From: Paracoccaceae bacterium
GTDB lineage: Bacteria > Pseudomonadota > Alphaproteobacteria > Rhodobacterales > Rhodobacteraceae
Assembly (NCBI GenBank): GCA_014654775.1
Contig: JACVZW010000030.1
Location: forward strand, 62,001 to 126,000
Direction: 5' to 3'
Length of the DNA stretch: 64,000 nt
Below are positions 1-64,000 of this stretch, one piece after another (the stretch's first letter is position 1; each line of letters opens with the position of its first letter). Under the pieces are notes generated by a model. It did no database searches. It saw only the letters and a program-made list of their open reading frames with translations, and had not been told where the DNA came from. A program made the translations under genes and the position numbers.

Positions 1-460
1 CCAGCGCCGTGCCCACCCAGCCCCGCTCATGGATCGAAGCCAGCACCCGCGACCAGCGGATGCGCGTGTGCAGCCATTCCCCGTCCGGCGCATAGGTCCG
101 CGTCACATAGCGGCTGTTGGTCCAGCCGAACCCCGTCGCCCGATCCACGATCACGTCGAATTCCCCGGCATCAAAGGTGTAGACGTGACGGTCGCGAAAC
201 GACTGCTCCTCATCGTCCAGAAACACCTCCGCCCCGGCGGCCAGCGTCGTGGCAAAGACCTCGGCCGAAGCCTCGTCCTGCGCCCGGGCATCTGGCGAGG
301 CATCGAACCCGCCCGTGTCGTAATGCGCGGTCGGAAAGATCGACAGGATCAGATCATCATGGTTCATGTAAAGCCCGGTGAACCCGATCGCCGCCACCCA
401 AGGCAGGATCAGCACCCCAAGCCAAGAATGGATGGTCTTCACCAGACGTTCGAACGACAT
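1..460 (-). CDS. PepSY-associated membrane protein (partial)
   Basis: The gene runs off the left edge and about 153 codons are visible. The N-terminus (MSFERLVKTIHSWLGVLILP...) has an H-x-W-x-G pattern leading into a hydrophobic helix at about residues 10-31, followed by a soluble, probably periplasmic segment rich in acidic and aromatic residues. This is the usual start of PepSY-type membrane proteins, a family often linked to iron uptake or flavin/heme reductases; the exact role is unknown. The ATG at 460 has an AAGG box 10 nt upstream. A second in-frame ATG at 478 lies inside a perfect 12-bp inverted repeat (475-503), so the start is not certain. It lies 116 bases after a secreted-protein gene on the same strand. 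Confidence 0.6.
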   Translation of the reverse strand, partial: MSFERLVKTIHSWLGVLILPWVAAIGFTGLYMNHDDLILSIFPTAHYDTGGFDASPDARAQDEASAEVFATTLAAGAEVFLDDEEQSFRDRHVYTFDAGEFDVIVDRATGFGWTNSRYVTRTYAPDGEWLHTRIRWSRVLASIHERGWVGTAL

Positions 461-474
461 GGACAGTGCGCCTT

Positions 475-503
475 GCATGGATGCGGAATAACCGCATCCA
501 TGC
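475..503. promoter_or_regulatory. 12-bp perfect inverted repeat before the PepSY gene
   Basis: The arms GCATGGATGCGG (475-486) and CCGCATCCATGC (492-503) are perfect complements around a 5-nt AATAA spacer. On the minus strand no T-tract follows, which argues against a terminator. It lies just upstream of the AAGG box of the PepSY gene and contains the alternative start codon. It could be a repressor operator, or an RNA hairpin that limits ribosome access. Confidence 0.5.
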
Positions 504-576
504 ACGCAACGCCGCGCCGCACCATGCGACTTGGGTCACAGATCGCCCCTGTTCGGGCGGGTTTAGGCGCGCCGCA

Positions 577-1587
577 TTAGATCCGCAGCCGCGTACAGGC
601 GAACACGATGTCCAGTTGCCGCCCCTCCAGATAGCCCGCCAGCGTGCCGGGCCGCGCGAACAGACGATCCACCCATCCCGCCTCTTCCGGATCGGGCAGG
701 CGACGCGCAAAGAAGTCCAGATGCTCGCGCGCCTGCGTACAGGCGGCGGGGGCCTCGATCCCGCTCTGCCGCGCCTGGCGCAGCATCTCTTCCGCCAGCG
801 GCACCTCGAGCCATAGGATCGTCCGTGCATCGGCAAAGGCCGCCATATGCGTCCGCTTCCCCGTCGGCATCGACGACCAGTAAAGCTCCAGCGTCTGGCC
901 CAGTTCCGGCGTCGGTAGGATCAGGATCGGCCCCCGCCGCGCCTCCGCCGTGGCGATGGCGAAATCCACCACCGCCCGCGCGATCAGGCGATGCAGCGCA
1001 AATCCCTGCGGCGCCGCCGCCACCGCCTCGGCACTCGCCTGATAGAGCGACATCCACTGCTGGGCGAGGAAGAACCGATCCGGCAACTCCTCCGGCAGTT
1101 CCGGCATGTCCATATAGGGTTTCATCGCCTGCCGCCGCGACGTGGTCACGACGGGAATACGCACCTCCAGCGGCCCGTCGGGCAGCAGGTCGCGCCGCAG
1201 CACCATCTCGAAAGCAAAGCTGATATCCTCGCCGCTCTTGCTGTCGCCCTCGGGCAACTCCAGCCCCGACACCACCACGCGCAGCCGCGCATAGGGCCCG
1301 TCAAAGCGATCTTCTTCCAGCAGCACGGCACGCAAAGCCAGGCTTTCCGCACCCTCTCCCTCGGGCTCCACTGTCCCAACCTCCACCGGACGGTCGGAAT
1401 AGAGGTCGGTCACCACCACCTCCGGCACCGGCGCGGGCAGTCCCGGCTCTACATAAGCGAATTCGAAACGCAACTCCGTCTCGCGCGCCGCGGCACCTGC
1501 GCCCGACAGCACCACGCCCCCCAGCGCAAGCGCCGCGCAAGCGGCCAGAGGACGGAAGGCAGGAAATCGGCGCAGGATCGTCATCAT
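577..1587 (-). CDS. secreted protein of unknown function
   Basis: A 336-residue protein that I do not recognise. The first 36 residues form a signal peptide (positive LRRF region, long Ala/Leu/Gly core, Ala-rich cleavage region), so it is probably periplasmic. The mature part is acidic, with beta-rich segments such as ARLRVVVSGLELPEG and then a helical half. A short segment, ILILPTPELGQTLELYW, is hydrophobic but does not look like a clear membrane helix. Only one cysteine pair near the C-terminus is evident. Its ATG overlaps the stop of the upstream proline-rich membrane protein (ATGA, 1584-1587), so the two are probably translationally coupled and may work together. There is no visible enzyme motif. 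Confidence 0.65.
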   Translation of the reverse strand: MMTILRRFPAFRPLAACAALALGGVVLSGAGAAARETELRFEFAYVEPGLPAPVPEVVVTDLYSDRPVEVGTVEPEGEGAESLALRAVLLEEDRFDGPYARLRVVVSGLELPEGDSKSGEDISFAFEMVLRRDLLPDGPLEVRIPVVTTSRRQAMKPYMDMPELPEELPDRFFLAQQWMSLYQASAEAVAAAPQGFALHRLIARAVVDFAIATAEARRGPILILPTPELGQTLELYWSSMPTGKRTHMAAFADARTILWLEVPLAEEMLRQARQSGIEAPAACTQAREHLDFFARRLPDPEEAGWVDRLFARPGTLAGYLEGRQLDIVFACTRLRI

Positions 1588-2606
1588 GCAATCTTTCTTT
1601 GGGTTGTCGGCAGGGCAAGGCAGGCGCCAAGGATCAAGGCATCGGCCAGCCGCAGGAATTGCAGCAGATGCATCAGCCCATCGCGCACCGATCCGTAACT
1701 GGCGAAATCGGGCGGCAGGGTCTGTGAGATGTAGTCAAGCACCGTGTCGTCCCCCAAAAGCGGATGCCCCTGCTCCGATGTCAGGTGCAATTCGGCCCAA
1801 AACAGGATGACGAACAGCGTCAGGCACAGCGCGGCCAGATAGATCGCCTTGCCACGGCTCTCCATCACCAGCCCGTTCGAGGCGACGATGCGCGTCAGGA
1901 CAAAAGACCCCAGTCCTGTCGACAACTGCATCGCTTGGCTGTACTCGGCCCAGTCACCCGACAGCACGGTCTGCACCCGCAGCATCAGAAAGACGATCCG
2001 AGCAAAAAGATAGGGGTCCCCCACCGTCTCAGCGAAGGGATCGACCTCGCCCTCCAGAATTCCCTCCGCGACCGGGGCCTGCCAGCAGGCATCAAGGAAA
2101 GTGCCCCAGCAGCCGTGGACGGCGACCAGATAGGCGATCCATGGCAGATGCACGGCCATCACGCACAGGATGATGGCCCAGACCAGCAGCCGCTGGTTAT
2201 GCGCCTGCGCCTCCGAGATGACGGGAACCCCCATCGGCGCGACGCCCCCGACCGAAGGCATGGCGGCCATCCCTGGGGAAAATCCGCCCCGCGCCGCCAT
2301 CGGCCCGCCGCCCGCAGGCAGATAGACCGGCGGCCCCGAGGGCGCACCCGCCGGACCGGGCAGCCAGACAGCATAGTAAAGAAGCGCCCCTGTCCCATCC
2401 ATGCCCGGCGCCGTCGGCCCAAGACCCGGACCAGATCCCATCGCATTGGCCGCAGGAGCGGTCTGCGGTCCTGTCATCCCGGCGGGGGGCGGCGGAGGCG
2501 GCGGAGGCGGCGGGATCTCCATTAGGGGCGGCTGCGGCTCGGCGGCGCGCTCGCGCGCAGCCTGCCCGGCCACAAGCGGATCGGTCGCATTCCGCGCCGT
2601 CTCCAT
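1584..2606 (-). CDS. proline-rich membrane protein of unknown function
   Basis: About 340 residues. The first about 140 residues are low-complexity, rich in Pro, Gly and Ala, and include an unbroken run of ten prolines encoded by a GGCGGA-type repeat (about 2484-2516). The rest has hydrophobic helices, notably RLLVWAIILCVMAVHLPWIAYLV and IYLAALCLTLFVILFWAELHL, with a shorter one at the C-terminus. It therefore looks like an inner-membrane protein with a flexible cytoplasmic N-terminal arm. I chose ATG 2606; an in-frame GTG at 2621 would add five residues. It overlaps the downstream secreted-protein gene by 4 bp. The family is not recognised. Confidence 0.6.
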   Translation of the reverse strand: METARNATDPLVAGQAARERAAEPQPPLMEIPPPPPPPPPPAGMTGPQTAPAANAMGSGPGLGPTAPGMDGTGALLYYAVWLPGPAGAPSGPPVYLPAGGGPMAARGGFSPGMAAMPSVGGVAPMGVPVISEAQAHNQRLLVWAIILCVMAVHLPWIAYLVAVHGCWGTFLDACWQAPVAEGILEGEVDPFAETVGDPYLFARIVFLMLRVQTVLSGDWAEYSQAMQLSTGLGSFVLTRIVASNGLVMESRGKAIYLAALCLTLFVILFWAELHLTSEQGHPLLGDDTVLDYISQTLPPDFASYGSVRDGLMHLLQFLRLADALILGACLALPTTQRKIA

Positions 2607-2644
2607 CAGGCACCACCCCACTCGTCACAAAAACCAACGGAATT

Positions 2645-2674
2645 GTGGTAACTTGGCCCCTGACGCCCTGTCAA
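2645..2674 (-). promoter_or_regulatory. candidate sigma-70 promoter for the proline-rich membrane protein
   Basis: On the minus strand a consensus -35 TTGACA (2674-2669) is followed at 18 nt by TACCAC (2650-2645), or at 17 nt by TTACCA. The -10 is weak. The position, about 40-60 nt before the start codon, fits a promoter for the two- or three-gene minus-strand unit. Confidence 0.35.
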
Positions 2675-2696
2675 CCACGGCGTCCGCCGGGGATCA

Positions 2697-2725
2697 TTGA
2701 CCCTGCCCGCAATTTAAGCTAACGC
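2697..2725 (+). promoter_or_regulatory. candidate promoter for the RhlE-like helicase
   Basis: TTGACC (2697-2702) and TAACGC (2720-2725) are separated by 17 nt. The transcript would carry a leader of about 90 nt with GC-rich pairing (around 2757-2771) before the AAGGA ribosome site. Long leaders are known for cold-responsive DEAD-box genes; regulation here is only an inference. Confidence 0.3.
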
Positions 2726-2821
2726 AACAACGGGCCTTACGGGCTCATCTCGACGCCGGGGCGCCCGGACAGCAGCGTCCCTTCACCCATGCGGGCCGAT
2801 CCCGCATCCTTAAGGACGCTT

Positions 2822-4462
2822 ATGACCAAATTCTCCGACCTCGCGCTCGATCCGCGCGTACTTCAGGCCATCGCCGAAGCGGGCTACGAAACCCCCACCC
2901 CGATTCAGGCGCAGGCCATCCCCCACGCCCTTCAGGGCCGCGATGTTCTGGGCATCGCCCAGACCGGCACGGGCAAGACCGCCAGCTTCACGCTGCCGAT
3001 GATCACCCTTCTGGGCCAAGGCCGCGCCCGCGCCCGTATGCCGCGCAGCCTCGTCCTCGCCCCGACCCGCGAACTCGCGGCACAGGTGGCCGAAAACTTC
3101 GACATCTACGCCAAGCATACGAAGCTGACCAAGGCGCTCCTTATCGGCGGCGTTTCCTTCGGCGAACAGGACAAGCTGATCGACCGCGGCGTGGACGTCC
3201 TGATCGCCACCCCGGGCCGCCTGCTCGACCATTTCGAGCGCGGCAAACTCTTGCTCACCGGCGTGCAGATCATGGTGGTGGACGAAGCCGACCGTATGCT
3301 CGACATGGGCTTCATCCCCGATATCGAACGCATCTTCCAGCTGACCCCTTTCACGCGCCAGACGCTGTTCTTCAGCGCGACCATGGCGCCCGAGATCGAA
3401 CGGATCACCAACACCTTCCTGTCGAACCCGGCCAAGATCGAAGTGGCGCGCCAATCCACCACCTCGGCCACGATCGAACAGAAGCTGATCCAGTTCCAAC
3501 CGACGCGGAAAGACCGCAGCTTTACCGAAAAGCGCGCCGTCCTGCGCGCGCTGATCCGTGCCGAAGGCGAAAGCTGCACCAACGCCATCATCTTCTGCAA
3601 CCGCAAGATGGATGTGGACGTGGTGGCGAAATCGCTGAAGTCCCACGGCTTCAACGCGGCCCCCATCCATGGCGATCTGGAACAGTCGCAACGGATGCGC
3701 ACGCTGGACGAATTCCGCGACGGCACGCTGCACCTTCTGGTGGCCTCCGACGTGGCCGCCCGCGGCCTCGACATTCCGGCGGTCTCCCACGTCTTCAACT
3801 TCGACGTGCCCAGCCACCCCGAAGATTACGTCCACCGCATCGGCCGCACCGGCCGCGCGGGCCGTCAGGGCAAGGCCTTCACCATCGCCGTTCCCTCGGA
3901 TGACAAATACCTCTCGTTCATCGAATCCCTCGTGAAACAGTCCATCCCACGCGGCGACCTGCCCGAGGGGCTGGACCTCGCCGCCGAAGGTTCCGACCGC
4001 CCGCGCGAAGACCGCGGCGGCCGTGGCGACCGAGGAGAGCGCGGGGATCGCGGTGGCCGCAGCCGTGGCGGCCGCGACCGCGACCGCGCGCCGCGTGAGG
4101 ACCGTGCCCCCCGTGAGGACCGTGCCCCGCGCGAAGACCGCGCCCCCCGCGAACGCCGGGAAGAAGTGGTTGTCGAAGCAGCCCCTGAACCGGTTGTCGT
4201 CGTCGAGGCTCCGCAGCCCAGCCCGCGCCGCGAGGAACGCCCCCGCCGCGACGATCGCCGCGAAGACCGCCGGGGAGATGACCGCCGCGAAAGCCGCGAC
4301 GACCGACGCGACCGCTATCGCGACCGGGACGACCGCTCCGGTCCCCCAGTCGTGGGCATGGGCGATCATGTGCCGGATTTCATCCTGCGCAGCTTCAAGA
4401 TCGCCACGCCCTCCACGGATGAGGCCGAAGACGACAACCCCGCCAACGGCACGGACGGCTGA
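2822..4462 (+). CDS. rhlE: DEAD-box ATP-dependent RNA helicase, RhlE type
   Basis: A 546-residue ATP-dependent RNA helicase that unwinds short RNA duplexes, probably in ribosome assembly or RNA decay. Visible motifs in order are the Q motif (GYETPTPIQ, about 21-29), Walker A AQTGTGKT (about 46-53), PTRELA, TPGR, DEAD (154-157), SAT, and the helicase C motifs ARGLD and HRIGRTGRAG. After the core, a C-terminal tail of about 150 residues is rich in Arg, Asp and Gly and contains four tandem APREDR-type units encoded by an 18-nt DNA repeat (about 4087-4158). Such tails bind RNA or RNase partners. ATG 2822 was chosen over 2789 because AAGGA lies 7 nt upstream. It faces the RNase J gene across a strong terminator. 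Confidence 0.9.
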   Translation: MTKFSDLALDPRVLQAIAEAGYETPTPIQAQAIPHALQGRDVLGIAQTGTGKTASFTLPMITLLGQGRARARMPRSLVLAPTRELAAQVAENFDIYAKHTKLTKALLIGGVSFGEQDKLIDRGVDVLIATPGRLLDHFERGKLLLTGVQIMVVDEADRMLDMGFIPDIERIFQLTPFTRQTLFFSATMAPEIERITNTFLSNPAKIEVARQSTTSATIEQKLIQFQPTRKDRSFTEKRAVLRALIRAEGESCTNAIIFCNRKMDVDVVAKSLKSHGFNAAPIHGDLEQSQRMRTLDEFRDGTLHLLVASDVAARGLDIPAVSHVFNFDVPSHPEDYVHRIGRTGRAGRQGKAFTIAVPSDDKYLSFIESLVKQSIPRGDLPEGLDLAAEGSDRPREDRGGRGDRGERGDRGGRSRGGRDRDRAPREDRAPREDRAPREDRAPRERREEVVVEAAPEPVVVVEAPQPSPRREERPRRDDRREDRRGDDRRESRDDRRDRYRDRDDRSGPPVVGMGDHVPDFILRSFKIATPSTDEAEDDNPANGTDG

Positions 4463-4498
4463 GCCGTCCGCGAAGATTTTTCGTACGAAAAATCTTCG
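4452..4498. repeat. hairpin around the rhlE stop codon plus 28-bp palindrome
   Basis: CGGACGGC (4452-4459) and GCCGTCCG (4463-4470) pair with only the stop codon TGA as loop. Directly after comes a perfect 28-bp palindrome (4471-4498) whose half is CGAAGATTTTTCGT. The A/T-core palindrome resembles the hairpins found after creA (26702-26810). Confidence 0.7.
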
Positions 4499-4500
4499 TC

Positions 4501-4557
4501 CCCGCGCAAAGCAAAAGGCCGGCCCTGCCAGGGACCGGCCTTTTGCTTTGTCGCGGG
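4501..4557. terminator. bidirectional intrinsic terminator between rhlE and rnj
   Basis: CAAAGCAAAAGGCCGG (4507-4522) pairs perfectly with 4535-4550, and the stem extends outward through CCCGCG (4501-4506) and CGCGGG (4552-4557) with one bulged base. An inner CCCT/AGGG stem closes the loop. A- and T-rich flanks on both strands let it stop transcription from both convergent genes. Confidence 0.85.
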
Positions 4558-4563
4558 GGGACG

Positions 4564-6237
4564 TTACTCCGCCATCAGGCGGCTGACCACCACGGTCACT
4601 TCGGGCTTTTTGCCGATCTCTTCCATCCCCACCTGCCGCACGATGCGCCGCAGCGCCTCGTCCAGCTTGTCGTCATCCGACAGGATCTTGCGCCCGGCGC
4701 CCTCAAGGAAGTCATTCAACTCCCCCTCGATCACCTCGGCCAGAACGCCCGAGCGGCCCTTCTCGGCCAACCCCATGCACTCCACCCAAGCCTCGCCCAG
4801 CACCTCGTTGTCATCATCAAGGATGACCGTCACCATCACATGCCCGTTCAGCGCCATGCGGATACGGTCGCGGATCACCCCATCCAGCGCCCCCACGATG
4901 GCCGACCCGTCGAGGTAAAGTCGCCCAGTCTCCACATGCCCCACCGTCACCGGGGCCTCGCCTGTCAGATCGACGATCATGCCATTCGTCACCACCGCCG
5001 TCGCGATCCCCGCTTCGGCCCCGATGCGCGCATGTTCACGCAGATGCCGATGCTCGCCATGCATGGGGATCAGCATGTCGGGCAGCAGCAGCCGATGCAC
5101 CTGTTCCAGATCGGGGCGGTTCGCATGGCCCGAGACGTGGTATTTCCCGCCCCCGTCATCCATCACATCGACGCCCATCTCCGAGAAGTTGTTGACGATG
5201 CGCAGCACCTCGCGCTCATTTCCGGGGATCGTCTTGGACGAGAACAGGAACAGATCGCCTGCCTTCATCTCCATCCCCAGATACTTGCCGCGCGACAGTT
5301 GCGCCGATGCCGCGCGACGCTCCCCCTGCGATCCGGTCACGATCAGCATGAGGTTCCCGCGCGGCACGTCCGCCGCATCCTCGGGGCTGACGGTCCGGGG
5401 AAAATCGGTCAGCACGCCGGACTGCTCCGCCGCTGCCACCATCCGCTTCATCGCCCGCCCCATCAGGCAGACCGACCGGTCGGCGGCCTTTGCGGCCTCG
5501 GCCAGCGTCTTCAGACGCGCCACGTTCGACGCGAAGGTCGTCGCCACCACCAGCCCGCCACGGCTGGCCACCAGTTCGCGGATCGGCTCGCGGATCGAAC
5601 TTTCCGACCGCCCCGGATGCAGCGAGAAGACATTGGTGGAATCGCACATCAGCGCCTTCACCGGCCGCTCCGCCGCGATCTCGGCAAAACGCGCATCATC
5701 CCAGGCCTCGCCCACCACAGGGCTCGGGTCCAGCTTGAAATCGCCCGAATGCACCACCCGCCCCGCCGGCGTGTCGATGATCAGAGCCGCACTTTCCGGG
5801 ATCGAATGGCTGACAGGAACGAACTGCACCTTGAAGGGCCCCACCTCCACCGTCTCGGGCCGCGCCGCGACGATGTTGATGGCCTCGATCGGCAGCCCCT
5901 GCTCCTCGAATTTCAGCCGCCCCACCGTCGCGGTAAAGCGGCGCGCGTAGACGGGCTTCTGCAATCGCGGCCACAGATGGCCCAAGGCGCCGATGTGATC
6001 CTCATGCGCATGGGTGATGAAGATCGCCTCAAGCCGATCGATGTTCTCTTCCAACCAACCCACATCCGGCAGGATCAGGTCCACCCCCGGGGTCGTGTCC
6101 ATGTCCGGAAAGGTCACCCCGATATCGACAAGGATCAGCCGTTCCTTGTTCGCAGGTCCATAGCCATAGACATAGGCGTTCATCCCGATCTCCCCGGCAC
6201 CGCCGAGGGGAAGGTAGATCAGCCGGTTCACAGTCAT
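4564..6237 (-). CDS. rnj: ribonuclease J
   Basis: A 557-residue metallo-beta-lactamase/beta-CASP ribonuclease that matures and degrades RNA, with 5'-3' exonuclease and endonuclease activity. The zinc motif T-H-A-H-E-D-H is at 75-81. Other signatures are the early GGAGEIGMN, SHSIPES, HSGDFK, the beta-CASP CDSTNVF and VTGSQGE, and MHGEHRHL. The length is typical of RNase J. Its start overlaps the coaX stop by 4 bp, making it the last gene of the nuo-birA-coaX-rnj string. Its 3' end faces the RhlE-like helicase gene, so two RNA-metabolism genes are convergent neighbours. Confidence 0.93.
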   Translation of the reverse strand: MTVNRLIYLPLGGAGEIGMNAYVYGYGPANKERLILVDIGVTFPDMDTTPGVDLILPDVGWLEENIDRLEAIFITHAHEDHIGALGHLWPRLQKPVYARRFTATVGRLKFEEQGLPIEAINIVAARPETVEVGPFKVQFVPVSHSIPESAALIIDTPAGRVVHSGDFKLDPSPVVGEAWDDARFAEIAAERPVKALMCDSTNVFSLHPGRSESSIREPIRELVASRGGLVVATTFASNVARLKTLAEAAKAADRSVCLMGRAMKRMVAAAEQSGVLTDFPRTVSPEDAADVPRGNLMLIVTGSQGERRAASAQLSRGKYLGMEMKAGDLFLFSSKTIPGNEREVLRIVNNFSEMGVDVMDDGGGKYHVSGHANRPDLEQVHRLLLPDMLIPMHGEHRHLREHARIGAEAGIATAVVTNGMIVDLTGEAPVTVGHVETGRLYLDGSAIVGALDGVIRDRIRMALNGHVMVTVILDDDNEVLGEAWVECMGLAEKGRSGVLAEVIEGELNDFLEGAGRKILSDDDKLDEALRRIVRQVGMEEIGKKPEVTVVVSRLMAE

Positions 6238-7013
6238 GCGCGTTCCAATTCTCTGTTATAAGCATCGATGAGCATCAGACCATGCATGGTCAGGTCATCC
6301 TCGACGCTGTCAAATAGCGCGGTATCCTGCGCGAACAGGGAGGCGAGACCTCCCGTCGCAATCACCTTCATCTCGCGGTCGCGCTCCTTGCGCACTTCGC
6401 GCACGATGCCCTCCACCAGTCCGATATAGCCCCAGTACACCCCAGATTGCATGCAGGCCACCGTATTCGTTCCGATGGCCTTGGCAGGGCGGCTCACATC
6501 CACATGCGGCAGGGCGGCGGCGGCCATGTGCAGCGCCTCCAAGGACAGGTTCACCCCCGGCGCGATCACGCCGCCGATATAGGCCCCATCGCTATCCACC
6601 ACATCGAAGGTCGTCGCGGTGCCGAAATCCACCACGATCAGGTCGCCACCATGCCGGTCATGCGCCCCCACCGTGTTCACCAGACGGTCCGGCCCCACGG
6701 TCGTCCCCTGATCCACCCGCGGCAGCACGGGCAGGCGGCATTCCGGCTTACCCACCACAAGGGGGCGGCAGTCGAAATACCGGTTGCACAGGACGCGCAG
6801 GTTGAACACCACCCGCGGCACGGTGGACGAGATGATGGCATCCGTGATGGTCGCCTCCGTCTTCGTCAGCATCATCAGCGACGACAGCCAGACGAAATAC
6901 TCATCCGCCGTGCGCTTGTGATCCGTCGCGATCCGCCACGTCGCGATGAACCGCGTCCCGTCCCAGATCGAAAAGACCGTATTCGTATTCCCGCAATCGA
7001 TGGTGAGGAGCAT
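6234..7013 (-). CDS. coaX: type III pantothenate kinase
   Basis: Phosphorylates pantothenate as the first step of coenzyme A synthesis. The 259-residue protein starts MLLTIDCGNTNTVFSIWDG, the phosphate-binding strand-loop of the ASKHA-fold CoaX family. It also shows GPDRLVNTVGAH, the DFGTATTFDVVD stretch and GGVIAPG, all family hallmarks. The length is normal. It lies 12 nt after birA and overlaps rnj by 4 bp. Neighbouring birA (cofactor attachment) gives this end of the nuo operon a coenzyme flavour. Confidence 0.93.
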   Translation of the reverse strand: MLLTIDCGNTNTVFSIWDGTRFIATWRIATDHKRTADEYFVWLSSLMMLTKTEATITDAIISSTVPRVVFNLRVLCNRYFDCRPLVVGKPECRLPVLPRVDQGTTVGPDRLVNTVGAHDRHGGDLIVVDFGTATTFDVVDSDGAYIGGVIAPGVNLSLEALHMAAAALPHVDVSRPAKAIGTNTVACMQSGVYWGYIGLVEGIVREVRKERDREMKVIATGGLASLFAQDTALFDSVEDDLTMHGLMLIDAYNRELERA

Positions 7014-7025
7014 CCCTTCCCCCCT

Positions 7026-7793
7026 TCAGAAGAACACCTCCGCCGCCGGAATGGCGACGGTGCCTCGCGATTGGCGCAGGATCAGCGCGCCGCTGTCGTC
7101 GATCGTCTCAAAGACCCCTTCGCGCGTCTCGGTCCCCGTCCGCGCCCGGATCACCTCACCCAACCGCGCGGCATGGGCCAGCCATTCGGCACGCAGCGGC
7201 GCGAAGCCTTGCGCCACAAAGACCGCTTCCCAGCGCGAAAAGGCCCGTGCCAGCGCCTCAAGAAAGGCCTCCGGCTGCACCCGAACCCCCGTCTCGGACA
7301 GCAGCGAGACCGGCGTCACCGCCCCCGCCTCCACCTGCGCCGGATCGGGCGCCGCGATCAGGTTCACCCCGATCCCGATGGCCAGATGCTGCACCCCCTG
7401 CCCCGCACCGCTGCTTTCCAGCAGGATGCCCGCCACCTTGCCCCCGTTCAGCAGCACGTCATTTGGCCATTTCAGGCTGAACGCCGCCTCCAGCCCCGTC
7501 ACCGCCACGAAAGCCTCGCGCAGCGCCAGCGCGGCGGCAAAGGATCGCAGCGCGACTTGCGCTGCCGGTTCCGTCGGATGCAAAAGCAGCGTGCCGTGGA
7601 AATTCCCCCGCGGGCTGGCCCAGGCCCGCGCCCGCCGCCCCCGCCCCGCCGTCTGCTCCCCCGCCAAAATCCAGCAAGGCCCCGCCATCAGCGGGGCCAG
7701 CCGGAAGGCTTCGGCATTGGTGCTGTCCACCGTGTCGAGAAGGCGCCGACCCACCCCCTCCGGCCAGACGTCAGCGGACACGTTACCTGACAA
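7026..7793 (-). CDS. birA: biotin-[acetyl-CoA-carboxylase] ligase, monofunctional
   Basis: Makes biotinyl-AMP and attaches biotin to the carrier protein of acetyl-CoA carboxylase. Residues around DSTNAEAFR, the biotinyl-AMP loop [15 protein letters not shown] and the segment [19 protein letters not shown] are classic BirA signatures. At 255 residues there is no room for the N-terminal winged helix of E. coli BirA, so it should be an enzyme only and not a repressor. Its start lies inside the 3' end of nuoN (11-bp overlap), so it is co-transcribed with complex I genes. Confidence 0.93.
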
Positions 7794-9219
7794 GGGCTTC
7801 CGCCGCGACGGCGGCCACGGGCTCGATCCCGAACAGGTTCACGATGCCCACCACCATGATAACCGACACCGACACCAGCATCGCCCATTGCGCAGGGGCC
7901 ATGCGGGACTCCACGCCCTCGGTCTCCTTGCCGAAATACATGAAGAAGACGATGCGCAGATAATAGAAGGCCCCAATCACCGAAGCCACCGCCCCGGCCA
8001 GCGCCAGCCATGTCATCCCGGCATCGACCGCCGCCTTCAGCACGTAGAACTTGCCGAAAAAGCCCACCATCGGCGGCACGCCCGCAAGGCTGAACATCAA
8101 GACCAGCATCGCCAATGCCTTCAGCGGCTCTTTCTTGGAGAACATGTTCAGGCTGTCGATGCTGGTGACAGGACGCCCATCCTTCTCCATCGACAGGATG
8201 AAGGCGAAGGTGCCCACGTTCATCGTCACATAGATCGCCATATAGATCAGCATGGCCTGCACGCCTTCGGCCGTACCCGCCGCCAGACCCACCAGCGCAT
8301 AGCCCATATGGGCGATGGACGAATAGGCCATCAGGCGCTTGATGTCCCGCTGCCCGATGGCTGCCACTGCGCCAAGGAACATCGAGATCACCGCAAGCGC
8401 CGCCAGAACCTGCGTCCAGTCGCCCGGAATGGCCCCGAAGGCATCCCAAGACAGCCGCGCCAGCAGCGCCATCGCCGCCACTTTGGGGGCAGTGGCGAAG
8501 AAGGCCGTCACCGGGGTGGGCGACCCCTCATAGACATCCGGCGTCCACATGTGGAAGGGCGCGGCCGACACCTTGAAGGCCAGACCGGCCAGCATGAACA
8601 CCAGCCCGATCAGCAACCCGATGGGCGCGCCATCTTCCAGCGTGGACAGGATGCCCGAGAACAGCGTCGTCCCCGCATAGCCATAGGTCAGAGAGGCGCC
8701 GTACAGCAGGATGCCCGACGACAGCGCGCCAAGGACGAAATACTTCAACCCGGCTTCCGTCGACTTCACGCTGTCGCGCCGCACGGCGGCGACGACATAA
8801 AGCGCCAGCGACTGCAGTTCCAACCCGATGTACAGCGCCATCAGATCGCCAGCCGAGACCATCATCATCATGCCCACCACCGCAAGCGCCAGCAGGATGG
8901 GATATTCGAAGCGCAGCAGGTCACGCCGGATCATGTAGTCCTGCGACATGATCAGGACGGCGGCAGCCGACACAAGGATCGTCACCTTGGCAAAGCGCGC
9001 GAAGGGGTCGTCGATGAACATGCCGCCAAAGGCCGTCCGCTCGCCCGTACCGCCCAGGCCGATCCACAGCGCGAGCGCAAGGAACAGACCCGCCGTCGCC
9101 CAGCTGATCAGGGGCGCGGCCTTGTCCTTCGTCGTATAGACTCCGAACATCAGCGCGGCCATCGCATAGACGGCCAGCACCACCTCGGGCAGGACGGTCG
9201 AAAAATCTTGCGGCGTCAT
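7783..9219 (-). CDS. nuoN: NADH-quinone oxidoreductase subunit N
   Basis: One of the three antiporter-like proton-pumping subunits in the membrane arm of complex I. The 478-residue product is almost wholly hydrophobic, with about 14 predicted helices, the conserved SGILLYG region, the proton-channel segment [21 protein letters not shown] and [15 protein letters not shown]. The length is normal. It lies 13 nt after nuoM and overlaps birA by 11 bp. Confidence 0.95.
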
Positions 9220-9232
9220 CTCGAACGTCCCC

Positions 9233-10771
9233 TCAGTGCTCGGCCAGTTGCGTGCCGTCCACGACGGGCAGCGCAGCCTGATAGTCGGAAATCAGCGCCC
9301 CGACGCTTGGCCCGATGATGTCGGTCACCAAGGACGGATAGACGCCAAGGATCAGGGTCATGGCGACCAGCGGCGCAAAGATCGCCCGCTCGCGCCGGGT
9401 CATGTCGGTGATGGATTTCAGCGCTTCCTTCACCAACTCGCCCATGACCACCCGGCGATACAGCCACAGCGCATAGGCCGCCGACAGGATCACCCCCGTC
9501 GTCGCCACCGCCGCGACCCAAGTGTTCACCTGGAACACCCCCATCAGCGTCAGGAATTCACCCACGAAGCCGGACGTCCCCGGCAGGCCCACATTGGCCA
9601 TCGTGAAGAACATGAAGATCAGCGCATAGGCCGGCATCCGGTTCACCAACCCGCCATAGGCATCGATGTCGCGCGTGTGCATCCGGTCATAGATGACCCC
9701 CACGCACAGGAACAGCGCGCCGGAAATGAACCCGTGGCTGATCATCTGGAAGATGGCCCCGTCGATCCCCTGCTGGTTCGCCGAGAAAATCCCCATCGTC
9801 ACATAGCCCATATGGGCCACCGACGAATAGGCGATAAGCTTCTTCATGTCCTGCTGGGCCAGCGCGACCAGCGACGTATAGACGATGGCGATGGCCGACA
9901 TCCACAGCACCAGCGGTGCCAGCAGGTCCGACGCCACCGGGAACATCGGCAGCGAAAAGCGCAGGAAGCCATAGCCCCCCATCTTGAGCAGGATCGCCGC
10001 CAGAACCACCGACCCCGCCGTGGGGGCCTGAACGTGGGCATCCGGCAGCCAGGTATGCACCGGCCACATCGGCATCTTCACCGCGAAGGACGCGAAGAAG
10101 GCCAGCCACAGCAGCGTCTGCAAGCCACCCACAATGTGGATGCCCAGAACCTGCATGTCCTCCGACCCGAAGTTATGCGCCAGCAGCGACGGAATGTCGG
10201 TCGTGCCCGCATCCATATACATCGCGATCATCGCGACCAGCATCAGCACCGACCCAAGGAAGGTGTAGAGGAAGAACTTGAAGGCCGCATAGATGCGCTC
10301 CTTCCCCCCCCAGATCCCGATGATCAGGAACATCGGGATCAGCCCCGCCTCGAAGAAGAGGTAGAACAGCACCAGATCCAGCGCACAGAACACGCCCAGC
10401 ATCAGCGTTTCCAGCAGAAGGAAGGCGATCATGTATTCCTTCACCCGGGTCTGCACTTCCCAGCAGGCCGCGATGGTGATCGGCATCAGGAAGGTCGTCA
10501 GCATCACGAACAGGATCGAAATCCCGTCCACGCCCATCTTGTATTGCAGGCCAAGGATCCAGTCGTATTCCTCTACGAACTGGAACCCGGTGTCGTTCGG
10601 GTCGAAGCCGAACAGCACGAAGAGCGAGACGAGGAAGGTCGCCGTCGTGGCCAGCAGCGCCAGCCATTTCGCATTCCGCTGCGCTGCCGCATCCTCGCCC
10701 CGCAGGAACAGGGCAAGGATGGCCGCTGCCACTGCCGGAATGAAGGTGATGATGGAGAGCAGGTTTTCCAT
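9233..10771 (-). CDS. nuoM: NADH-quinone oxidoreductase subunit M
   Basis: A proton-pumping membrane-arm subunit of complex I, 512 residues, about 14 helices. Family signatures are the glutamate-bearing helix [12 protein letters not shown], the [16 protein letters not shown] segment, [18 protein letters not shown] and [15 protein letters not shown]. It begins 1 nt after nuoL and ends 13 nt before nuoN, so all three pump genes are tightly packed. There is nothing unusual in length or motifs. Confidence 0.95.
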
Positions 10772-10772
10772 A

Positions 10773-12956
10773 TCAGTGCGCGCCCCCCGAGAGCGTCATC
10801 CACGTGATCAGGGCGGCGATGCCCAGAACCATGGCAAAGGCATAGTGGAACAGGTAGCCGGACTGCGCGCGTGACGCGAGCCGGGTGAAGAAGGGGATGA
10901 TCCCCATGGCAACGCCATTGATCGTGCCGTCGATCACCGCGCCGTCGCCCTTCTTCCACAGGAACCCGCCAAGCCATTTCGCGGGCCGCACGAAGATCCA
11001 GTCGTAAAGCTCGTCGAAATACCACTTGTTCAGCAGGAACAGGTAGAGCGGGCGCTGCTGCTCGGCCAGCTTGCCGGGCAGGTCCGGACGGCGGATATAG
11101 AACTGGTAGGCCAGCAGGAAGCCAAGGACCATCGCCACGAAGGGCGACACCTTCACCCATTTCGGCACCAGATGCGCCTCGTGCAGAACGTGGTTTTCCG
11201 GCCCGATGAAGATCGCGCCCTGACCGGGGACAGGTTGCGGGAAGGCATGCGCCTTCTCGCCCTCGCCATGCCCTTCGCCCTCGGTCGCCGTGGTGGCCGC
11301 ATGGCCCTCGCCCTCGGCCGTGGCATGGGCCTCGCCCTCGCCATGCGCTGCCTCGGCGGATTGCTCCGCCACCGGCAGGCCAAACCAGCCGCGCACCTTG
11401 CCTTCGTCCCCGAAGAACACGTTGTACCAGATCATCCCCGAGAAAACCGCGCCCAGCGCCAGAACCCCCAGCGGGATCAGCATGACCTTCGGGCTTTCAT
11501 GCGGCTCGTGATCGCCATGCCCATGGCCATGGTCGTCATGCCCGTGGCCGTGATCGTCATGCCCGTGATGGCCGTGCCCATGCGCCTTGGCACGGCTCTC
11601 GCCGTAGAAGGTCAGGAACATCAGCCGCCACGAATAGAAACTGGTGAACCCCGCCGCGACCACCAGCAGCCAGAAGGCATACTGGCTGCCCACATAGGCG
11701 CTTTCGATCACCGCATCCTTCGACAGGAAGCCCGCGAAACCATAATGCGTCAGCGGAATGCCCACCCCGGTGATGGCCAGCGTCCCGATCATCATCGCCC
11801 AGAAGGTGACGGGGATCTTCTTCCGCAGCCCACCGTAATAGCGCATGTCTTGTTCGTGATGCGTGGCATGGATCACGGACCCCGCCCCAAGGAACAGCAT
11901 CGCCTTGAAGAAGGCATGGGTGAAGAGGTGGAACATCGCCACCGAATAGACGCCCACGCCCGCCGCCACGAACATGTAGCCCAGCTGCGAACAGGTCGAA
12001 TAGGCGATCACCCGCTTGATGTCGTTCTGCACAAGGCCCACGGTCGCCGCAAAGAAGGCGGTCGTCGCCCCCAGCACCGTGATGAAGGCCAAAGCCTGCG
12101 GTGCAAATTCATAGACGGGCGACATCCGGCAGACGAGGAAGACCCCCGCCGTCACCATCGTCGCCGCGTGGATCAGCGCGGACACGGGCGTCGGCCCCTC
12201 CATCGCATCCGGCAGCCATGTATGCAGCAAAAGCTGCGCCGATTTCCCCATCGCCCCGATGAACAGCAACACCCCAATCAGGTTCGCCGCGTTCCATTCC
12301 CCCCAGAGGAAGGTCAGGTTCGTCTCGGCCAAGGTCGGCGCGGCGGCAAAGACATCGTCAAAGCGGATGCTGTCCGTCAGGTAGAACAGCGCGAAGATGC
12401 CCAGAGCAAAGCCAAAGTCACCCACCCGGTTCACGACAAAAGCCTTGATCGCCGCCGCATTGGCCGAGGGCTTCTTGTAATAGAACCCGATCAGCAGATA
12501 GGACGCGACCCCCACGCCCTCCCAGCCGAAGAACATCTGCACCAGATTGTCCGACGTCACTAGCATCAGCATCGAGAAGGTGAAGAACGAGAGATAGGCG
12601 AAGAACCGTGCCCGATAGGGCTCGTCGTCCCGCCAATTCTCGTCATGCGCCATGTAGCCGAAGGAATAGAGGTGCACGAGCGCAGAGACCGAGTTCACCA
12701 CCACCAGCATGATCGCCGTCAGACGGTCCACCCGGATCGCCCATTCGGACCCCATGCTGCCGCTTTCGATCCAGCGCATCAGCACGACCTTGTAGGTCTC
12801 GCCATCAAAGGTCAGGAAGATGACCCAAGACAGGACCGCCGCCAGAAAGACCAGCGCAGTTGCGATGATCTGCCCGGCCCTCTCGCCAAGGATGCGCCAG
12901 CCGAAGCCGCAGATCAGCGCGCCGACCAGCGGCGCAAGGAGGATGATCGTTGCCAT
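10773..12956 (-). CDS. nuoL: NADH-quinone oxidoreductase subunit L, with His-rich insert
   Basis: The distal proton-pumping subunit, 727 residues, carrying the long C-terminal amphipathic helix that runs along the membrane arm. The core shows [46 protein letters not shown] (positions 248-274 approx.) and [14 protein letters not shown]. It is longer than the E. coli protein (about 613 residues), mainly through a loop at about 455-487 made almost only of His, Gly and Asp, and a second loop at about 533-569 rich in Glu, Gly, Ala and His. Both lie between late helices. The rest is standard. It is flanked by nuoK (6-nt gap) and nuoM. Confidence 0.95.
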
Positions 12957-12962
12957 GGCGGC

Positions 12963-13268
12963 TTAACCCTTCATCACGTTGACGTCTTCCACGTCGATCG
13001 TCCCGCGGTTGCGGAAGAAGACGACGAGGATGGCAAGGCCGATGGCGGCCTCGGCGGCGGCGACGGTCAGGACGAACATGGTAAAGACCTGTCCGACCAG
13101 ATCGCCCAGATGGGATGAGAAGGCGACAAGGTTGATGTTCACGGACAGAAGCATCAACTCGATCGACATCAGGATCACGATGACATTCTTCCGGTTCAGG
13201 AAGATGCCGAAGATCCCGATGACGAAAAGCGCCGCAGCGACCGTCAGGTAATGTTCAAGTCCAACCAT
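12963..13268 (-). CDS. nuoK: NADH-quinone oxidoreductase subunit K
   Basis: Small membrane subunit, 101 residues, three helices. It carries the two buried glutamates of the proton path: one in [16 protein letters not shown] and one in [13 protein letters not shown]. Homologue of mitochondrial ND4L. It follows a lipoprotein gene by 31 nt and precedes nuoL by 6 nt. Confidence 0.95.
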
Positions 13269-13299
13269 CTGTCTCGTTCCCTCCGGGCGGGGTGCCCGT

Positions 13300-13806
13300 T
13301 CAGTTCGTTTGTGCCGTCCCTGCGGCCAGTTTCGTGCAATGCTCCGCGCCCTGCCCCGCGATGCGGGTGACAGGTACGCCAGCGGCCGCCAGCGCGGCCT
13401 CGGTCTGGGCCAGATCGGCCAGCCCCACTTTCAGCCGCAGCCGCGCCTGTTCCACTGGGGCACTGTGATTGTAGTCCGCCCCGCGCCGCGCCGGATCGGC
13501 GCTCTGGCGGATCACGCCCGCCCGCAGGGTCGACAGGCTGCCGCAATCGATGATCTCCAGCGCCGTCTCGTTATAGCTGTCCCGCCGCGGCCCCTTGCAG
13601 ATCTCCACATTGGTCCGGGTCACGTAACGCCCGGCCGGATCGCCCAGCTTCGCCACCGTGCCGTCCGCCTCGCATTGCGTGGCAAGACCCATGTCCACGG
13701 CCTGTTCATCCGAGATGCAGCCCGCCAGCGCGACAAGCGCCGCAAGACCCAGCGCCGCGGTCCTGCCGCGCCCTGCCTTGTCCGTCTTCGTCCACTGTCC
13801 AACCAT
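13300..13806 (-). CDS. lipoprotein of unknown function between nuoJ and nuoK
   Basis: About 168 residues from ATG 13806. A basic N-terminus and the hydrophobic stretch [14 protein letters not shown] end in a lipobox with Cys at residue 30, so it should be a lipidated periplasmic protein. The mature part holds four further cysteines (in TQCEAD, EICKGP, IDCGSL and EHCTKL), which could form two disulfides, plus an Ala-rich C-terminal helix. I do not recognise the family. Complex I has no known lipoprotein subunit, so its place inside the operon is notable. It is separated from nuoJ by a hairpin-rich 98-nt spacer. Confidence 0.65.
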
Positions 13807-13819
13807 CTTCGGTTCCCTC

Positions 13820-13898
13820 GGGCCTTCGGCCCTTCTCATTCTGGGGATGGGCCGATGGCCCATCCTACTGTCCGTAGGGTGCGTGCTCGCACGCACCC
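13820..13898. repeat. three hairpins, REP-like, inside the nuo operon
   Basis: Three consecutive inverted repeats: GGGCC/GGCCC (13820-13832), GGATGGGCC/GGCCCATCC (13845-13865) and GGGTGCGTGC/GCACGCACCC (13877-13898). The middle one recurs almost unchanged at 50363-50384, with TAC following in both copies. They occupy the spacer between nuoJ and the lipoprotein gene. They look like dispersed REP-type palindromes and may affect mRNA processing or expression of nuoK-N. Confidence 0.65.
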
Positions 13899-13904
13899 GA
13901 ACCG

Positions 13905-14519
13905 TCACAACCCCTGCCCCGGCTTCACGTCCTTCAACTCCATCGCCTTGGCCGGATCGCGCCACATCTGCGCCAACACGTTCTGCCGCTTCACATCCTT
14001 GCGGTGCCGCAGGGTCAGAAGGATCGCCCCGATCATCGCCACCAGCAGCACGAGACCCGAGGCTTGGAACAGGTAGATATACTTGTCGTACAGGATCAGC
14101 CCGAGCGCCTTGGTGTTCTCCACCTGTGCTGCATCCGGCGCCACCGCCTGCCGCAGCCCCAGCGCGCCATCGGCCTGCACCCAAGCCCCCACGCCCAGCG
14201 CGATCTGCATCAGCATCACGACACCGATCAACAGACCGAGCGGCATGTACTTCGCCATTTCGCCCTTCAGCTCGGCAAAGTCGATGTCCAGCATCATGAC
14301 CACAAAGAGGAACAGCACCGCCACCGCGCCGACATAGACGATGATCAGAAGCATCGCCACGAACTCCGCCCCCAGCAGGACGAAAAGCCCCGCCGAAGAC
14401 AGGAAGGCCAGGATCAGCCACAGCACCGAATGCACCGGGTTGCGGCTCACCGTCACCAGAAGGCCTGCGACCACCGTAACGATGGCAAAGGCATAGAAGG
14501 CGTAATCTGCAACGCTCAT
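13905..14519 (-). CDS. nuoJ: NADH-quinone oxidoreductase subunit J
   Basis: Membrane subunit (ND6 homologue), 204 residues, five helices. [19 protein letters not shown] begins helix 1, and [28 protein letters not shown] is the conserved third-helix region with the pi-bulge implicated in coupling. The start ATG 14519 overlaps the stop of the upstream CMD-family gene (ATGA). The C-terminal 40 residues are charged and cytoplasmic. Confidence 0.94.
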
Positions 14520-14926
14520 GCGTCTTTCTCCTCGATCTCGCCGAAGACGGACTGGGCGATCTCCAGCGCCTTCTGCATGGCGGGCAGCCCGCCGAACATG
14601 CTCATCTGCCAGATCACCTCGGCGATCTCGCGTTGCGTGGCCCCAGCCTCCAGCGCATGCCGCACCGTCAGCTTCAACTGCGGCTCGGCCTGCGCGCCCA
14701 GCACCGTCAGCGCGGCAATGGTCACCAGAAGCCGCGTCTTGGCATCCAGACCCTCGCGGTTGAAGGTCTTGCCGAACCACATCTCCATCATGTCCTTCGA
14801 CATGGTGGGGAAGAACTGCTCGAAGCCCTTCACCTGCATATTCTCCAGCGCAGGATTGAAGGCGCGCACCATCTCCTGGCTGCTTTCCATCATCTGCTGG
14901 AACATCTTGGTGAAGGCGTCATTCAT
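14516..14926 (-). CDS. carboxymuconolactone decarboxylase family protein
   Basis: A 136-residue protein with the helical AhpD/CMD fold: [34 protein letters not shown], then [32 protein letters not shown]. The usual peroxidase Cys-x-x-Cys pair is absent, so it is unlikely to be an AhpD-type reductase; the role is unknown. The first 40 residues are Met-rich and helical ([12 protein letters not shown]). It lies between nuoI (6-nt gap) and nuoJ (4-bp overlap), which predicts co-expression with complex I, but it is not a core subunit. Confidence 0.8.
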
Positions 14927-14932
14927 CGCGGG

Positions 14933-15427
14933 TCACCGATAGGGCGCGTCAAGTTCAAGGTTGCGTGCGATCTCGGCTTCCCAGCGTGCGCCATTCTCCA
15001 GCAGCTTTTCCTTGTTGTAGAAAAGCTCTTCCCGCGTCTCGGTCGAAAACTCGAAATTCGGCCCCTCGACGATGGCATCCACCGGGCAGGCTTCCTGACA
15101 GAAACCGCAATAGATGCACTTGGTCATGTCGATGTCATAGCGGGTCGTGCGGCGGCTGCCATCCTCGCGCGGTTCGGCATCGATGGTGATGGCTTGCGCC
15201 GGGCAGACCGCCTCGCACAGTTTGCAGGCGATGCACCGTTCCTCGCCATTGGGATACCGCCGCAACGCATGCTCGCCCCGGAACCGGGGGGACAGCGGTC
15301 CCTTCTCATGCGGATAGTTCAGCGTCGCCTTCGGCGCGAAGAAGTACTTCATCCCAAGAGCAAAGCCCTTGATGAAGTCCTGCAGCAGGAAATAGCGCGT
15401 CGCACGGGTCCAGTCGATGTTTGCCAT
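14933..15427 (-). CDS. nuoI: NADH-quinone oxidoreductase subunit I
   Basis: Carries two [4Fe-4S] clusters (N6a, N6b) linking the peripheral arm to quinone reduction. The 164-residue product has the motifs [16 protein letters not shown] and [16 protein letters not shown], preceded by an amphipathic membrane-facing N-terminus. ATG 15427 was chosen because GGAG sits 8 nt upstream; a GTG at 15433 would add two residues. It starts 2 nt after the stop of the 71-residue coiled-coil gene. Confidence 0.95.
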
Positions 15428-15429
15428 AA

Positions 15430-15645
15430 TCACGCTCCGATCTTCTGTTCGAGGTGTTCGACACGCTTGTCGATCTGTCCGATCACGGTGGCCAATCCCA
15501 ACAGCATGGTCTGCTGCCCGAGAAGGTCGCTCCGCACATCCGCGATCTCGCTGCGCGCGTCGGCAAGATTGGTTTTCAGGCAGCTCAGGTCTTCACGGAT
15601 CAGGCGAAGCTGTTCGAGCACCAGATTGTCCATCTTCTCGCTCAT
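15430..15645 (-). CDS. small coiled-coil protein between nuoH and nuoI
   Basis: A 71-residue protein ([20 protein letters not shown]...) that is helical throughout, with heptad-like spacing of Leu/Ile/Val and charged residues and a C-terminal [13 protein letters not shown]. There is no membrane segment or cofactor motif, and one cysteine (LSCLK). The start at 15645 lies 1 nt after the nuoH stop with a GGTGGG box in the end of nuoH. Its close spacing on both sides supports it as a real translated gene. It may oligomerise or act as an assembly aid; this is inference. Confidence 0.65.
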
Positions 15646-15646
15646 C

Positions 15647-16684
15647 TCACCCACCGATCGCCCAGCGCGCCCAAAAGCCGCCGAACACTTCGAATTTCGC
15701 AAGAAACGCCACGATCACCACCCAGGCCAGCGACAGCGGCAGGAACACCTTCCAGCCGATCCGCATCAGCTGGTCATAGCGGTAGCGCGGCACGATGGCC
15801 TTCACCATGGCGAAGAGGAAGAAGAAGAAGGCCATCTTGGCCACCATCCACCACCACCCGTCCGGCAGCCCCGGGATGGGCGACAGCCAGCCGCCGAAGA
15901 ACAGCAGGCTCATCAGCGCGCACATCAGATAGATGGCGATGTATTCCCCCGCCATGAACAGTAGGAAGGGCGTGGAGGAATACTCCACCATGAACCCCGC
16001 CACCAATTCGGATTCCGCTTCCGGCAGATCGAAAGGCGGGCGGTTCGTCTCGGCCAGCGCCGACACGAAGAACAGCACCACCATCGGCAGATGCGGCAGC
16101 CAGAACCAGTTGAACAGGCCCAGATCGCCATCCTGCGCCGCCACGATGGCCGACAGGTTCATCGACCCCGTCGAGATGATGATCCCGATGATGATCAGGC
16201 CCAGCGACACTTCGTAGGAAATCATCTGCGCCGCCGAGCGGAGCGACCCAAGGAACGGGTATTTGGAGTTCGACGCCCACCCGCCCATGATCACGCCATA
16301 AACCTCAAGCGAGGACATGGCGAAGACGAAGAGGATCGCCACGTTGATATTGGCCAGAACCCACCCGTCATCGAAGGGGATCACCGCCCAAGCCATCAGC
16401 GCCAGCACAAAGGACAGCATCGGCGCAAGGAAGAACACCGGCCGATCCGCACCCGCCGGGATCACGATCTCCTTGAAGACATATTTCGCCGCATCCGCCA
16501 CCGTCTGCAGCAGACCCCAAGGACCCACCACGTTCGGACCGCGCCGCATCTGCACCGCCGCCCAGATCTTGCGGTCGCCATAGACGAGGAACAGCATCGA
16601 CAGCATCACGAACCCGACGAGCAGCAGCGCCTGCGCCGCCACCAGAACCGCCGTTCCCGTCCCCGTTGCGAAGAATTCGTTCAT
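15647..16684 (-). CDS. nuoH: NADH-quinone oxidoreductase subunit H
   Basis: Membrane subunit (ND1 homologue) forming the quinone entry channel, 345 residues, eight or nine helices. Hallmarks are [20 protein letters not shown] near residue 36, the acidic loop [20 protein letters not shown] (about 205-224), [11 protein letters not shown] and PRYRYDQLM. It starts 12 nt after a lipoprotein gene and is followed by the coiled-coil gene. Confidence 0.95.
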
Positions 16685-16696
16685 GATGCCTTTCCC

Positions 16697-17110
16697 TCAG
16701 ACAGTCGGTATGCCCAGCGATCCGCAATCGCGCACCGTCACTTCGGCGTCGATTGTCCGCAATCCCTCGGGCAGCGCGGCGGAAATGGTATAGACCGCAT
16801 CCCCCCGCCATGTTTCCCCAGCCCGCGCCACGGTCGTCCGCACATGACGTGCGAAGCCCGCGCCACGGATCAGCGCATATTGGGCCGCCGCGCAACGCGC
16901 ATAGGCCTCCACATCTCCGTTGCTCCGCGCGCCGGTCATCGCCACGCGGAAATTCACCAGTTCGCCGTCCAGCAGGATCGTCTCGATCCCCTGATAGCCG
17001 GGGTTGAACCCACCCCGCCCGGCAACTTCCGGCCCGGTGGCGGGCGCGCAGGCGGCCAGCGCCGCTGCCGCGACCCCTGCCCTTGCCATGCTGCCCATCA
17101 TCCGCGCCAT
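16697..17110 (-). CDS. lipoprotein of unknown function between nuoG and nuoH
   Basis: About 137 residues. MARMMGSMARAGVAAAALAACAPATG is a lipoprotein signal with lipobox L-A-A-C. The mature part has the segment ARCAAAQYALIRGAGFARHVRTTV and a terminal RDCGSLGIP, giving two further cysteines. ATG 17110 has GAGGG about 5 nt upstream; a GTG at 17122 overlapping the nuoG stop is the alternative. The CAA-x-Q-x-L pattern loosely resembles the lipoprotein between nuoF and nuoG. It may belong to one of the DUFs described in Rhodobacterales nuo clusters, but I cannot confirm which. Confidence 0.65.
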   Translation of the reverse strand: MARMMGSMARAGVAAAALAACAPATGPEVAGRGGFNPGYQGIETILLDGELVNFRVAMTGARSNGDVEAYARCAAAQYALIRGAGFARHVRTTVARAGETWRGDAVYTISAALPEGLRTIDAEVTVRDCGSLGIPTV

Positions 17111-17118
17111 TGCGTCCC

Positions 17119-19140
17119 TCACTCCGCCGCCAGCGCGGGCTTGGCCCGCTCTGCCGCCATCGCCGACAATTCACCCATCAAGGCCGAAGCGCGGGCAATC
17201 GCGTTGGTCAGATAGAAATCGCGGATCGCCAGCCGGAACTCGGCCTTGGCCGGGGCCTTCACCTCCAGCGGCTGCCACGCGGTCTCCGCCACCTCGTCCA
17301 CCCGGCCCAGATGCGGATGCGCGGCCACCAGCGCGCGGCGCAGCGCCGCCATGCTGTCCCACGGCAAAGCCGCGCCCAGCTCGGCAGACAGTGCCCGCAG
17401 GATCGCCCAGTTCTCTTTCGCCTCACCCGGCGCGAAACCGGCGCGCAGCGCCAGTTGCGGGCGGCCTTCGGTATTGACGAACAGCCCGTTCTCTTCCGTC
17501 CAAGCCGCGCCCGGCAGGATGATATCAGCGCGCATCGCGCCCCGGTCGCCATGGCTGCCCTGATAGATCACGAAAGGCCCCGCCGCGATCTCCACCTCAT
17601 CGGCGCCAAGGTTATAGATCACCTCCGCCCCTTCGGTCGCCGCCGCCAGACCGCCCTCGGTCACCGCGCCCACATCCATCGCGCCCACGCGCGACGCCGC
17701 AGTATGCAGCACCAGCAGTTTCGCCCCCGTCGCCGCGCAGAGCGCCATGGCCTGCGACAGCACCGCCTCGCCATCGGCCTCGTTGATCGCACCCTGCCCC
17801 ACGATCACAACCCCGGCCTTGCCGTCCGGTCCGGCCTTCTGCGCCTCAGCCACAAGTGCCAGCAGCGCGGCGCGGTCGGTGCCGGCGTGATGGTAGTCAT
17901 AGGTCAGATCGACCGCCGGGCCGACAAGTGCCACCTGCGCGCCACCCAGCCATGCCTTACGGATGCGGGCGTTCAGCACCGCCGCCTCGACGCGCGGGTT
18001 GGAGCCGATCAGCAGGATGGATTTCGCGCTGTCGATATCCTCGATCGCCGCATTGCCCACATAGGCCGACCGGTTGCCCACCGGCAGCCGCGCCCCATCC
18101 GTGCGGCATTCCACATGCCCGCCAAGGCCTTCGACCAGCGACTTGAGCGACCAGACCGCCTCCACCGGGGCCAGATCACCGACCAGCCCCGCCACCTTGC
18201 GACCCTTCATCGCCGCCGCCGCCGCTGCCAGAGCCTCGCCCCAGCCCGCCTTCCGCAGCTTGCCGTTCTCGCGGATATAGGGCGTGTCCAGCCGCTGCCG
18301 CCGCAGCCCGTCCCAAACAAAGCGCGTCTTGTCGGAAATCCATTCCTCATTCACGCCGTCATGGTTGCGCGGCAGGATGCGCATCACTTCGCGCCCCTTC
18401 GTATCCACGCGGATGTTCGACCCCAGCGCATCCATCACGTCGATCGTCTCGGTCTTGGTCAGTTCCCAAGGCCGCGCGGTAAAGGCATAGGGCTTCGACG
18501 TCAGCGCCCCCACCGGGCACAGGTCGATGATGTTGCCCTGCAGGTTCGAGTCGAGCGTCATGTTCAGATAGGACGTGATCTCGCTGTCCTCGCCCCGGCC
18601 CGTCTGGCCCATCTGGGTGATCCCGGCCACTTCGGTCGTGAACCGCACGCAGCGCGTGCAGGAAATGCAGCGCGTCATCTTCGTGGCCACCAGCGGGCCA
18701 AGGTTCAGGTCATCCGACGCCCGCTTCGGCTCGCGGTAACGCGAGAAGTCCACGCCATAGGCCATGGCCTGATCCTGCAGGTCGCATTCCCCGCCCTGAT
18801 CGCAAATCGGGCAATCCAGCGGATGGTTGATCAGCAGAAACTCCATCACGCCCTCGCGGGCCTTCTTCACCATGGGCGACTTGGTCTTCACCACAGGCGG
18901 CTCGCCATTCGGCCCCGGGCGCAGGTCACGCACCTGCATCGCGCAAGACGCCGCAGGTTTCGGCGGGCCGCCCACCACTTCCACAAGGCACATCCGGCAG
19001 TTGCCCGCGATGGTCAGCCGCTCGTGATAGCAAAAGCGCGGGATTTCCACCCCCGCCACCTCGGCCGCCTGAATGATGGTCATCGCCGGATCGACCTCGA
19101 CCACGATCCCGTCGATGGAGATGGCCTTGAGATTAGACAT
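17119..19140 (-). CDS. nuoG: NADH-quinone oxidoreductase subunit G
   Basis: The large iron-sulfur subunit of the peripheral arm, 673 residues. Ligands visible: [2Fe-2S] N1b in the N-terminal ferredoxin domain ([16 protein letters not shown] and a later CAMQV), N5 with its histidine ([16 protein letters not shown]), and N4 ([10 protein letters not shown] and later [11 protein letters not shown]). The extra N7 cluster cysteines found in E. coli are not seen. The C-terminal molybdopterin-oxidoreductase-like domain is degenerate and cofactor-free, as usual. It overlaps the 59-residue gene upstream by 8 bp. Confidence 0.95.
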
Positions 19141-19312
19141 GCGCCTCGTCCTTCCGCATCAGCCGCGCCACGGCGGCACGCAGCCAGCCCACCGCCCCAA
19201 AGGCCGGGCGGGCCGCGTCATCCTTCTTCTGTTCCGAAAAAACCGACACGCCCGTCATCCGCGCCTCGGTCTCGCGCAGCATCAGCTTGGGGTCGATATT
19301 GCCGTAACACAT
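19133..19312 (-). CDS. 59-residue hypothetical protein upstream of nuoG
   Basis: [19 protein letters not shown]... ending in LMRKDEAHV. The start ATG 19312 has TAGGG just upstream, 5 nt after the stop of the DUF3291 gene, and the 3' end overlaps nuoG by 8 bp. The middle ([16 protein letters not shown]) could be a short amphipathic helix. There is no known domain. Tight packing supports translation, but the evidence is only positional. Confidence 0.55.
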
Positions 19313-19317
19313 GATCC

Positions 19318-19818
19318 CTACTCCGCCGCTACCTGCGTGCAGCGGTGGTCTTTCCACAGCCGCGCCTCTTTCAGAAAGGCCCAACCAAAGGCCTCTTCAC
19401 TGTCGCCATGCGCCTGCAGATGCGCCAGCCGCGCCAGCGCCTCTTCCAGCGTGGGGTGATGCCCCGCAGGCACCCACCACATCACGAAATGCATCTTCCC
19501 CAGCACCTCGAACCATTCGGCCCGCCGCTCATAGAACGCCCGATGCACCGTGTTCCAGACGAAATCCTCCAGCGTCTCGACGCTTTCCCAGACCGTCAGG
19601 TTCGAGACGAATTGCGGATCGCCGTCGATCTTGGCCTCCGTATTCCCCATCCCCGGCGCGCCCGACCCTTCCATCATCCACACGAAACCCGGCATCCGCT
19701 TGCCCAGACCGTTCACCCGGTCCAGCGCCGCCATGAACTCGGCCACGCGCGGGTCATCCGTCGGCGCCAGCAGGCGGCCCACGTTCAACTCGGCCAGATG
19801 CATCCCTGCCCGCGTCAT
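19318..19818 (-). CDS. DUF3291 domain protein
   Basis: A 166-residue protein resembling DUF3291 (dimeric alpha/beta-barrel fold, related to antibiotic-biosynthesis monooxygenases). Features are HLAELNVGRLLAP, FVSNLTVWESVETLEDFVWNTVHRAFYERRAEWF, and MHFVMWWVPAGHHPTLEEALARL, in the order expected. No catalytic role is established for the family. ATG 19818 overlaps the upstream lipoprotein stop by 4 bp (ATGA). It sits between nuoF and nuoG. Confidence 0.8.
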   Translation of the reverse strand: MTRAGMHLAELNVGRLLAPTDDPRVAEFMAALDRVNGLGKRMPGFVWMMEGSGAPGMGNTEAKIDGDPQFVSNLTVWESVETLEDFVWNTVHRAFYERRAEWFEVLGKMHFVMWWVPAGHHPTLEEALARLAHLQAHGDSEEAFGWAFLKEARLWKDHRCTQVAAE

Positions 19819-20060
19819 GCGCAGCCCTCCACGAAGACCCAAGTCCCCGCCTCGAAGCGGTCATAGATCGACGTCCGCAAAGCCCCGCCTTGTGCCGCAC
19901 AGGTCTCCATCGCCACCCGCTTGGCCGCAGCCCCCTGATGATTGGCGAAGGGCAGCCCGCCATTCGTCACCCGCACTGGCGCAGCCGAAACCCCCGTCCC
20001 CGCGCCTTGCGGGGCCGCGCAGGCCGCCAGGCCCAGCGTCAGGGAAAGGGCTGCCGCCAT
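19815..20060 (-). CDS. small lipoprotein between nuoF and nuoG
   Basis: About 81 residues. MAAALSLTLGLAACAAP is a lipoprotein signal (L-A-A-C). The short mature part holds METCAAQGGALRTS and ends GTWVFVEGCA, so one disulfide is possible. ATG 20060 has GGAG 8 nt upstream; a GTG at 20069 overlapping the nuoF stop is possible. The family is unknown. It is the smallest of three lipoprotein genes inside this operon. Confidence 0.6.
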   Translation of the reverse strand: MAAALSLTLGLAACAAPQGAGTGVSAAPVRVTNGGLPFANHQGAAAKRVAMETCAAQGGALRTSIYDRFEAGTWVFVEGCA

Positions 20061-20065
20061 CCGTC

Positions 20066-21361
20066 TCACTCCGCCGCAACCGCCGACAGGCGGCCCGTCT
20101 TCTTCGCCTTGATCCGGTCCTCGATCTCGTCCCGGAAGGCCCGCACCAAACCCTGAATGGGCCATGCCGCCGCATCGCCCAGCGCGCAGATCGTGTGACC
20201 TTCCACCTGCTTGGTCACGCTCAGCAGCATGTCGATCTCCTCGACCTCCGCATCTCCGCGCACCAACCGGTCCATCACCCGCATCATCCAGCCCGTGCCT
20301 TCGCGGCAGGGCGTACACTGGCCACAGCTTTCATGCTTGTAGAACTTCGACAGCCGCCAGATCGCCTTGATCACGTCCGTGGACTGATCCATCACGATCA
20401 CCGCCGCCGTGCCCAGACCCGACCGCTGCTCGCGCAGCCAGTCGAAATCCATGATCGCGTCATCGCATTGCGCCTGCGTCAGCAAGGGCACCGAAGACCC
20501 GCCCGGAATGACGGCCTTCAGGTTCTTCCACCCGCCGCGCACGCCGCCGCAATGCCGATCCAGCAATTCCTTCAGCGGAATGGACATCGCCTCTTCCACC
20601 ACGCAGGGGTTCATCACATGGCCCGAGATGCCAAAGATCTTCGTCCCCGCATTGTTCGGCCGACCAAAGCCCGCAAACCATTCCGGTCCCCGGCGCAGGA
20701 TCGTGGGCACCACCGCGATGGATTCCACATTGTTCACCGTGGTCGGGCAACCATAAAGCCCCGACCCCGCCGGGAAGGGCGGCTTCATCCGCGGCATGCC
20801 CTTCTTGCCCTCAAGGCTTTCCAGCAGCGCCGTCTCCTCGCCGCAGATATAGGCCCCCGCGCCGTGATGCAGGTAGAGGTCGAAATCCCAGCCCGACTTC
20901 GCCGCGTTCTTCCCCAGAAGCCCCGCGTCATAGCATTCGTCGATCGCCGCCTGCAGCGCCTCGCGCTCGCGGATGTATTCCCCGCGGATGTAGATGTAGC
21001 AGGCATTGGCCGACATCGCGAAAGACGCGATCAGCGCCCCTTCGATCAGCGTATGCGGATCATGCCGCATGATCTCGCGGTCCTTGCAGGTGCCGGGCTC
21101 CGACTCGTCGGCATTGATCACCAGATAGGACGGGCGCCCGTCGCTCTGCTTGGGCATGAAGGACCATTTCAGACCCGTGGGGAACCCAGCCCCCCCGCGC
21201 CCGCGCAGCCCCGACGCCTTCACCTGATCGATGATCGTGTCGCGGCCCCGCTTGATGATCTCGGCGGTGCCGTCCCAATGGCCACGCTTCTTCGCGCCCG
21301 CAAGGCTGCGGTCATGCATCCCGTACAGGTTGGTGAAGATGCGGTCCTGATCCTTGAGCAT
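20066..21361 (-). CDS. nuoF: NADH-quinone oxidoreductase subunit F
   Basis: The NADH-binding, FMN-containing subunit, 431 residues. The FMN/NADH glycine-rich loop [16 protein letters not shown] is near residue 60, [13 protein letters not shown] and [12 protein letters not shown] follow, and the [4Fe-4S] N3 cluster ligands are in [15 protein letters not shown] 21361 is preceded by GAGGGG. It starts 10 nt after the DUF5337-like gene. Confidence 0.95.
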
Positions 21362-21371
21362 CCCTTGCCCC

Positions 21372-21596
21372 TCAATTGCCCCGGCGCTTGCGCCAGATTC
21401 CGTATGTGACGACCAGCGCCCAGAAGAAGGCCGCCATCGCCGCCAGATCAAAGAGGAAGACGAACCGCGTCTCCCACCCCATCTGCCCGCCCAGATACTG
21501 CGCGCCCATCCAGAGGATCATCGTCCCGGCGATGACAAAGGCCACAAGCCTTGCCTGCCGCGCGATGCTGATCTCCTCTGGCGTGGGTTTGCGCAT
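21372..21596 (-). CDS. DUF5337-like two-helix membrane protein
   Basis: A 74-residue protein with a charged N-terminus ([17 protein letters not shown]), helix 1 [20 protein letters not shown] and helix 2 [22 protein letters not shown], ending in basic RKRRGN. From memory this matches DUF5337, a small alphaproteobacterial family found in nuo clusters. It lies between the HhH protein and nuoF. It may be a membrane anchor or assembly factor; no direct evidence. Confidence 0.7.
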
Positions 21597-21605
21597 CCCC
21601 GGGCC

Positions 21606-22247
21606 TCAGTAATCGTTCGTCTTGGCGCGGCGCAGGAACTCTTCGATCCCCACCTCGCCGATCAGCTTGGCCTGCGCCACCCATTTGTCGCGGGTGACCC
21701 GGCCCTTGAACCCTTTCAGGTTGCCATCCATCCACGCCACTTCCGCCGGACCCCAGCTTGCGATCTGGTCGAAATGGAAGATGCCCAGCTCGTGCAGCAG
21801 CTTCTCCATCGCCGGACCCACGCCTTCCAGCGTCTTCAGGTCATCCGCCGCTCCGCCGCGCGGGGCGGACAGGCCCGCAGGCTTCGCCTCGCCCGCCGCC
21901 GCCGCCGCGACAGGTGCCACCGCGACAGGCGCCGCAGCCGGTGCAGCCGCCACCACAGGTGCCACCTCGGCCACTTTCACCGCAACAGGCGCAGCCTCGG
22001 CCACCACCGCCTTGGGCGCGGGATGCGGCTCTGCCTCAACTTCAGGCTTGGCAATCCGGTCCTTCGCCCCCCACGGCATGCCGACCACCAGACCCACGAC
22101 CGTTGTCACGATCGCCGCAAAAAACCCCGACGTGGTGTAATCGAAACCGCCAACAACCTTCGACACGCCGAAGGCAATCACCCCCAGCCCGGCCGCAATG
22201 ATCCAGCCGTTCAGCGAAGGCGCATTCAGATTTTCCGCACGTTTCAT
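21606..22247 (-). CDS. HhH-domain protein with membrane anchor in nuo operon
   Basis: 213 residues in three parts: an N-terminal region with two hydrophobic helices (GWIIAAGLGVIAFGVSKVVGG and FFAAIVTTVVGLVVGMPWG), a linker of about 70 residues rich in Ala, Val and Pro, and a C-terminal helix-hairpin-helix-like domain (DLKTLEGVGPAMEKLLHELGIFHFDQIASW...). That last domain is also known as a C-terminal extension of NuoE in other alphaproteobacteria. It lies directly after nuoE. A structural or tethering role near complex I is plausible; DNA binding is unlikely in this context. Confidence 0.75.
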   Translation of the reverse strand: MKRAENLNAPSLNGWIIAAGLGVIAFGVSKVVGGFDYTTSGFFAAIVTTVVGLVVGMPWGAKDRIAKPEVEAEPHPAPKAVVAEAAPVAVKVAEVAPVVAAAPAAAPVAVAPVAAAAAGEAKPAGLSAPRGGAADDLKTLEGVGPAMEKLLHELGIFHFDQIASWGPAEVAWMDGNLKGFKGRVTRDKWVAQAKLIGEVGIEEFLRRAKTNDY

Positions 22248-22297
22248 GGCTTCGTCCCTGTCTGGCAGGGGGGATCACCCCCCGGTTAAGGCTTCCG

Positions 22298-23167
22298 TCA
22301 GTCCTTGTCCGTCTTCTTCGCCCGCGGCGCGCGGGGCTTGGCCTCGCCCGCCTCGGCCTTCGGCTTCGCCGCCGCCTTGGCCTTCGCGGCAGGCTTGGCC
22401 ACCGGGGCCGCCTCCGCCGCCACCGTCTCGGCCACCTTGGCCTTGGCCGCCGCCTTCGGCTTGCCCAGCCACGGCGTCAGGATCGGCACTTCCGTGCCGT
22501 CGATCCGCTTCACCGTATCTCCGATATCCACCGCCAACTGGGCCGAGGCATTGTATTGCGTCTTCCCGCTCTCGAACTCCTTCAGCGAGGTCAACCCCGC
22601 CTGAGGTTCTGCCGCATAGCGCCCGTTCTGCGGACCCGGCACCGGGACTTCGCCCTTCGAGAACCGCGCGATCAGCGCGCGCAGCTTTTCGGCCGTCAGG
22701 TCCTCGTAGTAATCCTTGCCGATCTGGGCCATGGGCGCATTGGCGCAGGCGCCCATGCATTCCACTTCTTCCCAAGAGAACTTCCCGTCCTTCGACAGGC
22801 TATGCGGCGCAGGCGCGATCAGCTCCTTGCAGACCGCGATCAACTCCTCCGCCCCGCAGATCATGCAGGACGTCGTGCCGCAAATCTGCACATGGGCGAC
22901 GCTGCCCACGGGCTGCAACTGGAACATGAAGTAGAAGGTCGCCACTTCCAGCGCCCGGATATAGGCCATCCCCAGCATATCCGCGACATGCTCGATCGCC
23001 GGACGGGTCAACCACCCCTCCTGCTCCTGCGCACGCCACAAAAGCGGGATGATGGCGCTGGCCTGACGGCCTTCGGGATATTTGGAAATCTGCCCCCGCG
23101 CCCATTCCAGATTGGCGGGCGTGAAGGCGAAGCTTTCAGGCTGGACAGGATGCAGGCGGCGCAGCAT
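22298..23167 (-). CDS. nuoE: NADH-quinone oxidoreductase subunit E, with Ala/Lys-rich tail
   Basis: The 24-kDa-type subunit carrying [2Fe-2S] cluster N1a, 289 residues. Cluster ligands lie in [12 protein letters not shown] and [10 protein letters not shown]. The thioredoxin-like core ends at about residue 200; after it comes an extension ending in about 60 residues of Ala, Lys, Pro and Glu. E. coli NuoE (about 166 residues) lacks this. The start ATG shares one base with the nuoD stop (TAATG). Confidence 0.94.
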
Positions 23168-24381
23168 TAGCGGTCGATCTCCCCGAACACGACATCCATC
23201 GTGCCGATGATGGCGGATACGTCGGCAAGCTGATGCCCCTTGCAGATGTAATCCATGGATTGCAGGTGCAGATAACCCGGCGCGCGGATCTTGGCGCGAT
23301 AGGGCTTGTTGGTGCCATCGGCCACCAGATACACGCCGAACTCGCCCTTCGGCGCCTCGACACAGGCATAGACCTCGCCCGCAGGCACGTGGAACCCTTC
23401 GGTGTAAAGCTTGAAGTGATGGATCAGCGCCTCCATCGAGGTCTTCATCTCCCCCCGCTTCGGCGGCGTCACCTTGCCCCGCGAAAGAATGTCGGTCTTG
23501 GCCGCAGGCTCGCGCAGCTTGGCACAGGCCTGCCGGATGATGCTGGTCGACTCGCGCATCTCTGCCATCCGGCACAGGTAGCGGTCATAGCAATCGCCAT
23601 TCTTGCCGACCGGGATCTTGAAGTCGAATTCGTCATAGCATTCATAGGGCTGCGCCCGGCGCAGGTCCCAAGCTAGCCCAGACCCGCGCACCATCACGCC
23701 GGAATAGCCCCATGTCTGGATGTCCTCTTCCGTGACGATCCCGATATCGGCATTGCGCTGCTTGAAGATGCGGTTCTCGGTCAGCAGCCCGTCGATATCG
23801 TCCAGCACACGCGGGAACGCCTCCGCCCAAGCATCGATATCGTCGATCAGTTGCGGCGGCAGGTCCTGATGCACGCCGCCGGGCCGGAAATAGGCCGCAT
23901 GCAGCCGCGCCCCGCAGGCGCGCTCATAGAACACCATCAGCTTCTCGCGCTCTTCGAACCCCCAAAGCGGCGGGGTCAGCGCGCCCACGTCCATCGCCTG
24001 CGTGGTCACGTTCAGCAGATGGTTCAGCACCCGCCCGATTTCTGAATACAGCACCCGGATCAGGCTCGCCCGGCGCGGGACGGTGGTGCCCGTCAGCCGT
24101 TCGATCGCCAGACACCAGGCATGTTCCTGATTCATCGGGGCCACGTAGTCGAGACGGTCGAAATAGGGCAGGTTCTGCAGATAGGTCCGGCTTTCCATCA
24201 GCTTTTCGGTGCCGCGATGCAAAAGCCCGATATGCGGATCGCAGCGCTCTACGATCTCGCCATCCAATTCCAGAACCAGACGCAGCACACCATGTGCCGC
24301 CGGGTGCTGCGGCCCGAAATTGATGTTGAAGTTGCGGATCTTCTGTTCGCCCGTCAGCGCGTCGTCAAAGCTGCCGTCCAT
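23167..24381 (-). CDS. nuoD: NADH-quinone oxidoreductase subunit D
   Basis: The 49-kDa-type subunit lining the quinone site, 404 residues. Signatures are [22 protein letters not shown] near the start, [14 protein letters not shown], and the C-terminal DVVFGEIDR. It is separate from nuoC, unlike the fused NuoCD of E. coli. ATG 24381 is preceded by a GTAGGA box. Confidence 0.95.
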
Positions 24382-24433
24382 CGTCCTACCTCGCATAGCG
24401 TGCCGCCCGCCCGGTCCGGGCAGGCCCGCGCCC

Positions 24434-25033
24434 TCAGGCCTTTTTCTCGTCACCGGGAAGGATGTACTCGGCCCCTTCCCACGGGCTCATGAAATCGAAC
24501 TGCCGATATTCCTGCACAAGGTTCACCGGCTCATAGACCACCCGCTTCTGCGCCTCGTCATAGCGCACTTCCGTGTAGCCCGTGGTCGGGAAGTCCTTCC
24601 GCAGCGGATAGCCCCGGAACCCGTAATCGGTCAGGATGCGCCGCAGGTCCGGATGGCCCGAGAAGAGGATGCCGAACATGTCGAACACCTCGCGCTCGAA
24701 CCAATTGGCGCTCGGATGGATGCCGTTCAGCGACGGGACCATCTCCTCCTCGCCCACCGCCACCTTCAGCCGGATGCGGTGGTTCTGATACATCGACAGG
24801 AAGTGATAGACGACGTCGAACCGCTCCGCCCGGTTGGGATGATCCACCGCCGTAATGTCGACCAGCGACGTGAAGCGGCAGGCGCTGTCGGTGCGCAGGA
24901 ATTCCACCAGCGCCTCTAGATGCGCCAGCGAAACATCCAGCGTCAGCTCGCCGAACGCCACGCGCGATCCCAGCACCGCATCGGGCTGTTTGAAGCCGAT
25001 ATGGGCGGCCAGTTCCTCAAGGGCTTCGGACAT
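24434..25033 (-). CDS. nuoC: NADH-quinone oxidoreductase subunit C
   Basis: The 30-kDa-type subunit, 199 residues, structural in the peripheral arm. The signature [26 protein letters not shown] is at about 110-135, followed by GYPLRKDFP. It lies between nuoB (12-nt gap) and nuoD (52-nt gap). Confidence 0.95.
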
Positions 25034-25045
25034 GTCTTGCCCTCC

Positions 25046-25579
25046 TCAGCGCGAAATGGTGCCGGTGCGGCGGATCTTCCGCTGCAACTGCAGAATGCCA
25101 TAAAGCAGCGCCTCCGCCGTGGGCGGGCAGCCGGGCACATAGACATCGACCGGAACCACCCGGTCGCACCCGCGCACGACGGAATAGGAGTAGTGGTAAT
25201 ACCCCCCGCCATTCGCGCAGGAGCCCATGCTGATCACATAACGCGGCTCGGGCATCTGGTCATAGACCTTGCGCAGCGCGGGCGCCATCTTGTTGGTCAG
25301 CGTGCCCGCCACGATCATCAGGTCCGACTGGCGCGGCGAGGCGCGCGGTGCTGTCCCGAACCGCTCCAGATCATAGCGCGGCATGGAGGTATGCATCATC
25401 TCCACCGCGCAGCAAGCCAGACCGAAGGTCATCCAGTGCAGGGACCCAATCCGCGCCCAGTTGATGATGTCCTCGGTGGAGGTCAGCAGGAACCCTTTGT
25501 CCTGCAACTCCTTGTTCAGCGCCTGAACCGCGACCTCATGGTCGCCGCCCGCCTGGTTCGGTGACGTGCTCACTCCCAT
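25046..25579 (-). CDS. nuoB: NADH-quinone oxidoreductase subunit B
   Basis: Holds [4Fe-4S] cluster N2, the last electron carrier before quinone. 177 residues with the tandem cysteines GLACCAVEM, then [19 protein letters not shown] and [17 protein letters not shown] 25579 lies inside the nuoA 3' end (10-bp overlap). Confidence 0.95.
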
Positions 25580-25935
25580 TCCAGCGCTCCCTTCTTCCAT
25601 TCATAGGCAAAGCCGACCGTCAGGATCGCAAGGAACACCATCATCGACCAAAAAGCCGTCATGCTGATCTCGCCGAAGGCCACCGCCCAGGGAAACAGGA
25701 AGGCCACCTCAAGGTCGAAGATGATGAAGAGGATCGACACAAGGTAGAACCGCACGTCGAACTTCATCCGCGCATCGTCAAAGGCGTTGAACCCGCATTC
25801 ATAGGCCGACACCTTCTCGGGGTCGGGCCGCCGCACCGCCAGCACCGCCGCCGCCAGCATCAGCACAAGGCCAAGCCCCACCGCCAATGCCAGAAGAATG
25901 AGTATGGGAAGATACTCTCGGAGAAGTGGGTCCAC
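25570..25935 (-). CDS. nuoA: NADH-quinone oxidoreductase subunit A
   Basis: Membrane subunit (ND3 homologue), 121 residues, three helices, with the conserved loop [14 protein letters not shown] whose cysteine senses the active/deactive state in relatives. I place the start at GTG 25935 because a perfect AAGGAG lies 6 nt upstream and the length then matches the family. It is the first gene of the operon. Confidence 0.93.
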
Positions 25936-26003
25936 GAGGCGCTCCTTCGGCTGGCGACATGCGAGCTGCGGCCACTTCCGGGCCACTTGTTCTCTTGGCG
26001 CCC

Positions 26004-26032
26004 CGTTTACTCTGCCCCCCGCCCTTGGTCAA
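26004..26032 (-). promoter_or_regulatory. candidate promoter of the nuo operon
   Basis: On the minus strand TTGACC (26032-26027) and TAAACG (26009-26004) are spaced 17 nt, giving a leader of about 60 nt before the GTG start of nuoA. The -10 is weak, as is common in GC-rich alphaproteobacteria. No clear FNR or other operator was seen nearby. Confidence 0.4.
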
Positions 26033-26233
26033 CCGAAGGCCGTCTGAAAAAGCCCACATGCGACAAGGGATTCCGCGAATTGTATGCAACGGCACACCGC
26101 GTAGGCACCGGAAGGCGATCCCTTTCCGCCCTCACCGCACCCGGCGAGTCGCCGCCGCACGGCGCAGGAACCGGCTGGTCATGACCCGCGCCTTGCGCTT
26201 CACTTGCGCCATGCCCCGCGAAAGGAAGGCCCC

Positions 26234-26698
26234 ATGTCCCGCTCCGCCCCCCTCGCCCTGCTTCTCGCCGCCCTTTTGCCCGCTGCCGCCCCCGCCGAAG
26301 AGGTGGGCCGCGTCGGCGTCGACTGGGTCGGCAATGACATCCTAATTGAGGCGCTCGCCGATCCCGACATGCCGGGCATCACCTGCCATCTGGCCTATTT
26401 CGACCGCTCCGCGCTCGACCGGCTGATGCAGGGCAACTGGTTCGAGGACCCGTCGAATTCCTCTATCGCCTGCCGCCAGACCGGCCCGATCACGCTGGGC
26501 GATATCGACCGCAGTCCGGAAGGCGAACAGATCTTCAGCGAACGCCAGTCCCTGCTGCTCAAGACGCTCTCCGTGACGCGCATCTATGATGCGAAGAACA
26601 ACACGCTGATCTACGTAGCCCATGCGCGCGAGGTGACCGAGGGCTCGGCCAAGATGTCGATCTCAACTGTGCCGCTGTGGCGCGCGATCGAACCGTAA
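26234..26698 (+). CDS. creA: CreA family periplasmic protein
   Basis: 154 residues. A signal peptide (MSRSAPLALLLAALLPAAAPA) is followed by the CreA core: EEVGRVGVDWVGNDILIEALADP, GITCHLAYFDRS, GNWFEDPSNSSIACRQTGPI. CreA proteins are widespread, periplasmic and of unknown function. ATG 26234 is preceded by AAGGAAGG. Two conserved cysteines (in GITCH and SIACRQ) could form a disulfide. It is divergent from nuoA and convergent with the DegT-type aminotransferase. Confidence 0.9.
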   Translation: MSRSAPLALLLAALLPAAAPAEEVGRVGVDWVGNDILIEALADPDMPGITCHLAYFDRSALDRLMQGNWFEDPSNSSIACRQTGPITLGDIDRSPEGEQIFSERQSLLLKTLSVTRIYDAKNNTLIYVAHAREVTEGSAKMSISTVPLWRAIEP

Positions 26699-26701
26699 TC
26701 C

Positions 26702-26810
26702 GCAGAATTTTCTCCGAAAATTCTGCCCCTCCCGAAATTTTTTCATCCGAAAAAATTTCCGATCCTGCCCCGCAGGATCGCCATGAAAAATTTTCGGACG
26801 AAAATTTTTC
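26702..26810. terminator. array of four hairpins between creA and the aminotransferase gene
   Basis: Four perfect inverted repeats in a row: GCAGAATTTTC/GAAAATTCTGC (26702-26726), GAAATTTTTTC/GAAAAAATTTC (26734-26759), CGATCCTGC/GCAGGATCG (26760-26780) and GAAAAATTTTC/GAAAATTTTTC (26785-26810), with loops of 3 or 4 nt. Three have A/T cores closed by G-C. They sit between convergent genes, so a bidirectional terminator role is likely. A related palindrome lies at 4471-4498. Confidence 0.75.
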
Positions 26811-26834
26811 GCCCCACCCTCTTTCGCTCCGCCC

Positions 26835-28085
26835 TCAGTCGCCCAGCGGAACCGCCACGGCGGCCTCTTCGCCCGACTGCTGCACGGCCAGCACCTCGCC
26901 CTTGATGATGCGGGCGATCAGCGCGCAATCCTCGGGGGCAAAGGTCAGGGGCACGCGCATGTCGATCAGCCCTGCCAGCACCTTGTCCGTCCGTGGCAGC
27001 GGCGCAGGCGCGGCATAGCGCCAATGGTCATAGCGGCTGGTAAAGGCCACGGGCTCCGACGCGCCGAACCACTTCAACTCCACCCCGCGCGCCGCGCAGC
27101 GGGCGATCAGCGCGCGGATGCGCCCCTCGGGCCAATCGGGCAGCCGGAACTGGAAGGAGGACCCGACATAAACCTCTTCCTCCGGCCGCGGGATCAAGCG
27201 CAGCCCCGGCACGCCCTCCAGCCCCGCCTCAAGCGTCTGGTAAAGCCTGCCCCAGCGCGTCACCCGCTCCTCCAGCAGCCGCAATTGCGGCCTGAGGATC
27301 GCCGCGCGCAGATTGTCCATCCGGCCCGAGATGTTGGGCACCTCCAGCCGCAACCCCTCGAACACCTCCGGCGGAGGTGCCGCGCGGTGGCGGGCATAAA
27401 GCATATAGGACCCCGACAGCAACACCGCCCGCGCCGCCACCTCGGCATCATCGGTGATGATGAACCCGCCCTCGCCGGAATTCACATGCTTGTAGGTCTG
27501 CATCGAATAGCAGCCGACCCGCCCATGCCGCCCCGACGGCACCCCGCACCAACGCGCGCCCATCGTATGGGCGCAATCCTCCACCACCGTGACCCCCAGC
27601 GCATCGCAGAGCGCCATCAGGGCCTCCATGTCGCAGACATGCCCGCGCATATGCGACAGCAGCAGCACCCGCGCCCCGCTCGCCTGCGCCTGCACCTCCA
27701 GATGGGCCAGATCGATGGTCAGGTCCTCCGTAACCTCCACGAAGACCGGCCGCGCACCCACCGACGCGATGGCCCCCGGCACCGGGGCCAGCGTGAAAGC
27801 ATTGGACAGGACCGCATCCCCCGGCCCCACGCCCAAGGCCCGCAGCGCGCACCCCATCGCATAGCCGCCCGAGGCCACGGCAAGGCAGTACTTCGCCCCC
27901 GTCAGCGCCGCGAATTCCTCTTCCAGCAACGCCGTTTCCGCCACTTCGCCCGGCGCGGTGTTGTAGCGGTGCAGGCGGCCATGCCGCAGCACCTCCAGCG
28001 CCGCCGCGATGCCCTCTTCCGGGATCGGCTCCTGCTGGGTGAATGATCCCGTGAACCGCTCCAAACCCTCGCCTGCCCCGTCCAT
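26835..28085 (-). CDS. DegT/DnrJ/EryC1/StrS-family aminotransferase
   Basis: A 416-residue PLP-dependent fold type I aminotransferase of the kind that acts on keto-sugars. The PLP lysine is Lys199 in SMQTYKHVNSGEGGF; upstream VVEDCAHTMGARW holds the cofactor-binding Asp, and ASGGYAMGCALRALG the phosphate-binding turn. The C-terminal part is standard. The substrate cannot be deduced: no other nucleotide-sugar or glycosyltransferase genes are near, apart from glmU/glmS on the other strand. Its start shares one base with the stop of the HAD phosphatase gene (TGATG), so the two are co-translated. Confidence 0.85.
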   Translation of the reverse strand: MDGAGEGLERFTGSFTQQEPIPEEGIAAALEVLRHGRLHRYNTAPGEVAETALLEEEFAALTGAKYCLAVASGGYAMGCALRALGVGPGDAVLSNAFTLAPVPGAIASVGARPVFVEVTEDLTIDLAHLEVQAQASGARVLLLSHMRGHVCDMEALMALCDALGVTVVEDCAHTMGARWCGVPSGRHGRVGCYSMQTYKHVNSGEGGFIITDDAEVAARAVLLSGSYMLYARHRAAPPPEVFEGLRLEVPNISGRMDNLRAAILRPQLRLLEERVTRWGRLYQTLEAGLEGVPGLRLIPRPEEEVYVGSSFQFRLPDWPEGRIRALIARCAARGVELKWFGASEPVAFTSRYDHWRYAAPAPLPRTDKVLAGLIDMRVPLTFAPEDCALIARIIKGEVLAVQQSGEEAAVAVPLGD

Positions 28086-28759
28086 CAGCGCACCAGCCTT
28101 TCCGCCAGTTCCGGCAGATCATCGAAATGATCCAGCACCGCCTCCGGGTCAAGGCGCGTGATCCCCCGCCCCTCGGGACCAAAGGTCACAAGGGCCACAG
28201 GCACCCCCGCCGCGATCCCCGTCTTACGGTCCGTTTCAGTATCCCCAACCAGCATCGACCGCGCCACCACGCCCCCCGCGCGCGTCACGGATTCCACATA
28301 GGGGGCCGCATCGGGCTTGCGCACGGGCAGCGTATCCGCCCCCACCAGCGCATCGAACAGCCCTCTCACACCCAGCCTTTGCACCAAAGTCTCCGCCAAA
28401 CCCTCTGGCTTGTTCGTGCAGATCGCCGTGGCAAAGCCCCGCGCCCGCAACATCTCCACCGCCGCCACGGCCCCCGGATAAAGCCGCGTCTCGCGGTCGA
28501 TCCCCTCCGCATAGGCGGCAAGCAGGCGCGGATATTGCGCATCCACCGCCACCTCCTCCGCCGCCATCCCCAACCGCGCGAACCCTAAGCGCAGCATCGC
28601 CCGCCCGCCATGGAAAGCCGTCAGCGTATCGCCCCCGTCCAGCACATCGCCATGCCCCAGATCGCGGAAGCACGCATTCGCCGCCGCCAGCAGATCGGCC
28701 GAGGTATCGGCCAGCGTCCCGTCCAGATCGAAGACCACCGTTCGCCGCCCCTGCAACAC
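28085..28759 (-). CDS. HAD-family hydrolase, phosphoglycolate phosphatase-like
   Basis: 224 residues from GTG 28759 (GGAGG 8 nt upstream). HAD motifs in order are FDLDGTLADTSADL (nucleophile Asp), ICTNKP (Thr motif), RKPDAAPY (Lys) and LVGDTETD (acidic). The cap domain and length match phosphoglycolate phosphatase (Gph), which clears 2-phosphoglycolate formed in DNA repair or photorespiration. The substrate is not proven. It is coupled to the DegT aminotransferase and divergent from glmU. A longer reading frame extending into glmU was rejected. Confidence 0.8.
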   Translation of the reverse strand: MLQGRRTVVFDLDGTLADTSADLLAAANACFRDLGHGDVLDGGDTLTAFHGGRAMLRLGFARLGMAAEEVAVDAQYPRLLAAYAEGIDRETRLYPGAVAAVEMLRARGFATAICTNKPEGLAETLVQRLGVRGLFDALVGADTLPVRKPDAAPYVESVTRAGGVVARSMLVGDTETDRKTGIAAGVPVALVTFGPEGRGITRLDPEAVLDHFDDLPELAERLVR

Positions 28760-28788
28760 CGCGAAACCCTCCGTGAAGCGGGCCTCCC

Positions 28789-28816
28789 TTGCGGCCCGCC
28801 CGGATGGGGGTAAAAC
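28789..28816 (+). promoter_or_regulatory. candidate promoter of glmU-glmS
   Basis: TTGCGG (28789-28794) and TAAAAC (28811-28816), 16 nt apart, lie about 28 nt before the glmU start, which has an AAGGGG ribosome site. A GCGGGCC/GGCCCGC inverted repeat (about 28778-28798) overlaps the -35. Confidence 0.3.
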
Positions 28817-28843
28817 GGGCGGCAAAAGAAGGAAAGGGGCAGC

Positions 28844-30199
28844 ATGCCGGTTTCGCTCATCGTTCTCGCCGCAGGACAAGGCACGCGGATGAATTCCGAC
28901 CTGCCCAAGGTGCTGCATCAGGTGGGCGCGGCCCCCCTTCTCCACCACGCCCTCGCCGCTGGCCGCGCGCTGGAGCCGGAGGTGACCGTCGTCGTCACCG
29001 GCCATGGCGCGGATCAGGTGGCGACATCCGCCCGCGCCTTCGATCCCGACATCCAGACCGCCCTGCAGGACGAACAGAAGGGCACCGCCCATGCCGTCCT
29101 TCAGGCCGCCCCCCTTCTCGAAGGCGTGGCGGGCGATGCCCTCGTCCTTTACGGCGACACGCCCTTCATCCGCCCCGAAACCCTGCAAGCGATGATCGAG
29201 GCCCGCCGCCGCCATGCCGTCGTCGTGCTGGGCTTCCATGCCGCCGATCCGGGCCGCTATGGCCGCCTCATCGCCGAAGGCGACACCCTCCACCGCATCG
29301 TCGAATGGAAAGACGCGACCGAGGCGGAACGCGCCGTCACGCTCTGCAATTCCGGCGTCCTCTGCGCCGATGCCGCCACGCTGATGCGCCTCTGCGCCGC
29401 TGTGGGCAATGCCAATGCCGCGGGCGAATACTACCTGCCCGATGTTGTGGCCCTCGCCCGCGCCGAGGGCCTCTCCGCCGGCCTCATCCTTTGCGACGAA
29501 TCCGAAACGCTGGGCATCAACACCCGCGCCGAACTCGCCCGCGCCGAGGCCGCCTTCCAGTCACGCGCCCGGACCGGTGCGCTGGAAAACGGCGTCACCC
29601 TCACCGCCCCTGAAACCGTCTTCTTCGCCCTCGACACCCATATCGGCCGCGACGCCATCATCGGCCCCAACGTGATCTTCGGCCCCGGCGTCACCATCGA
29701 ATCGGGGGCCGAGGTCAAAGGCTTCTGCCATCTCGAAGGCTGCCACATCTCGCGCGGCGCGACTGTCGGCCCCTTCGCCCGCCTGCGCCCCGGCGCGGAA
29801 CTGGCCGAGGATGTCCATGTCGGCAACTTTGTGGAAATCAAGAACGCCATCCTCGACGAAGGCGTGAAGGTGGGCCACCTCACCTATCTCGGCGACGCCC
29901 ATGTCGGCGAGAAAACAAACATTGGTGCAGGCACCGTCACCTGCAATTACGACGGGGTGATGAAACACCGCACCACCATCGGCAAGCGCGTCTTCATCGG
30001 ATCGGACACCATGCTCGTGGCCCCGGTCACCGTGGGCGATGATGCCCTCACCGGATCGGGCTCCGTGATCACCGAAGACGTGCCCGCCGAGGCGGTCGCA
30101 CTGGGCCGTGCGAAACAGGTTACCAAACCGGGGCTCGCCCCAAAATTGTTCGAAAAGTTAAAAGCTATCAAAGCAAACAGATCAAAAGGGCAGGAATAA
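28844..30199 (+). CDS. glmU: bifunctional GlcNAc-1-P uridyltransferase / GlcN-1-P acetyltransferase
   Basis: Makes UDP-GlcNAc, the precursor of peptidoglycan and lipid A. 451 residues. The N-terminal pyrophosphorylase has LAAGQGTRMNSDLPKVLH (about 7-24) and LYGDTPF; the C-terminal left-handed beta-helix with hexapeptide repeats and ATases residues (GHLTYLGDAHVGEKTNIGAG, NYDGVMKH) follows. The length is normal. The stop overlaps the glmS start by one base (TAATG), so the two consecutive pathway genes are coupled. Confidence 0.95.
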   Translation: MPVSLIVLAAGQGTRMNSDLPKVLHQVGAAPLLHHALAAGRALEPEVTVVVTGHGADQVATSARAFDPDIQTALQDEQKGTAHAVLQAAPLLEGVAGDALVLYGDTPFIRPETLQAMIEARRRHAVVVLGFHAADPGRYGRLIAEGDTLHRIVEWKDATEAERAVTLCNSGVLCADAATLMRLCAAVGNANAAGEYYLPDVVALARAEGLSAGLILCDESETLGINTRAELARAEAAFQSRARTGALENGVTLTAPETVFFALDTHIGRDAIIGPNVIFGPGVTIESGAEVKGFCHLEGCHISRGATVGPFARLRPGAELAEDVHVGNFVEIKNAILDEGVKVGHLTYLGDAHVGEKTNIGAGTVTCNYDGVMKHRTTIGKRVFIGSDTMLVAPVTVGDDALTGSGSVITEDVPAEAVALGRAKQVTKPGLAPKLFEKLKAIKANRSKGQE

Positions 30200-32019
30200 T
30201 GTGCGGAATTGTAGGGGTCTTGGGAAATCACGAAGCCGCGCCGCTGCTGGTCGAGGCGCTCAAGCGGCTCGAATATCGCGGCTATGACAGCGCCGGGATC
30301 GCCACCGTGAACAAGGGCAAGCTCGACCGCCGCCGCGCGGTGGGCAAGCTTGTCAACCTGTCGGACCTTCTGGTCCACGAACCCCTCGCCGGCAAATCCG
30401 GCATCGGCCATACCCGCTGGGCCACCCATGGCGCGGCCACCGTCGCCAATGCCCATCCCCATCGCGCGGGCCCTGCCGCCGTCGTCCATAACGGGATCAT
30501 CGAAAACTTCCGCGATCTGCGCGAGGAACTCGCCGCTGCGGGATATGTGCAGGAATCCGAAACCGATACCGAAACCATCGCGCTTCTGGCCCAGCTTCAC
30601 ATGGATCGCGGCGCAACACCGATCGAGGCCGCGCGCCAGACCCTCCACCGCCTGCACGGGGCCTTCGCCCTCTGCTTCCTCTTCGAGGGACAGGACGATC
30701 TGATGATCGCCGCCCGCAAGGGCAGCCCGCTCGCCATCGGCCATGGCAAGGGCGAGATGTTCGTCGGCTCCGACGCCATCGCGCTCGCCCCCCTCACCGA
30801 CCGCATCACCTATCTGGAGGAAGGCGACTGGGCCGTCATCACGCGCCAAGGCGCCGAGATCTTCGATGCCCATGACCGCCGCGCCAACCGCGCCGAGACC
30901 CGCATCCAGATCGAGGCGACGCGCATCGAAAAGGCGGGCTTCAAGCACTTCATGGCCAAGGAGATCGCCGAACAGCCCGTCGTCATCGCCGACGCGCTCA
31001 AGCATTACATCGGCACCGACGGCACCTCGCTCCGCCTGCCCGCCGAGGTGGATTTCGCCGCTGTCGACCGCATCACCATGGTCGCCTGCGGCACCGCCTC
31101 CTATGCCTGCCATGTGGCCAAATACTGGTTCGAACAGATCGCGGGCCTGCCTGCAGAAATCGACATCGCCTCGGAATTCCGCTACCGCGAACCGCCGCTG
31201 TCCCCCACCTCATGGGCGCTTTTCGTCAGCCAGTCTGGCGAAACCGCCGACACGCTGGCCGCCCTCCGTTATGCCAAGGAACGGGTCGCCAAGGTGGTCT
31301 CGGTGGTGAACGTCCCCACCTCCTCCATCGCGCGGGAAAGCGACCTATCGCTGCCCATCCTTGCCGGGGTCGAGGTCGGCGTCGCCTCCACCAAGGCCTT
31401 CACCTGCCAACTCACCGTCCTTGCCCTCCTCGCCCTCAAGGCGGCAGTGGATCGCGGCAGGCTCGATGCCGCTGGCCTTGCCACCCACCTCACCGCCCTG
31501 CGCAACCTGCCGGGCCTGATGAACCACGCCCTCGGGCTTTCCCAAGCCATCGCCGACATCGCCGAGGAATTGGCCGAGGCGCAGGATATCCTCTTCCTCG
31601 GACGCGGCGCGATGTATCCGATGGCGCTGGAAGGCGCGCTGAAACTCAAGGAAATCAGCTACATCCACGCCGAAGGTTACGCATCGGGCGAACTCAAACA
31701 CGGCCCCATCGCACTCATCGACGCCCGCGTCCCCGTCATCGTCATGGCCCCGCGCGACGCGCTTTTCGAAAAGACCGTGTCGAACATGCAGGAAGTCATG
31801 GCCCGCCACGGCAAGGTCCTGCTCATCTCCGATGCCCAAGGCGTGGCCGAGGCCGGCATGGGCACATGGGCCACCCTCACCCTGCCCGACGTGCCCCCCG
31901 CCTTCGCCCCGATCCTCTACGCGATCCCGGCGCAGCTCTTGGCCTATCACACCGCCATCGCCAAAGGCACCGACGTGGACCAGCCGCGCAATCTGGCGAA
32001 ATCGGTGACGGTGGAATGA
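30199..32019 (+). CDS. glmS: glutamine-fructose-6-phosphate aminotransferase (isomerizing)
   Basis: Makes glucosamine-6-phosphate from fructose-6-phosphate and glutamine. 606 residues. The nucleophile is Cys2 (MCGIVG), the glutaminase domain holds HTRWATHG and HNGIIENF, and two SIS isomerase domains follow (FVSQSGETADTLAAL; SGELKHGPIALID). The C-terminal DQPRNLAKSVTVE is universal for GlmS. No leader exists between glmU and glmS, so a glmS ribozyme is excluded. Confidence 0.96.
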   Translation: MCGIVGVLGNHEAAPLLVEALKRLEYRGYDSAGIATVNKGKLDRRRAVGKLVNLSDLLVHEPLAGKSGIGHTRWATHGAATVANAHPHRAGPAAVVHNGIIENFRDLREELAAAGYVQESETDTETIALLAQLHMDRGATPIEAARQTLHRLHGAFALCFLFEGQDDLMIAARKGSPLAIGHGKGEMFVGSDAIALAPLTDRITYLEEGDWAVITRQGAEIFDAHDRRANRAETRIQIEATRIEKAGFKHFMAKEIAEQPVVIADALKHYIGTDGTSLRLPAEVDFAAVDRITMVACGTASYACHVAKYWFEQIAGLPAEIDIASEFRYREPPLSPTSWALFVSQSGETADTLAALRYAKERVAKVVSVVNVPTSSIARESDLSLPILAGVEVGVASTKAFTCQLTVLALLALKAAVDRGRLDAAGLATHLTALRNLPGLMNHALGLSQAIADIAEELAEAQDILFLGRGAMYPMALEGALKLKEISYIHAEGYASGELKHGPIALIDARVPVIVMAPRDALFEKTVSNMQEVMARHGKVLLISDAQGVAEAGMGTWATLTLPDVPPAFAPILYAIPAQLLAYHTAIAKGTDVDQPRNLAKSVTVE

Positions 32020-32696
32020 TCCCCACCGAAACCGCACTTGCCGAACTCCATGCCCTCGCCGATCCCGTGAAGGCCGCCGAAATGGCGGCCTATCACAAGG
32101 CCCCGCGCATCTATCTCGGCATCCCCGTCCCCCTGATCGAGGAACGCGTCGCCGACTGGCGCGCCGCACTCTCGGTCGATGACCGCACCGCGCTGGCCGC
32201 CGCATTGTGGGAGACGGATATTCACGAGGCGCGCCTCGCCGCAGCGAAACTCCTGACCCAAGCCCGCCTGCGCCCAGACGGCCCCGCATGGGGCCTGATC
32301 TGCCACTGGACCGAAACCTTCGACGCTTGGGCGCTGGCCGACCACGCCACCATCGCCGGGCAAAAGCGCCTTCTCGCCGATCCCTCTCGCATCGACACCG
32401 TCGAAGGCTGGACCCGGCATCCCAACATGTGGACCCGCCGCGCCGCCCTTGTCATAACCCTGCCCTATGCCAAGATGAACCACCCAAAGCCGCAGGAAAT
32501 GGCCATCCGCGACCGCGCCCTGACTTGGGCCGAAAGCTACATCCCGGACCGCGACTGGTTCATCCAAAAGGCCATCGCCTGGTGGCTGCGCGATCTCTCC
32601 AAACACGATGCCGCCCGCAGTCGCGCCTTCCTCGATGGCCCCGGCACCGCGCTCAAATCCTTCGCCCGCAAAGAAGCCGCCCGTCATCTGGCCTGA
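32016..32696 (+). CDS. AlkD-like DNA alkylation repair protein
   Basis: 226 residues built of helical HEAT-like repeats as in AlkD, a DNA glycosylase for alkylated bases. Supporting segments are ETDIHEARLAAAKLL, WTRHPNMWTRRAALVITLPY, RDWFIQKAIAWWLRDLSKHD and ALKSFARKEAARHL. The catalytic Asp and stacking Trp of AlkD are plausibly in the WLRDLSKHD region. ATG 32016 overlaps the glmS stop by 4 bp, so it is co-expressed with cell-wall precursor genes. Confidence 0.8.
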   Translation: MIPTETALAELHALADPVKAAEMAAYHKAPRIYLGIPVPLIEERVADWRAALSVDDRTALAAALWETDIHEARLAAAKLLTQARLRPDGPAWGLICHWTETFDAWALADHATIAGQKRLLADPSRIDTVEGWTRHPNMWTRRAALVITLPYAKMNHPKPQEMAIRDRALTWAESYIPDRDWFIQKAIAWWLRDLSKHDAARSRAFLDGPGTALKSFARKEAARHLA

Positions 32697-32721
32697 CCGC
32701 CACAACAGGAAAGAGGGCAGC

Positions 32722-33969
32722 ATGACCTTCGCAGGCATCGACTTCGGCACCTCCAACTCCACCCTCGGCCTTGCCGACGCCGCAGGCGCGCGCCTCCTCC
32801 CGCTGGAAGGGGACGACGTCACCCTCCCCTCCGCCGTCTTCTTCCACAGCGATGCGCCGGATGTCGATTTCGGCCGCGCGGCCCTCACCGCCTATCTGGA
32901 AGGCGAGGAAGGCCGCCTCCTGCGCGGGCTGAAATCCACCCTCGGCTCCGGCCTCATCAACGACCGCACCGCCATCGGCAGCCGCGCCGTCTCCTTCCGC
33001 GACGTGCTCGCGCGGTTCATCGACCATCTGCGGCAAAAGCTTGACGCCGCATCCCCCGGCATCGACCGTGCGGTCTTCGGCCGCCCCGTCCATTTCGTCG
33101 ACGACGATCCCGCAGGCGATGCCGCCGCGCAGGATGTGCTGCAACAGATCGGCCATGCCTGCGGCTTTCGCTACATCGAATTCCAATACGAACCCGTCGC
33201 CGCCGCCCTGCATTACGAACAGGGGCTGACGGCCGAGGAACTCGTCCTCGTCTTCGACATTGGCGGGGGCACTTCCGACCTCTCCCTCCTCCGCCTCTCT
33301 CCCGACCGCGCCCGCGCCCCCGACCGCAGCGCCGACATCCTTGCCACGGGCGGCATCCGCGTCGGCGGCACGGATTTCGACCGCCTCCTGTCCTTGGCCG
33401 AGGCGATGCCGCAACTGGGCTATCTCTCCTCCTCCAAACAGGGCCAAGGCATCCTGCCCCGCCACTACTGGCAGGACATGGCCACATGGCACCGCATCAA
33501 CGCCCTCTACGCCCCGCGCGCGATGGCCGATCTCAAGGGCCTCCGGCACGAGGCGGACCGCCCCGACCTGATCGACCGCATGATCCACGTCGTCACCCAC
33601 CGCCACGGCCACGCCATCGCGATAGAGGTGGAACGCGCCAAGATCGCCCTCTCCGACACCGAAGCCGCGCGCCTTATGCTCTCCGCCCTCACAACCGGCC
33701 CCAACCCCATGATCCGCCGCGACGCCTTCGACACAGCCCTCGCCGCGCCTGTCGCCCGCATCCGCGCGCTGATCGACGGCACGCTCGCGGATGCGGGCCT
33801 CTCCCCCGACCGCATCGCCACCGTCTTCCTCACTGGCGGCTCCTCGCAACTGCCCCTCCTCCGCGCCATGGTGGCCGAGGCGCTGCCGCAGGCCCGGCTC
33901 GCCACGGGCGACATGCTCGGTTCCGTCGGCACGGGCCTTGCGCTGGACGCCCGCCGCCGCTTCGGCTGA
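32722..33969 (+). CDS. Hsp70-family protein, YegD-like
   Basis: 415 residues with an actin/Hsp70 ATPase fold: phosphate loop 1 GIDFGTSNSTLGL (about 5-17), phosphate loop 2 VFDIGGGTSDLSLL, and adenosine motif VFLTGGSSQLPLL. The peptide-binding domain of DnaK is absent, which fits the YegD subfamily of unknown client range. ATG 32722 is preceded by AGGAAAGAGGG. It lies 25 nt after the AlkD-like gene. Confidence 0.85.
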   Translation: MTFAGIDFGTSNSTLGLADAAGARLLPLEGDDVTLPSAVFFHSDAPDVDFGRAALTAYLEGEEGRLLRGLKSTLGSGLINDRTAIGSRAVSFRDVLARFIDHLRQKLDAASPGIDRAVFGRPVHFVDDDPAGDAAAQDVLQQIGHACGFRYIEFQYEPVAAALHYEQGLTAEELVLVFDIGGGTSDLSLLRLSPDRARAPDRSADILATGGIRVGGTDFDRLLSLAEAMPQLGYLSSSKQGQGILPRHYWQDMATWHRINALYAPRAMADLKGLRHEADRPDLIDRMIHVVTHRHGHAIAIEVERAKIALSDTEAARLMLSALTTGPNPMIRRDAFDTALAAPVARIRALIDGTLADAGLSPDRIATVFLTGGSSQLPLLRAMVAEALPQARLATGDMLGSVGTGLALDARRRFG

Positions 33970-34022
33970 TCCCGCTTGCACCCACCCGGCGCTGCGCTAC
34001 GCTTCTGCCAAAGGAGACCCCC

Positions 34023-35189
34023 ATGCCCGTCAAGAACCGCTTCGCCGAACTCCTGCCCGAGATCACCGCATGGCGGCGCGATTTCCACGAACACCCCGAA
34101 CTCCTCTTTGACGTCCACCGCACCGCCGCCCGCGTGGCCGACCTCCTGCGCCAATTCGGCTGCGACGAGGTGGTGGAAGGCATCGGCCGCACCGGCGTCG
34201 TCGGCGTCATCAAAGGCAAGACCGATACGACGGGCCGCGTCGTGGGCCTGCGCGCCGACATGGACGCGCTGCCGATCATCGAACAGACCGGCGTCCCCTA
34301 CGCGTCCAAAACCCCCGGCAAGATGCATGCCTGCGGCCATGACGGCCACACCGCCATGCTCTTGGGTGCCGCCAAATACCTCTGTGAAACCCGCAACTTC
34401 GACGGCACCACCGTCGTCATCTTCCAGCCCGCCGAAGAAGGCGGCGGGGGCGGGCGCGAGATGGTCGCCGACGGCATGATGGATCGCTGGGGCATCCAAG
34501 AGGTCTACGGCATGCACAACATGCCCGGCATCCCCGTCGGCCACTTCGCCATCCGCAAGGGCGCGCTCATGGCCGCCGCCGACCAGTTCGAAATCACCGT
34601 TACCGGCAAAGGCGGCCATGCCGCCAAACCCCATGACTGCGTCGACACCACCGTCGTTGCCGCCCATATCGTCGTGGCCCTGCAAACCATCGCCTCGCGC
34701 AATGTCGACCCGCTGAAACAGGTCGTCGTCTCGGTCTGCACCGTGGAAACCGACTCGACCGCGCATAACGTCATCCCGCAGGTCGTGAAGATGAAGGGCA
34801 CCGTCCGCACGATGGACCACAAGGTGCAGGACTTCGTCGAAAAACGCCTGTCCGAGATTGTCTCCGGCACCGCCCTCGCGCTGGGGGCCACGGCGACCGT
34901 CCATTACGCCCGCGGCTACCCCGTCACCATCAATGCCGAGGCGAACACCGACTACGCCGTCGAAGTGGCGCGCCAAGTCTCGGGCCATGTCGACCCCGAT
35001 ACCGCCCCCCTCATGGGGGCCGAGGATTTCAGCTTCATGCTGAACGAACGCCCCGGCGCCTATATCTTCGTGGGCAATGGCGACACGGCCATGGTCCACC
35101 ACCCCGCCTACAATTTCGACGACACCGTCATCCCCTTCGGCAGCAGCTGGTATGCCGGGATGGTCGAATCCCGGATGCCCGCCGCATGA
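34023..35189 (+). CDS. M20-family amidohydrolase (hippurate hydrolase-like)
   Basis: 388 residues. A metal-dependent N-acyl amino-acid hydrolase: RRDFHEHPELLFD near the start, GLRADMDALPI (metal ligand Asp), HACGHDGHTAMLLG, FQPAEEGGGGGREMV (catalytic Glu region) and GAEDFSFML near the end. These are typical of HipO/AbgB-type enzymes; the substrate is uncertain. The start has AAAGGAG 6 nt upstream. It overlaps the DUF1304 gene by 4 bp. Confidence 0.9.
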   Translation: MPVKNRFAELLPEITAWRRDFHEHPELLFDVHRTAARVADLLRQFGCDEVVEGIGRTGVVGVIKGKTDTTGRVVGLRADMDALPIIEQTGVPYASKTPGKMHACGHDGHTAMLLGAAKYLCETRNFDGTTVVIFQPAEEGGGGGREMVADGMMDRWGIQEVYGMHNMPGIPVGHFAIRKGALMAAADQFEITVTGKGGHAAKPHDCVDTTVVAAHIVVALQTIASRNVDPLKQVVVSVCTVETDSTAHNVIPQVVKMKGTVRTMDHKVQDFVEKRLSEIVSGTALALGATATVHYARGYPVTINAEANTDYAVEVARQVSGHVDPDTAPLMGAEDFSFMLNERPGAYIFVGNGDTAMVHHPAYNFDDTVIPFGSSWYAGMVESRMPAA

Positions 35190-35545
35190 TCGGCGCCACC
35201 CTCACCGCCGCCATCGGCGCGCTGCATGTCTACATTCTGGTGCTGGAGATGTTCCGCTGGGAACATCCCCGCACCCGCCGCGCCTTCGGCACGACTGCGG
35301 ACTTCGCGCGGGCAACCAAGGTGCTCGCCGCCAATCAGGGCCTCTACAACGGCTTCCTCGCCGCGGGCCTCTTCTGGGCCGTGGCCGAAGGCACCACCGC
35401 CGATGGCCGCCCCCTCGCCCTCTTCTTTCTGTCCTGCGTCCTTGTCGCGGGCCTCTACGGCGCGGCCACCGCCAGCCGCCGCATCCTCTTCATCCAAGGA
35501 TTGCCCGCCGCCCTCGCCCTGATCGCCGTCGGCCTGCGCCTTTAA
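35186..35545 (+). CDS. DUF1304 membrane protein
   Basis: 119 residues, four hydrophobic helices with the family pattern HVYILVLEMFRWEHPRTRRAFG, LAANQGLYNGFLAAGLFWAV and FLSCVLVAGLYGAATA. DUF1304 proteins are small integral membrane proteins of unknown role. It overlaps the amidohydrolase by 4 bp at the 5' end, and its stop overlaps the cydB stop from the other strand (TTAA, 35542-35545). Confidence 0.88.
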   Translation: MIGATLTAAIGALHVYILVLEMFRWEHPRTRRAFGTTADFARATKVLAANQGLYNGFLAAGLFWAVAEGTTADGRPLALFFLSCVLVAGLYGAATASRRILFIQGLPAALALIAVGLRL

Positions 35546-36540
35546 TCATAAGACAGCTTGGTGGCCTTCCCCCGGAAGATCACATAGGCCAACACGGTAT
35601 AGCCAAGGATCATCGGCAGCACGACCAGCGTCCCCACCAGGATGATCGAAAGGCTCTCCGTCGCCGCCGCCGCCTCCCATATCGTCAGCTGTTCGGGCAC
35701 GATATAGGGGTAGAAACTGTAGGCCATCCCGAAGAAGCCCAGCACCATCAACACCACCGCCCCCACGAAGGGAAACCACGCGAAACTGTCATTCGCAGTG
35801 GGCAACCGCCGCAGCGCCAGCCACAACAGCGCCACCAGCAGCCCCGACATCAACGGCAACGGCGCCAGCGCCACGATCTCGGGAAAGCGGAACCACTTGT
35901 CGAAGATCCGCTCACTCACCAAAGGCGTGGCAACAGACACCGCCCCCATGCCCAGCACCATCCCCCAGATGCCGCCCTGGGCCCAATCCACCGCCTTCTT
36001 CTGCAGCGCCCCGTCCGTCTTCAAGATGACCCAAGCCGCCCCGATAAAGCTATAGGCCACGGCCAGCGCCCCCGCCGTCAGCAGCGCAAAGGCCACCTTG
36101 GGCCAAGTCCATTCCAGCCCCATCACATACATGCCCAGCATGAACCCCTGCGCCAAGGCCGTCATCAACGACCCCGCCCAGAAGGCCACGTCCCAAGGCC
36201 GCTTGTGCCCCAGCGGCGCCTTGGCGCGGAACTCAAAGGCCACCCCCCGCAGGATCAACCCGATCAGCATCACCGCCACCGGCAGATACAGCGCGGTCAG
36301 GATATCCCCATGCGCCACCGGGAAGGCCACCAGCAATATGCCGATGGCCAGAACCAACCATGTCTCATTGGCATCCCAGAACGGCCCGATCGACGCGATC
36401 ATGCGATCCCGCTCCGCCTCCTCGGCAAAGGGAAACAGCAGCCCGACCCCAAGGTCGAACCCGTCCAGCACGACATAGAGAAGGATCGACACGCCCATCA
36501 GCGCGGCAAAGATCAGGGGAAGCGCCTGCGGATCAAACAT
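35542..36540 (-). CDS. cydB: cytochrome bd-type quinol oxidase subunit II
   Basis: Inner-membrane subunit of a bd-family quinol oxidase, 332 residues, about eight helices. Signatures are YVVLDGFDLGVGLLFPF (about 22-38), GPFWDANETWLVLAIGIL and RGVAFEFRAKAP. ATG 36540 has GGAG 8 nt upstream; ATG 36546 overlapping the cydA stop is the alternative. It is the second gene of cydAB. Confidence 0.93.
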   Translation of the reverse strand: MFDPQALPLIFAALMGVSILLYVVLDGFDLGVGLLFPFAEEAERDRMIASIGPFWDANETWLVLAIGILLVAFPVAHGDILTALYLPVAVMLIGLILRGVAFEFRAKAPLGHKRPWDVAFWAGSLMTALAQGFMLGMYVMGLEWTWPKVAFALLTAGALAVAYSFIGAAWVILKTDGALQKKAVDWAQGGIWGMVLGMGAVSVATPLVSERIFDKWFRFPEIVALAPLPLMSGLLVALLWLALRRLPTANDSFAWFPFVGAVVLMVLGFFGMAYSFYPYIVPEQLTIWEAAAATESLSIILVGTLVVLPMILGYTVLAYVIFRGKATKLSYD

Positions 36541-36545
36541 CGCCA

Positions 36546-37904
36546 TCACTCCGCAGGCTGCATGCCGGGGCTCGCGACCGGGGTGGAATACCGCCCCCCC
36601 TTCCGCGCCAGATGGAAGATCACGCCCACATAGGCCGCCAGCAGCGCCAGATAGACCGCCACGTAGGCTATCAGCGTGGACAGAACCATGCCCGACGCGA
36701 TGTCCCCAACGGCATCCTGCACCGTCAGCACCCCATGCACCAGCCACGGCTGCCGCCCGATCTCGGTCGTGTACCACCCCGCCAGCGTCGCGCCCCATCC
36801 GGCAAAGCTCATCCCCGTCAGGCCCCAGAGGTAAGGCTTCGGCAAACCCTCCACCCCGCGCCGCCACAGCATCCACGCGCCCGCCCAACTCGCCACCAGC
36901 ATCAACATCCCGATCCCCACCATGATGCGGAAGGACCAGAACACGGGCGACACCGGCGGATGCAGCACCGTCCCATCCTCGGCGACGAAATCGTTCAGCC
37001 CCGGCACCACCCCCGCAGGGTCATGCTTCAGGATGACCGACGCCATCGACGGAATGCCGATCTCAAAGGCATTGCTCCGCGTCTCCTCATCCGGCAAGGC
37101 AAACAGCAGCAGCGGCACATTGCCCTGCGTCTCCCAATTCCCCTCCATCGCCGCCACCTTGGCCGGCTGGTGCTCCAGCGTGTTCAGCCCGTGCATGTCG
37201 CCCGCCAGAATCTGAATCGGGATCAGCACCGCGCCAAGGATCACGCCAAAGCGCAGCCCCGTCGCCACCTCTGCCGCCCGGTCCCCGCGCAGCCAACGAT
37301 AGGCCGACAGCCCCGCAATCAGGAAGGCCACCGTCAACCCACTCGCCAACAGCATATGCGACAGACGGTAAGGCATCGACGGGTTGAAGATGATCGCCCA
37401 CCAATCCACCGCAAAGACCACACCGTCCCGCACCTCATGCCCCACCGGCGTATGCATCCAGCTGTTCAGGACCAAAATCCAAAAGGCGCTCATCGTCGTG
37501 CCAAAGGCCACAAGGAAGGTCGCCAGCGTATGCAACCACCCCGGCACCCGGCTTGCGCCGAACAGCATGATCCCAAGGAACACCGCCTCAAGGAAAAAGG
37601 CCGTCAACACCTCATAGGCCAGAAGCGGCCCCGCCACATTCCCTACCGTCTCCATGAAGCCCGGCCAGTTGGTGCCGAACTGGAAGGACATGGTGATCCC
37701 CGACACGACACCCAGCGCGAAGGACAGCGCGAAGACCTTCACCCAGAACAGGTAAAGGTCCATCCACTTCCGCTCCCCCGTCCGGTTGAAGCGCAGCTTA
37801 AAGAACAAAAGCACCCAGCCCAGCGCGATGGTGATCGTCGGGAACAGGATGTGAAATGAGATGTTTGCCGCAAACTGGATGCGGGACAGCAAAAGCGTAT
37901 CCAT
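36546..37904 (-). CDS. cydA: cytochrome bd-type quinol oxidase subunit I, CIO type
   Basis: Heme-binding subunit, 452 residues, about nine helices. Heme ligand candidates include His18 (ANISFHILFP). The quinol-loop residues EHQPAKVAAMEG and the motif GWYTTEIGRQPWLVHGVL are conserved. The short protein, the SFHILFP-type N-terminus and a short Q-loop point to the cyanide-insensitive oxidase branch, not E. coli CydA. A bd oxidase conserves energy without proton pumping and works at low oxygen or when terminal cytochrome c oxidases are inhibited. No cydX-like small gene is visible. Confidence 0.92.
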   Translation of the reverse strand: MDTLLLSRIQFAANISFHILFPTITIALGWVLLFFKLRFNRTGERKWMDLYLFWVKVFALSFALGVVSGITMSFQFGTNWPGFMETVGNVAGPLLAYEVLTAFFLEAVFLGIMLFGASRVPGWLHTLATFLVAFGTTMSAFWILVLNSWMHTPVGHEVRDGVVFAVDWWAIIFNPSMPYRLSHMLLASGLTVAFLIAGLSAYRWLRGDRAAEVATGLRFGVILGAVLIPIQILAGDMHGLNTLEHQPAKVAAMEGNWETQGNVPLLLFALPDEETRSNAFEIGIPSMASVILKHDPAGVVPGLNDFVAEDGTVLHPPVSPVFWSFRIMVGIGMLMLVASWAGAWMLWRRGVEGLPKPYLWGLTGMSFAGWGATLAGWYTTEIGRQPWLVHGVLTVQDAVGDIASGMVLSTLIAYVAVYLALLAAYVGVIFHLARKGGRYSTPVASPGMQPAE

Positions 37905-37984
37905 GACTCACCTTTCAGCTTCACCCGCAAGATAGGGCACAGCCTCCGCGATACGAGGGGTCTGCGACCGGCTGCCCCATGCGA

Positions 37985-38080
37985 CAGGCTGTCAATACGG
38001 ATTGCGGTTAACGCAGCCTTTCCCCACCGCGCGTGGCCACAGTTTGCTGCACAGAATACGGCACAAAACAGGGCACAAAT
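37985..38080. promoter_or_regulatory. cydA upstream region: 12-nt phased CACA repeats and GACAG palindrome
   Basis: CACA occurs at 38038, 38050, 38062 and 38074, exactly 12 nt apart; on the minus strand these read TTGTG/CTGTG. Nearer cydA, a consensus TTGACA (37995-37990, minus) overlaps a GACAG-C-CTGTC palindrome, although no good -10 follows at 17 nt. The array may be a regulator-binding site for the oxidase operon. No full FNR box was found. Confidence 0.4.
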
Positions 38081-38139
38081 TTTTTCGCAAATTCTAGGCG
38101 ATTAACCAGCAGTCCCAAAGGCTTGGGTCGAACCCCGCC

Positions 38140-39153
38140 TCAGCCCCCGGTATGGCTCATATGCCGCGACACCTGACCGCTCACAGTCTGCCGCGAATAG
38201 TCGAAATCATGCCCCTTGGGCTTTCTGGCAATCGCCGCGCGGATCGCCTCTTCCACCAGCCCATCCTCCGCGCTCGCCCGCAAAGGCGCGCGCAGATCGG
38301 CCATGTCCTCCTGCCCCAGACACATATAGAGCTCGCCCGTACAGGTCAGCCGCACACGGTTGCAGCTTTCGCAGAAATTGTGGGTCAAGGGCGTGATGAA
38401 CCCCACCTTCTGCCCCGTTTCCTCCAGCCGGACATAGCGCGCAGGCCCCCCCGTCCGCTCCGCCAGATCGGTCACGGTGAACCGTTCGGCATAGCGGGCG
38501 CGCACCTCTTTCAGGCTCCAATACTGGCCCAGCCGGTCCTCGCCGCCCAAATCCCCCATCGGCATCACCTCAATCCAGGTCAGGTCATGCCCCTCGGCCG
38601 CGCACCATTCGGTCAGCGAGAATTGCTCTTCCTCGTTGAACCCCTTCAGCGCCACCGCATTGATCTTCACCCGCAGCCCCGCCGCCTTGGCGGCTTGGAT
38701 CCCCTCCAGAACCTGCCCCAACCGCCCCCAGCGTGTGATCGCGGAAAACTTCGCCACATCAAGCGTATCGAGCGAGACATTGATCCGCCGCACCCCACAC
38801 TCCGCCAACTCGCCCGCGTATTTCGCCAGTTGCGACCCGTTCGTCGTCAGCGTCAGTTCCCGCAGCGCGCCGCTCTCAAGATGGCGCGACATGGCCCGGA
38901 AAAAGGTCATGATCCCCTTCCGCACCAAAGGCTCCCCCCCGGTGATGCGCAGCTTCTCCACCCCCAGCCGCACGAAGGCCGAACAGAGCCGGTCCAGTTC
39001 TTCCAGCGTCAGAAGCTCCGCCTTGGGCAGAAAGGTCATGTTCTCCGCCATGCAATAGGTGCAGCGGAAATCGCAGCGATCCGTCACCGACACTCGTAGG
39101 TACGAAATCGGACGGGCAAAGGGATCGATCAGGGGGACAGCGCGCGCGGTCAT
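38140..39153 (-). CDS. moaA: GTP 3',8-cyclase (molybdenum cofactor synthesis)
   Basis: Radical-SAM enzyme that converts GTP to 3',8-cyclo-GTP, the first step to molybdopterin. 337 residues. N-terminal SAM cluster Cys27, Cys31, Cys34 (CDFRCTYC); [11 protein letters not shown] follows; the C-terminal second cluster is [20 protein letters not shown]. It ends in HTGG, the di-glycine tail essential in MoaA. ATG 39153 has AAGG 8 nt upstream. It is monocistronic by spacing: 235 nt to cydA and 307 nt to the preceding gene. Confidence 0.95.
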
Positions 39154-39460
39154 GGGGAAAACCTTAAGGTTTGCGCCGCACAGTCGCAAGGCAGGTCACA
39201 AGCGGCCCGCCCCCGACCTTCGTCTCGCCCGGCAAAACACAGCCCGCCAGTGGCGCCCGCCCCATCAAAAGGAACGCCCCAGCCCCTTCATCTTGGCCCA
39301 AATACTCAAAAAACCTCACCACCCCGCGCCAAACCCACAAGACAAAGACCCCTCCCCGACCGCGCGCCTTCATATCCCATTAAGGTTAACGCGCCCCCGC
39401 CTCTTCATCTTGGCCCAAATACTCAAAAAAACCCTTCCTCCCGGCACCACGCCCACAAGA
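39154..39460. repeat. 307-nt intergenic region with a duplicated element
   Basis: No gene is seen here. A segment beginning CTTCATCTTGGCCC and running through AAATACTC into an A-tract occurs at 39286-39313 and again at 39403-39431, about 118 nt apart; both copies are followed about 20 nt later by CCCACAAGA(T)CAAAG. Read on the minus strand, the transcribed direction, each starts with a T-tract followed by GAGTATTTGGGCC. Similar sequences are, from memory, common between genes in Rhodobacterales. The function is unknown; they may be a terminator or dispersed repeat. Confidence 0.6.
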
Positions 39461-40807
39461 TCAAAGCGACGGCCCCGGCACCAAGGCCGACCCGTCGGAA
39501 AACCGTGACAGGCGGAAGCGCGCCAGGTCATGCCCCACCGTATCCCCCGCCACCAGATCGGCCACCACCCGCCCCATGCCGGGTCCGATGCCGAACCCAT
39601 GCCCGCTCATCCCCGTGGCGATCACCAGCCCCGGCACCGCCGCAACCCGGTCCACCACCGGAACCACGTCGGGCATCGTGTCGATCATGCCCCCCCAAGC
39701 CGCCCGCAGCTTGGGCCGCCCCAGCCCCGGAAAGGCCGCCGCCATCGCCGCCTGCACCCGCCCGATCCGCTCCATGTTGGGCGCCGGGTTCAACACCCGC
39801 ACGCCTTCAAAGGGCGACACCTCGTCGCCCTCCCAGCGCCGCTTCGTCCCCCAGGCGTCGGGATAGCCCGAAGGGGCCGCTGCCTTGAACGCAGTGGAAC
39901 GGAAATCCTTTTTAAGAACAGGGAGATAGACGCCGATATTGCGAAACGCATCCGGCCCGATAAAGAAGTCATGCCCCGATCCCGGCGCGATGGAATAGCC
40001 GCCATCCTGCCGCCGCCGGAAGGCGAAATCATCGTCGCAGGCATTGCCCGCAAAGACCTCCGCCATCGGCTCTGTCGCCGCCACACTTGCCAGAACGGCC
40101 AGTTGCGGGATGGAAACCCCCTCCGCCCGCAGAAACAGCGACGACCACGCCCCCCCGGCCACCACGACCTGATCACAGGCGATCCGCCCCTTCTCGGTGA
40201 AGACCCCCGTCACCCGCCCGCCCTGCAGATCCAGCCGCCGCACGGCGCAGCCTTCCAGAACGACCGCCCCCCGCGCCACCGCCCCCTCCACCAGCGCAGG
40301 CACCGCCCCCCAAGGCTCCCCCCGCGCATCGGATGGTGTCAGCAACCCACCAGTCCAGCCCTTCACGGTGCCCTTCAACCGCTCCGCCACGGTGCCGGCG
40401 GTCACCATATGGCTGTCCACGCCGAAGGCCCGCGCCTCCGCAAGCCAGGCCTCGAACCCCGCCATCTCGCGCTCGGTCTTGGCCAGATACAGCACCCCTT
40501 CCTGCCGGAACCCCAGCCGTTCCCCGAACTCCTGCGCCAGCGATTTCCACAGGCGCATGCTTTCCATCATGATGGGCAACTCGCCCATGTCCCGCCCCTG
40601 CTGGCGGATCCAGCCCCAATTGCGGCTGGATTGCTCTCCGGCGATTCTGCCTTTTTCACAGAGGGTTACACGCAAACCCTTCTCGGCCAGAAACCACGCC
40701 GTCATCACCCCGATGACCCCGCCGCCCAGCACCACCACGTCACAGACCTTTGGCGCCTCCCCCCCGAACCGGATGGGGGACGCCTCGGAAATCGGAAACC
40801 GCATCAT
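39461..40807 (-). CDS. FAD-dependent oxidoreductase, DAO family
   Basis: 448 residues of the glycine/D-amino-acid oxidase fold. FAD-binding VVVLGGGVIGVMTAWFLAEKGLRV (about 25-48), then SSRNWGWIRQQGRD, a motif of amine/amino-acid oxidases, and near the C-terminus GHGFGIGPGMGR for the FAD. The substrate may be a secondary amine or amino-acid derivative. ATG 40807 overlaps the argE stop by 4 bp (ATGA), so both are in one transcript. Confidence 0.85.
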   Translation of the reverse strand: MMRFPISEASPIRFGGEAPKVCDVVVLGGGVIGVMTAWFLAEKGLRVTLCEKGRIAGEQSSRNWGWIRQQGRDMGELPIMMESMRLWKSLAQEFGERLGFRQEGVLYLAKTEREMAGFEAWLAEARAFGVDSHMVTAGTVAERLKGTVKGWTGGLLTPSDARGEPWGAVPALVEGAVARGAVVLEGCAVRRLDLQGGRVTGVFTEKGRIACDQVVVAGGAWSSLFLRAEGVSIPQLAVLASVAATEPMAEVFAGNACDDDFAFRRRQDGGYSIAPGSGHDFFIGPDAFRNIGVYLPVLKKDFRSTAFKAAAPSGYPDAWGTKRRWEGDEVSPFEGVRVLNPAPNMERIGRVQAAMAAAFPGLGRPKLRAAWGGMIDTMPDVVPVVDRVAAVPGLVIATGMSGHGFGIGPGMGRVVADLVAGDTVGHDLARFRLSRFSDGSALVPGPSL

Positions 40808-41985
40808 GCCGCCAACTCCTCCAAGAGCCGCTCCATAAAGCGCTGCCCTGCCTGAAACTCGCTCACCGCCAGCCATTCATCCGCCTGATGCGCCTGCGCG
40901 ATGTCGCCCGGCCCGCAGATCGCGGCGGAATAGCCCGCCTCCTGAAACTGCCCGGCCTCCGTGCCATAGGACACGACGCCCACCGCATTGCCCCCGGTCA
41001 GACGGCGGATCATCGCCTCTGCCTCCCCCTCCGTTTCGGGCAGCAGCGCGGGCACGCCGAAGAACCGCTCCAGATGGACGCCCGCCTCCGGGCGCACGGC
41101 CTTCATCCCCGCCTCAACCCGCGCGACTTCGGAAAGAAAATCGGCGACATGCGCTTCGATGTTCTCTCCCGGCACCACCCGCATCTCCAGCGCGAACCGG
41201 CAATCGGCGGCGGTGATGTTATGCGCCGTCCCGCCCGAAATCATACCCACATGCAACGTGGTGAAAGGCGGATCGAAGGCCGCCGCCACCGGCGATACCG
41301 CCTGCGCCTGAATCCACGCGTTCCGCTCATTCGCCCATTGGATCAACCGCGCCCCTTCCAGAATAGCCGACACGCCATAGGGCAGAAGCGAGGAATGAAC
41401 CTCGAACCCCTTCACATGGACATGGAACCCCGTCCCGCCCTTGTGCCCGTTGACCACCTGCATCCCCGACGGCTCGCCGATCACCGCCACCGCCCCCTTG
41501 GGCAGCACCCCCTGCATCGCCGCGATCATCGGCGGCGCGCCGGTGCAGCCCACCTCCTCGTCATAGCTCAGCGCGATCTGCAACGGCCGCTTCACCCCGC
41601 GCCGCTGCGCCTCGACCAGCGCCCAGATCGCCAGCGCGTCGAACCCCTTCATGTCGCAAGTGCCGCGCCCGTAAAGCCGCCCCTCCCGCTCCACCACTGT
41701 CCAGGGGTCCGACGTCCAGACCTGCCCATCCACCGGCACCACATCCGTATGGCCCGACAGCACCACCGCCCCCTCTTCCCAAGGGCCCACATGGGCAAAC
41801 AGCGCGGCCTTCGTCCGATCCTCGTTCCAATGGCGATGGGCGGTGATGCCATGCCCGGCCAGATAGGCCTCCACCCAATCCACCAAGGGCAGATTCGTTT
41901 CCCGGCTCACTGTGGGAAAGGCCACCAGACGATCCAGAATCTCGCGCGGAGACAGCGGGGCAGAGGCAACCGGAAGAGTGGGCAT
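40804..41985 (-). CDS. argE: acetylornithine deacetylase-like M20 peptidase
   Basis: 393 residues. It releases acetate from N-acetylornithine or a similar N-acyl amino acid. Zinc-site motifs are LSGHTDVVPVDG, YGRGTCDMKGFDAL and YDEEVGCTGA (catalytic Glu), with IGEPSGMQVVNGHKG and the terminal GPGDIAQAHQADEW. Together with the oxidase it may process acylated amino acids delivered by the divergent peptide transporter. Assignment to ArgE rather than another M20 deacylase is by motif and length only. Confidence 0.85.
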   Translation of the reverse strand: MPTLPVASAPLSPREILDRLVAFPTVSRETNLPLVDWVEAYLAGHGITAHRHWNEDRTKAALFAHVGPWEEGAVVLSGHTDVVPVDGQVWTSDPWTVVEREGRLYGRGTCDMKGFDALAIWALVEAQRRGVKRPLQIALSYDEEVGCTGAPPMIAAMQGVLPKGAVAVIGEPSGMQVVNGHKGGTGFHVHVKGFEVHSSLLPYGVSAILEGARLIQWANERNAWIQAQAVSPVAAAFDPPFTTLHVGMISGGTAHNITAADCRFALEMRVVPGENIEAHVADFLSEVARVEAGMKAVRPEAGVHLERFFGVPALLPETEGEAEAMIRRLTGGNAVGVVSYGTEAGQFQEAGYSAAICGPGDIAQAHQADEWLAVSEFQAGQRFMERLLEELAA

Positions 41986-42197
41986 TCGATGCTTTCCTGT
42001 GCAACCCGCCCACGTTGGCGGCTTGCCGCCTCAGGGTCAAGGGCCGCAGGTCCACACCAATGGTGACGCAAGGTCAGCCCGCACAAGCGTCTTGCGGGAG
42101 TGTGAAAAATCTCTAACACTCAACCACGCAGGCCGGGACCAAGGGCAAAGCCACCCGGAAAAACAACAATAATCATGTGACCTTGGGGGGGTCTTCC

Positions 42198-43220
42198 ATG
42201 CCCGACGGGGCTTCGCCTGTCCTCGATGTGCGGGGACTAAAGACCGTTTTCAAGACCCGCGGTGGCGAGATTCATGCCGTGAACTCCGTCAGCTTCCACC
42301 TGCGCCCCGGTGAACTTCTGGGCGTCGTAGGCGAAAGCGGTTCGGGCAAATCCGTCACGATGATGTCTCTGATCGGCCTCCTCCCCTCCCCCCCGGCCGA
42401 GGTGCGCGGCGGCGAGGTGCTGCTTGGCGGGCGCGACCTTCTGAAACTCGCCCCCCGCGACCTGCAGGCCGTGCGCGGGGCCAAGGTGGGCTTCGTCTTC
42501 CAAGACCCGATGACCAGCCTCAACCCGGTCTTCACCGTGGGCAACCAGATCATGGAACCCCTGATGAAGCATATGGGGATGACCAAGGCCCAAGCCACCG
42601 ACCGCGCCGCGGAACTACTGGACCTCGTCGGCATCCCCGACGCGCGCAAACGCCTGAAATCCTACCCGCACCAATTCTCGGGCGGCATGCGACAGCGCGT
42701 CATGATCGCCATCGCGCTGGCCTGTGATCCCGATGTGCTGATCGCCGACGAACCCACCACCGCCCTCGACGTCACCATTCAGGCCCAGATCATCGAACTG
42801 GTCAAGGAACTGCGCCAGAAGCTTGGCATGGCCATCGTTTGGATCACGCATGACCTTGGCGTCATCGCGGGCATCGCCGACCGGGTGATGGTGATGTATG
42901 GCGGGCAGGTCGTGGAACAGGCCCCCGTCAAACAGCTTTTCGCCAATCCCCAGCACCCCTACACCCGCGCGCTACTGAAAACCGTGCCCGCCCTCACCGG
43001 CGCCCGCGCCGCGCGACTCGAAGTGATTCAGGGCCAGCCGCCCCTCCTGCAGGGCGAACCGACGGCCTGCCCCTTCCGCGCCCGCTGCGCCCACGCCCAT
43101 CCGCGCTGCGAGGCGGAAAACCCTGCCCGCCGCGCCATCGACGGCCTGCCCGTCGGTCAGGGTCATGACGTCGCCTGCCACTGGACGCCCCCCCCAACAA
43201 GCGAGGTGGCCCATGCCTGA
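42198..43220 (+). CDS. peptide ABC transporter ATP-binding protein (DppD-like)
   Basis: 340 residues. Walker A GESGSGKS at about 51-58, Q-loop [12 protein letters not shown], signature FSGGMRQR, Walker [13 protein letters not shown], switch His in WITHDLG, and the C-terminal oligopeptide-transporter cysteines ([15 protein letters not shown]) typical of DppD/OppD, which may bind an Fe-S cluster. ATG 42198 has a G-rich box upstream; an in-frame GTG at 42177 is possible. First gene of a five-gene operon. Confidence 0.92.
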
Positions 43221-44265
43221 ACCGCTCGTACGGGTCCGAAACCTCAAGATGCATTTCCCCATCCATGCGGGCATCCTGCGCCGCAAGGTCGGGGCGGTGA
43301 AGGCCGTTGATGGCGTCAGCTTCGACATCTTCGAAGGCGAAACCCTTGGACTTGTGGGCGAATCTGGCTGCGGCAAATCCACCGTGGGCCGCGCGCTCCT
43401 CCGGCTTTACGAACTCACCGACGGCTCTGTGGTCATCGGCGGCGAAGACATCGCCACCCTCGACCCCGACGCGCTGCGCAAGAAACGCCCCACGATGCAG
43501 ATGGTCTTTCAGGACCCGCAGGCCAGCCTCAACCCCCGCATGACCGTCGCCGCCATCATCGGCGAACCCTTGGACGAACACACCGACTGGCCCGAGGCGA
43601 AAAAGACCGAACGCGTCTATGAACTGATGGATCAGGTCGGCCTCAACCGCCGCTTCGCCAACCGCTATCCGCATGAATTCTCGGGCGGGCAGCGGCAACG
43701 CATCGGCATCGCCCGCGCCCTCGCGCTGAACCCCAAATTCATCGTCTGCGACGAACCCATCGCCGCCCTCGACGTCTCCATTCAGGCGCAAGTGGTGAAC
43801 CTTCTCGAAGACCTGCAGGACAGGCTCGGTCTGACCTACCTCTTCATCTCTCACGACCTGTCCATGGTCCGCCACATCGCCGACCGCGTGGCGGTCATGT
43901 ATCTGGGCCAGATCGCCGAGCTTTCGCCTCGCGACGCGCTCTACGCCGCGCCGCTGCATCCCTATGCGCAGGCCCTCCTCTCCGCCGTCCCCGAGGCCGA
44001 CCCCGCCCTTGAGGCGACGCGCCAGCGCATCATCCTCAAGGGCGACGTGCCCTCCCCCGCCAATCCACCCAAGGGCTGCAACTTCTGCACGCGCTGCCCC
44101 AAGGTGATCCCCCTCTGCCGCGAAGAAAAGCCCCGCCTCTCCGAAGTGCAGCCGGGCCGCTTCGTCGCCTGCCATCTGGTCGCGGCAAATCAAGATACCG
44201 TCGGGGGGCACGTATCCCCCGGCCCCGAGGTGCGCGAGCACAACCAACAAGGAGAACTGTCATGA
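43213..44265 (+). CDS. peptide ABC transporter ATP-binding protein (DppF-like)
   Basis: 350 residues. Walker [24 protein letters not shown], signature FSGGQRQR, Walker [12 protein letters not shown], switch SHDLSMVR, and the C-terminal CNFCTRCP/C motif. It pairs with the DppD-like gene, which it overlaps by 8 bp. Its stop overlaps the start of the substrate-binding protein by 4 bp. Confidence 0.92.
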
Positions 44266-45965
44266 ACTTCAGAACCGCCCTCCTGGGCGCCGCGGCGGCC
44301 TTCGTGCTGGCCCCGGCGGCCCATGCCGAACGGGGCGCCGACGGCGAGGTCAAGGTATTCTACTACCAGGCCGTTTCGACGCTGAACGCCTATCTGTCCT
44401 CTGGCACCAAGGACGTCGAGGCGGGCTCTCTCGTCCTCGAACCGCTCGCGGGCTTCGATCAGGACGGCCAGCTCTTCCCGCGTCTCGCGCAGGACATCCC
44501 CACGGTCGAAAACGGCGGCGTTTCCGCCGACCTGACCACGATCACCTGGAAACTGAAGGAAGGTCTCGTCTGGTCCGACGGCACCCCCGTGACCTCGGCC
44601 GACGTCAAGTTCACTTGGGAATACTGCACCCATCCGGAAGGCGGCTGCGCGCAGGGCGCCAAGTATGAAGGCGTGAAATCCGTCGACACGCCCGATGACC
44701 TGACCGTCGTCGTCACCTTCGAAAACCCGAAACCCTATCCCTACCAGCCCTTCACCGGCGGCACCGCGCCGATCCTGCAGAAGGCGCAGTTCGAATCCTG
44801 CATCGGCGCCGCCGCCGCAAGCTGCACCGAACAGAACTCCAAACCCATCGGCACCGGCCCCTTCATCGTCACCGACTTCAAGGTCAACGACGTGGTCACG
44901 CTGGAAGCCAACCCCAACTACCGCGATCCGGCCAAGCCCGCTTTCGGCAAGGTCACGCTCAAGGGCGGCGGCGACGCGCTGGCGGCAGCCTCGGCCGTCA
45001 TGGAAACCGGCGAATTCGACTACGCTTGGAACACCCAGATCAACCCCGAACAGCAGGCCCAGATGGAAGCCGGCGGCAAGGGCACCTTCGTCAACGCCTT
45101 CGGCACGCTGGTCGAACGGATCGAGATCAACATGACCAACCCCGACCCGGCCCTGCCGGAAGGTGAGCGGTCGACGATCAAGCATCCGCACCCGATCCTG
45201 ACCGATGCCAATGTCCGCAAGGCGCTCTCGATGGCCATCGACCGTCAGACGCTGGTCGATGTGGGCTATGGCGGCGCGGGCCGTCCGACCTGCAACCTCG
45301 TCCCGGCCCCGGCCTTCCAAGCTTCGGACAACACCGAATGCCTGACCCAAGACATCGAAGGCGCCAAGGCCCTGCTGGAAACCGCAGGCTGGACCGATAC
45401 CGATGGCGACGGCATCCGCGACAAGGACGGCAAGAAACTCGCGCTGCTCTACCAGACGACCGTGAACCCGGTCCGTCAGGACTTCCAAGCTCTCATCAAG
45501 GGCTGGTGGAACGAGATCGGCGTCGAAGTGGAACTGAAGGCGACCGACCCGTCGGTCTTCTTCGGCGGTGACGCAGCCTCGCCCGACACCTTCCAGAAGT
45601 TCTATGCCGACGTGCAAATGTTCGCCAACAACTTCGATGGCACGGATGCCGAGCCCTACATGGCGCAGTACCTCTGCGACAAGATCCCGGGCCCGGACAA
45701 CCAGTGGCAGGGCGAGAACATCAACCGCTTCTGCGACCCGGCCTATGAGGCGCTGAAGGCCACGCTCTCCACCACCTCGGGCATCGAGGCGCGCGGCGAG
45801 ATCGTCAAGAAGCTGAACGACATGATCACCAAGGACACGAACATCTCGATCCCGCTGGTCGACCGCGGCCGTTTCTCGGCCAAGTCGAACACGCTGGACG
45901 GCTTCGTGATGAACTCGTGGGACACCGAACTGTGGAACGCGCAGGACTGGTCCCGCGTGAAGTGA
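44262..45965 (+). CDS. peptide ABC transporter substrate-binding protein
   Basis: 567 residues, SBP_bac_5 (family 5) periplasmic protein. Signal peptide [22 protein letters not shown]; then [36 protein letters not shown] and PIGTGPFIV, all family hallmarks. [14 protein letters not shown] loop at about 379-391 looks like a calcium-binding stretch, which is common in this family. It recognises the transported peptide or related solute. It is the central gene of the operon, with a terminator hairpin just after it. Confidence 0.92.
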
Positions 45966-45977
45966 TCTGACGCATCC

Positions 45978-46012
45978 GGGGCGCGGCGGACCTCTTCGCC
46001 GCGCCCCTTTTT
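45978..46012 (+). terminator. partial terminator between substrate-binding protein and permeases
   Basis: GGGGCGCGGCG (45978-45988) and CGCCGCGCCCC (45997-46007) form an 11-bp stem with an 8-nt loop, followed by five T (46008-46012). As the permease genes start 36 nt later in the same direction, it probably lets only a fraction of transcripts through, giving more binding protein than permease. Confidence 0.75.
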
Positions 46013-46047
46013 CCGCCTCCCTCCCTGCCAGTATCCTTGGGACGTTC

Positions 46048-47055
46048 ATGCTGACATTCACGCTCCGGCGACTGCTGACCGCGATCCCGACGCTGCTTCT
46101 CATCAGCCTCGTGATCTTCCTTCTGGTCGATCTCGCCCCCGGCAGCCCGCTGTCCGACGTCCCGCTGACCGTGCCTCCCGAGGTGCGCCAAAAGATGCTG
46201 GAAGCGATGGGCGCGGATCAGCCCGTGCTGGTGCGCTACCTCCTGTGGCTCAAGCAATTCTTCTGGATCGAACCGCTCTACGGCATCGACGCAATCCTCG
46301 GCACGGATTTCGCCCAAGGCGCGCAGCGCATCATCAGCTGGCAGTCCAAGATGCCGGTGATGGACACGATCGGCGAACGCCTGCCCCAGACCCTGACTGT
46401 CGTCGGCACCGCCTATCTGATCGGCGTCCTGATCGCGCTCCCCATCGGCATCTACTCGGCCTATCGCCAGTATTCTTGGTTTGATCAGGCGGGCACCTTC
46501 TTCGCGATGGCGGGCTTTTCCGTCCCCACCTTCTTCACCGGCAACATCCTGATCCTGATCTTCGCGGTCAATCTTGGCTGGTTCCCCACCATCTACGACA
46601 CCAATCTCGAAGTGGTGGACTGGGCCAGCTTCAAGGAAATGCTCGCCCAGATGGCCCTGCCCGTCATGGTGCTGGCCCTCTTCAACGCGGCCGAGATCAG
46701 CCGCTACACCCGCTCTTCCGTGCTTGAAAATCTCGGTCAGGACTATGTCCGCACCGCCCGGGCCAAGGGCATGGGCGAAGGCAAGGTCGTGCTGAAACAC
46801 GTGCTGCGCAATTCGCTGATCCCGGTCGTCACCGTCATCGCCCTCGGCCTGCCCACCGTCTTCGGCGGCGCGATCGTGACCGAGCAGATCTTCAAGATCA
46901 ACGGCATCGGCGCCATGCTGATCGGCGCGATCAACGTCTCCGACCTGCCCACGGTGCAGACCGTCACCTTCATCTTCGCGGTGCTCATCGTGATGTTCAA
47001 CCTGATCGCCGACATCCTCTACGGCATCCTCGACCCGCGGATCCGCTATGACTGA
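46048..47055 (+). CDS. peptide ABC transporter permease (DppB-like)
   Basis: 335 residues, six main helices with the binding-protein-dependent transport domain. The N-terminal MLTFTLRRLLTAIPTLLLISLVIFLLV helix is followed by a long periplasmic part and the EAA-type loop RTARAKGMGEGKVVLKHVLRNSLIPVVTV for contact with the ATPase. It overlaps the next permease by 8 bp. Confidence 0.92.
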   Translation: MLTFTLRRLLTAIPTLLLISLVIFLLVDLAPGSPLSDVPLTVPPEVRQKMLEAMGADQPVLVRYLLWLKQFFWIEPLYGIDAILGTDFAQGAQRIISWQSKMPVMDTIGERLPQTLTVVGTAYLIGVLIALPIGIYSAYRQYSWFDQAGTFFAMAGFSVPTFFTGNILILIFAVNLGWFPTIYDTNLEVVDWASFKEMLAQMALPVMVLALFNAAEISRYTRSSVLENLGQDYVRTARAKGMGEGKVVLKHVLRNSLIPVVTVIALGLPTVFGGAIVTEQIFKINGIGAMLIGAINVSDLPTVQTVTFIFAVLIVMFNLIADILYGILDPRIRYD

Positions 47056-47971
47056 CACCAGCATCAAGATCGAAAAGGTCCGCGGCCCTTGGGCCGATGT
47101 CTGGGCGCAGTTTCGCAAGCACAAGGGGGCGATGGCCGCCCTCGTCATGCTGGGCGCGCTTGCGGTGGTCTGCCTCCTCGGCCCCTTCGTCTGGCGGATC
47201 GACCCCAACTTCATCGAAAGCGACACGGTGAAGATGTTCAAGATGCGGAATCAGGGCCCCTCCTTCGCCCACCCCCTCGGCACCGATCAGCTGGGCCGCG
47301 ACATGCTGGCCCGCATGATGTTCGGCGGGCGCATCTCGCTGGCGGTCGGCATGGTGGCGATGTTGGTCGCCATCTTCATCGGCACCACGGTCGGCGTGCT
47401 TGCGGGCTATTTCCGCCGCATCGACGGGCTTCTGATGCGGCTCACCGACCTTTTCCTCGCCCTGCCGCTGCTGCCGCTGCTCTTGGTGATGATCTTCCTC
47501 TTCCGCGATCCCATCTCGGGTGTCCTCGGCCCCCGCCTCGGCACCTTCCTCCTGATCGTCATGGCCATCGGCCTGACCAGTTGGATGCAGGCCGCCCGCG
47601 TCGTGCGGGGCGAGGTGCTGGCGCTCAAGGAACGCGAATTCGTCCTTGCCGCACGGTCCATCGGCACGCCCTCGCGCCGCATCATCACGCGGCACATCCT
47701 GCCCAACGTGCTCTCGCCCGTCCTCGTGGCGGCGACACTCGGCATCGCCGCAGCGATCATCACGGAATCGGTGCTCTCCTTCCTCGGCCTTGGCTTCCCG
47801 CCCGATTTCCCAACCTGGGGCCGCCTGCTCTATGATGGCATCGCCGAGATCCGCACCTATCCCGAACGCGTGGTCTGGCCGGGTCTGGCCATCTCGCTCA
47901 CCGTGCTGTCGGTGAACTACATCGGCGACGGGCTGCGCGACGCGCTCGACCCCCGCATCCGGGGCCGCTAG
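47048..47971 (+). CDS. peptide ABC transporter permease (DppC-like)
   Basis: 307 residues. HPLGTDQLGRDMLARMMFGGRISLAVG, EFVLAARSIGTPSRRIITRHILPNVLSP (EAA loop) and SFLGLGFPPDFPTWG are DppC signatures. Last gene of the operon. Its stop TAG shares a CTAG tetranucleotide with the stop of the convergent DUF6544-like gene. Confidence 0.92.
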   Translation: MTDTSIKIEKVRGPWADVWAQFRKHKGAMAALVMLGALAVVCLLGPFVWRIDPNFIESDTVKMFKMRNQGPSFAHPLGTDQLGRDMLARMMFGGRISLAVGMVAMLVAIFIGTTVGVLAGYFRRIDGLLMRLTDLFLALPLLPLLLVMIFLFRDPISGVLGPRLGTFLLIVMAIGLTSWMQAARVVRGEVLALKEREFVLAARSIGTPSRRIITRHILPNVLSPVLVAATLGIAAAIITESVLSFLGLGFPPDFPTWGRLLYDGIAEIRTYPERVVWPGLAISLTVLSVNYIGDGLRDALDPRIRGR

Positions 47972-48828
47972 GGCGCAGGGTCAGGCCGGAAGGCCGTGAC
48001 CCGCCCCTGCCAATAGGGCTTCGGCCCCTCCGGCAGGATCCAAGCCACCTCGCCCTCCGCCGGCACCAGCGTACCGCCGTGCCGCTCATAGCCCCACCAG
48101 CGCCCTTCCCAAGGCGTGGGCACCATCTTCCCCGCCACCAGCCGCCCCCGCCCCTCGGCCCGGATCGATGCGATCAGATCATCCTCCCCGAACCGAAACA
48201 AAAGCCGCACCTCCACAGTCCCATCCCGCAGTCGCGCCTCGGCACTCCGGTCATCCACCGCCCGCCATGTCACCCCGCCACCCGGCAGCAGCACAGCGGG
48301 ATACCATGCCGCCTCCGCCAGCCAGCGCAGCAACTCACCCTCCGCGATCGCCCCTCCACCTTGCAGCCGCGCCAAGGGGATCAGGCCAAAGATGGCGGGC
48401 ACCAGCATGCCCTCACCCGCCATATAGGCGTCGATCACCCGGACCGGCAGCCCCGGCGCCATCGCAATCCGCCCATCCCAAACAAAACCCGGCCGCCCCA
48501 GCGTGACGCTCTGGCGCGAGGTGAAGGGTTTCCAGTTCTCCGCCCCTTCACCAATATTGAACCGCCCTGCGTGCTCCATCTCCACCCGCGTGGGCAGCAC
48601 CGCCCCGTCCGGCAGCACCTTGCGCAGATAGCGCGCCACGGGCGCAGGCAGCCCCTCCACCGCCGCCAGATCAAACCGGCGCGCGACGACCGTGCCCTCG
48701 GCCTCCTGCATCTTCTGGATCAGCGCTTCCACCCGCCCCGACCACAGCCGCGCGCCCAGCGCGACGGCGCCAGCCCAAAGCACAAGCAGAAGGATTGCCG
48801 CCCCGACCGCCCATCTCACCCATATCAT
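47968..48828 (-). CDS. DUF6544-like membrane-anchored protein
   Basis: 286 residues. One N-terminal membrane helix (AVGAAILLLVLWAGAVALGARLW) and an extracytoplasmic domain with LPAPVARYLRKVLPDGA, RFNIGEGAENWKPFTSRQ, and DAYMAGEGMLVPAIFGLIPLARLQGG, which I associate with DUF6544/DUF6920. No known activity. ATG 48828 has GGAGGGG upstream; the longer starts are less likely. Convergent overlap with the peptide permease. Confidence 0.7.
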   Translation of the reverse strand: MIWVRWAVGAAILLLVLWAGAVALGARLWSGRVEALIQKMQEAEGTVVARRFDLAAVEGLPAPVARYLRKVLPDGAVLPTRVEMEHAGRFNIGEGAENWKPFTSRQSVTLGRPGFVWDGRIAMAPGLPVRVIDAYMAGEGMLVPAIFGLIPLARLQGGGAIAEGELLRWLAEAAWYPAVLLPGGGVTWRAVDDRSAEARLRDGTVEVRLLFRFGEDDLIASIRAEGRGRLVAGKMVPTPWEGRWWGYERHGGTLVPAEGEVAWILPEGPKPYWQGRVTAFRPDPAP

Positions 48829-48900
48829 CGCCCCCTCCATCCACAAGGATGGCGCAGGCAATCACGATCCGGGCAGGCCTGCCTTGACCCGGCGCAAGTC

Positions 48901-50184
48901 TCAGTCGAAATGATTCCGGATGCGCCGCACCATCAGCCACACGCCAAGCAGAACCACCGGCGTCAGGATCGCCAACAGCGCGCCATGCGACAGATGCACC
49001 CGATGCGCCAAGGGTTCCAGCGCATAGGCGGCAAGGTTCACGGCGTAATAGCTGATCGCAACCGTCGACAGCCCTTCCACCGTGCGCTGCAGCCGCAGTT
49101 GCAGATCGGCGCGCTTATCCATGCTTTCCAGCAGTTTCTGGTTCTGCGCCGACCGCTCCACATCCACCCGTGTGCGCAAGAGTTCCGCCGCCCGCTGCGC
49201 CCGCTCCGCCATGCTCTTCAGGCGGGCTTCGGCTGATTTCACCGTGCGCATCGCGGGGTCATAGCGGCGCATCATGAACTCGCCAAAGGTCTGCCGCCCC
49301 TGAATCCGCTGCTCGCGCATCACCTCGATCCGCTGGTTGACGATGGCCTCGTAGGCCGCCGTCGCCCCGAAGCGGAACGAGAACTGCACCGCGAGACTCT
49401 CCAACTCGGCCGAGATCGCCAGCAATTCATGCAGCGCCGCCTCGGGCGACCGTTCGGTCGTGTCCAGCGCCGACACCAACGCCATCAGCTTGGGGTCAAG
49501 CGCGTTCAGCCGCGCCGTCAACTGCCGCGACCGCATCAGACCCAGCATCGACATGGACCGATAGGTCTCCACCTCGCACAGCCGCTGCACGATCCGCCCC
49601 ACGCGGCGGCTGCCGGTACCGGGCCGCACGAAAACGGCAAAGCGCATATGCCCCGCCGGATCGATGCGGAAATCCCCCGCCACGATGGCCGCGCCATCCA
49701 CCACCCGGCTGACGGCAAGGCTTTCGGGAACGAACCAATCCTCCAGCTTTTCCATCACTGCTTCATCGTCTTCGGGCAATTCCTCCACCCGGATCAGCAC
49801 GGAACAGATGCGCTTGCCCGGCGCCGCGACCAGCCAGTCCTCTGGGAAAACCTCCGCCTCTGCCGGATCAAAGGCCCGCTTGGAAACGCCCGGCCCGAAG
49901 GCAGAATAGGTGACGAACTCGGTATGGCTTTCCCATTTCAGGTCATGCCGCCCGATCGGCCCCGAGAAATGCGTGGCCTCCGGCTGCGGATGGGCCGAGG
50001 CATGGCGATCCAGCAGCCCCAACAGATGCGCCCGATCCTTCGCCCGGTCCCGGTTTGCGGCATCCACCGGCTCCTTGAAGGCCATGTAGACAGCATGACT
50101 GGGCACGTCGAGCGACGGGAACGGCCGCGCGTGCAGCTCGTTCACAAGGGCATAGCGCAAGGGATGGTCGGGGATCGTGGGCAT
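48901..50184 (-). CDS. DUF3422 family protein
   Basis: 427 residues. MPTIPDHPLRYALVNELHARPFPSLDVPSHAVYMAF is the family's hallmark N-terminus. A long helical middle part with coiled-coil character (about 270-370) is followed by two hydrophobic helices at the C-terminus (TVAISYYAVNLAAYAL and LLAILTPVVLLGVWLMVRRI). The family is broadly distributed, of unknown function, and often near pntAB in this group. ATG 50184 has AGGA upstream. The frame reads open further upstream, but without a plausible start. Confidence 0.88.
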   Translation of the reverse strand: MPTIPDHPLRYALVNELHARPFPSLDVPSHAVYMAFKEPVDAANRDRAKDRAHLLGLLDRHASAHPQPEATHFSGPIGRHDLKWESHTEFVTYSAFGPGVSKRAFDPAEAEVFPEDWLVAAPGKRICSVLIRVEELPEDDEAVMEKLEDWFVPESLAVSRVVDGAAIVAGDFRIDPAGHMRFAVFVRPGTGSRRVGRIVQRLCEVETYRSMSMLGLMRSRQLTARLNALDPKLMALVSALDTTERSPEAALHELLAISAELESLAVQFSFRFGATAAYEAIVNQRIEVMREQRIQGRQTFGEFMMRRYDPAMRTVKSAEARLKSMAERAQRAAELLRTRVDVERSAQNQKLLESMDKRADLQLRLQRTVEGLSTVAISYYAVNLAAYALEPLAHRVHLSHGALLAILTPVVLLGVWLMVRRIRNHFD

Positions 50185-50332
50185 GGCGGTCCTGCGTCTC
50201 TTTCCCGCGAGGTAGGGCGCGGGCGGCTGCGCTTCCAGCGAATTGCGGGAATACACGGGTATGCAAGCCGGGTGTTGCCCAAAATCCCCGCGCCCTGCCC
50301 CCGAAACAGGCGCATGACCCGCAAAGGGCAAA

Positions 50333-50425
50333 GGCCCCGGTCCTGCGACCGGGGCCCTGTCGGGATGGGCCAGACGGCCCATCCTACACCACGCCTGTCG
50401 GTAGGATGGGCGATCCCGCCCATCC
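50333..50425 (-). terminator. hairpin cluster after pntB, with two REP-like copies
   Basis: In pntB transcription order: GGATGGGC/GCCCATCC (50404-50425), GGATGGGCC/GGCCCATCC (50363-50384) and GGCCCCGGTC/GACCGGGGCC (50333-50356). The last is followed on the minus strand by TTTGCCCTTT and is a reasonable intrinsic terminator. The middle one matches the repeat at 13845-13865 inside the nuo operon. Confidence 0.65.
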
Positions 50426-50440
50426 CACGTCAGTCGATCA

Positions 50441-51874
50441 TCAGTCGATCATCGGCAGAAGCTGGTCGATGGACTTCTTCGCATCGCCGTAGAACATCCG
50501 CGTGTTCTCCTTGAAGAACAGCGGGTTCTCGATCCCCGAATAGCCCGTCCCCTGCCCGCGCTTGGACACGAAGACCTGCTTGGCCTTCCAGCATTCCAGC
50601 ACCGGCATCCCGGCGATGGGGCTGTTCGGGTCCTCCTGCGCGGCGGGGTTCACGATGTCGTTCGACCCAATCACGATGGCGACGTCCGTTTCCGGGAAGT
50701 CCTCGTTGATCTCGTCCATCTCGAGCACGATGTCGTAAGGCACCTTCGCCTCGGCCAGAAGCACGTTCATATGCCCCGGCAGACGGCCCGCCACAGGATG
50801 GATGGCAAAGCGCACGTTCTTGCCCTTGGCCCGCAGCTTCCGCGTCAACTCGCTGACCGACTGCTGCGCCTGCGCCACCGCCATGCCATAGCCCGGGATG
50901 ATGATGACACTGTCCGCATCGTTCAGCGCCGCCGCCACGCCTTCGGCATCGATGGCGATCTGTTCGCCCGTCACCTCCATTGCAGGGCCCGTCGTGCCCC
51001 CGAAGCCGCCAAGGATCACGGAAATAAACGACCGGTTCATCGCCTTGCACATGATGTAAGACAGGATCGCCCCCGAAGAGCCGACCAGCGCCCCCACCAC
51101 GATCAGAAGGTCATTGGACAGCGAGAAGCCGATCGCCGCCGCCGCCCAGCCGGAATAGCTGTTCAGCATCGACACGACGACCGGCATATCCGCCCCGCCG
51201 ATCCCCATGATCAGGTGATAGCCGATGAACAACGCGGCCAGCGTCATCACCAGAAGCGCTAGCGTAGACCCGGTCTGCAGATAGACGAACAGCAGCACCA
51301 GCGAAATGATCGCCGCGCCCGCGTTCAGCGCATGCCCACCGGGCAGCTTCTTGGCCTTACCGTCCACCTTGCCCGCCAACTTGCCGAAGGCGATGACGGA
51401 ACCCGTAAAGGTCACCGCCCCGATGAAGACGCCAAGGAAGGTCTCCACCCGCAGGATGGCGATCTCGACCCCGGTCTTCTCGGCCACCTTCTGGGCAAAG
51501 CCCGTCAGCGCCGCGCGGGCGGTGTCGTCCATGCCCGCGACGGCAGTCAGTTCGATATGGGTGTTGAACCCGATGAACACCGCCGCCAGACCGACGAGCG
51601 AGTGCATCGCCGCCACAAGCTGCGGCATCTCGGTCATCTGCACCCGCTGCGCCACATACCAGCCGATCACGCCGCCCACGGCGACCATGACCAGCGAAAT
51701 CAGCCAGTTGCCCGCCCCCGGGCCGTAAAGCGTCGCCGCAACCGCCAGCGCCATGCCGACGATCCCGTACCACACCGCGCGCTTGGCGCTTTCCTGCCCC
51801 GACAACCCACCCAGCGACTGGATGAAAAGCACAGCAGCAACGACATAAGCCGCGGTCGTAAATCCGTATTCCAT
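50441..51874 (-). CDS. pntB: NAD(P) transhydrogenase subunit beta
   Basis: Inner-membrane and NADP-binding subunit of the proton-translocating transhydrogenase, 477 residues. About nine helices, then the soluble dIII domain with [27 protein letters not shown] and [22 protein letters not shown]. It couples proton flow to NADPH formation. It follows pntA by 12 nt. The stop lies in an 11-bp duplication: a 12-mer ending MID-stop is repeated immediately (50430-50441, 50441-50452). Confidence 0.95.
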
Positions 51875-51886
51875 TCCGCGCGCTCC

Positions 51887-53458
51887 TTACGACTTCTGGA
51901 ACATGGCGAGCATGCGCCGGGTGACCATAAAGCCCCCGAAGATGTTGATCCCCGCCATGAAGACCGACAGCGCCGCAAGGATGACGACCAGCCAATTGCC
52001 CGACCCAATCTGCATCAGCGCACCAAGGATGATGATGGACGAGATCGCATTCGTCACCGCCATAAGCGGCGTGTGCAGGCTGTGCGAGACGTTCCAGATC
52101 ACCTGAACACCCACATAGACCGACAGCACGAAGACGATGAAATGGCTCATAAAGCTGGCGGGCGCATAAAGCCCCGCAAGCAGGATCAGCCCCCCGCCAA
52201 CCACCAGCATCGCCACCTGATCGCGGGTCTGTTTCTTGAAGGCCGCCGCCTCCTGCGCCCGCTTCTCCTCGGGCGTCAGTTCCTTCGGCTTCTCCTTGGG
52301 CTTGGCCGCCGCGATGGCCGCGATCTTGGGCGGCGGCGGAGGATAGGTCACCGCCCCCTCATGCGCCACGGTCGCGCCGCGGATCACGTCATCCTCCATG
52401 TTGTGGTGGATCACGCCATCCTTCTTGGGCGTCAGGTCCGTCAGCATGTGGCGGATATTGGTGGCATAAAGGGTGGACGCCTGCGCCGCCATCCGGCTGG
52501 GGAAATCGGTGTAACCCACGATGGTCACACCATTCGGGGTCACGATCTTCTGATCGGGCACCGTCAGGTCGCAGTTGCCGCCGCGTTCCGCCGCAAGGTC
52601 CACGATGACCGACCCGGGCTTCATCATCTTGACCATGTCTTCGGTCCACAGCTTGGGCGCGGGCCGGCCGGGGATCAGGGCGGTGGTGATGACGATGTCC
52701 ATCTCGGGCGCAAGCTCGCGGAACTTCGCCAACTGCTTCTCGCGGAATTCCGGGGACGAGGGGGCCGCATAGCCGCCCGTCGCCGCCCCGTCCTGCGATT
52801 GTTCGAACTCAAGGAAGACGAAACTCGCCCCCATCGACTCGATCTGCTCGGCCACTTCCGGCCGCACGTCAAAGGCGTTCACGATCGCGCCCAAAGACAC
52901 GCTGGTCCCGATGGCCGCAAGACCTGCGACCCCCGCCCCGACGATCAGGACCTTGGCCGGGGGCACCTTGCCCGCCGCCGTGACCTGCCCGGTGAAGAAG
53001 CGGCCGAAATTGTTCCCCGCCTCGATCACCGCGCGATAGCCCGCGATATTGGCCATCGATGACAGCGCGTCCATCTTCTGCGCGCGGGAAATCCGCGGCA
53101 CCATGTCCATCGCGACGACCGTCGCACCGGCATCGGCCACCTGCTTCAACAGCGCCTCGTTCTGCGCGGGCCAGAAGAAGCTGATCAGCGTCTGCCCCTT
53201 CTTCAGCAGCGCCGCTTCCGACGCCTCCGGTCCGCGCACCTTCACCACCACATCGGCGGCGTCGAATACGGCCTTGGCGTTGGGAAGCACTTCCGCCCCC
53301 GCCGCGCGATAGGCGTCATCCGAAAACCCGGCCTTCGCCCCCGCCCCGGCCTCGATCACACACGCATGGCCCAGCTTGGCCAAGGCCAGAACCGAATCTG
53401 GCGTCATCGCCACGCGGTTCTCGCCCTCGAAAATCTCTCTCGGTGCCCCGATCTTCAC
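51887..53458 (-). CDS. pntA: NAD(P) transhydrogenase subunit alpha
   Basis: 523 residues. NAD(H)-binding dI domain: [23 protein letters not shown] at the start, [22 protein letters not shown] (about 170-190), then an Ala/Glu/Lys linker and four C-terminal helices of dII. The alpha1 and alpha2 parts, split in some alphaproteobacteria, are fused here, as in E. coli. First gene of pntAB. Confidence 0.95.
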
Positions 53459-53588
53459 GCTATGTCCCCCGGTTTACGCTGCGGGTGCAGCAATTCGCTC
53501 TTTCTCACCGCGCACTTATCACTGCGCAAGAATATTTCAAATCCTTATCGAACATCTTTTCGACCATTGCCCACTCAGCACAGCCGCC

Positions 53589-54044
53589 TCATATCCATCG
53601 CCGCACCCGCGCGGCCCACTCGTCGAACGCCGCCCCGAAACCCGCGCGCAGCCGCGCCTCTTCGCCTTCGATGAACCGCGCCGTGATGACCCGGACAAAG
53701 ACCCAAACCAAAGGCAGCGCCAGCGGCACGTCCAGCCACAGGATCGCCGCCAGAAGAAAGGCCACATCCCCCAGATAGATCGGATTGCGCGACAACCGAA
53801 AGACACCGCTCGTGACAAGCGCTGACGCTTCGCGATGCGGGATCACCGTCGTCCGCGCCCGCCCCATCTCCCAGATCGCCGCCGCGAACAGCGCCACCCC
53901 GACCCCGGCCAGCACCACCGCGATCCCGTCGCCCAAGCCCCCAAAGACAGGCAGCGGCACCACGCGCCCCAACAGCCAGACAGCCCCGATAAAGGCCATC
54001 AGCCAGACAGGCGGCAGATCGACGAATTTCGGCACCCTGCGCAT
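53589..54044 (-). CDS. isoprenylcysteine carboxyl methyltransferase-like membrane protein
   Basis: 151 residues with four helices and the C-terminal ICMT/PEMT signature: VTSGVFRLSRNPIYLGDVAFLLA, FIEGEEARLRAGFGAAFDEWAARVRRW. These residues bind SAM and the substrate at the membrane. The substrate in bacteria is unknown. ATG 54044 has GGAAGGG upstream. It is divergent from kynU and 130 nt before pntA in the same direction. Confidence 0.82.
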   Translation of the reverse strand: MRRVPKFVDLPPVWLMAFIGAVWLLGRVVPLPVFGGLGDGIAVVLAGVGVALFAAAIWEMGRARTTVIPHREASALVTSGVFRLSRNPIYLGDVAFLLAAILWLDVPLALPLVWVFVRVITARFIEGEEARLRAGFGAAFDEWAARVRRWI

Positions 54045-54191
54045 TCCCTTCCCCGTTGGGACGCTCTTTCTTTCCCGCGCAGGCGCGCTTGGCAAGATGC
54101 GATCCGCAGGCGCAGGCAGCGATCTCCACCACGAGGCGGTTGTGAAGCCGCCGCGAAGCAGGCATGGAGGGATCAGCGAACGGAGACCCCA

Positions 54192-55388
54192 ATGACCACC
54201 GACTTCACCGCCACCCGCGCCGCCTTCGACCTGCCCGAAGGGATCATCTATCTTGATGGCAATTCCCTCGGCCCCCTGCCCAAGGCCGCCGCCGCCCGCG
54301 TCGCCCGCACGGTGACCGAGGAATGGGGCAACATGCTGATCACCGGCTGGAACAAGGCCGGGTGGATGGACCAACCCGCCCGCATCGGCGACCGCATCGC
54401 CCGCCTGATCGGGGCAGAACCCGGCACGGTGGTGATGGGCGACACTCTGTCGATCAAGGTCTATCAGGCGCTGGCCTCGGCGCTCGAACTCAATCCCGCG
54501 CGGCGCGTGATCCTGTCGGATACCGGCAACTTCCCCTCCGATCTCTATATGGCCGATGGCCTCGTCCGCACGCTGGGCAATGGCTATTCCCTGCGCACTG
54601 TCGCCCCGGAAGAAGTGATGGATGCCATCGACGACACCGTCGCCGTCACTATGATCACCGAGGTCGATTATCGCACCGGCCGCCGCCACGACATGGCCGC
54701 GATCACCGCCAAGGCCCATGCGATGGGCGCGCTCACGATCTGGGACCTTGCCCATTCCGCAGGCGCCCTGCCCGTTGATCTTGCGGGTGTCGGCGCCGAT
54801 TTCGCGGTGGGCTGCACCTACAAATATCTCAACTCCGGCCCCGGCGGCCCGGCCTTCATCTACGTGGCCCCGCGCCATGCCGAAACCGCCCGCCCTGCCC
54901 TTTCAGGCTGGCTTGGCCACGAATCCCCCTTCGCCTTCGACCTCGCCTACCGCCCCGGTCGCGGGATCGAACGGATGCGTGTGGGCACGCCCCCCGTCCT
55001 GCAACTCGCCGCACTCGAGGCCGCGATGGATGTCTGGGATCATGTGGATATGGCCGACCTCCGTGCCCGCTCTCTCGCGCTCACCGATCGCTTCATCGCG
55101 GGGGTAGAGGCCGCCTGCCCGGACCTTACCCTCGCCACGCCGCGCGACCATGCGCAGCGCGGGTCGCAGGTCAGCTTCCGCCACGCTGACGGCTACGCCA
55201 TCATGCAGGCCCTCATCGCCGAAGGAGTCATCGGCGATTTCCGGGCGCCCGACATCCTGCGCTTCGGCTTCACCCCCCTCTTTATCGGCTTCGACGATGT
55301 CGACCGCGCCGTCGCCATCCTTGCCGGCATCATGGCCACCCGCGCTTGGGACCGGCCCGAATTCAAGACCCGCGCCAAGGTCACCTGA
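54192..55388 (+). CDS. kynU: kynureninase
   Basis: PLP enzyme cleaving kynurenine to anthranilate and alanine (and 3-hydroxykynurenine to 3-hydroxyanthranilate). 398 residues. PLP lysine Lys211 in GCTYKYLNSGPGGP; the cofactor Asp/His pair is in WDLAHSAGALP, and YLDGNSLGPLPK begins the protein. ATG 54192 has CGGAG upstream. It opens a short kyn operon with kynA; kynB is not in this window. Confidence 0.94.
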   Translation: MTTDFTATRAAFDLPEGIIYLDGNSLGPLPKAAAARVARTVTEEWGNMLITGWNKAGWMDQPARIGDRIARLIGAEPGTVVMGDTLSIKVYQALASALELNPARRVILSDTGNFPSDLYMADGLVRTLGNGYSLRTVAPEEVMDAIDDTVAVTMITEVDYRTGRRHDMAAITAKAHAMGALTIWDLAHSAGALPVDLAGVGADFAVGCTYKYLNSGPGGPAFIYVAPRHAETARPALSGWLGHESPFAFDLAYRPGRGIERMRVGTPPVLQLAALEAAMDVWDHVDMADLRARSLALTDRFIAGVEAACPDLTLATPRDHAQRGSQVSFRHADGYAIMQALIAEGVIGDFRAPDILRFGFTPLFIGFDDVDRAVAILAGIMATRAWDRPEFKTRAKVT

Positions 55389-55516
55389 TGCCGCTGCCCG
55401 CCGCCCCGCAGCGCTCGTCGCGCCACCCGCTCTGCCGCCCCGCAGGCTGGATCGCGCTGTGGCGGCGCATCGGCAACCTCTCGGTCCAGAACGGAAAGAC
55501 GCCTCTCTCTCCCTGA
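55388..55516 (+). CDS. possible 42-residue ORF between kynU and kynA
   Basis: The ATG shares one base with the kynU stop (TGATG), a typical coupling arrangement, and reads MPLPAAPQRSSRHPLCRPAG... to a stop 24 nt before kynA. It is basic, Pro-rich, with two Trp. There is no known family. It may instead be a decayed spacer; only position supports it. Confidence 0.3.
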   Translation: MPLPAAPQRSSRHPLCRPAGWIALWRRIGNLSVQNGKTPLSP

Positions 55517-55540
55517 TCCCCCCCATCCAAGGAGAAGACA

Positions 55541-56380
55541 ATGACCGATACCCCCTTCGACCCCGCCCGCGATGGCGCAGAGATGTCCTTCGACGGACGC
55601 ATGTCCTATGGTGACTACCTCCAGATCGACCGCATCCTCGGCGCGCAGCACTGCCTGACCGACGCGCATGATGAACTGCTCTTCATCATCCAGCACCAGA
55701 CCTCCGAACTCTGGATGCGCCTCGCCCTTCACGAACTTGACGCCGCGCGCCGCTGCCTCGACGCCGACCGCGCGCCCGAGGCTTTCAAGATGCTCGCCCG
55801 CGTGGCCCGCATCTTCGAACAGCTCAACTCCGCATGGGACGTGCTGCGGACCATGACCCCGTCGGACTATTCGCGCTTCCGCGACGATCTCGGCCAATCC
55901 TCGGGCTTCCAAAGCTGGCAGTACCGTCTGATCGAATTCGCCGTCGGCAACCGCAACCCCGCCATGCTGCGCCCCCATGCCCACCGCCCCGACATCCTGT
56001 CGCGGCTGGAGGCGGAACTGGCCCGCCCCTCGCTTTATGACGCGGCTCTCGCCCATGTGGCCCGCCTCGGCCTGCCCGTCCCAGCGGCCATCCTCGCCCG
56101 CGACCCGGCGCAATCCTGGGCGGCCGATGACGGCGTCCGCGCGATGTGGGAACAGGTCTACCGCGATCCATCCCGCCACTGGCAGGCCTATGAACTGGCC
56201 GAGAAGCTGGTGGATTTCGAAGACTACTTCCGCCGCTGGCGCTTCAACCACGTCACCACCGTGGAACGGGTCATCGGCTTCAAGCGCGGCACGGGCGGCA
56301 CCTCCGGTGTGTCCTATCTGCGACGGATGCTCGATGTCCAACTGTTCCCAGAGCTTTGGCAGGTCAGAACCACCCTTTGA
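55541..56380 (+). CDS. kynA: tryptophan 2,3-dioxygenase
   Basis: Heme enzyme opening the indole ring of tryptophan to N-formylkynurenine, the first step of the kynurenine route. 279 residues. [33 protein letters not shown] and the heme His237 in [20 protein letters not shown] are family signatures. An AAGGAG box is upstream. With kynU it gives tryptophan breakdown to anthranilate, pending a formamidase elsewhere. Confidence 0.95.
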
Positions 56381-56466
56381 CGCTTTGACGCTTGCGCCTG
56401 CGGCGGCTAGGATACTCCCACCCCGCAGGCGCCGCTCGACCTGCTTTACCGATGGACCACCGATTG

Positions 56467-57336
56467 ATGCGCGCCCTGTTCCCTGCTGCCCTCAAGACCT
56501 TTATCGCGATTGGCTTTGTCGCCCTGCTTTCGGCCTGCGTGACGGAAGGCGGCATGCCCGTCCCCAAGGCCAAACCGGGCGAACCGAAACTGGTCGAAAA
56601 CGCCTATCTCGCCACCAAGGATGCCAATATCGACATCCCCGCCCTTCCGGTCGAGGAAATCCCGCAGGAATACCGTCGCCAATCGGTCTACTTCGAAACG
56701 GCCGAGGCACCGGGAACCATCATCATCAACCCCTCCCAGCGCGTGCTGCATTACGTGACGGGCAAGAACCAGGCGATCCGCTACGGCATCTCGGTCGGGC
56801 GCGCGGGCTTCGAATGGGCGGGCACCGCCATCGTCAGCGAAAAGAAACCCTGGCCGACCTGGACGCCCCCGGCGGAAATGATCGCCCGCGACCCGAAACT
56901 GGCGAAGTGGAAGGATGGACAGCCGGGTGGCCCCACCAACCCGCTCGGCGCGCGCGCCATCTATCTCACCACCAACGGGGTGGATTACGGCTACCGCATC
57001 CACGGCACGCCGGAATGGCGTTCGATCGGGCGCAATGCCTCGTCGGGCTGCATTCGGATGATCAATCAGGACGTGATCGACCTCTACAACCGCATTCAAG
57101 GTGGCGAGAAGGTCGTCGTCCTCACCCGCGACGGGCAATATCCCACCCGCCTCATCCTGCCCCCGCCCCAGCCGGTGAAGAAGGTGGCGCCTGTGGTCGT
57201 GCCCGCCGCCATTCCCAGCTTCAACCCGCTGCTGCAGGGCGTGCCGCCCTCGCTGCAGGCCCCGGCGGTCACCACCCCCTCCACGACCGCCCCGGCCACC
57301 ACCACGACGACGATCACCACCACCTCGGGCGGCTGA
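56467..57336 (+). CDS. L,D-transpeptidase (YkuD family) lipoprotein
   Basis: 289 residues. Lipoprotein signal with L-S-A-C at about residues 21-24. YkuD catalytic domain: His179 in YRIHGTPEWRSIG and nucleophile Cys195 in SSGCIRM. A Pro/Thr-rich C-terminal tail (STTAPATTTTTITTTSGG) follows. It makes 3-3 cross-links or attaches proteins to peptidoglycan. ATG 56467 chosen; ATG 56452 is in frame but has no ribosome site. Confidence 0.88.
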   Translation: MRALFPAALKTFIAIGFVALLSACVTEGGMPVPKAKPGEPKLVENAYLATKDANIDIPALPVEEIPQEYRRQSVYFETAEAPGTIIINPSQRVLHYVTGKNQAIRYGISVGRAGFEWAGTAIVSEKKPWPTWTPPAEMIARDPKLAKWKDGQPGGPTNPLGARAIYLTTNGVDYGYRIHGTPEWRSIGRNASSGCIRMINQDVIDLYNRIQGGEKVVVLTRDGQYPTRLILPPPQPVKKVAPVVVPAAIPSFNPLLQGVPPSLQAPAVTTPSTTAPATTTTTITTTSGG

Positions 57337-57353
57337 CGGTACAGAACCAAAAC

Positions 57354-57389
57354 AAAAGGGCCGCTGCGGCATCCCGCAGCGGCCCTTTT
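57354..57389. terminator. bidirectional terminator
   Basis: AAAAGGGCCGCTGCGG (57354-57369) pairs perfectly with 57374-57389 around a 4-nt loop; A/T ends on both sides suit both convergent genes (L,D-transpeptidase and lyxose isomerase). Confidence 0.85.
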
Positions 57390-57406
57390 CCTTTGTGGCC
57401 CCGCCC

Positions 57407-58096
57407 TCAGGCCAGCCAGCGATCGTAATCCGCCACCAGCAGGTGCTTCGGCGCGACATCTTCTTCGATCTCGGAAAACCGCCCGATCTTCTTGGACACG
57501 AAGACATTGTCGGTGACGTCATCATTCACCGTCGACACCTCGCCGATCAGCACATCGCCGCCCTCGCCCCAGAAGGCATGCCAATCCCCCGGCAGCAGCG
57601 TCACGCTTTCCCCCGGCGCCAAAAGGATCACCTCGCCGCCTGTGAACGCACGCGGCACCCCGTCGCAATAAACCACGCCGCCCTGCGTTTCCGAGAAAGA
57701 TCCGTCCGGGTTCGACCCGTTCAGCCGCACGGCCAGCTTCGCGCCGCCCCGGTTGATGATGTCTTCCGCCTTGATCACATGGGTATGGCAGGGCGAATGC
57801 TGATCCTTGCGCGAAATCAACAGCTTCTCGGCATAGCACATCCCGCCGCCGCGCTGCAGATCGGCCAGCTTGCCGTTCCGCAGGGTGAAGAGGAACAGCC
57901 CCAACTCGTCGAACGCCCCCTGCCCGTAATCGGTGATGTCCCATCCCATCCGCGCGGTGATGATCGCCTGCGCGTCGCCCTTCTTCGCCTTGAACTCCTC
58001 GGGTGACCAATAGGCGAAGGGTGGCAGGACGAACCCGTAATGGCGGATCATCTCATCCGCCGCCGCCATGACCTCGTTGATGCGCGACCGCTTCAT
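57407..58096 (-). CDS. D-lyxose isomerase family protein
   Basis: 229 residues, cupin fold. The central motif HSPCHTHVIKAEDIINRGG and LLPGDWHAFWGEGG hold the metal ligands of D-lyxose ketol-isomerase (D-lyxose to D-xylulose). ATG 58096 has GGAGG upstream. It lies 32 nt after the MATE gene on the same strand, so they may be co-transcribed, although the functional link is not obvious. Confidence 0.85.
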   Translation of the reverse strand: MKRSRINEVMAAADEMIRHYGFVLPPFAYWSPEEFKAKKGDAQAIITARMGWDITDYGQGAFDELGLFLFTLRNGKLADLQRGGGMCYAEKLLISRKDQHSPCHTHVIKAEDIINRGGAKLAVRLNGSNPDGSFSETQGGVVYCDGVPRAFTGGEVILLAPGESVTLLPGDWHAFWGEGGDVLIGEVSTVNDDVTDNVFVSKKIGRFSEIEEDVAPKHLLVADYDRWLA

Positions 58097-58128
58097 CCCT
58101 GCCTCCCCGCTGGAACCGTTTCCACCAT

Positions 58129-59484
58129 CTAGACTGACGGGCTTTGCGCCAACAAGGCCGTTCTGCGCCAGAACCGCACCGTCAGCGCCGCGCCTGCCCC
58201 CGCCAAAGCAAGGATATAGCCCGCCCAGATGCCCGACGGCCCCATGCCGCCCCAATGCGCCAGCGCGTATCCAAGAGGCAAGGCCACAGGCCAATAGGCG
58301 ATGGCCGACACCAGCGCGGGCCATGCCGTGTCCGACAGCCCCCGCAGCGACCCCAGCATGGCCGATTGCACCGCATCGCTGATCTGCATCGGCGCGAAGA
58401 CCAGAAAGATCGCCGCCGCCACCGCCACCACTTCCGCATCCTCCGTCACCAGCCGCGCGATGGCCTCGCCCTCCAAGGCCAGCACCAGCGCTGCCGCCAC
58501 CAGCCAGACCCCGGCCACCGCCACAGCGGCCAGCGCAATGGGCCGCAGCGCACCCACATTCTCCGCCCCCCGCTCCTGCGCGACACGGATCGCCACCGCC
58601 CCCGCCACGCCGAGGGGCAGCATATAAAGAAGCCCCCCCACCGCCTGCGCTACCTGATTGCCCGCCAAGGCCACCGTGCCAAAGGCCCCGATCATCAGCG
58701 TCGCCACGCTGACCGAGGCCGTCTCGACCACATACATCGCCCCCAAGGGCGCGCCCTCCCGGAAGGTCAGCCCCATCTCGCGCAGCGCCACCTCGCGCCG
58801 CAGCCGCAGCCGCCGCATCGACGGGGCAAGCCGCCACCACAGGAAGGCCGCCACCAGCGCCACGCACTCCGCCAGAAACGAGGCCAGCCCCGCCCCGGTA
58901 AGGCCCAGCTCCGGCAAGGGCCCGATCCCCCAGATCAGGGCATAGTTCAGAGGCACATTCACCCCCACGCCCAAAAAGGCGAAGGCCGTGCCCAGCCACG
59001 GCTTCTCCACCGCCTCGAAGGCCGATTTGAAGGCCGTCAGGATCGAAAAGGGAATGAGGAAGGCACAGATCCAGAACCAATAGCCCTGCATCGCGCCGAT
59101 CACCTCTTCCGGCTGGCCCAACAGTGGCAACAGAGGCCAGAGCGCCGCCATCACCAGCGCCGACCCCACCCCCACCAACGCCCCCAAGGCCAGCCCAGAC
59201 CGCAGGATGCCCGGGATCGCCAGCCCCGCGCCCGCGCCCCATGCCGTGCCGATCCGCACCGACAGCGCCGACAGCAGGCCGTAGATCGCCGCATAGAAAA
59301 GCACCGCCACCGCGCCCGTGAGTCCGACCGCCGCCAGCGGCACTGGGCCCAGCGGCGCCAGCATCAGCGAATCCGTCACCCCGATCAGCGTGCTCGCCGC
59401 CAGCCCCATCACGATGGGCAGCGCCAGACCCACGATCCCCGGCACCTCGCGCCAGATCGCCCCGATCAATCCCTGCCCCTGCAC
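58129..59484 (-). CDS. MATE-family multidrug efflux transporter
   Basis: 451 residues, 12 predicted helices in two similar halves. MATE hallmarks are ALPIVMGLAASTLIGVTDSLMLAPLG near the start and SMRRLRLRR in the central cytoplasmic loop. It exports cationic compounds using Na+ or H+ gradients. Start GTG 59484 is preceded by GGAAGGG. It is divergent from a TetR gene with two operators in the 64-nt gap, which predicts repression by TetR and induction by a substrate. Confidence 0.9.
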   Translation of the reverse strand: MQGQGLIGAIWREVPGIVGLALPIVMGLAASTLIGVTDSLMLAPLGPVPLAAVGLTGAVAVLFYAAIYGLLSALSVRIGTAWGAGAGLAIPGILRSGLALGALVGVGSALVMAALWPLLPLLGQPEEVIGAMQGYWFWICAFLIPFSILTAFKSAFEAVEKPWLGTAFAFLGVGVNVPLNYALIWGIGPLPELGLTGAGLASFLAECVALVAAFLWWRLAPSMRRLRLRREVALREMGLTFREGAPLGAMYVVETASVSVATLMIGAFGTVALAGNQVAQAVGGLLYMLPLGVAGAVAIRVAQERGAENVGALRPIALAAVAVAGVWLVAAALVLALEGEAIARLVTEDAEVVAVAAAIFLVFAPMQISDAVQSAMLGSLRGLSDTAWPALVSAIAYWPVALPLGYALAHWGGMGPSGIWAGYILALAGAGAALTVRFWRRTALLAQSPSV

Positions 59485-59501
59485 TTGCCGCGCCCTTCCG
59501 T

Positions 59502-59555
59502 TTCACATACGCTCCGTATGTGAACCCCCTAACTCACATACGGGTCGTATGTCAA
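59502..59555. promoter_or_regulatory. twin TetR operators in the MATE/tetR intergenic gap
   Basis: Site 1: TTCACATACG, 3-nt spacer, CGTATGTGAA (59502-59524), a perfect inverted repeat. Site 2: CACATACG, GGT, CGTATGT (59535-59552). Site 2 contains the ATG of tetR and overlaps TTGACA (59555-59550, minus), the likely -35 for MATE (weak -10 TTAGGG 17 nt on). Binding should shut off both genes. Confidence 0.8.
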
Positions 59556-60184
59556 CCACAGCACAAACCGCCGCCACCCCCTCGCCACGCCCGCCGGGCC
59601 GGGCCGAGGCCGCCGAACAGACCGCCGCGCGCCTGATCGCAACCGCCCGACAGGCCTTCGCCACGCAGGGCTTCGCCCATGTCTCGCTGGACGCGCTGGC
59701 GGCCGAGGCGGGCGTCACCCGCGGCGCGCTGCATCACCATTTCCAGAACAAGGCCGGGCTTTTCGAGGCCGTCTTCCGCGCCGTCGATGCCGAGATCGGC
59801 CACGATCTCGATCGCATCTACGAGGCCGAGGATGACCCGTGGCGCGGCCTCACCGCCTGCTACCACGCCTATCTCGACCTTGCCCTCAGCCCCGACCGTG
59901 CGCGCATCATGTTCCGCGACGCCCCTGCCGTGATGGGCGCGCGCGCCATGGACATCCTGATGGAAAGCGGCTTTTCCACCGTGGTCGAGGAATTGACCGG
60001 ACTCATCGCCGCTGGCCGCCTGCGCCCGCTCGACCCGGTCGCCGTGGCGCATCTCTTGAACGGGGCGGTGATGGCGCAGGCGCTCTGGCTTGCGGGCTGC
60101 GACGGTGGCACGGACGCGCAGCGCGCCGCCGCCCATGCCGCGCTAGAGGCCACCTTCGACGGCCTCACCCTGCAGCGCGATTAG
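59549..60184 (+). CDS. TetR-family transcriptional repressor
   Basis: 211 residues. N-terminal helix-turn-helix: ARLIATARQAFATQGFAHVSLDALAAEAGVTRGALHHHFQNKAGLFEAVF (about 27-77), typical TetR. The rest is a helical ligand-binding domain. The ATG lies inside operator site 2, so the transcript probably has a very short or no leader, or a downstream start is used. It overlaps the PuuD-like gene's stop by 4 bp at its 3' end. Confidence 0.9.
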   Translation: MSTTAQTAATPSPRPPGRAEAAEQTAARLIATARQAFATQGFAHVSLDALAAEAGVTRGALHHHFQNKAGLFEAVFRAVDAEIGHDLDRIYEAEDDPWRGLTACYHAYLDLALSPDRARIMFRDAPAVMGARAMDILMESGFSTVVEELTGLIAAGRLRPLDPVAVAHLLNGAVMAQALWLAGCDGGTDAQRAAAHAALEATFDGLTLQRD

Positions 60185-60978
60185 GCCCGCCGCGCCACCG
60201 CCGCAGGCACCGCCCGCCGCGCCTGCGCAAACTCGGCCACCGCCTTGCCAAAGGCCGCAAACAGCGGCCGCGACACCGGATCACTGGCCGCATTCCATTC
60301 CGGATGCCATTGCACCGACAGGGTGAACCCCGGCGCATCCTTCACATAGATCGCCTCGGGCGTCCCATCCGGGGCCACCCCGTCGATCACGATCCCCTGC
60401 CCCGCCCGGGCGATCCCCTGCCCGTGCAGCGTGTTGGTCATCACCTCTTCCGCCCCCATCAGGCGATGGAACACGCCCCCCGCTGTGAAGCGCACCGGAT
60501 GGCGCAGGGCGAACTTCTCCTCCATCGTCCCGTCGGGCGGCATCCGGTGGTTCATCCGCCCCGGCAGATCGCGGATCTCCGGGTGCAGCGTGCCGCCCAG
60601 CGCCACATTCACCTCCTGAAACCCCCGGCAGATGCCAAGGAAGGGCTGCCCCCGCGCCACGCATTCCCGCACCAAAGGCAGCGTCACCGCATCGCGGCAA
60701 CGGTCGAAACTGCCATGCGCAGGCGTCTCTTCCTCGCCATACTCGCTCGGATGCACATTCGGGCGGCCACCGGTCAGCAGGAACCCGTCGCACAGCTCCA
60801 ACAGCTCCTCCACCGCCACGAAGGCGGGGTTGGAGGGGATGATCAACGGCAGGCAGCCCGCCACCTTCGCCACCGCCTCGGAATTCATCGTTCCTCCGGC
60901 ATGGACGGGATATTCGTTGTTGATCATGTTCATGTTGCCGATGATCCCGACAACGGGTCGGCGGCCTTGGGCTGTCAT
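60181..60978 (-). CDS. gamma-glutamyl-GABA hydrolase-like class I glutamine amidotransferase
   Basis: 265 residues of peptidase family C26 (PuuD-like). Cys117 in FLGICRGFQEVNVALGG is the nucleophile and QWHPEW holds the His. PuuD cleaves gamma-glutamyl-GABA in putrescine degradation. Other puu genes are not adjacent, so the true substrate is open. The N-terminus MTAQGRRPVVGIIGN has no signal. Confidence 0.85.
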   Translation of the reverse strand: MTAQGRRPVVGIIGNMNMINNEYPVHAGGTMNSEAVAKVAGCLPLIIPSNPAFVAVEELLELCDGFLLTGGRPNVHPSEYGEEETPAHGSFDRCRDAVTLPLVRECVARGQPFLGICRGFQEVNVALGGTLHPEIRDLPGRMNHRMPPDGTMEEKFALRHPVRFTAGGVFHRLMGAEEVMTNTLHGQGIARAGQGIVIDGVAPDGTPEAIYVKDAPGFTLSVQWHPEWNAASDPVSRPLFAAFGKAVAEFAQARRAVPAAVARRA

Positions 60979-61206
60979 GGCGCGGTCATCCTTCCTTCAT
61001 CCACAGGATAGGCCGCCGCGCCACACAAGCAAAGGCCCCCTGCCGCCTCTGCCTGTGCACCCGCGCAGGGCCGGGGTGCGCCTGCCCTATCGGGCGGCAG
61101 TCCGCTTCGGAAAGGGCAGCCCGCGAACCCGTCACGCCGCCGTGTCTTGCCTTCCAGCAAGGGGAAGCTTGCATGGTTGTTCCAAATCATACCAACCGAG
61201 GCCCCC

Positions 61207-61596
61207 ATGACCCGCTCCCTCTCCCTCGCCGTCCCCGCCGCCCTCTTCGCCCTGACGCTCGCCCTGCCCCTCGCGGCGCAGACGACCGATCATTCCGGCC
61301 ATGACATGACCCATGGCAGCGCCCATAGCGCGATGGAGGACAGCCCCGCCACCACCGCCTTCCGCGAGGCGAACGCCCGCATGCATGCCGGCATGGACAT
61401 CCCCTTCACCGGCAATGCCGACGCGGATTTCATCCGGGGCATGATCGCCCATCATCAGGGCGCCATCGACATGGCCCGCATCGTGCTGGAGCACGGCAGC
61501 GACCCCGAGGTGAAGACACTCGCCACCGAAATCATCGCCGCGCAGGAAGCCGAGATTGCTTGGATGCAGGACTGGCTGGCCAAGAACGGCGGCTAG
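61207..61596 (+). CDS. DUF305 family periplasmic protein
   Basis: 129 residues. Signal peptide MTRSLSLAVPAALFALTLALPLAAQ, then a His/Met-rich segment (HSGHDMTHGSAHSAM) and the DUF305 core FIRGMIAHHQGAIDMARIVLEHG. DUF305/CopM-type proteins are four-helix periplasmic proteins, some of which bind copper. ATG 61207 was chosen over 61147 because GAGG lies upstream and the signal peptide then begins properly. Confidence 0.88.
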   Translation: MTRSLSLAVPAALFALTLALPLAAQTTDHSGHDMTHGSAHSAMEDSPATTAFREANARMHAGMDIPFTGNADADFIRGMIAHHQGAIDMARIVLEHGSDPEVKTLATEIIAAQEAEIAWMQDWLAKNGG

Positions 61597-62801
61597 ACCA
61601 CCGCCTTGCCCACCACCTCCGCCGCGGCGGCAAGTCCGCCGGGGCCGAAGGGGATGCCAAGGCTCACCATCCCAGCCTCCATCACCGCTATCGCGCCCAG
61701 CGTCATATGGGCATTCACATGCCCCATATGCGCCACCCGCAGAAACCCGTGATAGGCCGGGTCCCCCGCCGGGGCCATGCCCAGCCCGATCCCCAGCGTC
61801 ACGCCCGCCTTGTGCTCGGTCCATTCCCGCAGCCGCGTCGCATGGGGGGCACCCATCCGCGCCGCCGTGACAGACCGGCCCCGATGCACGGGGTCCGCCA
61901 CGTTCAACCCGATCGCCGGATTGCCCGCCGACCAGCAGTCGAACGCCGCCCAGACCGCCCGCGCCAGCACCTCATGCCGCGCCCAGACCGCCTCCAGCCC
62001 TTCTTCGTCAAGGATCATCGTCAGGCTTTCCCGCAACCCGAACAGGTGATGCGTGGGGGCCGTGCCATTCCAATACTGCCAGAACTCCGTCGCATCCGCG
62101 CGCGGGGTCCAATCCCAATAGGGCGTGCGCAGGTCCGATGCCTTGCACCGCTCGCGCGCCTTCTCCGAAAACCACACGAAGCCGATCCCCGGCGGCACCA
62201 TCAGCCCCTTTTGGCTGGCCGCCACCATCACATCGACGCCCCACGCATCCATCCGGAATTCATCGCAAGCAAGCGACGCGATGCAATCGACCGCCAGCAG
62301 TGCGGGATGCCCCACCGCATCCATCACGGCACGAAGCGCAGGGATATCCGTCCGCACCGTGCTGGCCGTATCCACATGCGTGGTCAGCACCGCCTTGAAC
62401 CGATGCCCGCTATCCGCCCGCAGCGCTGCCTCCACCCGCGCAAAATCGACCGGAGAGGACTTGCCGAAATCCAGCACCTCCACCTCAACCCCCAGCGCCC
62501 GCACCGACTCTGCCCATGACAGGCCAAACCGCCCCGTCGCCAGAACCAGCGCCCGGTCCCCGCGCGAGAACAGGTTCATATTCGCCGCTTCCCAGACGCC
62601 ATGCCCGTTCGCGATGTACAGGGCCACGTTCTGCACGGTCCCCGCCACCCGCCGCAGATCGGGCCAGAGCGTTTCCACCATCTCGGGCAACCGCCCCTCA
62701 TAGATGTTGGGCGCCGCCCGATGCATCGCCGCCAACACCCGGTCGGGCATCACCGACGGTCCCGGAATCGCAAGATAGGGGCGGCCGTTCGACAGGGTCA
62801 T
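61593..62801 (-). CDS. serine-glyoxylate aminotransferase-type PLP enzyme
   Basis: 402 residues, fold type I, class V. Lys198 in ASQKGLMVPPG is the PLP lysine, VDCIASLACDEFRMDAWGVD contains the cofactor Asp, and IPGPSVMPDRVLAAM begins the protein. Members transaminate serine or alanine with glyoxylate, as in the serine cycle or photorespiration-like salvage. ATG 62801 has GGAGAG upstream. The stop shares CTAG with the DUF305 stop. Confidence 0.85.
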   Translation of the reverse strand: MTLSNGRPYLAIPGPSVMPDRVLAAMHRAAPNIYEGRLPEMVETLWPDLRRVAGTVQNVALYIANGHGVWEAANMNLFSRGDRALVLATGRFGLSWAESVRALGVEVEVLDFGKSSPVDFARVEAALRADSGHRFKAVLTTHVDTASTVRTDIPALRAVMDAVGHPALLAVDCIASLACDEFRMDAWGVDVMVAASQKGLMVPPGIGFVWFSEKARERCKASDLRTPYWDWTPRADATEFWQYWNGTAPTHHLFGLRESLTMILDEEGLEAVWARHEVLARAVWAAFDCWSAGNPAIGLNVADPVHRGRSVTAARMGAPHATRLREWTEHKAGVTLGIGLGMAPAGDPAYHGFLRVAHMGHVNAHMTLGAIAVMEAGMVSLGIPFGPGGLAAAAEVVGKAVV

Positions 62802-62827
62802 CGCTCTCTCCTTCGGGAAACGCCTCA

Positions 62828-62856
62828 TGGCTATGCCTGCCATCAAGGAAGGTCAA
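62828..62856 (-). promoter_or_regulatory. candidate promoter of the class V aminotransferase gene
   Basis: TTGACC (62856-62851) and TAGCCA (62833-62828) on the minus strand, 17 nt apart, place the transcript start about 20 nt before ATG 62801. It shares TTGACC with the predicted nuo and rhlE promoters. Confidence 0.35.
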
Positions 62857-62962
62857 CCAAACCCCGCCACCCAGCCCCACCGCTTGCCGCCCTGCCCCAT
62901 TCGCGCTAGTCACTTCCCTCAAGAGGCCCCGCAGGCAGGGCCGCATCCAAAGGCACAGCCGC

Positions 62963-64000
62963 TTGCCCGAACCCCACCAAACACAGCCCATCGACCGGAC
63001 CGGAGACGGCGACCCCGCCTATGCCTCCCGCCCCCTGTTCCGGCGGCTCTGGCAGGGCTACCTGCGCCCGCATCTTTGGCTGATGATCGCGGCCTTCCTC
63101 GTCATGGCAGTGGAAGGCAGCACGCTCGGCCTTCTCTCCTGGATGATCGAACCGCTCTTCGACCGCGTCTTCGGCCCCGAAGGCGAGGGCGATATTCTCT
63201 GGGTCGGCCTTGCCATCCTCGGCCTTTTCGTGCTGCGCGCGATAACCACCATCGTCTCGCGCTCGCTCCTCACCATCGTCTCGGTGCGCATCGCCTCGGC
63301 CATGCAGGTGGACATGCTGGCCCATATCCTGCGCCAGTCGGGCGGGTTCTTCCAAGCCAATCCCCCCGGCGCGCTGATGGACCGGGTGCAGGGCGACACC
63401 ACCGCCGTCCAAGGCATCTGGCAGACCGTCATCGTCTCGGCAGGCCGCGATATCGTGGCCCTCATCGGCCTCTTCGCCGTCGCCATCGCCATCGATCCAC
63501 AATGGACGCTGGCCGCCCTCGTGGGCGCGCCGCTCCTGATCCTGCCTGCCGTGATTCTGCAGCGCTACCTGCGCCGCAAATCCGTGCAACTGCGCGAGGC
63601 AACCGCCGCCCGCTCCACCCGGCTGGATGAGATTTTCCACGGCATCAACGCGATCAAGCTGAACCGCCTCGAAACCTACCAATCCGGACGTTTCATGACC
63701 ACCGTCCGCGCCCTGAACCGCGCCTATTCCAAGTCCATCGTCGCGGCCCAGACCATGCCCGCCATGATCGACATCGTCACCGGCATCGGCTTCTTCGCCG
63801 TCCTCATGCTCGGCGGGCGCGAGGTGGCGTCGGGCGACCGCACAGTGGGCGAATTCATGTCCTTCTTCACCGCCATGACCCTGACCTTCCAGCCGATCCG
63901 CAGGCTGGGAGAGGTCGCAGGCACATGGCAGATCGCCGCCGCCTCGCTGGAGCGCATCTTCCGCCTGCTGGATACCGATACCGAAGAACGCCGCCCCGCC
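62963..64000 (+). CDS. ABC transporter, MsbA-like (partial)
   Basis: The gene runs off the right edge; 346 codons are seen, all in the transmembrane half of a type I exporter with about six helices (LWLMIAAFLVMAVEGSTLGLLSWMIEP starts the first). Internal signatures TARSTRLDEIFHGINAIKL and VGEFMSFFTAMTLTFQPIRRLGEV belong to MsbA/lipid A or multidrug exporters. The ATPase half lies beyond the window. The start is probably TTG 62963, 9 nt after AAAGG, because no in-frame ATG exists near. Confidence 0.8.
   Translation, partial: MPEPHQTQPIDRTGDGDPAYASRPLFRRLWQGYLRPHLWLMIAAFLVMAVEGSTLGLLSWMIEPLFDRVFGPEGEGDILWVGLAILGLFVLRAITTIVSRSLLTIVSVRIASAMQVDMLAHILRQSGGFFQANPPGALMDRVQGDTTAVQGIWQTVIVSAGRDIVALIGLFAVAIAIDPQWTLAALVGAPLLILPAVILQRYLRRKSVQLREATAARSTRLDEIFHGINAIKLNRLETYQSGRFMTTVRALNRAYSKSIVAAQTMPAMIDIVTGIGFFAVLMLGGREVASGDRTVGEFMSFFTAMTLTFQPIRRLGEVAGTWQIAAASLERIFRLLDTDTEERRPA

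Follow-up and report, generated by a model that had tools for sequence, protein, structure and literature searches.

Two predicted TetR operators, one holding the repressor's own start codon, in the control region of a divergent tetR–MATE efflux gene pair of a Paracoccaceae bacterium

Divergent pairs of a TetR repressor gene and an efflux gene are of a textbook kind. For the Rv0078/Rv0077c (EthR2) pair of M. tuberculosis, the passages considered describe 61 bp between the start codons, transcripts that each start inside the 5′ UTR of the other, and a single 21-bp operator that lies over both start points and is bound by two dimers (PMC6016246). MtrR of Neisseria gonorrhoeae controls mtrCDE and rpoH, and the parts of the source at hand give MCRTRCR/YGYAYGK as its structure-derived half-site consensus (PMC8053128). 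In the excerpts available on RolR and AtsR of C. glutamicum, the operator is located in the transcribed leader and the repressor is stated or suggested to act as a roadblock (PMC9210681).

The window analysed here is a stretch of 64,000 nt from a Paracoccaceae bacterium (GCA_014654775.1, contig JACVZW010000030.1, positions 62,001 to 126,000), whose genome comprises 4.52 Mb in 93 contigs. It contains a tetR gene and a divergent MATE family efflux gene, with 64 bp separating the ATG of the former from the GTG (59484) of the latter (Table 1). The TetR protein (P0001) matched the TetR_N helix-turn-helix model PF00440 with 57.9 bits (cut-off 24) and the C-terminal TetR domain PF21351 with 88.3 bits (cut-off 27). 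A palindromic operator at its own promoter, a further mark of the TetR family, is indicated at the level of sequence by conservation. The best PDB sequence match was the TetR-family structure 2HYT (residues 18–208, E 8.8e-35). The MATE protein (P0002) matched the matE model over its full length (TIGR00797, 197.9 bits versus a cut-off of 147.4) and also PF01554, and it stayed below the cut-offs of the NorM equivalogs NF000263 (112.5 versus 950) and NF001214 (167.6 versus 449). Behind the MATE gene and on the same strand lies a D-lyxose isomerase gene (PF07385; 57407–58096, ATG at 58096 on the reverse strand), and it is possible that both genes share one transcript. In five of the six loci L003–L008 this gene likewise follows MATE (none was found in L006), and L032 shows its start. 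At the other end, the tetR stop codon TAG (60182–60184, forward strand) overlaps the stop codon TAA (60183–60181, reverse strand) of a convergent peptidase C26 gene, which is near tetR in several relatives too.

Table 1. Genes and predicted control elements of the tetR–MATE locus (positions in the window)
Feature	Position	Strand	Remarks
MATE family efflux gene	58129–59484	−	451 aa, GTG start, TIGR00797 above cut-off
tetR gene	59549–60184	+	211 aa, Pfam TetR_N and TetR_C_41
Predicted tetR −35, TTGCCG	59485–59490	+	TTG exactly 17 nt away in 15/15 loci
Predicted operator 1	59502–59524	.	TTCACATACG-CTC-CGTATGTGAA, core 59505–59521, perfect 10+3+10 palindrome including flanks
Predicted tetR −10, TACGCT	59508–59513	+	inside operator 1
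Predicted MATE −10, TAGGGG	59526–59531	−	spacing 18, weak
Predicted operator 2	59533–59555	.	CTCACATACG-GGT-CGTATGTCAA, core 59536–59552
tetR start codon, ATG	59549–59551	+	right half of operator 2; same place in 16/17 MATE-linked loci
Predicted MATE −35, TTGACA	59550–59555 (reads 59555–59550)	−	perfect TTGACA, overlaps tetR codons 1–3

Both predicted operator cores are exact palindromes of the half-sites ACATACG and CGTATGT, with a centre-to-centre distance of 31 bp. By base composition the exact motif is expected about 0.004 times per such genome, and it is striking in its exact form, twice, between a regulator gene and its neighbour. Relaxed matching alone is unremarkable: at ≤3 mismatches, two matches were reached in 22 of 100 shuffled versions of the window, and at ≤2 mismatches the bacterium's own genome contained no sites beyond these two (each counted on both strands) versus five for a control pattern, the motif read backward.

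Among 394 genomes of the family, a TetR homologue (E ≤ 1e-25) was found in 12 and the exact motif in seven, all of which belong to these 12 (hypergeometric, 3e-12). All 11 exact sites, including the two of the bacterium's own genome, lie within about 110 bp of a TetR homologue, and the backward control pattern yielded zero matches in every row of this search. Since the exact motif is confined to genomes with a homologue, and stands beside it, ACATACG-N3-CGTATGT is very probably the operator of this TetR protein. That the palindromes are sites of another regulator, or products of chance, would agree with the relaxed matches being no rarer than controls and with a resemblance of the half-sites to those of other TetR proteins in the parts of the source considered (PMC8053128); the restriction of the exact motif to seven genomes, always beside this TetR, makes it highly improbable. 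As to the remaining five homologue genomes, sites with 1–3 mismatches are present in G175, G118, G165 and G091, while in G166 the contig begins inside the gene. Every one of the 11 family homologues whose upstream sequence was available is accompanied by one or more sites at ≤3 mismatches. Further homologues were found in 12 of 19 genomes of the genus and in 14 of 341 genomes of the order at E ≤ 1e-22; the family, genus and order sets overlap, and the tallies were not summed.

For comparison of the control regions 35 loci were kept, of which 17 have a MATE gene next to tetR and 18 show no MATE match in the flanking sequence available. Dropped before counting were L037, L038 and L039 (control regions that by eye match those of L003, L005 and L007, with equal TetR identities), L020 and L042 (gene truncated by the start of the contig) and L009–L015 (partial matches of 28–45% identity from other taxa). 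Some counts refer to a set of 15 MATE-linked loci, which includes L018 and L019 and excludes L021 and L047 (42% identity in TetR, 46% in MATE); 13 of these 15 are close relatives, so that such counts are not independent. The recognition helix reads TRGAL(H/Y)H in 34 of the 35 TetR proteins and TRGAVYH in L046. Each of the 18 loci lacking a MATE match has at least one site at ≤3 mismatches, which argues that the motif tracks the repressor and not the efflux gene. In two of them, L022 and L024, it precedes other divergent genes, and the product of the one in L022 looks RidA-like by eye. Seven loci without MATE (L022, L024, L026, L048, L054, L055 and L058) have a third site between site 2 and the tetR start, at a distance of exactly 23 bp from site 2.

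Within the 15-locus set, the operator 1 core has at most one mismatch in 13 loci, and the operator 2 core has at most three mismatches in 13, with decayed versions in L043 (six mismatches) and L044 (four). Both operators of the original prediction, including their common half-site ACATACG, were recovered as exact palindromes that are conserved beside TetR. Their spacing ranges from 30 to 32 bp among these loci, which rules out a fixed helical phasing.

The ATG at 59549 is the last in-frame ATG, GTG or TTG ahead of the helix-turn-helix. In the window, GTG and ATG codons also occur far upstream in frame with no intervening stop; in eight of 16 MATE-linked loci, the operator ATG is the first such codon after the preceding stop. 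Sixteen of the 17 MATE-linked loci carry the sequence ATGTCAA, whose ATG, the tetR start codon, falls in the right arm of site 2 and overlaps TGTCAA. The exception is L021, where tetR starts downstream behind AAAGGAG and site 2 has an in-frame ATG. All 35 loci have TGTCAA close to the tetR start, versus 0.54 expected from the flanks; it lies at start +1 in the 16 loci and 53 nt upstream of the start in L021. The further proposal that site 2 spans the tetR ATG and, at its edge, the −35 region of the MATE gene thus agrees well with the conserved sequence.

The 16 loci with the start in the operator have a median Shine–Dalgarno pairing of −3.3 kcal/mol versus −8.4 kcal/mol in the other 19 (L021 and the 18 lacking a MATE match; Mann–Whitney, 5e-5). 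Relatedness means that these loci are not all independent, and for the 19 an ATG near the helix-turn-helix was taken as the tetR start, ambiguously so in L022. L022 and L046 pair weakly despite belonging to the 19. A natural test is provided by L043 and L044, which keep operator 1 exact and ATGTCAA intact despite their decayed operator 2. Retention of ATGTCAA there suggests that the start codon and the −35 are under a separate constraint, and operator 1 alone may be sufficient. The reverse case is represented by L008 and L018, whose site 1 carries three mismatches each.

A scan with the sigma-70 consensus found no promoter, which indicates that both promoters are weak by this measure; both −10 sequences are weak. 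In each of the 15 MATE-linked loci, TTG stands exactly 17 nt upstream of the predicted tetR −10, and at any of the other 23 spacings (8 to 31) it occurs in no or one locus; L047 also has TTG at 17 nt, and L021 reads TTGCAT with a 16-nt spacer. The conserved TTGC adjoins the MATE start codon, and in close relatives it is perhaps kept for that reason. The tetR −10 reads TAC(G/C)NT in 14 of the 15 loci, with T at the final position in 14 of 15, and TACGAA in L008 and L047. For the MATE −10, TA is found at spacing 18 in 14 of the 15 loci and at 17 in L019. The conserved pair TTGCNN-N17-TACGNT predicts a tetR transcript start near 59520, by the usual approximation that transcription begins about 7 nt downstream of the −10, and hence a leader of approximately 29 nt that would contain operator 2.

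This predicted leader is at odds with the nearly leaderless tetR transcript originally suggested. Such a transcript would start between the operators or at the ATG itself, placing operator 2 over the starts of both transcription and translation, and it would fit the position of the start codon in an operator, the weak Shine–Dalgarno pairing of the 16 loci and a conserved TA between the operators. We regard it as unlikely, because the promoter pair puts the start well upstream of the ATG, a −10 at 59530–59535 would have no TTG 16–18 nt upstream, and the MATE −10 can account for the conserved TA.

Alternatively, operator 2 might also work as RNA, with a hairpin in the leader that sequesters the AUG and limits translation of tetR. 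When the 23 nt around the start are folded, a 7-bp stem (−6.0 kcal/mol) with the AUG on its 3′ side forms in nine of the 16 loci, and L007, L018 and L047 form a 6-bp stem (−4.8 to −5.7 kcal/mol); a weak Shine–Dalgarno sequence would suit this role. The stem is weak in L040 (−1.1 kcal/mol) and absent in L041, L043 and L044, and DNA binding already accounts for the palindrome, which renders the RNA function quite improbable. A structured RNA leader as such was rejected, since the predicted leader and gene start fold no more strongly than shuffles (z +1.62).

It is conceivable, if rather doubtful, that the tetR start codon of the MATE-linked lineage came from the operator, a single element thereby governing repressor binding, the efflux −35 and slow translation of the repressor. 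The basis for this is that most relatives outside the lineage start tetR downstream with stronger Shine–Dalgarno pairing, whereas the MATE-linked lineage starts at the ATG within the half-site CGTATGT, with weak pairing and with the AUG in a 6–7-bp stem in most members. L021, with its in-frame ATG in site 2 and its Shine–Dalgarno start downstream, looks like an intermediate. A tree of 34 rows (L008 was omitted as too short) did not resolve a single origin of the start-in-operator state; the placement of L047, L023, L046 and L052 was unresolved, several of them standing on long branches.

Taken together, the region most probably is a shared control region of a divergent tetR–MATE efflux pair, in which two TetR operators and overlapping promoters allow joint repression. 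From the sites observed, their conservation, their association with this TetR in the genomes compared and the conserved promoter spacing, we infer binding, start points, repression and induction as follows. A TetR dimer would bind ACATACG-N3-CGTATGT at two places. The promoters would face and overlap each other. That of tetR would be TTGCCG-N17-TACGCT, whose −10 lies within operator 1, and that of MATE would be TTGACA-N18-TAGGGG, whose −35 occupies the edge of operator 2. The two predicted start points fall near 59519–59520, within operator 1. Without inducer, repressor at operator 1 would block both promoters, and repressor at operator 2 would cover the MATE −35 and, at the start codon of tetR, act as a roadblock. 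Release of the repressor would be triggered by a substrate of the MATE pump. The idea that one protein could block both transcription units is in line with the conservation of the sites, the ATG and the MATE −35. A direct block of translation, which had also been considered, is unlikely since the repressor binds DNA; more plausibly, operator 2 acts by covering the MATE −35 and obstructing elongation into tetR.

The arrangement is real, conserved and ordinary in kind, a variation on the very common self-regulated efflux switch, and it leaves the general picture of TetR-controlled efflux unchanged. The start codon in an operator, combined with weak Shine–Dalgarno pairing, is a genuine conserved detail and a modest twist. 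What is gained is a well-supported operator motif, ACATACG-N3-CGTATGT, for a TetR subfamily of this alphaproteobacterial family, which can be used for target searches, and a compact case in which a single DNA element would serve as operator, −35 and start codon. Our search of the open-access literature, a weak negative for that reason, returned no description of the motif in TetR operators overlapping a start codon or holding CGTATGT; in the matched papers considered, CGTATGT occurred in primers only.

With MtrR, the locus shares half-sites that fit MCRTRCR/YGYAYGK, the spacer in the parts of the source considered being N4 versus N3 here and the targets mtrCDE and rpoH rather than a MATE gene (PMC8053128). 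The helix-turn-helix regions are related, the MtrR model matching residues 21–102 of our TetR below its cut-off. The tetR product is no MtrR (NF051852, 63.4 bits versus a cut-off of 280), and it may work similarly. Like RolR and AtsR as described in the excerpts, it would have an operator within a transcribed leader, with a different motif and different target genes (PMC9210681). In a PDB sequence search, residues 20–206 matched the Rv0078/EthR2 structure 5wm9. The passages considered on Rv0078/Rv0077c make no mention of a start codon inside the operator, and neither ATACG nor CGTAT was found in the text of that paper (PMC6016246). As far as these passages describe it, the Rv0078/Rv0077c pair has the same overlapping layout, with 61 bp between the start codons versus 64 bp here, and it differs in using one 21-bp operator bound by two dimers where the present locus has two palindromes (PMC6016246).
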